Shown: positions 1-35,911 of the stretch, in pieces | Layout: the number at the start of each line of letters is the position of its first letter | How positions within the stretch are numbered: position 1 is the first letter of the stretch | IMG/VR virus record: IMGVR_UViG_3300020583_000029 | Span: 1-35,911 of that record | Origin: a virus | Direction: 5' to 3' (one strand) | DNA length: 35,911 bases | Position numbers and translations under genes: made by a program | Notes under the pieces: generated by a model | What the model was told of the DNA's origin: nothing | Databases searched by the model: none | What the model saw: the letters and a program-made list of their open reading frames with translations, nothing else

Positions 1-61
1 AGTTAATGTCATCGTTGAATACTGCTAGCCTTTTCCATCTGCTACCTCTGGGCATCCCCAT
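1..61 (-). CDS. Hypothetical protein, N-terminal fragment cut by window edge
   Basis: On the minus strand an ATG at 61 is preceded by a strong Shine-Dalgarno (GGAGG, six bases upstream). The frame stays open to the window edge and gives MGMPRGSRWKRLAVFNDDIN. A second in-frame ATG lies two codons in. The visible part is basic and too short to assign a family. It would be the third gene of the leftward unit that starts near 490. The ribosome-binding site is the main evidence that this is a real gene. Confidence 0.5.
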   Translation of the reverse strand, partial: MGMPRGSRWKRLAVFNDDIN

Positions 62-98
62 AATCCCCCTCCAAACTCAATTAATCTCGCTCATTAAA

Positions 99-185
99 CT
101 AGTTTTCCGGCCCACAATCGCAGCCTTCGTGCCCGCAGTCATCGCAAACTAGCGGATTATTCGGTATTGCTAGTGCCTTCTTCAT
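99..185 (-). CDS. Tiny Cys-rich protein, possible zinc knuckle
   Basis: A 28-residue frame on the minus strand starts at ATG 185 and stops at 99. It begins MKKALAIPNNPLV and then carries CDDCGHEGCDC, four cysteines and a histidine in eleven residues, which suits a single metal site. It overlaps the 3' end of the upstream gene (157-435) by 29 bases. The ribosome-binding site is weak (GAG/GAGAC just before the ATG). The case rests on the clean Cys pattern, the tight packing, and the many other small Cys-rich proteins in this window. A chance frame is possible. Confidence 0.38.
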   Translation of the reverse strand: MKKALAIPNNPLVCDDCGHEGCDCGPEN

Positions 186-435
186 GTCTCGGCTCTACGC
201 CTGACGCATAGCAACGTGCCAGATAGTTTCGGCAAGCCTGCCAGCGCTTTGTTGTGTCCGAGCGCCGCTTGCATTCGATCTCGTTCGGCTCCCCTTCCGT
301 GGCAAGGTCCATCTCATGTTGCACGGCGAATGCTAAATCAGCAATCATATGGTGCTGCCCGACTAAATCAATACCGCCGATGAATGATGGGAGATGATAC
401 AGAGCCTCATTGAAACTTTTGAACGGTACGGCCAT
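157..435 (-). CDS. Hypothetical protein, first gene of the leftward unit
   Basis: A 92-residue protein beginning MAVPFKSFNEALYHLP. The frame also has an ATG at 453, but the inner ATG at 435 is preceded by GGAGGAGAT, an almost perfect Shine-Dalgarno that itself lies inside the longer frame, so 435 is preferred. No signal peptide or membrane segment is seen. The middle is acidic (QHEMDLATEGEPNEIECKRR) and the C-terminal part mixed. I do not recognise a family. It sits just downstream of the leftward promoter at 491-519 and is divergent from the main rightward genes, a position often taken by early or regulatory genes. Confidence 0.65.
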   Translation of the reverse strand: MAVPFKSFNEALYHLPSFIGGIDLVGQHHMIADLAFAVQHEMDLATEGEPNEIECKRRSDTTKRWQACRNYLARCYASGVEPRHEEGTSNTE

Positions 436-454
436 ATCTCCTCCAAATGTCATT

Positions 455-466
455 AATACATGTATT
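455..466. promoter_or_regulatory. 12-bp palindrome, possible operator
   Basis: AATACATGTATT is a perfect palindrome. It lies between the predicted leftward start of transcription (about 484) and the ribosome-binding site of the gene at 157-435. It could be a repressor site or chance. Confidence 0.3.
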
Positions 467-490
467 GAGTCGATTGATTAACACAGAAGC

Positions 491-519
491 ATCTTAAACC
501 CAGCGATGGGTTATGTCAA
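491..519 (-). promoter_or_regulatory. Leftward sigma-70-type promoter with palindrome in the spacer
   Basis: On the minus strand a consensus -35 TTGACA (514-519) is followed by exactly 17 bases and a -10 TAAGAT (491-496; 4 of 6 to TATAAT). The spacer contains an inverted repeat, AACCCA-TCGC-TGGGTT (497-512), that fits between the two hexamers. A protein bound there would block RNA polymerase, so this looks like a repressible promoter for the leftward genes. Confidence 0.6.
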
Positions 520-534
520 GAGAAATCTTTCGGC

Positions 535-565
535 TTGCAATTCCGCTTCATCTGTGGCATATAAT
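535..565 (+). promoter_or_regulatory. Rightward promoter candidate
   Basis: A perfect -10 TATAAT (560-565) has TTGCAA (535-540) as its best -35, with a long 19-base spacer. Transcription would start near 572 and read into the gene at 635. It is back-to-back with the leftward promoter, the two -35 boxes being only 15 bases apart. The predicted leader carries an inverted repeat, CTGACT-CGTTAA-AGTCAG (584-601), that could be a hairpin or binding site; no T-run follows. Confidence 0.45.
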
Positions 566-634
566 AGATACCCCTTAGCGTCGCTGACTCGTTAAAGTCA
601 GTCCTCTGCTGTTGTCTATCTAGCCACGCCTAAA

Positions 635-925
635 ATGCGATTCCCGGTTTTCGGCCATCGCTCCAATCCCTCCGTTGACCCGCCGATCTGCCGCAAGAAA
701 ACTGCTTACGTTCAATCACTCATCTCTGAGCACCTAGCAGACTGGATCGATCCTGAGAATCAAGCGCTTGGCGTATTGCTGCGAGGGCGATTCCTGCCAG
801 AACGCGATCACGAACAAGTCATCGCCGGTTCAGGATTCGACAGCGCCTGGTCGATCAAGCAATCCGGCTATGCCGGGCCGAATGTGTGGCAGCTCAAGAC
901 TTCGAGGGATCAGGTTGGGGCTTAG
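635..925 (+). CDS. Hypothetical protein, first rightward gene
   Basis: A 96-residue frame starting MRFPVFGHRSNPSVDPP, with no clear ribosome-binding site at the ATG. The middle and C-terminal parts (AYVQSLISEHLADWIDPEN, then LLRGRFLPERDHEQV) look like ordinary folded protein. I do not recognise a family. It follows the rightward promoter near 560 and precedes the gene at 950. The start is uncertain, since the first 15 residues could be leader sequence, but no better downstream start is apparent. Confidence 0.5.
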   Translation: MRFPVFGHRSNPSVDPPICRKKTAYVQSLISEHLADWIDPENQALGVLLRGRFLPERDHEQVIAGSGFDSAWSIKQSGYAGPNVWQLKTSRDQVGA

Positions 926-949
926 TCCGTTCCACGCTTACCGGCTGAT

Positions 950-1183
950 ATGCCCACTCACCATGGTACAACGACGCCGACAATGACTGGCTCTGCTGCT
1001 AACGATGAACCCGTTATCGGCTTTCTGCACCCAGGCGATGAAGTCTCGCGCATTGGAAACTGCATTATGATCAAGTGCCACGACGAAGATAACGCTATTG
1101 TGATCATGGAGTTATTCAAAGACATTGCCCACGGCAAGCACGTCACAATCGGCCCAGCAGATGAGAGCGAATCCAATGACTAG
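950..1183 (+). CDS. Small hypothetical protein
   Basis: A 77-residue acidic protein. After a Thr-rich start the stretch EPVIGFLHPGDEVSRIGN and the hydrophobic NAIVIMELFKDIAHGKHV suggest a small beta-alpha domain. No Shine-Dalgarno is clear at 950; an inner ATG at 983 (MTGSAANDEPV) is an alternative start. It overlaps the next gene by eight bases, as expected for translational coupling. Function unknown. Confidence 0.5.
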   Translation: MPTHHGTTTPTMTGSAANDEPVIGFLHPGDEVSRIGNCIMIKCHDEDNAIVIMELFKDIAHGKHVTIGPADESESND

Positions 1184-1697
1184 CACGCCTCAAATCGCGC
1201 CAGACGTGCAATCGGCGCCAATTCTGTCTAAGTCTATGAAAGGCAAGTATGACGGTCGCGGTCCAGCAAACCGTCTCAAGGCTAAAAAGTTAACTGGTCG
1301 CAAACCAGCGTTCGCAAAGCACTTAAGCCGCAATACGGCAGCAGTAGTATTAAGCCAGGTCGATCTCAAGGCAAGGCTTCTCGAGCTTTTGACGCATCCT
1401 GACGCCCGTTTACGCTTCGAAGTCATTCGTTATGTGTGGGATAGGCTGGAGGGCAAGCCGTTCGTAGCAGAGAATCCCCAAACGACCGGTCGGTCGAATA
1501 TGCTGTTACAAGATAACCGAATCCAGGTGGCAATCCAGCAGCTAGTCCCAGCGAAGCAAGCGCGTAAGAGCAAGAAAGCAAAGCAGATCGAAGCGAATAG
1601 CGAAGCGAAGCAGCTGGTATCTGGCGATGCTGGTACACAAACCTACGTAGACGCGACGGCGCAAGTCGTTGATTCTGGACAGGATGTCAGCGAGTGA
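1176..1697 (+). CDS. Putative terminase small subunit-like DNA-binding protein
   Basis: A 173-residue basic protein read from the ATG at 1176, which overlaps the previous gene; an upstream in-frame ATG at 1125 would lie deep inside that gene. The first 50 residues are Lys/Arg-rich and disordered-looking. Residues about 60-95 carry VDLKARLLELLTHPDARLRF followed by a helix ending in DRLEGKP, a pattern I know from phage small-terminase-like and related DNA-binding proteins. The C-terminal third is again basic, then acidic. It lies about 0.6 kb upstream of the large terminase, the usual place for the DNA-recognition subunit. The assignment rests on position and this one pattern. Confidence 0.45.
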   Translation: MTSTPQIAPDVQSAPILSKSMKGKYDGRGPANRLKAKKLTGRKPAFAKHLSRNTAAVVLSQVDLKARLLELLTHPDARLRFEVIRYVWDRLEGKPFVAENPQTTGRSNMLLQDNRIQVAIQQLVPAKQARKSKKAKQIEANSEAKQLVSGDAGTQTYVDATAQVVDSGQDVSE

Positions 1698-1779
1698 GCT
1701 ATCCCATCCAAGCGGGCGCGAAGGCCGGGGGTGCCAAGAAAAATCTACCTTCTCACCCACAATTTTCCCCCAGTTTAGC

Positions 1780-1808
1780 TTGTGCAATAACTGCACGCGG
1801 TGTACACT
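1780..1808 (+). promoter_or_regulatory. Weak promoter candidate with inverted repeat
   Basis: The roughly 115-base gap after 1697 holds TTGTGC (1780-1785), 17 bases, then TACACT (1803-1808), a poor match to sigma-70 boxes. It also holds an inverted repeat GTGCA-ATAAC-TGCAC (1782-1796) and the palindrome GTGTACAC (1800-1807). The -10-like box ends six bases before the ATG at 1815, which would give a leaderless message. GTGTACAC recurs in the promoter near 34000. Confidence 0.22.
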
Positions 1809-1814
1809 CTGCAC

Positions 1815-1985
1815 ATGGTCGCGGTGTTGATGGTTGGGAAGCGGGAATGCTGGGTATGCGGGAAGTGCAAGTGGGCATGGTTCCCGAGGCAGGGCAAGGA
1901 CGGGAAGACGATCACGCCGAGGCAGTGTCCGAACGGCAAGTGCCGGGTGAGGTTTGTGGGGCAGGTGGAAGATGAGAAAGTGTAA
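1815..1985 (+). CDS. Small zinc-ribbon-like protein
   Basis: A 56-residue protein. CWVCGKCKW and, some 20 residues on, CPNGKC provide paired cysteines spaced as in a zinc ribbon; the rest is basic. The ATG at 1815 is chosen because it follows the -10-like box; ATGs at 1800 and 1830 are in frame, and none has a good Shine-Dalgarno. It overlaps the next gene by 14 bases. The role could be nucleic-acid binding, but only the metal-binding pattern is seen. Confidence 0.5.
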   Translation: MVAVLMVGKRECWVCGKCKWAWFPRQGKDGKTITPRQCPNGKCRVRFVGQVEDEKV

Positions 1986-2169
1986 CGAGTGCGGGTTTAG
2001 GGCGGAGAGCAAGAAGTCTGGGTTTGAGGGAAATGCCGAGGAGCTGGCGGCGATGTCGGATCACCTGGTTGGACACAATCCGACCCCGGCACAGTGGACA
2101 ACGGCGCATAGCCGGATGAGGCACGCGAAGGATTTAGGGAAGGCGTGCGATTGCGAGAAGTGCGCCTAG
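1972..2169 (+). CDS. Small Cys/His-rich protein
   Basis: A 65-residue protein from the ATG at 1972, preceded by GGTGGAAG; a longer in-frame start at 1954 is less likely. It begins MRKCNECGF and later has DHLVGH, giving C-x2-C and H-x3-H as in a C2H2-type finger, and ends CDCEKCA with three more cysteines. It is probably a small metal-binding, perhaps nucleic-acid-binding protein. Its stop is followed directly by the next ATG. Confidence 0.5.
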   Translation: MRKCNECGFRAESKKSGFEGNAEELAAMSDHLVGHNPTPAQWTTAHSRMRHAKDLGKACDCEKCA

Positions 2170-2289
2170 ATGACCACAGGCCTAAAGATTGAGCGGTACT
2201 GCCTGATCAACGGGTGGATTTTCACGGTGACCGAATCAGAGGACGGAACGATCCTGTCGTGTTCGATTTCGGAGCCTCCCGGGTTCTAG
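2170..2289 (+). CDS. Very small hypothetical protein
   Basis: A 39-residue frame packed exactly between two genes: its ATG follows the preceding TAG and its own TAG is followed at once by the terminase ATG. The product, starting MTTGLKIERYCLINGWIF, has the feel of a short beta-sheet protein. No function is suggested. The TAGATG junctions at both ends are the main evidence for it being real; they fit translational coupling into the terminase gene. Confidence 0.45.
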   Translation: MTTGLKIERYCLINGWIFTVTESEDGTILSCSISEPPGF

Positions 2290-3822
2290 ATGGGTGTCCT
2301 GACCGGGGAGCTGGACTTCTTTGCGGCGATTGATTCGCTGCCGAAGATGCCAAAGCAGAAGGAGTTTATCTCGTGTACAGAGCCGAATGCTGCATATGTG
2401 GGTGGGGTGGGTTCGGGAAAGAGTGTAGCCTTGGTTACCTCGCTTATCCTCAATGCGGCTGCCGATCAGAACGGATTCTCGTTGGTTGGTCGGTTGAATA
2501 TGCCTGCCCTAGAGTCTTCTACTATGAAGACTTTTCTGGAGATGGTTCCCGAGGAGTACGGCGAGTGGGCGGACACGAAAAAGACGTTCACCTTCTCGAA
2601 CGGGCATGTGGTGATCTTCAAGCACCTGGACATCTCGGACCCGAAGATAGCGGGCCACATCAAGTCGATGAACCTCTCAGGGGCCTATGTCGATGAAGCC
2701 ACCGAAGTCTCGGAAGAAATCTACTTCCTGCTCCTGTCCCGTCTGCGGCGCAAAACTGCCCCCCGACACATTATTCGACTTGCGTCAAATCCTGCGGGCC
2801 ATGATTGGATTTGGCGCCACTTCTTTGACCCAGACCGCAAGTCGGCGTGGAAAGAAAACAACCTCGGCGTAACGGCTTCATCCTTCGAGAACCCCTTCTT
2901 GCCAGAGGAATACATTCAGAACATGGTGAACACCTATCCCCCGGATTGGGCGGACCGGTTCATTCATGGGCACTTTTCAGACTTTTCGGACCTGGTTTAC
3001 AAGGAGTTTACGGAGGAGAGCCATGTCTGGGACGCCAGTCGAGGGTATGCCTGTTTCGGCGGTGATTCAAATCCTCCGCTGGAATGGCCCTGCATTGTCG
3101 GCATTGACATCGGATCAGATATCGACCCTTGGGCCTGCACCCTTATTGCGGTGGCTCCTAACGGAATGCTGTTTCAGTTCGGAGAAGTCTACGGAAACTC
3201 TCTCCTGATCCGGACGATTGCCTCGGAACTTCACATGAAACTGGGGGAGCGGGCAGTCGATGGAGTGGCTTATGACTATGCCAATAGGCAGGCGGCTCTG
3301 GAACTGGCTGAATATGACATTTGCGGGACCCCGGCCATCAAGGAGGTGCGCCCTGGACTCTTTAAAACCGCCCAATACATCCACATTGATCCCAGACTCG
3401 AGCATCCCTTCAAGCCAGGAACTAAGGGAGCGCCAAGATACTATGCGTCCTCCGAGTGCCGAAACACTCTCCGGGAATTCAGCGCCTACAAATGGGCCAA
3501 AGACCGATCAGGAACTGCCACCGGAGAGCCAGACCACTCCAATTCTCACTCCCCGGATGGCGTCCGTTATGCCCTTCACACGTTCCGACCGCTACCTGAG
3601 AAGCTTGCTCCACCTAAACTGTGGGAAAACCCTGCGCTGAACGAGTTTTCGAGGCAGTACTGGCGGGATAATGAGCGCTTCCGGGACCGGAAAGACCGCT
3701 TGCAGGGCTTCGTGGCAGGATCCAAGGCGCCGAAGACGATTCAGGAGTGGCAAAAGCTGGCGGGAAGGGCTCCAATCCGGTTCCAGAGGCCGAATTACAC
3801 CAAGTTTATGAGGACGAATTAG
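2290..3822 (+). CDS. Terminase large subunit (packaging ATPase and nuclease)
   Basis: A 510-residue protein of typical length. It cuts concatemeric DNA and drives it through the portal into the prohead. The ATPase domain shows Walker A GGVGSGKS at residues 38-45, Walker B YVDEA at about 133-137 and a coupling motif LASNPAG at about 164-170. The RNase H-like nuclease domain shows acidic residues in GIDIGSD (Asp 273), AYDYANRQ (Asp 329) and HSPDGVRYAL (Asp 423). After residue 430 there is a long charged tail, ending in a basic segment. The start abuts the stop of the 39-residue gene upstream. The family (terminase_6/terminase_3 type) cannot be fixed by eye, but the activity is clear. Confidence 0.95.
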   Translation: MGVLTGELDFFAAIDSLPKMPKQKEFISCTEPNAAYVGGVGSGKSVALVTSLILNAAADQNGFSLVGRLNMPALESSTMKTFLEMVPEEYGEWADTKKTFTFSNGHVVIFKHLDISDPKIAGHIKSMNLSGAYVDEATEVSEEIYFLLLSRLRRKTAPRHIIRLASNPAGHDWIWRHFFDPDRKSAWKENNLGVTASSFENPFLPEEYIQNMVNTYPPDWADRFIHGHFSDFSDLVYKEFTEESHVWDASRGYACFGGDSNPPLEWPCIVGIDIGSDIDPWACTLIAVAPNGMLFQFGEVYGNSLLIRTIASELHMKLGERAVDGVAYDYANRQAALELAEYDICGTPAIKEVRPGLFKTAQYIHIDPRLEHPFKPGTKGAPRYYASSECRNTLREFSAYKWAKDRSGTATGEPDHSNSHSPDGVRYALHTFRPLPEKLAPPKLWENPALNEFSRQYWRDNERFRDRKDRLQGFVAGSKAPKTIQEWQKLAGRAPIRFQRPNYTKFMRTN

Positions 3823-3830
3823 CGAAGCCT

Positions 3831-4028
3831 ATGAGGCCGACGAAAGCACAGCGGCTTTTCAGTCATATTACCGCTCTCGATGAGGCGAAAAGCCGTCAAG
3901 TTGCGTCTGTAGCACTTGGGATTGAGGCTCTAGAACTGCTTTTGGTCGAAAAGGGCATCCTGCGGGACTCGGAGCTGATGGAAAAGCTCGATAGATTGAT
4001 TTTGCAGAAGCAAGAGGAGGTTGCATGA
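3831..4028 (+). CDS. Small helical protein after terminase
   Basis: A 65-residue protein read from the ATG at 3831, nine bases after the terminase stop; a GTG at 3747 inside the terminase gene is in frame but less likely. The sequence (SHITALDEAKSRQVASVALG, then ELLLVEKGIL and a charged C-terminal helix) predicts two or three amphipathic helices. Its stop overlaps the next start (ATGA). Unknown role, probably in head assembly or packaging by position. Confidence 0.55.
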   Translation: MRPTKAQRLFSHITALDEAKSRQVASVALGIEALELLLVEKGILRDSELMEKLDRLILQKQEEVA

Positions 4029-4180
4029 GCACTCTCGGCGGGTTGATGCGCCCCGTAACCGACATGGCTGACAAACAGGCCAAGGCTGGCCGGGTCAAGA
4101 GCGTGAAACTCAAGGTCAAGATGAAGCCTGGCAGCGCGAAGCAGCCAGCAAAGCCTCAGTTTACCCAGAATGAGCAGTGA
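4025..4180 (+). CDS. Small basic protein
   Basis: A 51-residue protein with an excellent ribosome-binding site (GAGGAGG, four bases before ATG 4025) and an ATGA overlap with the gene before it. It starts MSTLGGLMRPVTDMADKQ and continues with a strongly basic stretch (KSVKLKVKMKPGSAKQ), then a Gln/Pro-rich tail. It may bind DNA or be a virion minor protein; nothing more specific can be said. Confidence 0.6.
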   Translation: MSTLGGLMRPVTDMADKQAKAGRVKSVKLKVKMKPGSAKQPAKPQFTQNEQ

Positions 4181-4802
4181 AGACAGCGCTCCGCGCTCAG
4201 ACGGCTTCCTGTCTTACGAGCCGAAGCATCTACGAAAGATTAACGCCATTCGGCGTGTTATCTCTGCCCCGGACGCGAAGCTTCCCCCAATCCTGAACAA
4301 TGGCCAGGTGCTGTTTTCTTCTGCTCGGGATGCCGACGATGAGCCACGGTCCTGCTATAACTGCCCATTCTTCAACTACGACCGCTCCTGCAAGCTCATG
4401 GCTCCCCAGATCGAGATCCACAAACTCCTCTGGCCCCCGGAACCTACCGCAGACTCCAAGCAGGTTGAGTACTGGCCGGTATGTGGCTACTGGGTCCACG
4501 GTGAGCCGAACTACGGCCCTGAAGAACGCTATGCCTGCATCAATCCCGATGACGCGGGACTCGGATGGGTGAATGCGCCGAAAGTTGGGCAGGAGCAGGG
4601 CGGAACCTGTTGCGGTGGACGTAACGGCGGGGATGACTGCGACTTCTTTATGACCGAGGAAGATGACAAGCGCAAGGCCGACGAAGGCTTCTGCCGGGTA
4701 TTGCAGCGCAGCGTGAACAACACGGACTGTTGTTCGGCGTGGCTCGATGACGATCTCGTGCACTGGCAGACCGCGCAAGAGCGTTTCAAGATCAATAAAT
4801 GA
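4170..4802 (+). CDS. Cys-rich hypothetical protein
   Basis: A 210-residue acidic protein with eleven cysteines. They occur in CYNCPFF and SCKLM near residues 62-75, VCGYW and ACIN in the middle, CCGG and CDFF near 147-160, and FCRVL and DCCSAW near the end. The spacing suits one or more metal or iron-sulfur sites, or a zinc-stabilised fold. I do not recognise a family. It overlaps the preceding gene by 11 bases and the next by 4. It falls between terminase and portal, where phages often place head-completion or accessory genes. Confidence 0.6.
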   Translation: MSSEDSAPRSDGFLSYEPKHLRKINAIRRVISAPDAKLPPILNNGQVLFSSARDADDEPRSCYNCPFFNYDRSCKLMAPQIEIHKLLWPPEPTADSKQVEYWPVCGYWVHGEPNYGPEERYACINPDDAGLGWVNAPKVGQEQGGTCCGGRNGGDDCDFFMTEEDDKRKADEGFCRVLQRSVNNTDCCSAWLDDDLVHWQTAQERFKINK

Positions 4803-4999
4803 GCGACGATCTCGAATCACAAATTGCGAACGAGCGTTCCGAAATTGAGAACGCACCCAAGGTGCCGCTCCGCCAGTATCAGCCAACCAGCGGATTGGCG
4901 GGGCGCTGCCATTGGTGTGGACGGATCTCTAGCGATCTGGTTCTGGTGGAAGGTGAACGTTACAAGGGGCGCGACTGTTGCGGAGGGCGACACACATGA
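4799..4999 (+). CDS. Small zinc-ribbon protein
   Basis: A 66-residue protein overlapping the previous gene by ATGA. A charged N-terminal helix is followed by CHWCGR (about residues 37-42) and RDCCGG near the C-terminus, a four-Cys zinc-ribbon layout. The stop overlaps the start of the homing endonuclease gene (ATGA). Whether it lost a C-terminal part when the endonuclease arrived cannot be told from this sequence, but the ribbon appears complete. Confidence 0.55.
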   Translation: MSDDLESQIANERSEIENAPKVPLRQYQPTSGLAGRCHWCGRISSDLVLVEGERYKGRDCCGGRHT

Positions 5000-5457
5000 T
5001 GTCGTGGGAGTACATCGCTGGATTCTTTGATGGCGAAGGCCATGCGGCCCTAAGAACAGCCTCGAATGGCGCGGCTTGGTTCGCTGGAATCGGCCAGTCC
5101 GGAAAAGAGGGGAAGCAGATACTTGAAGAAATCCAGGAGTTTTTGAGGATTCACGGAATCAATTCGAACCTTCATGCCGATTCACATAAGGGCAAGTTCT
5201 CTAAGCGAGACATGTACCGCCTCACCCTATCTAATAGAATCAACGTGGTCGGCCTCCTTAAGAAGCTTATCCCATTCGTTCATGTCAAAAAGGCAACAGT
5301 ACAAGACATTCTCCGGTACGACATCTTGTATCCAAGATGGACATCCAGAGAGCGCGGTTTAATTCTCAATCGGAGATGGGAAAAGACCGTGCTGGTTAGG
5401 AGTAAAAATGGAAATCCCTACAGAATCTCCAAGGAAGTATGGGGTTTGGAGCGATGA
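4996..5457 (+). CDS. LAGLIDADG homing endonuclease (first copy)
   Basis: A 153-residue protein starting MMSWEYIAGFFDGEGH. AGFFDGEG at residues 8-15 is the LAGLIDADG signature, whose last acidic residue coordinates the catalytic metal. Only one motif is present, so the enzyme would act as a homodimer. The rest (helical segment IQEFLRIHGI, basic strand region, LLKKLIPFV) fits the family's single-domain length. GGAGG lies nine to ten bases before the ATG at 4996; an upstream in-frame ATG (4978) is less likely. It is wedged by ATGA overlaps between two ordinary genes, with no room for a group I intron, so it appears free-standing. Confidence 0.85.
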   Translation: MMSWEYIAGFFDGEGHAALRTASNGAAWFAGIGQSGKEGKQILEEIQEFLRIHGINSNLHADSHKGKFSKRDMYRLTLSNRINVVGLLKKLIPFVHVKKATVQDILRYDILYPRWTSRERGLILNRRWEKTVLVRSKNGNPYRISKEVWGLER

Positions 5458-5705
5458 CGTTTCAGAGTTGGCTTCTGGTCTTACTGGTGGCAAGCCTGTG
5501 CGGAATAGCAGTAACGCTGGTGATCCTGAACCACAGCCTGCAACAGAAGTGGATGAGGATTTTCTGCGAACGCTCGGGGATTCCGCCGACAAGTATGGAC
5601 GCTAGGCCCGAAGCTCCGAAAGAAGTAGTTGCGCCGAAACCAAAGAAGCTGGCCTTTAGTATTCCGATCCCAGGCGCAGAGCAGTTCCGCAAGATAGCCA
5701 AATAA
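5454..5705 (+). CDS. Single-pass membrane protein
   Basis: An 83-residue protein with one N-terminal transmembrane segment (WLLVLLVASLCGIAVTLVIL) followed by a short basic and then Pro/Lys-rich cytoplasmic-like tail (APKEVVAPKPKKL). Its ATG overlaps the endonuclease stop (ATGA). It ends two bases before the portal start. An alternative frame over the same region (5408-5605) has no supporting signal. Function unknown. Confidence 0.5.
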   Translation: MTFQSWLLVLLVASLCGIAVTLVILNHSLQQKWMRIFCERSGIPPTSMDARPEAPKEVVAPKPKKLAFSIPIPGAEQFRKIAK

Positions 5706-5706
5706 A

Positions 5707-8127
5707 GTGGCGACAACTCAAGGTATCAATTCAGCGATCTCCGGACTCGCAGGGAAAGTCTCGGACTTTTTCTCGAACCGCGATAAGGTCATTCGGGACA
5801 AGACCGACAAGCCTACTCCACGCGAGATTCAGCCTCAATACAAGTGGGACTTACCTGTAGAGGACCGCTTAAAGGGGCTGGCTGACTATTACTACCGCGA
5901 GGGCAGTTTCGAGAAGATCCAGTTCGCCCGCAAGTGGATGCGCAATGCCCTGATCTTTCAAGGCTACCATGAGCTCGAATGGTCCGAGATCAATGTTGCG
6001 TGGGATGTCATCATGCAGGATTCGGGCGACTATGCCTTCCCGAATAACTACTACCGCTCACTTATCCTGCACGGAGTAAGAGCTTACATCCAGAACGAGC
6101 CGTTGATCGAGCCGATGCCCTCCTCGGATGATCCCGAGGCACAGGCAAGTACTAAGGCGGCTAAGACTGCATTAGAGGTTATCAAGCAGGGAGTCAAGTA
6201 TGATTATCTCAGAGTCACCGAAGCGATCAATCTTAGACTGTTTGGTAACAGTTTCCGGTACTCCTATTACAGCAAAGACCCTCGTTACGGCTTTGTTGAA
6301 GCTGCCGTCTTCCAAGATCGAGATGTTCTCCTGTCTCCCGGTGGCTCAGTTTGCCCATCATGCGGCCCTATGGAAGGGAACTTTGACGTATGCCCCGGAT
6401 GCCAGCAACCAATCGTTCAGCATCTCCCTCCGGTAGTGCAGCGGATGCCTCAGCAGCAGGGGCAGACCCGCTACCCGCGCGGGGAGATCATGACCGAGGC
6501 GGTCAACCCTTTAGAAATCTATCTGCGGAGTTCCAGTTATGACCTCTGGCACGCTCCTTTCATTGTGCGTAATCGGGTTGTTGATCGGCTTGCTTTGCAG
6601 TCTGCTTTTCCGGATGTACAGCTTGCACCAAAGGGCGACGAAGGCGGAGGAGAAGCGTACTCTACTGGCGGCGACCTCGGGCTTATCTACCTCCAAAGCC
6701 TGGCAGACCTACCTGGCGACCCTACCCAATACGCCGCATGGTATGAACGTGCTACGGCAGCTGCGAAAGCTCTGCTCATCGAAGTCTGGCTCCGTCCCAG
6801 CCAATACTTCTTCGATAAAGAACTCATCAAGAAGTTCCCCGACGGCCTCTACATTAGCAAAACGGGCGACACTCTGCTCGAAAGCCGCAACGATACCATC
6901 GAGGATCACTGGACCCATTACATCTATAACCCGGTTCCGGGAAGAATCTGGGGCGACGGCGACGACGACATCATCCCCCAACAACTCAAGCTCGATGAAA
7001 CCGACCGCCTGATTCTTCGCAATCAGGGTTACAACTCCGCCCCACTTCTGGTTATCGACTCACAGAGGATTGACAAGAATGAAATCGTCAACGACCCGTC
7101 CACGATCATCGAGTGCAAAACGGGCGGGAAGGGTGTCAAGGATGCGGTCGAACAGCTCAACTCCAACCCGCTCAGTCAAGAGACTTGGCAGTGGAGATCA
7201 GCCCATCTTTCCGACATGTACTTCCATAGCCGGGTTAGCCCAAGCGCGGTCGGACTGCATCAGCCCGGAGTCAACACGTTTGGCGGACAGGAGTCGATGG
7301 CTTCTAAATCAGACTCATCCCTTCTGCCTAACCTCATTCTATGGAAAACCGCTGACGAACTCTGGGCCAGGCAAGTCCTGAAGCTCGCTTCCCAGAACTG
7401 GCTCGACGAACGAGTGCACTCCGTCATGGGACTGAATGGCAAGTGGGAATTCAACAAGCTCAAGGGCGATGCGCTCGATCTCGACAAGATCCGGATAGTA
7501 ACACGAGTGTTACCAATTGACCCGAGCCAGCAGGATGCCATGGCGCAGGCTGTAGCTGCGGGGGCTTTGGACCCGCAAGACCCGAGAGTCAAGCGCAAGA
7601 TGATGGAACTGTTCCACCTGCCCATTGAAATGGACTCGCTCTATACGGATCAGAAGGTCCAGTGGAAAGAGATCGAGACGATGAAGCAGACCGGCCAGCA
7701 GATTCAGCCGGTGATGATCCGCGACAACGACATGGTGCATATCGACATCTGCCGGAACTATCTCAATTCCGATGAGGCGACGGACAATCCGCAGATGGCG
7801 CAGATCGTTCTCCAACACGCCCAACTGCACATCATCAACATGGCGCGTCAGGCCCAGATGCAGGCAGTTGTTCAGGGAGCAGGACAGGCGGCAGCGCAGG
7901 CTACCGGAGCAGGTCCGCAGCCGGAACAAGGCGGAGCGCCGGGGCAGTTACAGGGTAAGCAGCCTTCCGGCCAGAAGCCGAACGAAGGCAAGCAGGGTGG
8001 CAAGCATGGCGGGCAGTCTCCGACCAATCCAGTAACCAGACAGCAGAGAGCACAGAAAGGGCAAGCGGCCAGACCCAAGGGACAACCAAGTAGCGGCAAC
8101 CAATTTCACCAAAGGCAGCAAACATGA
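5707..8127 (+). CDS. Portal protein with an inserted zinc ribbon
   Basis: An 806-residue protein starting at GTG 5707. Its size, its place after terminase, and segments such as FARKWMRNALIFQGYHELEW and NNYYRSLILHGVRAYIQNEP identify it as a portal of the large podovirus type, the dodecameric channel through which DNA enters and leaves. Residues 216-232 hold CPSCG and CPGC, a zinc ribbon set in the N-terminal third. The stretch around FHSRVSPSAVGLH fits the later portal core. The last 90 or so residues are Gln, Gly, Ala and Pro-rich and basic, a flexible tail. The stop overlaps the next gene (ATGA). Portal identity is by pattern and context. Confidence 0.85.
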   Translation: MATTQGINSAISGLAGKVSDFFSNRDKVIRDKTDKPTPREIQPQYKWDLPVEDRLKGLADYYYREGSFEKIQFARKWMRNALIFQGYHELEWSEINVAWDVIMQDSGDYAFPNNYYRSLILHGVRAYIQNEPLIEPMPSSDDPEAQASTKAAKTALEVIKQGVKYDYLRVTEAINLRLFGNSFRYSYYSKDPRYGFVEAAVFQDRDVLLSPGGSVCPSCGPMEGNFDVCPGCQQPIVQHLPPVVQRMPQQQGQTRYPRGEIMTEAVNPLEIYLRSSSYDLWHAPFIVRNRVVDRLALQSAFPDVQLAPKGDEGGGEAYSTGGDLGLIYLQSLADLPGDPTQYAAWYERATAAAKALLIEVWLRPSQYFFDKELIKKFPDGLYISKTGDTLLESRNDTIEDHWTHYIYNPVPGRIWGDGDDDIIPQQLKLDETDRLILRNQGYNSAPLLVIDSQRIDKNEIVNDPSTIIECKTGGKGVKDAVEQLNSNPLSQETWQWRSAHLSDMYFHSRVSPSAVGLHQPGVNTFGGQESMASKSDSSLLPNLILWKTADELWARQVLKLASQNWLDERVHSVMGLNGKWEFNKLKGDALDLDKIRIVTRVLPIDPSQQDAMAQAVAAGALDPQDPRVKRKMMELFHLPIEMDSLYTDQKVQWKEIETMKQTGQQIQPVMIRDNDMVHIDICRNYLNSDEATDNPQMAQIVLQHAQLHIINMARQAQMQAVVQGAGQAAAQATGAGPQPEQGGAPGQLQGKQPSGQKPNEGKQGGKHGGQSPTNPVTRQQRAQKGQAARPKGQPSSGNQFHQRQQT

Positions 8128-9197
8128 AAAGGCTTCTATTCGTTCTAGCGCTCTTGTGCGGATCGGCGTGGGCGCAAGGGTCGTTCTACCAGTTGCAGCA
8201 GCCATTGCCCAACGGCACCTTGCGAGTGTGTCCGCTAGGAGCCACCAATCCGTGCCCTTCTCCGTCGAGTATCTTTTCGGATGCGGCGCTGACGCAGGGC
8301 ATTACTCAGCCTGTACAGCTGGGGCCTAGTGGAAACTTTGGATTCTGGATAGCTGCCGGTCAATACCTGGTCCAAGTAGCACAGCCCTATAACCTATCCT
8401 TCGTCATTACGCTGGGCGGCGGTGCTGTCGGCTTGCCCACGGGCTTGGCTTTTACATCTCCTACGTTCACGGTGAGTACAGCAGGAAGCGGGAATGGGGC
8501 CATCTGCCTCTCGGGTAATACGAGCGGAGCAGCATGTCTCACCGCTCCCGCAGTGGCCGGGACAAGCACGAACGGCGTTACGGCGAGCAATGTATTTCTG
8601 GCTCCTGCCGGAGTCGCTGGAACTCCAGCATATTCCTTCTCGGGCGATCCATCGACAGGGATGTATAGCGGTGGCGCTGGCGCACTTCGGATCGCGGTAA
8701 GTGGCGTTGATCAGGTGTTGATGACGACTCTTTCATTTCAAATCAACAATAGTAGCAACGTGCTCGACTTGGTCGGTAGTTCGGGGAGTGAGATTCGCTT
8801 CAATGCTGCGCACAATGCGGGGCTGACGGTGAATGGATCTGAGCAATTCCTATTCGGGAATGGAAGCTTATCCGATACGACTGGGACTATCAGAGCAGGT
8901 GGCTATGTATCTGCTGGGACCACCTTTACAGCATCTGGTTGCGCTAACTCTACTTTAGTGGGTGGGGCTACCGCTGGGACTTATACCTCCGTCACAGCAG
9001 GTACATGCACCGTAACGGTCACAATGGGCAACAGCGCCACCGCTCCTCATGGCTGGATCTGCGATGCTCATGACCTAACCACTGTGGCCGATGCTAACAA
9101 TGTCACCCTAGGAAGCTCTACTACGACCACCGCAAACTTGGTAGAGGGCACAGTGGTAGCCAATGATGTGATCGCTTTCAAGTGCACAGGTTACTAA
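8124..9197 (+). CDS. Exported tail-fibre-like protein with signal peptide
   Basis: A 357-residue protein with a clear Sec signal peptide: MKR, a hydrophobic core LLFVLALLCGSA, and cleavage after WAQ. A domain of about 75 residues follows (FYQ..PLPNGT.RVCP, PCP, SD.ALT, ITQP, GQY), shared with the next gene. The middle has VNVF-like fibre sequence (SGDPSTGMYSGGAG, then FQINNSSNVL) as in trimeric phage fibres. The C-terminal domain is Thr/Ser-rich with three cysteines and ends FKCTGY. AAAGG lies eight bases before the ATG, which overlaps the portal stop. It is most likely a receptor-binding or virion surface protein; the signal peptide is unusual for a phage spike. Confidence 0.75.
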   Translation: MKRLLFVLALLCGSAWAQGSFYQLQQPLPNGTLRVCPLGATNPCPSPSSIFSDAALTQGITQPVQLGPSGNFGFWIAAGQYLVQVAQPYNLSFVITLGGGAVGLPTGLAFTSPTFTVSTAGSGNGAICLSGNTSGAACLTAPAVAGTSTNGVTASNVFLAPAGVAGTPAYSFSGDPSTGMYSGGAGALRIAVSGVDQVLMTTLSFQINNSSNVLDLVGSSGSEIRFNAAHNAGLTVNGSEQFLFGNGSLSDTTGTIRAGGYVSAGTTFTASGCANSTLVGGATAGTYTSVTAGTCTVTVTMGNSATAPHGWICDAHDLTTVADANNVTLGSSTTTTANLVEGTVVANDVIAFKCTGY

Positions 9198-9208
9198 GCA
9201 AGACAATT

Positions 9209-11980
9209 ATGAGAACGGCGATTCTGCTGGCAGTCTTTAGCCTTCCCGCATTTGGGCAGGGAGCCTTTTACCAGTTTCCGGTGCCGCTTCCGGGTGCGAC
9301 GTTTAGGGTATGCCCGGTTGGTACTCAAAACCCATGCCCTACTCCGGTCAACATATACAGCGATCAGGCGCTAACGCACCTCATTACCCAGCCAGCCAGT
9401 ACCGGGCCGACTGGAGCCTACGCTTTTTGGGTATCTCCGGGACAGTACACCATCCAGATTGGGCAGCCGTATGACCTAGTGTACATCCTTAACTTAGGGG
9501 GCAGTGGAGGTGGTGTAATCGTAGGACCGCCTAACATTGGCGTACAAGTAGTAGGTAACGGTTCTAGTTTCGTGGCGCAAGCCAAGCCCGTCATTGATGT
9601 GCGCGACTTCGGCGCGGTAGGCGATGGGCAGGTCGCGACCGACTGCTACATGACCTCGGGAAGCCCTGTATTAAATTGTGAAACTGCTCATTTTTTTATG
9701 ACCGATATCGGCAAGAAGATCGCAGTCTATGGATCTGGTCCCACGAATAATGGTCTTATTCAGCCACTATCTTCCTCGATTATAGCTTTTACCAGCGGAA
9801 CTCAAGTTACTCTCAATGATAATGCAAACACTTCTACTACGCATGTGATTGCAACAATATCTTCCTGCTCGCGGAGTTTGAACGTTGCCACCTGCACGAC
9901 TACAGGAGCGCATAACTTTCAGGCCGGCCAGATGGTCAATATTAATAACGTTGGAGCATCAGGGTTTACTCAGGATTCTTCTTTCATTGGCGTTTGGCCG
10001 ATCCAAACCGTGCCCGCTGGTAATCAGTTTACGTTGAAAAGTTACTTGTTAAACGATGTCACTAGTGTTACTGGCGGAGTAGCTGACGGGCACAGTGAGC
10101 GTACCGTGTGGGGTACGGACAACACGGCAGCTTTACAGGCGGCGGTCGATGCCGCAGGAACTGCGGGCGGAGGGAAAGTGCTTATTCCGAAAGGTCTCTA
10201 TCTGACGCATGGCATCAACATGGCCTGCGCTCAAATAGGGAACTTTACCGGAGCTGGTTACTACAACTGCACCGTGGCCTACAACTACGTGACCATCCAG
10301 GGCGACGGGGCAGATGTGACTGGACTTGAGAACTGGGATGTGAATGTAACTATGGCTCAACCTTGGGATAACAGTCCAGGGGCCGGACATCCTGGCATCT
10401 TCATGCTGGGGATTTCTTCTCTAGGGGATTATGATGTTCCTCCGGTTGGTGGTCCCACAATTCCATTGAATCACATCGAAATCTCGGGACTGACTATCCG
10501 GCAAGCCAAGAATATACCTTCTGGAGCCAAGGCAATTTTCGATGAAATCAGTAACGATGTAAACATTCACGACAATAAGGTAATGGGATTCTCCTATGAG
10601 TGCATTTATCAAGGCGGCAAGAGCCGTCGCTGGGATGTGCACGATAACTATGTGACGCAGTGCGGAGAAGGTGGCCCATCGAATGCGACCTCAACCTCAG
10701 CGCTAAACGAAAACGGCTGGGATTCCGTTTTCCATGACAACCGGGTAGATGATTCCGGCCAGTGTATGGAAGGCGCCGGGCATGACGATATGTTCATCGG
10801 AAATAGCTGTGATATGCGTGGAACTGATTCCGCCAGCGCCAGCCCGCTATACCTGATCAATCTAAGCTCGGCTACTTATGGGTTATGGCGCTGGGTAATT
10901 CGTGATAATCGTGGGATTGGCGGGTCGGGAACCGTCGAGAATGTCAATGGCATGATGCGAGACGTAGCGATTGAAGGGAACACCTTTATAGATCCAGGCA
11001 GCTTTTCTATCGGCTCCGGCAAGGAAACCAACAATGTTAATTATGGACCGCAACCCCCCAGGCCTCATGGTACAAGTTCATTCAGTAATAATACTTTGCT
11101 CTATACTGGGCTCCAGTATCCAGTCACCTTCCCGTTTTCGATCAATGGCAATCAACATCCATTATTGGAGGATGTACTGGTTGATTCTAACCGAATCATT
11201 TTCAAGACTGGCTATTGCTCGTCTGCTCCCCACGCATCATGCCTGTCTACGGGAGACTGTAGCGCAGGAACTTGCACGGTGCCAGTAGGAGCTTTTAGCA
11301 TTCCTTCGCCGGGCCTTGGGCCGACTTGGGTCACGCTCACTGTTTATGGCACTGGTTCGGTGGCCGCCCCCTCCGTAGAGAATGGCTATATCTACATGAA
11401 TCTGGGCGCAAGCGGAACCAGCGGAGGGTCGGAGCCGGTCTGGTGTACCACGACTAATCCGCCCTGCACGGTTGTAGATGGCACGGTGACTTGGACTCTA
11501 TACAATCACCGTCCGCGCGTCTCGTTCACGAATACAACCATGGTTGCACCTGCTGGATTAGCGCCATCAGGCGTAGAAGTCACGATTCAAAATACTCCGA
11601 CTGCCGGATACACAATAGATAAGTTCGATTATAACTTGGCCTCTCGGTTTACCACTCCTGGTGCAACAGTATTCCCGGCAAACTCCAGCATATTGAACCG
11701 AAATCAGGAGTTCTTCCCCGATAACATGCTGGACATCGGGGCCGCTGCATTAGGCCGCCCGCGAAACGTTTATATAGCTAGTTCCTTATTCCAGGGCTCG
11801 GTCACCTTCGCCACACTCCCATCAGCCCCGTCCAATGGACAGCGCATTTACTGCTCTGACTGCACTGTCGCGACGCCCGCCTCTTGCACAAATGTGACGA
11901 CGGCAGCCTCGTGTACCTGCACGTCCGGTGGGACTGGCGCTGAAGCGAAGCGCATAAATGGAGCTTGGCTCTGTAATTAA
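9209..11980 (+). CDS. Exported tailspike with pectate-lyase-like beta-helix
   Basis: A 923-residue protein read from the ATG at 9209, which opens a signal peptide (MRTAILLAVFSLPAFGQG); the in-frame ATG at 9182 would spoil it. Residues about 19-95 repeat the N-terminal domain of the preceding protein. VIDVRDFGAVGDG at about 128-140, and DNTAALQAAVDAA with GGGKVLIPKGLY near 304-334, are the classic opening of a right-handed beta-helix tailspike or glycan lyase. Many Asn-rich rungs follow (NDVNIHDNKVMGF, HDNYVTQCGEG). The C-terminus is a Cys-rich cap (YCSDCT, then WLCN). It probably binds or cleaves host surface polysaccharide. Catalytic residues cannot be picked by eye. Confidence 0.8.
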   Translation: MRTAILLAVFSLPAFGQGAFYQFPVPLPGATFRVCPVGTQNPCPTPVNIYSDQALTHLITQPASTGPTGAYAFWVSPGQYTIQIGQPYDLVYILNLGGSGGGVIVGPPNIGVQVVGNGSSFVAQAKPVIDVRDFGAVGDGQVATDCYMTSGSPVLNCETAHFFMTDIGKKIAVYGSGPTNNGLIQPLSSSIIAFTSGTQVTLNDNANTSTTHVIATISSCSRSLNVATCTTTGAHNFQAGQMVNINNVGASGFTQDSSFIGVWPIQTVPAGNQFTLKSYLLNDVTSVTGGVADGHSERTVWGTDNTAALQAAVDAAGTAGGGKVLIPKGLYLTHGINMACAQIGNFTGAGYYNCTVAYNYVTIQGDGADVTGLENWDVNVTMAQPWDNSPGAGHPGIFMLGISSLGDYDVPPVGGPTIPLNHIEISGLTIRQAKNIPSGAKAIFDEISNDVNIHDNKVMGFSYECIYQGGKSRRWDVHDNYVTQCGEGGPSNATSTSALNENGWDSVFHDNRVDDSGQCMEGAGHDDMFIGNSCDMRGTDSASASPLYLINLSSATYGLWRWVIRDNRGIGGSGTVENVNGMMRDVAIEGNTFIDPGSFSIGSGKETNNVNYGPQPPRPHGTSSFSNNTLLYTGLQYPVTFPFSINGNQHPLLEDVLVDSNRIIFKTGYCSSAPHASCLSTGDCSAGTCTVPVGAFSIPSPGLGPTWVTLTVYGTGSVAAPSVENGYIYMNLGASGTSGGSEPVWCTTTNPPCTVVDGTVTWTLYNHRPRVSFTNTTMVAPAGLAPSGVEVTIQNTPTAGYTIDKFDYNLASRFTTPGATVFPANSSILNRNQEFFPDNMLDIGAAALGRPRNVYIASSLFQGSVTFATLPSAPSNGQRIYCSDCTVATPASCTNVTTAASCTCTSGGTGAEAKRINGAWLCN

Positions 11981-11981
11981 C

Positions 11982-12176
11982 ATGACCCGCCAGAAGCGAG
12001 CTACCCCCAAGTACCGTTGGATCGTCAGTCTGACGGTGCCAAACTACGATTATTTGTGTGTCCAGGCCATGCACCGGGGCGTGACTATGGCCCGTTTACT
12101 CAACGAAATGCTGCAAGATGCCCGTAGAGATATCAAAACTTGCAGCCCAACTCCCGAAAGGATACAGGTTAACTAA
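11982..12176 (+). CDS. Small ribbon-helix-helix-like protein
   Basis: A 64-residue protein from the ATG at 11982, one base after the tailspike stop; an upstream in-frame ATG (11958) lies inside the spike gene. A basic start (MTRQKRATPKYRW) leads into a strand IVSLTVP, a helix NYDYLCVQAMHRG, then TMARLLNEMLQDARRD. Strand, helix, turn with Thr/Ser, helix is the MetJ/Arc ribbon-helix-helix layout. No good Shine-Dalgarno is seen. It sits between spike and scaffold, an odd place for a DNA-binding regulator; translational or late-gene control is possible. Confidence 0.5.
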   Translation: MTRQKRATPKYRWIVSLTVPNYDYLCVQAMHRGVTMARLLNEMLQDARRDIKTCSPTPERIQVN

Positions 12177-12177
12177 G

Positions 12178-13044
12178 ATGTCCGAAGACCAGGCTACATT
12201 AAAAGACACATTGGTGTCTGACCAAGCAACTGACGCTACCCCGGCAGAAGCTACCGCTGCGCCTACGCAGGCTACGGAAGAACTCAAGCCGATCCGGATT
12301 GTGGAAGCTCCCGATCCGGCAGCCGCCGAACTCGGCACCATCCTGGCGAACTCCGGATGGACGAAGGCAAATGTAAACGATCTTTTGCAGTCCCCTACGG
12401 CGCTCGAATCATTGAAAAACATGATTCAGAACAACCCGCAGGAATTTCTCAACATGGTCGAACGCGCAGACCCCCGAGCGGCTGAAAGGCTGCTCGATAC
12501 CGCCTCAGACGAATATCTCAGGCGGAATGAAAGTAAGGGAGGCAAGTCGAAAGACGAAGATTCCTCCGGTTTGCAGCGGGAAGTTGAGACGCTACGCGAA
12601 AAAACCAACCGTCTTGAAGCTGATCAGCAGAGACGGGATCAGGCGCTGGCTACTGCTGCCATGCGCCAACGTTTAGACGCGAGAGTGGATGACCTGTTAG
12701 GGCAAGTCAAGGACCTTGGGCTGAAGCCCTCGGAGACAAAGAATCTGAGAGCACGCGTGTATACCGAACTGGCGAGTGATGCCACGGTGGCACAGCGAGT
12801 CTCGAACGGCAATTTCGTCGATGTGCCCCGCGTTTTCCAGACGCTCATTGACGAGAAAGTCGCTGACCAAAATGCCGCTGTCCAGGCCGAAAAGGACAAG
12901 CGAGAAGGCGTGCAGAGAGGCGCTTATCCGGAGTTTTCCCTTGGTGCGCAGGCAAACATCCCGCCAGACTTGCTGGAGAAATCGTCTGGTAGCTGGGATG
13001 ACACCGAGGCAGCTTTGGCGAAGGCGCTGACAGGCACGCGATAA
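12178..13044 (+). CDS. Putative scaffolding protein
   Basis: A 288-residue, highly charged protein directly upstream of the capsid region. The N-terminal 60 residues are Ala/Thr/Pro-rich and disordered, then come Asn/Gln-rich helices (LQSPTALESLKNMIQ). A long coiled coil near residues 130-175 (LQREVETLREKTNRLEADQQ) and a helical C-terminal domain rich in Ala, Asp and Lys follow. This is the usual make-up of an internal scaffold that guides shell assembly and is lost on packaging. The in-frame ATG at 12118 (MPVEISKLAAQLPKGYR) would add 20 plausible residues but overlap the previous gene by 59 bases. No protease gene is seen nearby. Confidence 0.7.
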   Translation: MSEDQATLKDTLVSDQATDATPAEATAAPTQATEELKPIRIVEAPDPAAAELGTILANSGWTKANVNDLLQSPTALESLKNMIQNNPQEFLNMVERADPRAAERLLDTASDEYLRRNESKGGKSKDEDSSGLQREVETLREKTNRLEADQQRRDQALATAAMRQRLDARVDDLLGQVKDLGLKPSETKNLRARVYTELASDATVAQRVSNGNFVDVPRVFQTLIDEKVADQNAAVQAEKDKREGVQRGAYPEFSLGAQANIPPDLLEKSSGSWDDTEAALAKALTGTR

Positions 13045-13049
13045 CCCAT

Positions 13050-13493
13050 ATGGGAATGAAGCGCGGTTACATGGCACCTAAGCTGAATGCTACCAGGATA
13101 CCTACGGAATCTGAGATTGCGTGGGCGGCTGGTGTGTATGAGGGCGAGGGGACATGTTTCGCGAAAGTTGGTAAGCGCACTCAAAAAGGGCGTACGTACA
13201 AAAGCGTGACGGACTATCTCAGCGTAACCCAAAAAGACCCTGAGATTTTGTACCGGATGCGTGATTTGTTCGGAGGCTCGATCTATGAGTACCAGAACCA
13301 TATGGGCTCCGTACATCGCTGGACTATTCACGGGCAGCGCACAAGAAACTTTGTGCAGTTGATTTACCCGTGGCTGTCTGAGCGAAGGAAGCAACAGATC
13401 GAGGCGGTCAACGCCATAATTCTTGCAAATGACACCGAGGGCGATTTGGTAGAAGCCCTTACGGTGGGAGGGTGCGAAAATCGCGAACTTTAA
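13050..13493 (+). CDS. LAGLIDADG homing endonuclease (second copy)
   Basis: A 147-residue protein whose motif WAAGVYEGEG (about residues 25-34) is a LAGLIDADG signature with the acidic pair intact. One motif means a homodimeric enzyme. Further on, SVTQKDPEILYRMRDLFGG and the basic C-terminal helix WLSERRKQQIEA match the family fold. ATGs at 13050 and 13071 (MAPKLNATRIP) are both possible; neither has a strong Shine-Dalgarno. The 13050 ATG lies in the palindrome CCCATATGGG (13045-13054). The gene sits between scaffold and capsid genes and its 3' end overlaps the ribosome-binding site of the capsid gene. It is only distantly similar to the copy at 4996. Confidence 0.82.
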   Translation: MGMKRGYMAPKLNATRIPTESEIAWAAGVYEGEGTCFAKVGKRTQKGRTYKSVTDYLSVTQKDPEILYRMRDLFGGSIYEYQNHMGSVHRWTIHGQRTRNFVQLIYPWLSERRKQQIEAVNAIILANDTEGDLVEALTVGGCENREL

Positions 13494-13506
13494 CTTAACG
13501 GCTGCG

Positions 13507-14760
13507 ATGCCGTTAATGAAAATATTTTTTAACCCACGTATCAGCAAGCAGTTTAACTCGGCTGCCGTTCTCTGGAACCGCTATGCCGATGGCAAGGGTA
13601 TTCCGATCTCGAACCGCGGGATGGAAATTCCCACTCACATGACGCCCAACGCATCTTTTGACTGGTATGCGGACGGCGGAACGCTCCCGGCTGGCGGGTC
13701 TGAAGCAATGGCCTCGGCCCTTGTCGGCTTCTTCTCGTTCGTGCTCTCGGTAGGCTTTACCGGGGCCGCGCTGGACGCTGCGGGCAATGATGCGGTGACG
13801 TATGCCCGAGCGCTGGCGTTCAACGTGAAGATGGCGACGATCAATGCCATCAAGTACCTAAATATCTACGCGTTTCTGGATGGCACGGGCGCTCTGGCGA
13901 CTCTCGGCACGGCGGTGCTGACTTCGACCACAGTGAACTCGACGCTGGTAGCGTCTGGGTCCATCGAGGGCACGCACTGGCTGCGTCCTGGCATGACGGT
14001 GGCAATTCATAACGGCGCGACCGCGACGGTCAGAGGGACAGGAACCATTATCTCTCTCGGTAACCCGATCGAAGACGCTACGGGCACGAGCTTTGTGATT
14101 GGCCCGACGAACGTGGCCTTTACCACGGCTTCGGGCGACATTGTGACCATCACGGCTTCGACTGGCGCTTCGGACTCGTTCCAGAACGTCATTGCCGGCC
14201 TGAAACTCATCATCGACAACGGAACGGTATCCTCGGTCTTCCAGAACATCAACCGTGGAACCAACCCACAGTACAACTCAGGGGTCATTGCCCTTGCCGG
14301 AACCCCGGCGCTGGCTCGAGATCACTTGCGCAGAATGCTGGCAACCATCCAGATTTTGCAAGGCAAGGTTTCGCCAAGCCTGGAATTCCTGAGCCATCCC
14401 GCCCAACTCCACGCCTACATGGATATGGGCTGGACGCTGAAGCGGTTCAACGACGCCAACAAGAAGCTTGATCTCGGCTTCACCGCCGTCGAGTGGGAAG
14501 GCTTCCCGTGGGTAGTTGACACGGACTGCCCGAAAGACCACATCTTCGGCGTGGACCGCGATCTGGTGTTTAAGGTCATTGCTCGAGAGCTGAGCTTTGA
14601 TGACCGCACTGGCTCGATCCTGCGGCAGAACCCGAGCGCAACCGCTGGGCAGTATGTGGATGCGTACACGGCGTTTCTGGAGTTCCGTGGCAATTTGGGA
14701 ACCTATGTCCCGAATGCACATACGAAACTTAACGGGCTTTCCGTGCCCCCTGGATACTAA
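13507..14760 (+). CDS. Major capsid protein
   Basis: A 417-residue protein after the scaffold, expected to have the HK97 fold. It shows an N-terminal arm (MKIFFNPRISKQFNSAAVLW), a helix-rich spine region (AVTYARALAFNVKMATINA), a beta-rich insertion near residues 130-215 (THWLRPGMTVAIHNGATATV), and a C-terminal region with FLSHPAQLHAYMDMG and AYTAFLEFRGNLGTY, typical of coat proteins. The first ATG, 13507, lacks a ribosome-binding site. A perfect GGAGG at 13467-13471 instead precedes an in-frame ATC at 13480, from which the protein would begin with ANFNLTAAMPLMK, so the true start may be 13480. A hairpin follows the gene. Confidence 0.85.
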   Translation: MPLMKIFFNPRISKQFNSAAVLWNRYADGKGIPISNRGMEIPTHMTPNASFDWYADGGTLPAGGSEAMASALVGFFSFVLSVGFTGAALDAAGNDAVTYARALAFNVKMATINAIKYLNIYAFLDGTGALATLGTAVLTSTTVNSTLVASGSIEGTHWLRPGMTVAIHNGATATVRGTGTIISLGNPIEDATGTSFVIGPTNVAFTTASGDIVTITASTGASDSFQNVIAGLKLIIDNGTVSSVFQNINRGTNPQYNSGVIALAGTPALARDHLRRMLATIQILQGKVSPSLEFLSHPAQLHAYMDMGWTLKRFNDANKKLDLGFTAVEWEGFPWVVDTDCPKDHIFGVDRDLVFKVIARELSFDDRTGSILRQNPSATAGQYVDAYTAFLEFRGNLGTYVPNAHTKLNGLSVPPGY

Positions 14761-14769
14761 CCAAGTTAG

Positions 14770-14793
14770 GGACGGGCGCAGGGTAGCGCGTCC
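14770..14793 (+). other. Hairpin between capsid gene and the next gene
   Basis: GGAC, a two-base bulge, GCGC, loop AGGGTA, GCGC, GTCC can form a stem just after the capsid stop. No T-run follows, so it is not a standard terminator. It could slow transcription or protect the capsid message from 3' decay. Confidence 0.35.
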
Positions 14794-14814
14794 GCCCCGC
14801 ACTGAAAGGACATT

Positions 14815-14970
14815 ATGCCGAAACTTGACGAAGACATCTACGGAGCAGACCCGCAGGGCGCTGCTAACGAAATTGACACGAAGCTCGATACACCCAAGCC
14901 AACGCTCGATGAATGGGGCGAGACGGATTCGCGGGCGAAGTCTGAAGGCAATCACGGAAAGCAGGGCTAA
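14815..14970 (+). CDS. Small acidic protein, paralogue of 15597-15824
   Basis: A 51-residue acidic protein with a good ribosome-binding site (AAAGGA, four bases before the ATG). It begins MPKLDEDIYGADPQG and ends SRAKSEGNHGKQG. Both ends match the 75-residue protein at 15597-15824 (MPKLSDMYGAD and SRAKTQGNHGAQD), so the two are paralogues differing in the middle. Position right after the capsid gene suggests a head-associated or assembly role, but no family is recognised. Confidence 0.6.
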   Translation: MPKLDEDIYGADPQGAANEIDTKLDTPKPTLDEWGETDSRAKSEGNHGKQG

Positions 14971-14974
14971 CTAA

Positions 14975-15352
14975 ATGTCAGCTAGCTTCGCGCCAAGAGC
15001 CTCATTGATCCCGAGTCAGGTTCACACGAACGTTGTGCCTGGGGCTTACTTTGAGGACATCATCGAAGTAACCGCAGACAACTCTTACCCCGCTGGCGGT
15101 TATGCCTTCGGTAACACCCAACTACAGACCCTCTACGGTGGGGCGTATTCCACACTGGTCTCCGTGGACGTGGTGAATGACTGGCTGAACCCTGCGGGCC
15201 CGACTTCCTACGCGGCGGTCTGGAACAAGGCTACAGGCAAACTGATGGCCCAGAGCCAGGCGGTAGCGGGCGCAGCCAACTCAAATGTGGACGTGACGGC
15301 GACTACCGACCTGCACTTGTTCACGGCGTCCGTCAGAATCAGGTTCTTTTAG
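14975..15352 (+). CDS. Probable head or decoration protein
   Basis: A 125-residue beta-rich protein with few charged residues. Typical stretches are SLIPSQVHTNVVPGAYFED, ADNSYPAGGYAFG and VDVTATTDLHLFTASVRIRFF. This composition and the position just after the capsid gene fit a virion protein such as a decoration or head-completion protein. It follows the previous gene by four bases. AGGG lies about eleven bases before the ATG. No named family is recognised. Confidence 0.55.
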   Translation: MSASFAPRASLIPSQVHTNVVPGAYFEDIIEVTADNSYPAGGYAFGNTQLQTLYGGAYSTLVSVDVVNDWLNPAGPTSYAAVWNKATGKLMAQSQAVAGAANSNVDVTATTDLHLFTASVRIRFF

Positions 15353-15360
15353 GAGAAGAC

Positions 15361-15597
15361 ATGGCAATCAACATTCCAGGCGTAACGGTCATCGCCACAA
15401 AGATGGCTTCCGGCAACGTCCAGCTCGTATTCCAGAATCCCAATGGCGGGGTTCGCTACTGTGTCGTCATCCCGGCTGCCGACTTCACGTCATTCAATAC
15501 GACCGTGAACGGCGGAGCGACCGGCGCGAACTTGACCAGAACTTACGGTCAGGACGCCAACAATACCGACTACCCAACTGAATACGTGGGTTCCTAA
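15361..15597 (+). CDS. Small beta-rich virion-region protein
   Basis: A 78-residue protein with a strong ribosome-binding site (AGGAGAAG before the ATG). It is beta-rich and low in charge (INIPGVTVIATKMASGNVQL, then VVIPAADFTSFN), like small capsid-associated proteins. Its last base is also the first base of the next ATG (TAATG), so translation is probably coupled. Confidence 0.55.
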   Translation: MAINIPGVTVIATKMASGNVQLVFQNPNGGVRYCVVIPAADFTSFNTTVNGGATGANLTRTYGQDANNTDYPTEYVGS

Positions 15598-15824
15598 TGC
15601 CGAAACTCTCCGACATGTACGGAGCCGACGACAACGCCTACGCTTTCCGCGTGTCCAGCGAAGCCCTGTCTCAAGGGCAGGGCTCCGAGGACATCTGGGG
15701 AGCGCTGATGCAGGACAAGGCGGAAGCGAAAGGCAACAAGCCAGATCCCGGCGAGGTCGTAGTCACAAAGAACAAGGGCGACAGCCGGGCGAAGACTCAG
15801 GGTAACCACGGAGCACAGGACTAA
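15597..15824 (+). CDS. Small acidic protein, paralogue of 14815-14970
   Basis: A 75-residue protein linked by TAATG to both neighbours. Its N-terminus MPKLSDMYGADD and C-terminus SRAKTQGNHGAQD match the 51-residue protein at 14815, with a longer middle (SEDIWGALMQDKAEAKGN). The shared ends suggest two short conserved binding motifs on a disordered linker. Role unknown, probably in head assembly. Confidence 0.6.
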   Translation: MPKLSDMYGADDNAYAFRVSSEALSQGQGSEDIWGALMQDKAEAKGNKPDPGEVVVTKNKGDSRAKTQGNHGAQD

Positions 15825-16243
15825 TGCCTTCGGCAACAGTTGATACCCTCATACCGGGTGGAGTACCAGTTCCGCCACTGGTAATCAAGCTGACTCGGGG
15901 CAAGCCCGCGAATCTCGGGACTCTGATTGCGGCGAACACGGCAGTTGCGTTTACGGTTCCTGAACCAACCCGAGACAATCAAGGGGCATTGCTGATTCAG
16001 GTCACAGGCACGGCTGGAACCACGGCCACGCTCGAAGGCTCGATTGATGGCGGGGCGACGTTCTTCGTTATCCCGGCCTCTACGACGCCAACCTTGGCAG
16101 TTACCGGGCAGCTTACCGGGGATACCGCGGCCACTTTTGCGGCAATCTACACCATAGCTGGCATGGGCGCGGGAACTCTGTTCAAGTTTGGCTACGCTGG
16201 CGCTGGCGTGCCTACTGCAGTTGTCTGGGCTTTAGTTGGCTAG
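15824..16243 (+). CDS. Beta-rich structural protein
   Basis: A 139-residue protein, rich in Gly, Ala and Thr with almost no charge. Segments such as GALLIQVTGTAGTTATLEGS, DGGATFFVIPAS and AVTGQLTGDTAATFAAIY predict an all-beta sandwich, as in decoration or fibre-head proteins of virions. The ending FGYAGAGVPTAVVWALVG looks like a buried strand. It starts by TAATG overlap. I would call it a virion protein without further detail. Confidence 0.55.
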   Translation: MPSATVDTLIPGGVPVPPLVIKLTRGKPANLGTLIAANTAVAFTVPEPTRDNQGALLIQVTGTAGTTATLEGSIDGGATFFVIPASTTPTLAVTGQLTGDTAATFAAIYTIAGMGAGTLFKFGYAGAGVPTAVVWALVG

Positions 16244-16612
16244 ATGGCTACACTCGCTGAAATCTCCTCTCGTCTAGAGCGGGGATACTTTCTCAAAGAA
16301 GACATGGAAACGCTCGGCCTGTCTGGCCCTGTCTCAGTGGCACAGATGAGGGCGGAAGTGGGCTCACTGCTGAAGCAGCCCGAGCCGCAGGCTGTTCTAG
16401 ACGTCAACATCGCGCAGCGTGCAGCTCAGGCTAGGGCGGCAGTGGCCAGGGAAGCTCAGGAGCAGGCAGACCGGGATGCCCTGATAGCGTCCATTGCAGA
16501 AAAGCAAGAAGAAGCGAAGCAGGAAGTTCTCAAGCAAAACGAAGCTAACGAAATTGCCGAGCGATTCAAGGAAGCGCTGAAGCAAGATCCCAATGTCGTC
16601 CAAACTCCCTAA
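16244..16612 (+). CDS. Coiled-coil protein
   Basis: A 122-residue protein whose ATG follows the previous stop directly. After a start like LAEISSRLERGYFLKEDMET it becomes one long Ala/Glu/Gln/Lys helix (residues about 55-115), a clear coiled coil. It overlaps the next gene by 20 bases. It could be an assembly chaperone or minor virion protein. No family is recognised. Confidence 0.55.
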   Translation: MATLAEISSRLERGYFLKEDMETLGLSGPVSVAQMRAEVGSLLKQPEPQAVLDVNIAQRAAQARAAVAREAQEQADRDALIASIAEKQEEAKQEVLKQNEANEIAERFKEALKQDPNVVQTP

Positions 16613-17015
16613 GTCCTGGGGTCTCAAAACCAAGAAGCGGCCAGACGGCAAACTGGACATCATCCAGAAGGATGATACTGGCCGGGAGTCGTGCGTCCGC
16701 ACTACCGACACGTCAGAGATTACCGAGCGAGACATTGCCGATTTACATGCGGCGGATCGGGAAGCCTATCCGAATCGGGAAGCCGCAGTCAAAGCGCAGA
16801 TGCGAAGGCTTGTTGGGGAGAAAGAACACAAGCCGAACGCTGATGAGTACTTCCACCAGGCCATGGCTTTCGATGAATCGGACTGGATTGCCGCTGCGGA
16901 ACCCGTAGTTCGTGCTGGATTTGAAAGGCAAAGTTCAACGATTGGTTCGACCCACGCCTATCGCAAAGGCTGGGAATTTGCGTTCGGCGAAAGCCGTTTA
17001 GGAAAGAGAGACTAA
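16593..17015 (+). CDS. Charged hypothetical protein
   Basis: A 140-residue, strongly charged protein. It starts MSSKLPKSWGLKTKKRPDGK and includes a helical stretch around ADLHAADREAYPNREAAVKA and an aromatic C-terminal part (DEYFHQAMAFDESDWIAAAE, HAYRKGWEFAFGES). The overlap with the preceding gene and the short gap to the next place it in the head-tail operon. No function is recognised. Confidence 0.5.
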   Translation: MSSKLPKSWGLKTKKRPDGKLDIIQKDDTGRESCVRTTDTSEITERDIADLHAADREAYPNREAAVKAQMRRLVGEKEHKPNADEYFHQAMAFDESDWIAAAEPVVRAGFERQSSTIGSTHAYRKGWEFAFGESRLGKRD

Positions 17016-17018
17016 CAA

Positions 17019-17660
17019 ATGTCGTACTGGATATTTTCTTCAGAAGCGCTGCCCAACCCGGAGATGATGGGAAAACCCCGCTACACACCAGACTCAGAAT
17101 ACATCCGCTTCAGCGGAATGACCCTCCCTCCGCTGCCAAAGAAGGCATGGATGAAGCTCCCGGACGAGTTCCTGACCATCCGCAGGGCTGACTGGAAAGA
17201 CAAGCACGGCACCGAGGTAGAAGTGCCGATCCGGAAGTTCAAGGCCATTGTGGATCATCCGGAGCGTGGTTTTGCGGAGCGCGGCGTCATCATGCTCGAC
17301 CATGAACCATCCACGGTGGAGAAAGAGAAGCTTGAGAAGCTTTCTGCGGAACTCAACATGAAGTTTCGCGCCAAGCAAATCGAGTTCTACGAGAACCAGC
17401 GCCAGATGGCCGTAGCTCGCCAGGGAACGTATGAGCCGACGCCCTACATTGACGAGTGCTACGACCTTCTGAGCATGAAGAAGCCCTATTCGATGGATGC
17501 ACTCAAAGCCCAGCGTGACCCTGGCGCCGCGGCTGCCTCGCAGATTGCCGAAGCTATCGCGGGCGCACTCAAGAAAGATCGTGAAGACACGGCGAACGCA
17601 GCTATGGAAGCATTGACTCGACCCAGACAGGAAGCGGCGGTCCCAGCAGCGAGACGGTAA
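17019..17660 (+). CDS. Hypothetical head-tail region protein
   Basis: A 213-residue protein with GAGAG about eight bases before its ATG. The N-terminal half looks globular (IRFSGMTLPPLPKKAWMKLP, DEFLTIRRADWKDKHG). It then becomes helical and charged, with an Ala-rich C-terminal tail (AAAASQIAEAIAGALKKD). Its ATG-TAA block abuts the adaptor gene with no gap. It may belong to the neck or be an assembly factor; I do not recognise the family. Confidence 0.5.
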   Translation: MSYWIFSSEALPNPEMMGKPRYTPDSEYIRFSGMTLPPLPKKAWMKLPDEFLTIRRADWKDKHGTEVEVPIRKFKAIVDHPERGFAERGVIMLDHEPSTVEKEKLEKLSAELNMKFRAKQIEFYENQRQMAVARQGTYEPTPYIDECYDLLSMKKPYSMDALKAQRDPGAAAASQIAEAIAGALKKDREDTANAAMEALTRPRQEAAVPAARR

Positions 17661-18674
17661 ATGCCTGTAATCGCCACACTTCCCCCGCTGAAAAGTCCGC
17701 CGACGAACGCCTTTGGCCTTTTTCAGTACCTGGCCACAAGGCTGCCGGGGTACGACGTTTCGGAATATCTGCGCGAGCTAAACAGTGCATATATCCACGT
17801 CTGGGAGGAGATCACCAAGTTAAAGAACCAGTACTTTACGAACATCGTGACCGTCAATGTAGTGACTGCCCAGACGGCCTACGATCTGATGTTTAACGCT
17901 GATGGAGGCCTTTCGGCGGCGGTCTCGCCCAGACTTTACCAAGTCACCAGAATAAGGGTACAGCCACCCGCCGGGGGCCTCTTTCAGACAACAATTGCCT
18001 TGCAACCGAATAACCCTGACTTCGTGGCAACCGCTGCGAATGTGCAGACAAGCCCGACTCAGAGCGGGCCGTATTACTGGCATCTCTCAGGCAGGAATCA
18101 GCTGGTCTGGGCCCTGCCTCTCGCGATCGGGACCAAGATTGAAGTGAGTTACACCTTCTGGCCCGTGGCGTTGACCATCCTTGCGAATGGAACGGTAAGC
18201 TCCTCCGGCAACACGGTTACGGGAACGTCCACCAACTTCACCAACATGGTGCAGCCTGACTTTCAGACCAACCTGCCCAGCGTTCAGGGACAGGAAGAAA
18301 TCCAAGCTGAGTTTGTTTGTAACGGGACCGTCCCTCTCGGCGGGCAGATTTACCGTGTCACAAAGATCACGAGCGATACAGCCCTGCTGACGAACGTGGC
18401 AATCAGCCCGACGCTTGTGGCGGGCGCTGCCTATGTGTTGGCGACACTGCCGGAAATCCCCCGTGAACACATCCGCGTCATTGCGGCGATCGCGATGCAA
18501 AAGATGTATTCCGTCGCAGAGGATGATGCGCGAGCGGCGGAATGGACGGCGATCTCTCAGTCCAACGTGCAGATGATGAAAGACGCCCTGATTGAAAGAC
18601 AGGGGCAGAACGCTCCGCAAAAGCTGCGTTTTCCCTACGGAATCGGAAGAAGGAACAGGGCCTTTCTTAGATAA
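17661..18674 (+). CDS. Putative head-tail adaptor (gateway) protein
   Basis: A 337-residue protein directly before the nozzle-like protein, the place of the P22 gp4 or T7 gp11 type adaptor that caps the portal ring. The N-terminal helices (LFQYLATRLPGYDVSEYLREL, split here by sense only, then WEEITKLKNQYFTNIV) and the beta segment VTAQTAYDL fit such adaptors. A beta module near residues 180-265 (NTVTGTSTNFTNMV, then YRVTKITSDTALL) is inserted, and a C-terminal helix pair (AAIAMQKMYSVAEDDARAAE) follows. A one-base overlap (TAATG) links it to the next gene. Assigned by position and general pattern. Confidence 0.55.
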   Translation: MPVIATLPPLKSPPTNAFGLFQYLATRLPGYDVSEYLRELNSAYIHVWEEITKLKNQYFTNIVTVNVVTAQTAYDLMFNADGGLSAAVSPRLYQVTRIRVQPPAGGLFQTTIALQPNNPDFVATAANVQTSPTQSGPYYWHLSGRNQLVWALPLAIGTKIEVSYTFWPVALTILANGTVSSSGNTVTGTSTNFTNMVQPDFQTNLPSVQGQEEIQAEFVCNGTVPLGGQIYRVTKITSDTALLTNVAISPTLVAGAAYVLATLPEIPREHIRVIAAIAMQKMYSVAEDDARAAEWTAISQSNVQMMKDALIERQGQNAPQKLRFPYGIGRRNRAFLR

Positions 18675-21199
18675 TGCCGCAACGCGCCTCAGTTAAACAG
18701 GCAGCTCCTGCCGAGGTCTTGGGGAATCTTTCTCAGGGCTACAACGGCTATACGGACCCGACCCTAACGAACCCCAAGATGTGGGCGAATCCATCCGTCA
18801 ATTGCTTCTCGGGGGCCTTCGGGTTCATTCAGCGCTGCCGCTTTGCGAATGTGGTTAACCCTTCTCCGTTAACCGGGGTTAACTTCACAAGCCTAAAGTA
18901 CTTTGCCTTGCCCGGTGTTGGCTCGTATCTTCTGGCAGACATCAATGGCAAGCTCTACTCCTATGACACAGGGTCGAACTATTTCCAGACGCAGCGGCTG
19001 AATCCTTATGTCGATCCGGCAGGAACAGGCAGCTCCCAGCTAAATGGCCCTTGGTCGAGAGAGACTTTAGGGAATATCACCTATGAGATGAACGGGCAGG
19101 TAAAGCAGGCCGGAAGGCTGGCGAACGCTGCAACAATTGAAGGCTGGGGTCTGGATGCTCCGGATGCCAGTCCGCAAGTGGTGATCCGCGCTGCAACGTC
19201 ACAGTCGATTACATCGGTCACGCGGTCGAATGGGGTGGTAACGGCCACCCTCAGCGGGCCTTACAACCTGATTCTGGGGTTTCCTGGTGGGGTCACCAAT
19301 CTGATTTTCAACGTCACGGGCGTGACCGATCCAAGCTTCAATGGTTCTTTCACGCTCGTCAGCGGGAACGGTACGGCCACGTTTGTCTGGAATCAGCTTG
19401 GGCAGAACGTGACCTCCAGCGGCGGCACGGTCAACAACTCGATTACCAAGGCTGTAGGCAGAAGCTATGCTTATGCCTGGGAGAATGCAAACAAGAGCCA
19501 CGTCGGTGCGCCATCTCCTGCTACCCAGTTCATCCAGTACATGGCTCAGAACGGCGAGATTCAGTGCCTTGAGCCGGGAACCATTACCACGGGAGGCACG
19601 CCTGTTGTAATCGGCACAGGCACATTCTTTACCCCCGCATGGATAGGCAGACACATCTGGGTAAATGTAAACGCGGATATTGGCCGGATCGTCAGCGTGC
19701 AGTCTGCCACGCAATTGACCTTGGCGGCTACCCCTGTTGGCGGGAGTGGAGCATTCCAGGTATTTGACCCGCAGGCTACCCATATCAGGCTTTACGCGAC
19801 CGCAGACGGCGGAGCGACCTACTTTCGAATTCAGCGAAATGTCTGGAATTCGGCTGGGAATACGCAGACATTGGCAGGCCTAGAGTTCTTTGACCTCGCC
19901 AACGCGGAACCGCCGAACTTCCCGTTTACCACGGAGCTGGCGCAGACCAACAATGTCCCGCCTCCGGTTGGGCAGTTTGTGAATGAGTACCAAGGACGCT
20001 TGTGCGTCTTCGGAGTGGCGGGAGCTTTGCAAAGCTTCTTCTATTCGAATCAGGAGACCACGACTCTCGGACTTCCGCAGGAGTCCTTTGCTCCGCTGAA
20101 TCAGGTTACGCTGCCGATTCAGAATGCCAAGTTAAACGGCATGATCGAGTTCCCCGGCTCGGCAATCCTCTGGTCGGACAAGCAAGACATGTTCCGCCTG
20201 ACCGGGTTACTGGTTGATAACACTGTCTCCGGGGTAGCGACATCCAACGCCGCAGCTCAGCAGGGCGCCTCCATTGCCCGCCTGCCCTACGCTCTTGGTT
20301 GCGCGTCTCCATTCGCTGCGGAAATTACACCACTGGGTGGAATCTGGCTTACCTCGAATGCGGAAGTCTGGTTGTTCACGGATCGCTACGCCCCGCGCAA
20401 TATCGGCAAGCCCGTGCAGGACATTCTGAATTCCGTTTCAGCGGCCAACCTGTCGCTGGCGCGGATGAAGTACTACCACACGAACACCCGGAACTGGCTG
20501 GCGCTTTGCGTGGCGGCGAACTCGGCAACCTACAACAACACGGTTCTGGTGTTAGACCTCGACCTCTTGGCTTCCAATGGCTCGCCTAGCTACTTCACCT
20601 TTGACATGGCGACGAACTCCCCGGCATGGTGGGTGTTCCAGCCTGGAACGGTGCAGGGCGGTAACTGGTTTCCTCGATGCGACTCGATCGAGACTGTGTA
20701 CGAGACTGCCGGGCTGGTCCGGTTACTGGTTGGGCAGACTGATCTGATTCAGGACATCGACTACTCCCAAGGCGGGTTTGGGACTGAGATACAGGTTCCG
20801 AACGGGCAGTTGACGACCCACGCCTATGGGAATGACTCAGCCTTCGTAATCAAGCGTCCCGGCTGGGTCAGGTTCAACACGAACCGCGACCCGTCGATGC
20901 TCGCTACTGACGGGTGGAGCTTTGCCATTGAAGGGATAGACGACGACTTCTATACCTTCTTCAACCCACTGACCCTAGCCTTGACGCCGGGAGTAAATGA
21001 CTCGTCTACGCTCGGCGGCAACCCGGATTTTGCCGGTGGACTGGCTTTTCGCCACAGTCCAGAACTCTACAAAGTCGGTGGCGTGAACTTCGTTATGGGT
21101 AGAAGGTTAAAGTTTCAGGTGAACTTTCCGTCTGGAACTGGCACATTCTACCAGCTCAGAAGCATACAAGTTTCGTTCAACAATCAACCTCCAAATTAG
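18674..21199 (+). CDS. Putative tail nozzle/tubular protein B-like
   Basis: An 841-residue beta-rich protein. The N-terminal part (NLSQGYNGYTDPT, NPSVNCFSGAFGFIQRCRF) resembles the opening of gp10/tubular-B type nozzle proteins that list a small set of Asn/Cys residues before an Arg-rich strand. Many short repeats with Trp, Gly and Asn then suggest a beta-propeller, and a VVIGTGTFFT module near residue 310-370 is similar in type to one in the preceding protein. The final 150 residues carry WVRFNTNRDPSMLA and GRRLKFQVNF, suited to a nozzle platform. Together with the adaptor it would form the short tail. Confidence 0.6.
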   Translation: MPQRASVKQAAPAEVLGNLSQGYNGYTDPTLTNPKMWANPSVNCFSGAFGFIQRCRFANVVNPSPLTGVNFTSLKYFALPGVGSYLLADINGKLYSYDTGSNYFQTQRLNPYVDPAGTGSSQLNGPWSRETLGNITYEMNGQVKQAGRLANAATIEGWGLDAPDASPQVVIRAATSQSITSVTRSNGVVTATLSGPYNLILGFPGGVTNLIFNVTGVTDPSFNGSFTLVSGNGTATFVWNQLGQNVTSSGGTVNNSITKAVGRSYAYAWENANKSHVGAPSPATQFIQYMAQNGEIQCLEPGTITTGGTPVVIGTGTFFTPAWIGRHIWVNVNADIGRIVSVQSATQLTLAATPVGGSGAFQVFDPQATHIRLYATADGGATYFRIQRNVWNSAGNTQTLAGLEFFDLANAEPPNFPFTTELAQTNNVPPPVGQFVNEYQGRLCVFGVAGALQSFFYSNQETTTLGLPQESFAPLNQVTLPIQNAKLNGMIEFPGSAILWSDKQDMFRLTGLLVDNTVSGVATSNAAAQQGASIARLPYALGCASPFAAEITPLGGIWLTSNAEVWLFTDRYAPRNIGKPVQDILNSVSAANLSLARMKYYHTNTRNWLALCVAANSATYNNTVLVLDLDLLASNGSPSYFTFDMATNSPAWWVFQPGTVQGGNWFPRCDSIETVYETAGLVRLLVGQTDLIQDIDYSQGGFGTEIQVPNGQLTTHAYGNDSAFVIKRPGWVRFNTNRDPSMLATDGWSFAIEGIDDDFYTFFNPLTLALTPGVNDSSTLGGNPDFAGGLAFRHSPELYKVGGVNFVMGRRLKFQVNFPSGTGTFYQLRSIQVSFNNQPPN

Positions 21200-21206
21200 G
21201 TATCCC

Positions 21207-21686
21207 ATGCAAAGCTTTGATCCTTCAGGTGTTCGCTTAGGTGCAGGTGGTGGCGGCGGAGTCTACATGCAGGGGCCGGGTGGCGGTCTTCCCACGTCCG
21301 GCTTTAACAACCCCAAGGGCATCCAGAGTACTCCACAGCAAAACGCTACGCTCGGCGCACAGGCCGTTAGGGCTACCGGGTCGGGACCATTCGACCAAAA
21401 TTACCGGCAGAACCTGGCGACTTATGCGGGCGGGTTGTCGCAGAGACCGGGCGGGAATCTGGCCTTCAATCCTACCGGCAACATCATGGGCGGACCAACC
21501 GGTGGCGGCAACGCTCCGGTTATGGGCGGGCCGACAGACTTACTTACGGCGGCGATGGGTGGGCAGGGATTCGCGGCGAATACGACCGCGCCTGTGTCTT
21601 TACCGACTCCGACGAGTAAGAACCCGCTGAGCTTTTGGCTGAACCAGTTTCAGACTCAGGGCAACCCATTCAGGAGCACGCAATGA
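21207..21686 (+). CDS. Gly-rich virion protein, possibly ejected
   Basis: A 159-residue protein of very low complexity: Gly, Asn, Pro, Gln and Ala, with almost no acidic residues (LGAGGGGGVYMQGPGGG, QQNATLGAQAVRATG, SFWLNQFQTQGNPFRS). It heads a cluster of Gly/Gln-rich genes after the nozzle, where podoviruses keep proteins ejected with DNA. It shares an ATGA overlap with the next gene. Function by context only. Confidence 0.5.
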   Translation: MQSFDPSGVRLGAGGGGGVYMQGPGGGLPTSGFNNPKGIQSTPQQNATLGAQAVRATGSGPFDQNYRQNLATYAGGLSQRPGGNLAFNPTGNIMGGPTGGGNAPVMGGPTDLLTAAMGGQGFAANTTAPVSLPTPTSKNPLSFWLNQFQTQGNPFRSTQ

Positions 21687-22402
21687 GCACTGCAAGCAAC
21701 CCATTAGTAGGGGCCGCATGGGGCGGGCAGGCTCCTAACATGTTCCAGGGTGCTAATCCTATTCAGCCTCCCGGCGTTCCACAAATGGGCACAGGCTCGA
21801 ATCGTGGCGGGTCGATTGGTGGCGGCCCCGGAGGGAATCCGGGAGCCTTCGGCAATCCTTCCGGCTCGGGCGAGATCAACAAAAACATCGGCATTGAGAA
21901 CATCCTTGCCGCCCAGCAGAAGAACGCGCTTGCTCCCCAGTTCGCGCAGCTCATGGGGCAGTATGGCGGGCAGGCCGGGGACTTCTTCAAGCAGTTGATG
22001 AACCTTGGAAGTCCGTACTACCAGCAGCATCAGCAGGAAGCTTTCACTCAGGGAGTGAATCAGAACCAGAACGCAGAAGCGATGGCTCGCCAGCAACTCG
22101 GCGCTCAGGGTTACGGGGCAACCCCCTCCGGGGCGAATGCCGCGATGCTCGGCGGGATGCAGATGCAGGGAGCGCAGAACCTTTCAGAGCAGTACCTACA
22201 AAACCTGTTTGCTAATGAGCAGATGCAGTTACAAGGTGCGGGCGGGCTGTCTCAGTTGGCAGGCATGTTCAACCCGACGCAACTTCTCGGCGGGACCAGT
22301 GTTGGCGCGAACATTCAGCAGCCGTCGAACTTCTTCCAGAACATGAGTTCCGTTATGGGCGGCATCGGTTCAATGATGTCACCGATGATGGGAAGCAAGT
22401 GA
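21683..22402 (+). CDS. Gly/Gln-rich internal virion (ejection-type) protein
   Basis: A 239-residue protein from the ATG at 21683 (ATGA overlap); an in-frame ATG at 21635 in the previous gene is less likely. A disordered Gly/Pro/Asn-rich N-terminal 65 residues precede a Gln/Ala-rich helical region (NILAAQQKNALAPQFAQLMG, NQNQNAEAMARQQLG) and a hydrophobic Gly/Met-rich end (SSVMGGIGSMMSPMMGSK). Such proteins are packaged in the capsid and form the channel for DNA entry. A 14-base tandem duplication (22387-22414) spans its stop codon. Confidence 0.55.
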   Translation: MSTASNPLVGAAWGGQAPNMFQGANPIQPPGVPQMGTGSNRGGSIGGGPGGNPGAFGNPSGSGEINKNIGIENILAAQQKNALAPQFAQLMGQYGGQAGDFFKQLMNLGSPYYQQHQQEAFTQGVNQNQNAEAMARQQLGAQGYGATPSGANAAMLGGMQMQGAQNLSEQYLQNLFANEQMQLQGAGGLSQLAGMFNPTQLLGGTSVGANIQQPSNFFQNMSSVMGGIGSMMSPMMGSK

Positions 22403-22414
22403 TGGGAAGCAAGG
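22387..22414 (+). repeat. 14-bp tandem duplication across a stop codon
   Basis: GATGGGAAGCAAGT (22387-22400) is followed at once by GATGGGAAGCAAGG (22401-22414), 13 of 14 bases identical. The first copy encodes the end of the previous gene and the second is non-coding. It also places AAGGG before the ATG at 22424, so it may have built the ribosome-binding region of the next gene. Confidence 0.6.
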
Positions 22415-22422
22415 GGCCATAA

Positions 22423-22635
22423 ATGGCGACTAGAGACTGGAAGTTCGATTTGCAGAGAATTCCACTGGAGGTCCGCCCCGAGACTGGGCCGCTGTCATTT
22501 GAGGGGGATTGGCCGGGGGTGTTTATTCGAGGAGACCACGCCTTGCACTTGGCGAAGCACTACAGGAAACCAAAAGATAAATGGCTCCATGACTTGCTCT
22601 GTTCCTGTGTAAGCAAGAAAGACCCGCACTCGTAA
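22423..22635 (+). CDS. Small hypothetical protein between ejection genes
   Basis: A 70-residue protein with AAGGG seven bases before its ATG. It begins MATRDWKFDLQRIPLEVRP, then has DWPGVFIRGDHALHLAKHYR and CSCVSKK near the end. It is folded-looking and charged, unlike its low-complexity neighbours. The leader (AAGGGGCCATAA, ATGGCGACT) is nearly the same as the one before the next gene, so the two starts are related by duplication. Function unknown. Confidence 0.55.
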   Translation: MATRDWKFDLQRIPLEVRPETGPLSFEGDWPGVFIRGDHALHLAKHYRKPKDKWLHDLLCSCVSKKDPHS

Positions 22636-22646
22636 AGGGACCATAA

Positions 22647-23720
22647 ATGGCGACTCCGACTGATCCACTAATGTCATTACTGGGCGACCCGCAACAGCAG
22701 CAGCCTCAACAGACGCCCATGCTTCCCCAGCAGGGCGCTCCACAGGGCGTGTTGCCTCCGACTAACCCCGTGCAAGCGCCGCAACAGCCTCCGCAAATGT
22801 CAGGCGCCGATCTGACTCCGATGATGCAACAGATCGCGGAACAGTACCAAAAGCCCGCGATGCAGGGCGAAATGAACGTCGCTCAGCAAATGGGGCCGAT
22901 GACTCAACCTACAGCGATTCCCAAGATGGGCTATCAGCCCAACTTTCAGCCAATGGACAGCGCTGGGCACGTCTTGGGCGACATCGGGAAAGCGTTGCTC
23001 TTGGGCCTAAGTGCTACCGGGCCGGGCCGGGCGGTTGAGGGCGCGGTCTACGGGCCGAGAGTTCGGCAGTACGAGGCAGGGCAGCAGCAAAAGGCTCAGC
23101 AGATCGAAGCTCTCAAGAATCAGGCAGGAGCCTACGGACAGACCGGAGAGTCGGCCTCGCGTGCGATTGGCGGACTGGGAGAAGCTTCCTATCGACAAGG
23201 GATGCTCGGCCTCGGCGCACAGCGGAATCAGATCAATCAGCAGAAAGCGGATCAACAAGGGCAGAAAATCGCCAACGAATACGCAGTGCAAGGCCAACGC
23301 CTAGCGCAGGGCTGGGACAGGCTTGACCAGGGCCAGCAAAACATTGCCATCAAGCAATGGTTCGATAAAGGCGTCTTGCAGTCCATGAACGCCCGCATCG
23401 ACGCCGGGATGGATGAAAACAGCGCCCGCCTTCAGGCACAGGAAGACATGAAGGCGGCTGCTACGCAAAGCGGGTTCGCCACTAAGTATCCAATCCTCGG
23501 GCAACTCATGGGTGCAGTGGGACTCTCGCCAGACCTAACTTCTGCCCCCGCTGCTGGCGTACCGAAGCCCGTAGGGCAGGCACCAAGAAGGGCCGGAGGT
23601 CCAGCGAAACCAGCAGCAAAGAGCGGCCCGCCTAAAGGCGCAACCCATACCGGTATGGGGCCTGACGGCAAGAAGCACTACGCAGACGCACAAGGTAACG
23701 ACCTCGGCTTAGTACAGTAA
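22647..23720 (+). CDS. Gln-rich internal virion (ejection-type) protein
   Basis: A 357-residue protein. The first 90 residues are Gln/Pro runs (DPQQQQPQQTPMLPQQ); a hydrophobic stretch (HVLGDIGKALLLGLSATGPG) near residues 108-128 could insert in a membrane; then comes a long Gln/Ala/Gly helix (RQYEAGQQQKAQQIEALKNQ) and a Pro/Ala-rich C-terminal segment ending GPDGKKHYADAQG. This matches the style of podovirus proteins that leave the capsid ahead of the DNA. Its TAATG joins the next gene. Confidence 0.55.
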   Translation: MATPTDPLMSLLGDPQQQQPQQTPMLPQQGAPQGVLPPTNPVQAPQQPPQMSGADLTPMMQQIAEQYQKPAMQGEMNVAQQMGPMTQPTAIPKMGYQPNFQPMDSAGHVLGDIGKALLLGLSATGPGRAVEGAVYGPRVRQYEAGQQQKAQQIEALKNQAGAYGQTGESASRAIGGLGEASYRQGMLGLGAQRNQINQQKADQQGQKIANEYAVQGQRLAQGWDRLDQGQQNIAIKQWFDKGVLQSMNARIDAGMDENSARLQAQEDMKAAATQSGFATKYPILGQLMGAVGLSPDLTSAPAAGVPKPVGQAPRRAGGPAKPAAKSGPPKGATHTGMGPDGKKHYADAQGNDLGLVQ

Positions 23721-25963
23721 TGGCTGGTCCGATCACCAACCTACAACCTATCGGCTCGGGGCAGATCACCAACCTTGTGCCCATTGGCGGGGATACGTCT
23801 CCACAGCAAGCCTCGCCCAAGACCTTCGACCCGTCCCAGCAGACTCCCGGCACGGCCACAATGCGGCCCCTGAAATCCGAGGACTTTTCTTTCTGGGATC
23901 GCATGAAGGCAGGCGTGCCCGGCCTTGAGCGTATTCAGTCTGCCGTGCAATCGACCATGCCGGGATTGACGGGCGGTGCTTCTAGCCTAGAAGCGACAGC
24001 CAAGCCGAGTCCGGGGTCACAAGATCCCAGGCTGCTCGCGCCTGAATTGACGCGCACGCCAGAAGAACGCCGACAGGAACCGATTAAGACCGGGATAGCG
24101 GAATTCGCTGGCGGGATGACTTCGCCCGAGAACCTGCTACTGGCTGGCGCGACATTGAACGCCCCGTATGGACTTGCTAGGGCGCTTGGCGCAACTTTCG
24201 CCGTACAGAATCTACGCGGAGCCTACCAGCAATTGCCCGATCTGCAAGAAGCGACGAAGCGGAGGGATTGGAGCGAAGTCGAGCGTATTGGCACGCACGT
24301 GGTACTCGGAGCCACGATGGGAGCGATTGGCGCACGTCAAGCTGCCACAGGCACTAATGCGTACGAACAATTCCGTCAGGATGGGAAGACCTTCTCGCGG
24401 ATCAAGAACCTATCTGACACTAGACAGGCCATCGAAACAAATGGCGTCGGCCTCTATAACCGCGTCCGCGATGCGGTGACGACTCATCAGGAAGCTCTTA
24501 AGCAGCAAGGTTCACAGGCTATCCAGCAGGCGATCGATGCAGACAATGCCTCGCAAACAATCAAGGGGCGCGGAAACATTTCGACTACCTCCGCCGTGAA
24601 TGCCGCCTCTGATGTCTTAGCCAAGGGCAGTTACAACATGAAACCAGCGGAGCGCACGGCCTTCAATGCTCTGGCTGGCAAGAGTGAATTGACGCTGCAA
24701 GAGGCAAAGTTACTGCGTACTCAGTTCGGGCGCATGGCGTTTGAGCGGTCAGGATCGCCAGAATTCAAGTCTGCGGCGACGGCAGCCTATAACGAACTAG
24801 GCGAAGCAATGCGCGGTCGCATTGATGAACTCTACGGCACGGACAAGCCCTACCACTTTTATAACAACCGCTTCAAGATGGCGTTCGAACTCAATGAAGG
24901 CGCGGCTGGGCATATGCTCGATAGCCTTCAGGGTCAAGACGCGCAAGCATCGGTCGATCCGCTGAAGAGGTTCTCGAAGGCCAACCTCAAGGAAATCACG
25001 CAACAGATGCGTGACACGGGCAATGATCAACTAGCTTCACAATTGGATAAGTCGCAGAAGGATGCCAAGGCCCTCACTGCTGCCCACGACACGGTTAGCG
25101 GGAAATTCTTTTCTGGTGCTTATCGAATGTTGATGCAGCATCCCCAGCAATCATGGCCAGGGCTTGTGGCGATGGCGGCTGCACACGGCATTGCGCCATT
25201 TCCGATCCCGCAGGTAGTCGGCATGGGTGTAGGTGCGGCGAACATGTTGCGCGTGGCTGTAGGGGAATCCGGGAGGATTGGAGACCGCTTACAGGGCGAA
25301 CTTCCTCCGGAGAAATTCCAGACCCGCACTCAGGCGATGCCGCAAGAAACCTTCACTCCCAAGAATCCGGATGAAGGCTGGACTCCGCCCAAGGGTAGTG
25401 GTGGTGGCGACCTTCCCCCATATGCGGGGCCAAGCTTCCCGAAAGAGTACGGCAAAGCTCCGCAGACTACGAGTGCTCAGGGCGGTGCGGGAGCCAACTA
25501 TTCAGCGGAAGAAGCTGCCAAGATTCGGGAGAAATATGGCGCTAAGGATTTCGTGTCGAACCCAGTGGGCGAACGCGCTATATCTGGATATTCGTCTAAT
25601 AAAGTAATCAGCAACGGGGTCACCTACGAGCATCGCGGTGGGCAGTTTTATCGGAACGGTAAGATTTTAGACTCAGGCGCGGATATTGCCGATGCGGTCG
25701 ATGCCCTTGAATCGCAGCCACACCAAAAGGTCATCGAGGGAGAAGATACCAACATTACCCGCGAACGCAAGGGCGAAGTAGACGACACCAAGAAGGCAAA
25801 GATAGATCAATTGCAGTTCTTGCGGGCGCGGGCAGATCAGGGAGACGCGCAGGCTAAGAGGCGAATCCGGGACATCGAGAAGCCTGTCAGCGTGAAAGAA
25901 GTGTCTCCACAGGATCGGGCAGAGAAGCGTGCACGACTAGCCAAGGCTAAGGGCGTGAAGTAG
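23720..25963 (+). CDS. Large internal virion (ejection-type) protein
   Basis: A 747-residue protein, last of the ejection cluster. It starts with a short duplicated motif (ITNLQPIGSG, ITNLVPIGG) and a disordered segment. Hydrophobic stretches occur near residues 132-165 (ENLLLAGATLNAPYGLA), 192-205 (HVVLGATMGAIG) and 475-512 (WPGLVAMAAAHGIA, VVGMGVGAANMLRV), separated by long charged helices. The C-terminal 200 residues are Pro/Gly-rich, then highly charged (basic end KRARLAKAKGVK). Membrane-active stretches in a big virion protein fit a pilot or inner-membrane channel protein. No lysozyme motif is seen. Confidence 0.6.
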   Translation: MAGPITNLQPIGSGQITNLVPIGGDTSPQQASPKTFDPSQQTPGTATMRPLKSEDFSFWDRMKAGVPGLERIQSAVQSTMPGLTGGASSLEATAKPSPGSQDPRLLAPELTRTPEERRQEPIKTGIAEFAGGMTSPENLLLAGATLNAPYGLARALGATFAVQNLRGAYQQLPDLQEATKRRDWSEVERIGTHVVLGATMGAIGARQAATGTNAYEQFRQDGKTFSRIKNLSDTRQAIETNGVGLYNRVRDAVTTHQEALKQQGSQAIQQAIDADNASQTIKGRGNISTTSAVNAASDVLAKGSYNMKPAERTAFNALAGKSELTLQEAKLLRTQFGRMAFERSGSPEFKSAATAAYNELGEAMRGRIDELYGTDKPYHFYNNRFKMAFELNEGAAGHMLDSLQGQDAQASVDPLKRFSKANLKEITQQMRDTGNDQLASQLDKSQKDAKALTAAHDTVSGKFFSGAYRMLMQHPQQSWPGLVAMAAAHGIAPFPIPQVVGMGVGAANMLRVAVGESGRIGDRLQGELPPEKFQTRTQAMPQETFTPKNPDEGWTPPKGSGGGDLPPYAGPSFPKEYGKAPQTTSAQGGAGANYSAEEAAKIREKYGAKDFVSNPVGERAISGYSSNKVISNGVTYEHRGGQFYRNGKILDSGADIADAVDALESQPHQKVIEGEDTNITRERKGEVDDTKKAKIDQLQFLRARADQGDAQAKRRIRDIEKPVSVKEVSPQDRAEKRARLAKAKGVK

Positions 25964-26050
25964 TCACGCTTGAGGATCGCGGAATACGCACAGCAATATC
26001 CACACCACAAAAATCAGCAGCGACGCGCCGAGATTTAAACCGAGCAACAT
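25964..26050 (-). CDS. Possible 28-residue membrane protein on the opposite strand
   Basis: On the minus strand ATG 26050 to TGA 25964 encodes MLLGLNLGASLLIFVVWILL plus eight residues, a textbook single membrane helix with a short charged tail. Its stop abuts the stop of the ejection gene. There is no convincing ribosome-binding site or promoter, so it may be chance. It occupies part of the 153-base gap before 26117, where nothing else is evident. Confidence 0.25.
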   Translation of the reverse strand: MLLGLNLGASLLIFVVWILLCVFRDPQA

Positions 26051-26116
26051 GCGCGAAATATGCGCTTAATCCCCGTTTTCCACAAGTACCTCCGGTAACA
26101 AGAGAACAAACGGCGA

Positions 26117-27061
26117 ATGCCAAGTAAACCTTATTCGCAGTTCCCATATGACGCGAACATGGGCGATCAGGCGAAGCAGGCCTTGGACTACATGCTGACG
26201 CAGATAAATCAGCTTGTGAGTCAGGGCAACGTACCGCCGAGCAGCAAGGTGGGAACATTTGGTCCAGCAGTCATCGATCCGCAAAATGCTCAGATCATTT
26301 CAAGGGGCAGTCGAGTTTCTTCCATAGGAACGGCGATTACTTGCGTAGCGGGCGCAACCTCGCTGACCTTTTACTGGGACGGGACCAACGGCTCCCAGCC
26401 GTTCACGTTGTACCGGGATGATAACACTGTGGTAGGGCCGACAATCGCCGGATCTGGCTTGGCTATCACGGGGCTCAGCGCTGCCACGAACTATTTCATT
26501 TACTTCTACTGGGACGAGCCAACCCAGACAATCAAGTTTGCTACCTTGCCGGGTCAGGGTGTTGGCACTCCTCCAGCAGCCTTCCCAGCCCTCAATTACA
26601 AAGCTGCCCAGATTCAGATTCTCCAGAACCACATTCCATTAGCTCCAACCTACTCTTCGACTGGAGTAACTACTGGAAGCGGCGGCAGTTCGGGCGGCGG
26701 TGGCGGTGGCGGTGGCGGCGGAGGCTTCTGTCCCTTATCGGGTGCTCCGGTAAAGCTTCATGGCGACCCATCCTGGTGGACAAAGACGGTGAAACCATGT
26801 GTGGACTTCATTGGGGTAACTACGGAAGGCGGGCGGACCGGAATCTTCAGCCGTCCACACCGGATGTACCAGAGACGCGGCCTGCTGCCGTTATGGGAAT
26901 GGCGCGTCGGAGATTACGCCTTGACCGAGGACGGCGAAGAGAAGGTCGCATCACTAGTTCCGTTTCAGTTGCACAACATGACCGTGGATTGTTACGAGGC
27001 TACGAAAGGACACATATATTCAGCATGGGGATTCGTCGGGCACAACTTGAAACCTTTCTAG
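26117..27061 (+). CDS. Tail protein with FN3-like domain, poly-Gly linker and Hint-like domain
   Basis: A 314-residue protein. The first 70 residues may anchor it to the virion (YDANMGDQAKQALDYMLTQ). Residues about 73-145 look like a fibronectin-type domain (LTFYWDGTNGSQPFTLYRDD, AITGLSAATNYFIYFYW). An eleven-residue glycine run (193-203) joins the C-terminal domain, which starts FCPLSGAPVKLHGD (Cys 205), has SRPHRMY (His 249), WRVGDYALTEDGEE and ends GHIYSAWGFVGHN just before LKPF. Cys at the start, a PH/TH-like histidine, a GD strand and a terminal HN are the hallmarks of hedgehog/intein (Hint) domains. Self-cleavage or cross-linking is an inference. The next gene starts inside its 3' end. 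Confidence 0.6.
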   Translation: MPSKPYSQFPYDANMGDQAKQALDYMLTQINQLVSQGNVPPSSKVGTFGPAVIDPQNAQIISRGSRVSSIGTAITCVAGATSLTFYWDGTNGSQPFTLYRDDNTVVGPTIAGSGLAITGLSAATNYFIYFYWDEPTQTIKFATLPGQGVGTPPAAFPALNYKAAQIQILQNHIPLAPTYSSTGVTTGSGGSSGGGGGGGGGGGFCPLSGAPVKLHGDPSWWTKTVKPCVDFIGVTTEGGRTGIFSRPHRMYQRRGLLPLWEWRVGDYALTEDGEEKVASLVPFQLHNMTVDCYEATKGHIYSAWGFVGHNLKPF

Positions 27062-28890
27062 TCATCCTACTGTTGTCGTGCGCAGGGTTCGCACAGAACT
27101 CGCGTTTCGATGACGTGGCGCTCGGTCCTCGTGGGCCGATTCCGGCAGCGACCGTTGTGGTCTGCACGCAGCCAGCCAACGTCTCTACCCAGCCCTGCTC
27201 TCCGCTGGCAGTCCTATGTTCCAGTCTGACTGACTTAGTATGCACCCAGCCCAATCCTGTGACGGCTGATTCGCTGGGTAATTACCACTTCTACATCAAG
27301 CAGTCCGAGAGTCCGTTCACCGTTCAGATTTATGGGCCGCAAGTGGCTTTCCCATTCATCCTGCCAGATCAAAGCGCGGGCGTTGGACTCGGGTCGAACA
27401 ACACATTCACCGGAACGAATATATTCACTGGTTCGACGCAATTGAATGGCGGCGGAGCACTGGCGGGCACGTTCACAGGGAGCCCGACATTCTCCGGGAA
27501 CCCCACATTTTCAGGTAGCCCACTCTTTACCGGGCAACTGGCTTTAACCCCTTACTCACTCGATAACATCCTGTTTGTCGATGGGAATAAGTACACGACG
27601 ATTGCCTCCGCCGTAACGGGATGCCCAGCGAACGGATGCGAAATCTGGACGCCTAATAACTACCGGGAAACCTTAACCTCCCAACTCCTTCTCGGTGCCG
27701 CGGCGGTCGGGAACACGAAGCCAATCATTCTCCGATTGGGACATGACACGGTGATTACCGAGAACATCGCGGGCGGAGTATGTGGAATTGTCGTGCCACA
27801 GGCTTCCTCCATTCAGGGAGCGCCGGGGACTATCGGAGCGAATGGCTCTAACGTGGGCGGGGCGGTCATTCAGGTTGCATCGACAGCGAACATCTCCGCT
27901 GCGATCTGCAATGGCGATACCACGGGCAGCCAGGAATACTTTGCCCTCGCCAGCGTGTTCGTGATGGATAATGCCTCAGCCACTGTGTCCGGGGCGCTGG
28001 TCGATTTACAGGCGGTCTTTGTACCTTCCTATATTCGTGACTCCGTCATCCTGCCTGCGGGCCATGTCGGACTACGGCTCCGCGATGTTAGTGGCTTCGG
28101 CTTTGGCCCGTTCAACTGCGATAACTGCTGGCTCAACGGACAAGCAATTGCCGGATCGCAGCCCCTTGTCATTCAGTCGGTCGCAAGCGGCGGCTCGCTC
28201 AGCAATGTAAATTTCTTCGGCGGAGCCATCGAACACGCTGGCACGGGGCAATTTGAAGCCGTGGTCGATGGCACTGCTGGCCCGGCTGGCTCGATCAACT
28301 CCATCAATTTCTTTGGTACTTACTGTGAGAACTCCTTCGCGGCCTCGTCCTGCTTCAAGTTCAAAGATACCGGCAACTGGAATCTTATCGGCGTCACAGT
28401 GGACGGCATTGCGGGGGCGGACGTGGTGAACATTGCCCAGTCCGCGGCGAACCGGGCAGGCGTAGGAATAATCCACAATCTAAGAGATATCAATGGCTAC
28501 ACAAACCTAGTCAACGATACGATCCGCTCGACTACGATTGCCTCTGCGCCGAACAATGGCTCCGTGCCGCTTTATGTCTTTACCAATCCCGGATTTACGG
28601 TGGCACCTTTCATCTTTGGCGGCAATACAGTTCCGCAAGTAATCGGCAGTGGTACGGCGGCTATGACTACGGCGGCGATTGTGGCTGGGAACTGCGGAAC
28701 CACGGTCACCGTTTCAGCAACCGGGGTAGCGACGACGGACACGATTACATGGGCCTTCAATGCGGCTCCGGCTGGTTCCAATGCTGGCTTAGTCGCGTGG
28801 CCGACAACCAACAACGTCAACTTTGCCTATTGCTCAAATACCGCTCAAACCCCCGCAGCGGCGACGATCAACTGGAGAGTGGTCCGTTGA
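27025..28890 (+). CDS. Exported tail fibre/spike protein
   Basis: A 621-residue protein read from the ATG at 27025, which opens a signal peptide (LETFLVILLLSCAGFAQ); longer in-frame starts from 26776 lie inside the Hint gene. The N-terminal domain (VVVCTQPA, PCSPLAVL, LGNYHFYI, FTVQIYGP) is a divergent form of the one in the spikes at 8124 and 9209. A fibre region of short repeats follows (FTGSPTFSGNPTFSGSP). The central part resembles a beta-helix (LRDVSGFGFGPFNCDN, NINFFG-like rungs). The C-terminal Thr/Ala-rich domain resembles that of the first spike. Probable host-binding protein. Confidence 0.7.
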   Translation: MGIRRAQLETFLVILLLSCAGFAQNSRFDDVALGPRGPIPAATVVVCTQPANVSTQPCSPLAVLCSSLTDLVCTQPNPVTADSLGNYHFYIKQSESPFTVQIYGPQVAFPFILPDQSAGVGLGSNNTFTGTNIFTGSTQLNGGGALAGTFTGSPTFSGNPTFSGSPLFTGQLALTPYSLDNILFVDGNKYTTIASAVTGCPANGCEIWTPNNYRETLTSQLLLGAAAVGNTKPIILRLGHDTVITENIAGGVCGIVVPQASSIQGAPGTIGANGSNVGGAVIQVASTANISAAICNGDTTGSQEYFALASVFVMDNASATVSGALVDLQAVFVPSYIRDSVILPAGHVGLRLRDVSGFGFGPFNCDNCWLNGQAIAGSQPLVIQSVASGGSLSNVNFFGGAIEHAGTGQFEAVVDGTAGPAGSINSINFFGTYCENSFAASSCFKFKDTGNWNLIGVTVDGIAGADVVNIAQSAANRAGVGIIHNLRDINGYTNLVNDTIRSTTIASAPNNGSVPLYVFTNPGFTVAPFIFGGNTVPQVIGSGTAAMTTAAIVAGNCGTTVTVSATGVATTDTITWAFNAAPAGSNAGLVAWPTTNNVNFAYCSNTAQTPAAATINWRVVR

Positions 28891-30485
28891 AGTATCTGGT
28901 ACTCCTGGCTCTTTCTATCTGCTGTTTCGCTCAAGCGGATGGGCCTGCGACCCTGCCGCGCTCTGTGCCTTCGCTCGTGGCGGTCTCGCCCAATCCGCCT
29001 ACGCTTGTGCCAGCGACGGCCAGCCTGCAAGTGGCGTTCAATGCAGCCCAGTGTGGGGACGTCCTCTCGGTTGATCCTGCGTCCGCGCAAGTGGCGGTAA
29101 GCCTCGTACCCGCGCAGCCATGTGATGCTGGCCACTGGATCACCGTACAGTCTTCGACCGCCATTAACCTCGACCCGGCGACGGGGCGCGTTGTCCCCGG
29201 ACAGCAACTGCCGAAGATCATTATCAGCCAGCAGAACGGGCGCGTCACTCTGGGGTCGTTCGTGGCGCTCATTGGATTCGAGATTACGCGCCCAGCGGGA
29301 ACAGGCATCGTATACGACCTCGTACTGCCCGCGCCGGGGGCGCATGACATCATCCTGAACTACGTCTACTGCCACGGTACGCCGGGAGATGAGACGAACC
29401 GGTGCATCAGTACTTCAGGCGCAACCCGTCTAGCTATAACAAACTCTGTTATGACAGATATTCACTGCATGGCGCTGATGGGAGCATGTGGAGATAGTCA
29501 GGGGATTGCAGGCGGCACCACAAGCGGGAACGACGAGGGCGTGTTTGCGATCCTGAACAACTACATCGAGGCTTCTACTCAGTGCATGATCTTCGGCGGC
29601 GGCGGTGCTACGGTCGTACCGCACGACATCACGATCATGGGTAATGAGTGCGTGAAGCCGCTCAGCTGGAACCCGTCCGATCCGAGTTACAAGCCAGTTA
29701 TCGGGCATGACGGCCTGCCCCATCCTTGGGTCGTCAAGAATTGCATGGAACTCAAGAATGCCGCGTACGTGCTTATCAGTGGCAACGTGTGCGAGAACGG
29801 TTGGGGCGGGTTCACTCAAATCGGCTATGCAATCCTGCTTACGGCAAAGAGTCAGGCAGGAGCGGGTGGAAGCGTTTGCCCTATCTGCTCGGTGCATGAT
29901 GTCACGGTGCGGGATTCAATCATCCGCCACTGGGGGTTAGCTATCCAGGCAGGGTTCGGCCCGAACACTCTCGGCGGTTGGGCAGCGGGAGAATACAACC
30001 TATCGGTGCATGACCTCTCCTTCGAGGACATGAACTACCCGACGTGCTACCAATGCGGGCATTGGCTCTTTCAGATCAGCTCGGGGCAGAGTACTACGGG
30101 AGCGGTAGGGCATGATTGGAACTTCCGCAACATCACCGTCTCGGTCCCGGTCTGGCATGGGCCGAACGGCGCGACGGACGGGCGCGGACATGGACTCCTT
30201 ACGCTCGGCGGGCCGCTGGCTCCGAATCAGATGCAGAACATTAACTTCAACAACATCGTCAGTCCTGCCGGGAATGCGCCATTCCTGAGCACGGGCGGTG
30301 GTGCAACTAATTGCGCCTATCCAATTCAGGCGGATTATTCCAAGCTTCTAAGTCTCTGCTGGGGTGGAACCAGCTCATTCTCGGGCGCGATCCTGACGAA
30401 CGGGCAGAAGTTCCCGGCCAAGGTAGCCTGGCCTGCGGGCACGACTTTTGTAAGTGCAGGAGCCGACGCATCAGTTCTGCCGTAA
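28887..30485 (+). CDS. Exported right-handed beta-helix protein, TTG start
   Basis: A 532-residue protein starting at TTG 28887, which overlaps the previous TGA and has GGAGAG eight bases upstream; read from there it opens a signal peptide (MKYLVLLALSICCFAQ). It then has Pro-rich spacer and beta-helix rungs (HDIILNYVYCHG, TNSVMTDIHCMALMG, NNYIEASTQCMIFGGGG, VVKNCMELKNAAYVLISGNV). This resembles bacterial secreted beta-helix proteins, of the sort I associate with Acidobacteriota, more than classic phage spikes. It may degrade host surface glycan or have been taken from a host. Active-site residues are not assigned. Confidence 0.72.
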   Translation: MKYLVLLALSICCFAQADGPATLPRSVPSLVAVSPNPPTLVPATASLQVAFNAAQCGDVLSVDPASAQVAVSLVPAQPCDAGHWITVQSSTAINLDPATGRVVPGQQLPKIIISQQNGRVTLGSFVALIGFEITRPAGTGIVYDLVLPAPGAHDIILNYVYCHGTPGDETNRCISTSGATRLAITNSVMTDIHCMALMGACGDSQGIAGGTTSGNDEGVFAILNNYIEASTQCMIFGGGGATVVPHDITIMGNECVKPLSWNPSDPSYKPVIGHDGLPHPWVVKNCMELKNAAYVLISGNVCENGWGGFTQIGYAILLTAKSQAGAGGSVCPICSVHDVTVRDSIIRHWGLAIQAGFGPNTLGGWAAGEYNLSVHDLSFEDMNYPTCYQCGHWLFQISSGQSTTGAVGHDWNFRNITVSVPVWHGPNGATDGRGHGLLTLGGPLAPNQMQNINFNNIVSPAGNAPFLSTGGGATNCAYPIQADYSKLLSLCWGGTSSFSGAILTNGQKFPAKVAWPAGTTFVSAGADASVLP

Positions 30486-30511
30486 AATCCGCAACCAACC
30501 AAGGGCCCCTA

Positions 30512-30742
30512 ATGACCGATGAAAGTTTACACGATGATGTGCGGGAGATAAGAAGCCTAGTCACACAAAATCTGGCCAAGACGATCCAGATAGAATCAGC
30601 CATCTGGCCAGATAAAGGCCAGCCTAGCCTATTGACAGTCCACGAAAACCGTATTAAGAGTTTAGAGACGTGGCGCAGTTGGCTCGGCGGTGCATGGGCG
30701 GTAGTAACTGCCCTGTTCGGATATCACGTCAGTCATAAGTAG
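30512..30742 (+). CDS. XhlA-like membrane-anchored lysis accessory protein
   Basis: A 76-residue protein with AAGGG six bases before its ATG. An acidic helical N-terminal half (DDVREIRSLVTQNLAK) is followed by ENRIKSLETWRSWLGG and one transmembrane segment (AWAVVTALFGY). Heptad helix, then WL-GGA and a C-terminal membrane anchor is the layout of haemolysin XhlA-type phage proteins, which work with holin and endolysin. It opens the lysis region. The match is by pattern. Confidence 0.5.
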   Translation: MTDESLHDDVREIRSLVTQNLAKTIQIESAIWPDKGQPSLLTVHENRIKSLETWRSWLGGAWAVVTALFGYHVSHK

Positions 30743-30745
30743 GCT

Positions 30746-31057
30746 ATGGACGTAGCTTCTCGGGCCCTCGCGTTGCTCCTTCTTCTGCCATTCCTGGCTG
30801 GGGCGTCTGCCTCGGAAAAGACCGTTTATCACGTCCAAGTGCAGGGCACAACACAACTGAAATGCAAGATCACCCACAGGGCAACTAAGTCCGAGCGCTA
30901 CCTGCTACTTAGTTGCGATTACCGCTGCGACAATCCAGTCGGATCGACAATCGACGCCAAGACACAAAAAGAGACCATTTTCTGCCGTGGGGAACAGGCT
31001 GCGACTCCTGCCGCCCAAGGCGAAACTCTAGACACACCATCAGGAGATGACCAATGA
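30746..31057 (+). CDS. Small secreted protein
   Basis: A 103-residue protein with a signal peptide (ALALLLLLPFLAGASAS). The mature part has a beta-rich section with five cysteines (QLKCKITHRA, LLLSCDYRCDNP, TIFCRGEQ) and a short acidic tail. There is no lipobox, so it is not an evident outer spanin. Its stop overlaps the next start by ATGA. Exported small proteins in a lysis cassette may be spanin-like or alter the envelope; this is inference. Confidence 0.55.
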   Translation: MDVASRALALLLLLPFLAGASASEKTVYHVQVQGTTQLKCKITHRATKSERYLLLSCDYRCDNPVGSTIDAKTQKETIFCRGEQAATPAAQGETLDTPSGDDQ

Positions 31058-31251
31058 AGCTGTTTCTCGCTGTAGTTCTGCTGTCTCTGCCCTCTTTCGC
31101 CGCCGAGCACTTCATCGGCAAAACGCTCGAACCAACCGGCAAACTAACCTACTTTGCCGCGAAGAAAAGCATGTACCCGGTACGCCATCCTGTCTCTACG
31201 ACCAAGGGAGTCGCCAAAGCTGTTGCGGCCACATCGAAAGCCATCTTTTGA
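31054..31251 (+). CDS. Small secreted basic protein
   Basis: A 65-residue protein with GGAG six bases before its ATG. The signal peptide is MKLFLAVVLLSLPSFAA; the mature part is short and basic (GKLTYFAAKKSMYPVRHP, KAVAATSKAIF). It is translated by ATGA overlap with the gene before. A basic periplasmic peptide might act on the cell envelope, but nothing specific is recognised. Confidence 0.5.
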   Translation: MKLFLAVVLLSLPSFAAEHFIGKTLEPTGKLTYFAAKKSMYPVRHPVSTTKGVAKAVAATSKAIF

Positions 31252-31254
31252 CCC

Positions 31255-31434
31255 GTGGCTCTCAACAACGTGCCACCGTCGCCATGCACCTGGTGCGGCG
31301 ATCCGAAAGTCTGTTGTCCAAATTGCGGTCGAGACGTGCATTTAGACGAATTGATCGGAACCCGATGCTCGCACTGTGACGTGCAAAAACCAAGAGTTGT
31401 ACAGAATCATGCAATACCAGCGGTAGGTCTATGA
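31255..31434 (+). CDS. Small zinc-ribbon protein, GTG start
   Basis: A 59-residue protein starting at GTG 31255, with another in-frame GTG at 31270. It carries CTWC, VCCPNC and CSHC, three Cys pairs in about 40 residues, which fits a double zinc ribbon. No ribosome-binding site is clear. It fills the gap between the secreted protein and the metallophosphoesterase. Likely a nucleic-acid or protein-binding zinc protein. Confidence 0.45.
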   Translation: MALNNVPPSPCTWCGDPKVCCPNCGRDVHLDELIGTRCSHCDVQKPRVVQNHAIPAVGL

Positions 31435-31462
31435 GACCGCATTCCTTTCAGGGAAGGCTGGT
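31416..31462 (+). other. Nested inverted repeats at the start of the phosphoesterase gene
   Basis: ACCAGC (31416-31421) pairs with GCTGGT (31457-31462), enclosing a second perfect hairpin GGTCT-ATG-AGACC (31426-31438). The ribosome-binding site GGGAAGG (31451-31457) lies against the outer stem, so folding could limit translation of the gene at 31465. Confidence 0.35.
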
Positions 31463-31464
31463 AA

Positions 31465-32307
31465 ATGAAACGAGGAGTGGTTGTTTCAGACATTCACTGC
31501 GGAAGTATCTACGGTTTACTCCCTCCGGGGTTCATCACTTTCGAGGGCGTAGAGAAGAAACTAAACGTAGGACAGCAGTACCTCTGGGAGTGTTGGGAAG
31601 ACTTCTGTGAGCGAGTCAGAACATTCAAGCCCGACTTCGTAATCGCAAACGGTGACTTGATTGACGGTCCGCAGAAAAAGAATCACGGATCCGAACTCTC
31701 TCTCATCACTCCCGGAGACCAAGCCAAGGCGGCAGTCGAAACGCTGCGCCATCTGCGGAAAGCAACTGGGTCCGCCCCAAAGTGGTACTTCACCCAAGGC
31801 ACCCCTTATCACGTTGGCAACTTCGGAGACGCCGAAGAAGAAATCGCCCACCAATGCGCGGCGGAAAAGTATTCCTCGGTAGGCACGGGGAAGTACTGCC
31901 GAGAGGTTCTGTGGCTAAAAACGGAAGGAGTCATCATTGAAGCAGCGCATCATGTCTCTGGTACGACGGGCTTCTATCGGCTTACTGGAATTGATCGCGA
32001 GATGCAATGGTCCGCGATGGCTGGTAAGGATGACCTTAAGGGCGTGCCTAAGGCTGACTTATTGGTCCGCTCTCATTTGCATCACTTTGTTTCCGGAGAG
32101 CACGCCTCCAAGCAGGGAATCATAACTCCATGCTGGCAGCTACAAACCCGCTATGCGCGGAAGCACTCCGTATCAAGGTTGCTGCCCGATCTGGGTGGCA
32201 TTCTTCTAACGGTGGATGGCGAAGCGAAGAAACGTGGCGAAGCGCCGGTGGCCATAACCAAGGAACTCTACCGACTCCCCCAGATCAGACTTACGGAGTT
32301 GGCATGA
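31465..32307 (+). CDS. Calcineurin-like metallophosphoesterase
   Basis: A 280-residue protein with the metal-binding motifs of the family in order: DIHCGS (Asp 9, His 11), NGDLID (Asp 64), GTPYH (112-116, replacing the usual GNH-D), AAHHVSG (His 162/163) and RSHLHHF (His 204, His 206). It would hydrolyse phosphomonoesters, phosphodiesters or nucleic acids with two metal ions. GTP-Y-H instead of GNHD is a notable variation. GGGAAGG precedes the ATG by seven bases. It overlaps the next gene by ATGA. Its place in a lysis region is unusual; a role in nucleotide metabolism or defence is open. Confidence 0.8.
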   Translation: MKRGVVVSDIHCGSIYGLLPPGFITFEGVEKKLNVGQQYLWECWEDFCERVRTFKPDFVIANGDLIDGPQKKNHGSELSLITPGDQAKAAVETLRHLRKATGSAPKWYFTQGTPYHVGNFGDAEEEIAHQCAAEKYSSVGTGKYCREVLWLKTEGVIIEAAHHVSGTTGFYRLTGIDREMQWSAMAGKDDLKGVPKADLLVRSHLHHFVSGEHASKQGIITPCWQLQTRYARKHSVSRLLPDLGGILLTVDGEAKKRGEAPVAITKELYRLPQIRLTELA

Positions 32308-32531
32308 AGCCCAAGCCTCCGCAAGACCTCTGGAAACAGATGGACGCGATAGCGCCACCACCTCCTCCAGATGATTCGGGTGTTTCTATAGGCGAGTTTG
32401 CCGAACGGCACGGCCTGAGCATCAAGGGCGCACGGCTAAAGCTGGGCAAGCTGGAGAAAGAGGGCAAGCTAGTCATGGGCTATCGGCGGTCGGCAATAGG
32501 CACGAAGATGATGGTGTTTAGGCCGAAATGA
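32304..32531 (+). CDS. Small winged-helix DNA-binding protein
   Basis: A 75-residue protein with GGAG seven bases before the ATG and an ATGA overlap. After a Pro-rich start (AIAPPPPPDD), SIGEFAERHGLSIKGARLKL, then GKLEKEGKLVMGYRR, is a helix-turn-helix with wing, like MarR/GntR-type or phage regulators. It could control late or lysis genes. It is followed at once by another ATGA junction. Confidence 0.55.
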   Translation: MKPKPPQDLWKQMDAIAPPPPPDDSGVSIGEFAERHGLSIKGARLKLGKLEKEGKLVMGYRRSAIGTKMMVFRPK

Positions 32532-32776
32532 CCTTCGCTGCCTTCTTCGCCATCCAGTTCGCGCAATACCTGATCATCACGGTGAACATGCGGGCTGTGG
32601 CTGCCGGTAAGTACCGCTGGACGGCCATTACAGACTTCGCTATTGCAGGCTTGGGATTCATCCTGATTCAGCGAGTAGCAGAAGCGCATTCGGTGGCGGC
32701 ATGGGCCGGGTATGCCATCGGCGGGGTATCGGGATCACAGGTTGGTATCTGGTTATCAAAGCGGCTGTGGGCGTGA
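32528..32776 (+). CDS. Membrane protein of the lysis region
   Basis: An 82-residue protein with two or three hydrophobic helices (FAAFFAIQFAQYLIITVN, TDFAIAGLGFILIQRV, AAWAGYAIGGVSGSQVG). It is Ala/Gly-rich and ends with a basic tail (SKRLWA). The size fits a small holin or related inner-membrane protein, but the clear 3-TM holin is at 33476. It starts by ATGA overlap. Function is inferred from membrane topology and place. Confidence 0.5.
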   Translation: MTFAAFFAIQFAQYLIITVNMRAVAAGKYRWTAITDFAIAGLGFILIQRVAEAHSVAAWAGYAIGGVSGSQVGIWLSKRLWA

Positions 32777-32777
32777 C

Positions 32778-32948
32778 ATGTTCTGGTTCGAAGACACCGA
32801 CGAAGACCCGCCGCGAATCGTAGGGCCGATTGACGGGGAAAATCTCGGTACAGACGAAGGTCGCAAACCGCGACCACAAAAGCTATGGATCAGGTTATCG
32901 AAACTCGTAGGGCGCTGGCTGCGAAGTATGCGGCTAAGTACTCGCTAA
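32778..32948 (+). CDS. Small hypothetical protein
   Basis: A 56-residue protein. The first half is acidic and Pro-rich (WFEDTDEDPPRIVGPIDG) and the end is basic and amphipathic (LWIRLSKLVGRWLRSMRL), which may lie on a membrane. Its ATG is two bases after the previous stop. It overlaps the transglycosylase gene by 64 bases, long for this genome, so either the start of that gene or this one is uncertain. Confidence 0.4.
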   Translation: MFWFEDTDEDPPRIVGPIDGENLGTDEGRKPRPQKLWIRLSKLVGRWLRSMRLSTR

Positions 32949-33331
32949 GCACCGAATTGGTCTGCGCGGTGATCGAGCAGGAAAGTTCATGGTGCCAATG
33001 GAGTTACCGCTATGAGCCGGGGTTCTATAACCACTACATCCTGCCGCTAAACCTTGAGGAACAGGTTGGCCGGTTCCGGGCAACATCGTGGGGACTTATG
33101 CAGATCATGGGCCAGACGGCGCGGGAATTCGGCTTCATTGGACAGTTCATGTCGGAACTGTGCGATCCGGATGTTGGCCTAGACTTTGGTTGTAAGAAGC
33201 TTAAGAAGTGCATTGACGACTCTGGCGGGGACGAGGCACTAGGCCTGCTTAAGTGGAACGGCGGGTCGAATACCGAGTATCCGCAGCAAGTTCTGAACAG
33301 GAAAGCACGGTACACTATCCAAGGGGGATAA
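32885..33331 (+). CDS. Lytic transglycosylase (SLT domain) endolysin
   Basis: A 148-residue single-domain enzyme that cleaves the glycan strands of peptidoglycan. The catalytic Glu is in AVIEQESSW (Glu 33, as in the ES motif of the family); SWGLMQIMGQTAREFG (68-83) matches GLMQ; and LLKWNGGSNTEYPQQVL (about 121-137) matches the closing NGG...Y motif. No signal peptide is seen, so it needs the holin for release. Four cysteines are spread in the domain. The length is normal for a phage lysin of this class. Confidence 0.85.
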   Translation: MDQVIETRRALAAKYAAKYSLSTELVCAVIEQESSWCQWSYRYEPGFYNHYILPLNLEEQVGRFRATSWGLMQIMGQTAREFGFIGQFMSELCDPDVGLDFGCKKLKKCIDDSGGDEALGLLKWNGGSNTEYPQQVLNRKARYTIQGG

Positions 33332-33332
33332 C

Positions 33333-33476
33333 ATGACTTACGTCTACGTTGCACTGGCATTTACGGTTCTCGGCGGGGCAGGTGGGTATCTCTGGGGCCG
33401 CAAGGTCGAAGCGGCTGCCCAGCAAGCTCTGAGCGCGGCTAAGGCTGGCGTGGCAGTCGTCAAAAAGAGCCTCTGA
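33333..33476 (+). CDS. Very small single-pass membrane protein
   Basis: A 47-residue protein one base after the transglycosylase stop, with GGGGG six bases before the ATG. One membrane segment (YVALAFTVLGGAGGYLWG) precedes an Ala/Lys-rich helix (KVEAAAQQALSAAKAG). It sits between lysin and holin and overlaps the holin start by one base (TGATG). Perhaps an antiholin or lysis accessory; inferred from position. Confidence 0.55.
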   Translation: MTYVYVALAFTVLGGAGGYLWGRKVEAAAQQALSAAKAGVAVVKKSL

Positions 33477-33895
33477 TGGCCTTCGATCCGATCACCGCGA
33501 TACTCAATCTGGGAAATACGGTCCTCGACCGCGTTCTCCCAGACAAGGCCCAGAACGATGCGGCTAAAGCCCAACTGCTGAGCCTTCAACTGCAAGGCCA
33601 GTTTGCCGAGCAGATTAGTCAGCTCCAGGTCGATCAGGCGGAAGCCGGGTCCAAGTCCGTCTTTGTAGCTGGCTGGAGGCCGTTCGTGGGCTGGGCATGT
33701 GGTGCCGCCTTTGTCTATGCCTTCGTAGTGCAGCCCTGCGCTCAATTCGTGCTGGTGGCCTTTCATTCGAGCTTTGATGTCTCCCGGCTGCCCCAGTTGA
33801 ATCTCGACCAAATGCTGCCGGTTCTATTGGGAATGCTCGGCCTTGGGGCGTTGCGCTCCTACGACAAGTCCAACGGCAACGGCAACGGTCACTAG
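33476..33895 (+). CDS. 3-TM holin (GTA-holin family type)
   Basis: A 139-residue protein. A helical, charged N-terminal part (LLSLQLQGQFAEQISQLQVD) is followed by SVFVAGWRPFVGWACGAAFV, the hallmark WRP-GW segment of the 3TM holin family, then AFVVQPCAQFVLVAF and a third hydrophobic stretch (QMLPVLLGMLGLGALRSYDK). The tail is Asn/Gly-rich. It makes holes in the inner membrane so the transglycosylase can reach the cell wall. It is the last gene before a strong terminator. Confidence 0.8.
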   Translation: MAFDPITAILNLGNTVLDRVLPDKAQNDAAKAQLLSLQLQGQFAEQISQLQVDQAEAGSKSVFVAGWRPFVGWACGAAFVYAFVVQPCAQFVLVAFHSSFDVSRLPQLNLDQMLPVLLGMLGLGALRSYDKSNGNGNGH

Positions 33896-33920
33896 GTTTT
33901 CCTCGTCCACTCCTCCCTCC

Positions 33921-33950
33921 GCCCCGGTCAAAAGCCGGGGCCTTTTCTTT
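33921..33950 (+). terminator. Rho-independent terminator at the end of the late genes
   Basis: A perfect seven-base stem GCCCCGG/CCGGGGC with loop TCAAAAG (33921-33941), followed by CTTTTCTTT. It ends the lysis unit, 26 bases after the holin stop, and separates it from the promoter near 33990. Confidence 0.9.
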
Positions 33951-33989
33951 GTGCTTGAAAACAAAGCGAAAATAGTTGTAAGAATTCTC

Positions 33990-34018
33990 TTGACGTGTAC
34001 ACAGCGATGCGATAATGT
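33990..34018 (+). promoter_or_regulatory. Promoter for the right-hand unit, possibly leaderless
   Basis: TTGACG (33990-33995) with 17 bases to TAATGT (34013-34018), or 15 bases to GATAAT (34011-34016), lies just after the terminator. The palindrome GTGTACAC (33995-34002) overlaps the -35 edge and may be an operator. The first credible ATG (34027) is only eight bases beyond the -10 box, so the message may begin at or near the start codon. Confidence 0.5.
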
Positions 34019-34026
34019 ACTCAGCC

Positions 34027-34197
34027 ATGGAGAGCAAGCGGCCACAGACGGTCCTGAGATTTCGCACCAAGAAGCAGAAGGCGGAAATCACTCGGACGGC
34101 CAAGGAACAGCGGTTCAGTCTGAACGAGTACATTCTTCGAACCCTCGAAGACAAGCAGTCCACGAAAACCCAAGAACTACAAGCGGTTAACGGCTAA
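34027..34197 (+). CDS. Ribbon-helix-helix (Arc/CopG-type) regulator
   Basis: A 56-residue protein starting MESKRPQTVLRFRTKKQKAE. TVLRFRT is the DNA-contact strand; KKQKAEITRTAKEQR and FSLNEYILRTLEDK are the two helices of a MetJ/Arc-type repressor or antitoxin. An in-frame ATG at 34015 lies inside the -10 box. No ribosome-binding site precedes it. As the first gene of the unit next to a palindrome in the promoter it is likely to regulate itself. No toxin partner is apparent downstream. Confidence 0.65.
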   Translation: MESKRPQTVLRFRTKKQKAEITRTAKEQRFSLNEYILRTLEDKQSTKTQELQAVNG

Positions 34198-34203
34198 GGA
34201 CAT

Positions 34204-34980
34204 ATGGCTACTGCCTCACAATTCGCGCCCCGTTTTTGCGGCCAGCCAGTGTCCGATAACAGGTACCCTGTCTACCCCCTAAATCTTGAGGATGTTTTCT
34301 CCGGCCCACTCCCTTTCTTCCCCCAAAAGGCGAGCGCCATGTCATTCCACGTCAATGCTCTCAAGTTCCGCCAGTCTGCGGATGGCGAGCCGAATAACCT
34401 GCATTCGGCCCAGCCCGAGCTTCTTTTGCAGCTTCTCCAGATACTTCAGATCGCTTTCCAGAAACCTAACGGTGGTGGATTTGAGGCGGGTTTTCAGTTC
34501 GTAGGGCAACAACCATACTCCAATAGCATTAGATGTTTTGACAAGGCAACCGGACTGCCAAATGCTACCGCCTGTATATCTCCCGTCGATAACTTTAGTA
34601 ACTTCTCTCTTTTCAACGAGTTAGATTCGTATGATGCACGCACCCTCCTCCTTGAACTTCTCCTTGTCCTCGTGTCGGAAGATCGTCACACGTTCGCCAT
34701 TTTGGACTATCTCGCCAGTGCGGAACTGGCCGAGGAGGACGTGTGGCTGCGCGACGACATACGGATCGCGTGGATTACGGTGCTGTACGCCTCGCAGGGT
34801 CGGCCTAATCCTTGGCTCTGGGCGTTTAACCGCGTAGTCGGCGGACACCCAGACAAAGTCATCCCTCAGCTAGTCGCTCGCCGCCAGAAACATGAAGAGA
34901 TGGGCCTTCCCCCAACTCCCCCAAAGAAACCAGCGAGTCCAGTCATAGCCAATACCAAAGCCAAAGGAGCTGCCGTATGA
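34204..34980 (+). CDS. Hypothetical protein; N-terminal half doubtful
   Basis: A 258-residue open frame with AAGGA just before ATG 34204. The C-terminal 90 residues look like real protein (ASAELAEEDVWLRDDIRIAW, NRVVGGHPDKVIPQLVARRQ), and the stop overlaps the next gene (ATGA). The N-terminal part, about 34340-34690, is rich in Leu/Gln/Phe, as expected for the antisense of a Lys/Glu-rich helix, and a convincing ribbon-helix-helix gene reads there on the other strand. The real gene may begin further in (GTG at 34672 or 34741). No family is recognised. Confidence 0.4.
   Translation: MATASQFAPRFCGQPVSDNRYPVYPLNLEDVFSGPLPFFPQKASAMSFHVNALKFRQSADGEPNNLHSAQPELLLQLLQILQIAFQKPNGGGFEAGFQFVGQQPYSNSIRCFDKATGLPNATACISPVDNFSNFSLFNELDSYDARTLLLELLLVLVSEDRHTFAILDYLASAELAEEDVWLRDDIRIAWITVLYASQGRPNPWLWAFNRVVGGHPDKVIPQLVARRQKHEEMGLPPTPPKKPASPVIANTKAKGAAV
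34342..34512 (-). CDS. Antisense ribbon-helix-helix gene, TTG start
   Basis: On the minus strand TTG 34512 to TGA 34342 encodes 56 residues starting MLPYELKTRLKSTTVRFLES. STTVRFLESDLKYLEKLQKK followed by GLGRMQVIRLAIRRLAEL is a typical CopG-family profile: strand, helix, G-x-S/R turn, helix. GGAG lies five bases before the TTG (eight before a second TTG at 34509). The codons are in register with the + strand frame 34204-34980, which explains why that frame stays open. The + strand reading here has a low-quality composition. I rate this as real but unproven. Confidence 0.5.
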   Translation of the reverse strand: MLPYELKTRLKSTTVRFLESDLKYLEKLQKKLGLGRMQVIRLAIRRLAELESIDVE

Positions 34981-35252
34981 GCCTCCCACCCCAGGTAAGC
35001 GTCCCCACGAACGGCCATGTGCACTCAATCGTGAACTCGTTCCAGATTTGGGCCTGCACAGAATGCACCCGTCTACGGCAGTGGGGATTCGGACGGCCCG
35101 ACCCGGAATGCACGCAAGACCCTCTCCTCGGTTGCGTGGTTTGTGACCGCCCGACGCGGCATATCTACTCCCAACTCGCATTCAGCAGAAAGCGCCGAGA
35201 CATCGACTTCGGCGAGGAGATTAGTTGGCGGATGCCAAAGGAGAAGTTATGA
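34977..35252 (+). CDS. Small Cys-rich protein
   Basis: A 91-residue protein, ATGA-coupled to the gene before and after. CTECTRLRQWGFG (two Cys), then ECTQDP and GCVVCDRPTRH give five cysteines and a histidine suited to a zinc site. The C-terminal part is charged (FSRKRRDIDFGEEI). Function unknown; it belongs to a group of small Cys-rich proteins at this end. Confidence 0.5.
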   Translation: MSLPPQVSVPTNGHVHSIVNSFQIWACTECTRLRQWGFGRPDPECTQDPLLGCVVCDRPTRHIYSQLAFSRKRRDIDFGEEISWRMPKEKL

Positions 35253-35533
35253 GAGGCGAATACAAAGGCGACTGCATTGATACGCTGATCGACATCTGCA
35301 ACACAACTAACGCCAAGTGGGGCATCCGCCTAGAGCGCTATCCAATTGAACAAATTATTGATGTTCTGACCGCCGAACCGCCTCAGCCCCTCCCCCAGTG
35401 CATTCATTGCGAGGGCATTCTGCAACTCGTTCCCTGTCATGCGTGCCGGGAGTGGGTGTGTATGGATTGCTCAAAGAAGTACCACGCCTGTAACCAGATC
35501 GACGGGCCGAGCACAGATCAACTGAGAGGCTAA
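35249..35533 (+). CDS. Small zinc-finger-like protein
   Basis: A 94-residue protein with GGAG five bases before ATG 35249 (ATGA overlap); an upstream in-frame ATG at 35225 is less likely. The N-terminal half is helical (DTLIDICNTTNAKWGIRLER). The C-terminal half has CIHC, CHAC, CMDC and HAC, seven cysteines and two histidines in about 40 residues, like a B-box or treble-clef double site. A protein- or nucleic-acid-binding role is likely. Confidence 0.55.
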   Translation: MRGEYKGDCIDTLIDICNTTNAKWGIRLERYPIEQIIDVLTAEPPQPLPQCIHCEGILQLVPCHACREWVCMDCSKKYHACNQIDGPSTDQLRG

Positions 35534-35536
35534 GTC

Positions 35537-35704
35537 ATGTCAGAGGCGACGTTTCACTGCAAATACAACGGCGTTGACTTCGAGGTTGATCCATCTGACC
35601 CGGAAGCTGAACAGAAAGTAATCCACTTTCTGCGCTCGCTTGAGCCGGTGGCGATAGTTACGGCCAATGCGAAGTTGAAAGACGAGGCGAACCGTGAAAA
35701 CTAA
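35537..35704 (+). CDS. Small acidic protein
   Basis: A 55-residue protein three bases after the previous stop, with GAGAGG seven bases before the ATG. It starts MSEATFHCKYNGVDFEVDPS and continues with an acidic helix (EAEQKVIHFLRSLEPVAI). The beta-hairpin start and helix end suggest a small domain. It overlaps the next GTG by 11 bases. No function is recognised. Confidence 0.5.
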   Translation: MSEATFHCKYNGVDFEVDPSDPEAEQKVIHFLRSLEPVAIVTANAKLKDEANREN

Positions 35705-35911
35705 GTTTGAAATCAAGACATTCGGCGGGTCATTGTTGTTTACTTACGAAGGCGAGTCGCTCAAGGAAACTCTAGTCCAAGCCGTGAAGCAGGGCGCGGA
35801 CTTGCGGGGCGCGGACTTGCAGGGCGCGTACTTGCAGGGCGCGGACTTGCAGGGCGCGCACTTGCAGGGCGCGTACTTGCAGGGCGCGTACTTGCGGGGC
35901 GCGGACTTGCG
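35694..35911 (+). CDS. Pentapeptide-repeat protein, 3' end outside the window
   Basis: Starts at GTG 35694 (GAGG six bases upstream) and runs off the window. Thirty or so residues with a charged N-terminal domain (KTKFEIKTFGGSLLFTYEGE) lead into at least eight repeats of the form A(D/Y/H)L(R/Q)G, the A(D/N)LxX pentapeptide that folds as a right-handed quadrilateral beta-helix. Such proteins can mimic DNA and act on gyrase, or be targeting modules, but the function of this one is unknown. The repeats are encoded by a nearly perfect 15-base tandem repeat. Confidence 0.75.
   Translation, partial: MKTKFEIKTFGGSLLFTYEGESLKETLVQAVKQGADLRGADLQGAYLQGADLQGAHLQGAYLQGAYLRGADL
35794..35911 (+). repeat. 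15-bp tandem repeat inside the pentapeptide gene
   Basis: Units close to GGGCGCGGACTTGCA repeat about eight times up to the window end, with changes mainly at two codon positions (GAC/TAC/CAC and CGG/CAG). Identity at the DNA level is much higher than protein constraint needs, which points to recent slippage or expansion. Confidence 0.85.

Follow-up and report, generated by a model that had tools for sequence, protein, structure and literature searches.

Bacteria almost never use AUC and AUA as initiation codons, and near-cognate starts of this kind are thought to be limited to a small number of bacterial genes, mostly regulated ones. A viral DNA of 35,911 nucleotides (IMG/VR virus record IMGVR_UViG_3300020583_000029, positions 1 to 35,911; this whole stretch is referred to as the window) raises the question whether such a codon serves as the start of a major capsid gene. 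In the original prediction, the ATG annotated at 13507 was described as lacking a ribosome-binding site, and an in-frame ATC further upstream as following a perfect GGAGG; it was proposed that AUC is used as a rare start, that an ATG was lost when a homing endonuclease gene arrived, or that the base is an assembly error. A weak start for the protein that is normally the most abundant in the virion runs against expectation and is counter-intuitive. The phage belongs to a family of uncultured tailed phages, and the locus was analysed here together with 23 IMG/VR contigs carrying close relatives of the capsid gene, in which the start-codon variants come from separate metagenomes.

Gene content of the capsid locus

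The features of the window on which the analysis is based are the following:

12178..13044, + strand: gene upstream of the capsid gene, a probable scaffold protein by position only; conserved family with ATG or GTG start; a longer ORF begins at 12118
13050..13493, + strand: free-standing LAGLIDADG-type homing endonuclease gene; PHROG 5046 (labelled HNH), 4.3e-18; absent from contig L001 at this junction
13464..13473, + strand: extended Shine-Dalgarno region GGTGGGAGGG; predicted duplex of -10.7 kcal/mol with ACCUCCUUA, the strongest of the family's capsid starts
13480..13482, + strand: proposed AUC initiation codon; ATG, GTG, TTG, ATC or ATA at the homologous column in relatives
13480..14760, + strand: major capsid protein gene, 426 codons from the ATC, stop codon excluded; PHROG 14242 (major head protein), 1.1e-33; homologues in 23 IMG/VR contigs with a common start column
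13483..13506, + strand: capsid codons 2-9 (ANFNLTAA), a conserved peptide
13507..13509, + strand: internal ATG at codon 10, probably not the start; first ATG/GTG/TTG of the open frame

The capsid gene was assigned by the PHROG 14242 profile, by synteny with the terminase gene at 2290 (Pfam and PHROG profiles) and the upstream gene, and by annotated capsid homologues; the product of ORF 5707 is called portal from its position only. A PDB profile search with the capsid protein gave zero sequence matches, and scans of bacterial genomes with the capsid protein and the ORF 5707 product gave zero relatives. An AlphaFold capsid model (16 family sequences), for which the HK97 fold was the question, reached a pLDDT of 39.8, which is too low for use.

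The ORF at 13050 belongs to the LAGLIDADG type by its family profile and a LAGLIDADG-like motif (AAGVYEGEG); it has no Pfam match, and its homologues in Streptomyces and Synechococcus phages are labelled LAGLIDADG or HNH endonuclease. A second, distantly similar LAGLIDADG_3 endonuclease ORF is located at 4978-5457 of the window, before the gene at 5707.

Position of the capsid start

The window sequence contains GGAGG at 13467-13471, within GGGAGGG (13466-13472), followed by a spacer of eight bases (13472-13479) and by ATC at 13480-13482, which is in frame with ATG 13507. The nine codons from 13480 (ATC GCG AAC TTT AAC TTA ACG GCT GCG) include no stop, and the endonuclease stop codon (13491-13493) falls inside this stretch, the endonuclease ORF overlapping the proposed capsid start by 14 bases. 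The GGAGG, its spacing to the in-frame ATC, the open codons and the end of the endonuclease gene had been predicted correctly, as had the poor context of ATG 13507, where the Shine-Dalgarno energy is just -1.7 kcal/mol; of the statement that the site lies thirty bases upstream, the site holds and the distance does not, the ATC being located 27 bases and the start of GGAGG 40 bases before ATG 13507. The upstream in-frame stop is TAG at 13450-13452, with nine open codons between it and the ATC, and from this TAG to ATG 13507 no ATG, GTG or TTG occurs in the capsid frame. Therefore, ATC 13480, ATG 13507 and ATG 13516 are the only sensible capsid starts.

At the column homologous to 13480, the 23 relatives have 11 ATG, 4 GTG, 3 TTG, 3 ATC and 2 ATA codons:

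ATG: L016, L017, L047, L048, L049, L050, L051, L052, L053, L054, L056
GTG: L001, L045, L046, L061
TTG: L040, L043, L044
ATC: L039, L041, L042
ATA: L010, L055

The motif FNL-T/S-A/S-A follows the start in all of them, one residue later in L017. In the ATC and ATA relatives an in-frame stop is found 3-5 codons upstream and another ATG, GTG or TTG at codon 6 at the earliest; the conserved coding N-terminus begins at the ATC or ATA itself, with no in-frame ATG, GTG or TTG upstream. At codon 10, the equivalent of ATG 13507, the relatives with ATC, ATA or TTG starts have GCG or GCC and those with ATG starts CAG or CAA; L001, L045 and L046 are the only aligned rows with an ATG there. Two cultured phages with capsid proteins of about 25% identity, Shocker and Brad, begin the gene at an ATG that precedes the counterpart of the LMK motif by 10-11 codons and follows an AGGA-type purine run. 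Since the start column of the relatives and the starts of Shocker and Brad nearly coincide, the position of the start is conserved and ATG 13507 is internal. Capsid genes of relatives beginning at the 13507 equivalent behind a good ribosome-binding site, named in the original prediction as evidence against it, occur in none of the 23. An alignment had also been suggested in order to find an ATG at the 13480 site; the start column is common to all 23 relatives, with ATG itself in 11 and GTG in L001, the nearest relative. Of the three options put forward, the use of AUC as the capsid start is the one supported.

The endonuclease and the origin of the codon

Up to position 13043, the DNA of the gene preceding the capsid gene matches L001 at about 95% identity; past this position, the place of the window's endonuclease is taken in L001 by a short stretch containing GTG. 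When the window (11983-13043) is set against L001 (3391-4463), the flanks of this about 95% identical gene are about 79% identical or unalignable, and the pattern of identity around it is suggestive of recombination that ended where the endonuclease is inserted. Within the capsid gene, the window and L001 differ at 18/96 bases in codons 2-33 and at 23/351 in codons 34-150 (P 0.001, the boundaries having been picked post hoc), and a higher divergence beside the endonuclease would be expected had the beginning of the capsid gene arrived together with it.

The odd start might be a by-product of homing, with a putative endonuclease recognition site over the capsid start whose bases were altered in carriers or resisters. 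In three members of the family an endonuclease gene accompanies the capsid gene, ahead of it in the window, within it in L052 and behind it in L010, and the window-L001 divergence peaks beside the endonuclease; as related endonucleases are found inside the L052 capsid gene and at the 3′ end of that of L010, the capsid gene seems to be a repeated endonuclease target. However, no endonuclease precedes the capsid gene in L039, L041 and L042 (ATC) or in L010 and L055 (ATA), so that the odd start does not depend on an endonuclease at the junction. Such an origin is regarded as improbable; it would be compatible with AUC use, as it concerns where the start came from and not whether it is used. Loss of an ATG through the arrival of the endonuclease is not supported as the cause, in view of these ATC and ATA relatives and of the GTG in the nearest relative.

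The endonuclease ORF of L010 (5549-5983) is of the LAGLIDADG type, and the nearly identical L055 has different DNA at this place. In L052 (IMGVR_UViG_3300044814_000065, 9293-10010) the capsid reading frame breaks off after about codon 15; what follows is a segment of about 100 bases, an exon-like piece of 18 bases (TACTTCAACCCGCGGATT) and a further segment of about 590 bases that includes a LAGLIDADG-type endonuclease. An Rfam search of this interruption gave no intron match, and it may represent two introns or a broken gene. The scaffold-like upstream gene of L050 (about 1900-2790) has an in-frame stop in mid-gene, which may be recoded or may stem from misassembly.

Selection on the N-terminal peptide

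Between the window and L001, codons 2-9 differ by 6 nucleotides and 0 amino acids (P 1.4e-4 under random placement) and codons 2-60 by 27 bases and 0 amino acids. The same eight codons differ by 9 nucleotides and 1 amino acid between the window and L039, both of which have ATC (P 1.1e-4), and by 4 nucleotides and 0 amino acids between L039 (ATC) and L040 (TTG; P 0.006); other pairs inside the ATC/ATA group were too similar or weakly significant. Judged by these substitutions, the peptide encoded upstream of ATG 13507 is under purifying selection.

This bears on the possibility that ribosomes first start at ATG 13507 (or 13516), within the gene, leaving the nine codons upstream untranslated. 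ATG 13507 is the first ATG/GTG/TTG of the open frame and sits 13 bases past the endonuclease stop, where reinitiation is conceivable, but it is preceded by a Shine-Dalgarno sequence of only -1.7 kcal/mol and replaced by a non-ATG codon in most relatives, and the peptide upstream of it, besides being under selection, is read from ATG, GTG or TTG in 18/23 relatives. An internal start is hence very unlikely. We attach equally little probability to the view that the window really has ATG or another canonical codon at this place and that the ATC arose in sequencing or assembly. Base 13482 (C) is known from one contig, and a sequence search for a sibling contig covering it gave zero matches; against an error stand five further contigs, each from a different metagenome, with ATC or ATA at this column, and the GTG of the nearest relative provides no evidence that ATG is to be expected at 13480. 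As ATC/ATA recurs in five separate metagenomes, assembly error is also unlikely as a general explanation.

Shine-Dalgarno sequences and RNA structure

The Shine-Dalgarno energy in the window is -10.7 kcal/mol before 13480, compared with -1.7 before both 13507 and 13516, and -10.7 was reached at 12/5101 sampled window positions (0.24%). Among the six ATC/ATA starts, an extended Shine-Dalgarno sequence is found in the window alone; the other five are weak (-3.9 to -5.0), so that ATC/ATA starts do not in general come with a strong one. In all five of these relatives the gene just upstream has a strong Shine-Dalgarno sequence of its own (-7.0 to -12.1) and its stop is located 15-18 bases before the capsid start; coupled reinitiation in these phages would be a reasonable hypothesis. 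A predicted hairpin of the window (GCGAAAAUCGC) would enclose the AUC, which speaks against initiation there, but is only modestly better than shuffles (z -1.74); neither this hairpin nor a common RNA structure was seen at the capsid start of the relatives compared. A phage initiator tRNA with another anticodon was found neither in the window nor in the examined parts of the relatives' contigs.

We regard it as extremely improbable that the capsid protein arises with no AUC initiation, whether through frameshifting or readthrough out of the upstream gene or through splicing of a transcript whose intron contains the endonuclease. The upstream stop of L039 does share the capsid frame, and the L052 capsid gene is interrupted by inserted DNA with an endonuclease, but the frame offset from the upstream stop to the capsid gene varies among relatives (offsets counted by hand), so that one conserved frameshift or readthrough cannot explain the ATC/ATA relatives, an Rfam search gave no group I or II intron match near the capsid start, and in the window the endonuclease ORF fills the entire gap, L001 starting with GTG where the insert is absent.

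Start codons of other genes and number of origins

Start codons were tallied on the same contigs for ten other families with a clear start column, namely the terminase, the gene at about 4170, the scaffold-like gene and seven families downstream of the capsid gene; ORF 5707 (portal by position) and three further ORFs, which have no clear common start column, were left out. All 154 assignable starts of these families were ATG, GTG or TTG, under a rule more lenient than that for the capsid gene, since a canonical codon was accepted from twelve codons upstream to two downstream of the column. ATC/ATA starts thus amount to 6/21 in the capsid gene and 0/154 elsewhere (Fisher P 1.5e-6, ignoring shared ancestry), and non-ATG starts to 11/21 and 18/154 (Fisher P 4.8e-5, likewise ignoring shared ancestry). 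Among the families compared, AUC/AUA starts appear to occur only in the capsid gene.

Trees were computed from protein and from DNA after removal of the first ten codons. In these, the window forms a pair with L001 (GTG) and adjoins L049 and L051 (ATG), and a separate clade that also contains TTG members holds L039, L041, L042, L010 and L055. On the DNA tree, some forks of which are weakly supported, parsimony requires five changes between AUC/AUA and canonical starts. On these trees, AUC/AUA capsid starts have likely had at least two origins.

Proposed initiation and its meaning

Taken from the sequence comparisons, the capsid gene of the window very probably starts at AUC 13480 with fMet; the position is given by comparison with the relatives, and the use of AUC with fMet is what we infer from it. 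The 30S subunit would be placed by the extended Shine-Dalgarno sequence GGUGGGAGGG, the GGAGG of which ends eight bases before the AUC. Initiator fMet-tRNA would pair with the first two bases of AUC, leaving a C:C mismatch at the third position, and the predicted N-terminus of the product is (M)ANFNLTAAMPLMK. The strong Shine-Dalgarno sequence in the window could compensate for the weak codon, and ribosomes finishing the nearby endonuclease or upstream gene may aid the capsid start via coupling.

A further reading, which we put forward tentatively and consider doubtful, is that the capsid start, alone among the tallied core genes, repeatedly became AUC/AUA because weak initiation was selected, output being tied to relaxed IF3 proofreading or upstream coupling; the benefit would be the capsid:scaffold ratio or escape from a homing endonuclease whose recognition site is at the start. 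Recurrent use of AUC/AUA in a major virion gene, if true, would show that such codons are able to sustain, or deliberately restrict, an essential gene of high output. For annotation, gene callers restricted to ATG/GTG/TTG would trim 9-12 residues from these capsid proteins and may overlook similar starts elsewhere.

Comparison with known systems

AUC, AUA and AUU starts are known in infC (encoding IF3) and in a small number of other bacterial genes. To our knowledge, none has been described for a phage major capsid gene, and no report of an AUC/AUA start in a phage capsid gene was found in the literature searched, which covered few subscription papers. The baseplate gene 26 of phage T4 has an internal AUU start giving a minor internal product. 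It resembles the present case as a near-cognate start in a structural gene of a tailed phage; the difference is that the ATC of the window is the only start giving the full major capsid protein. The Jasminevirus group (Arthrobacter phages Brad, Adat and Jasmine) and Microbacterium phage Shocker share with the window a homologous capsid protein, the gene order portal, upstream protein, capsid, and a distance of 10-11 codons from the capsid start to the common motif; they differ in their ATG starts, at about 25% identity, and have no endonuclease gene at the junction. In Staphylococcus aureus, infC (AUA), ccpN (AUA) and cvfC1 (AUU) likewise have near-cognate AUH starts at a conserved position, with extended Shine-Dalgarno motifs and about 10-30% of the AUG output (PMC13009471). 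The likeness in the extended Shine-Dalgarno sequence applies to the window only, the other ATC/ATA relatives having weak ones. Moreover, genes of the infC type are regulators in which the codon is conserved, whereas the gene considered here is a phage structural gene in which the codon varies among close relatives.
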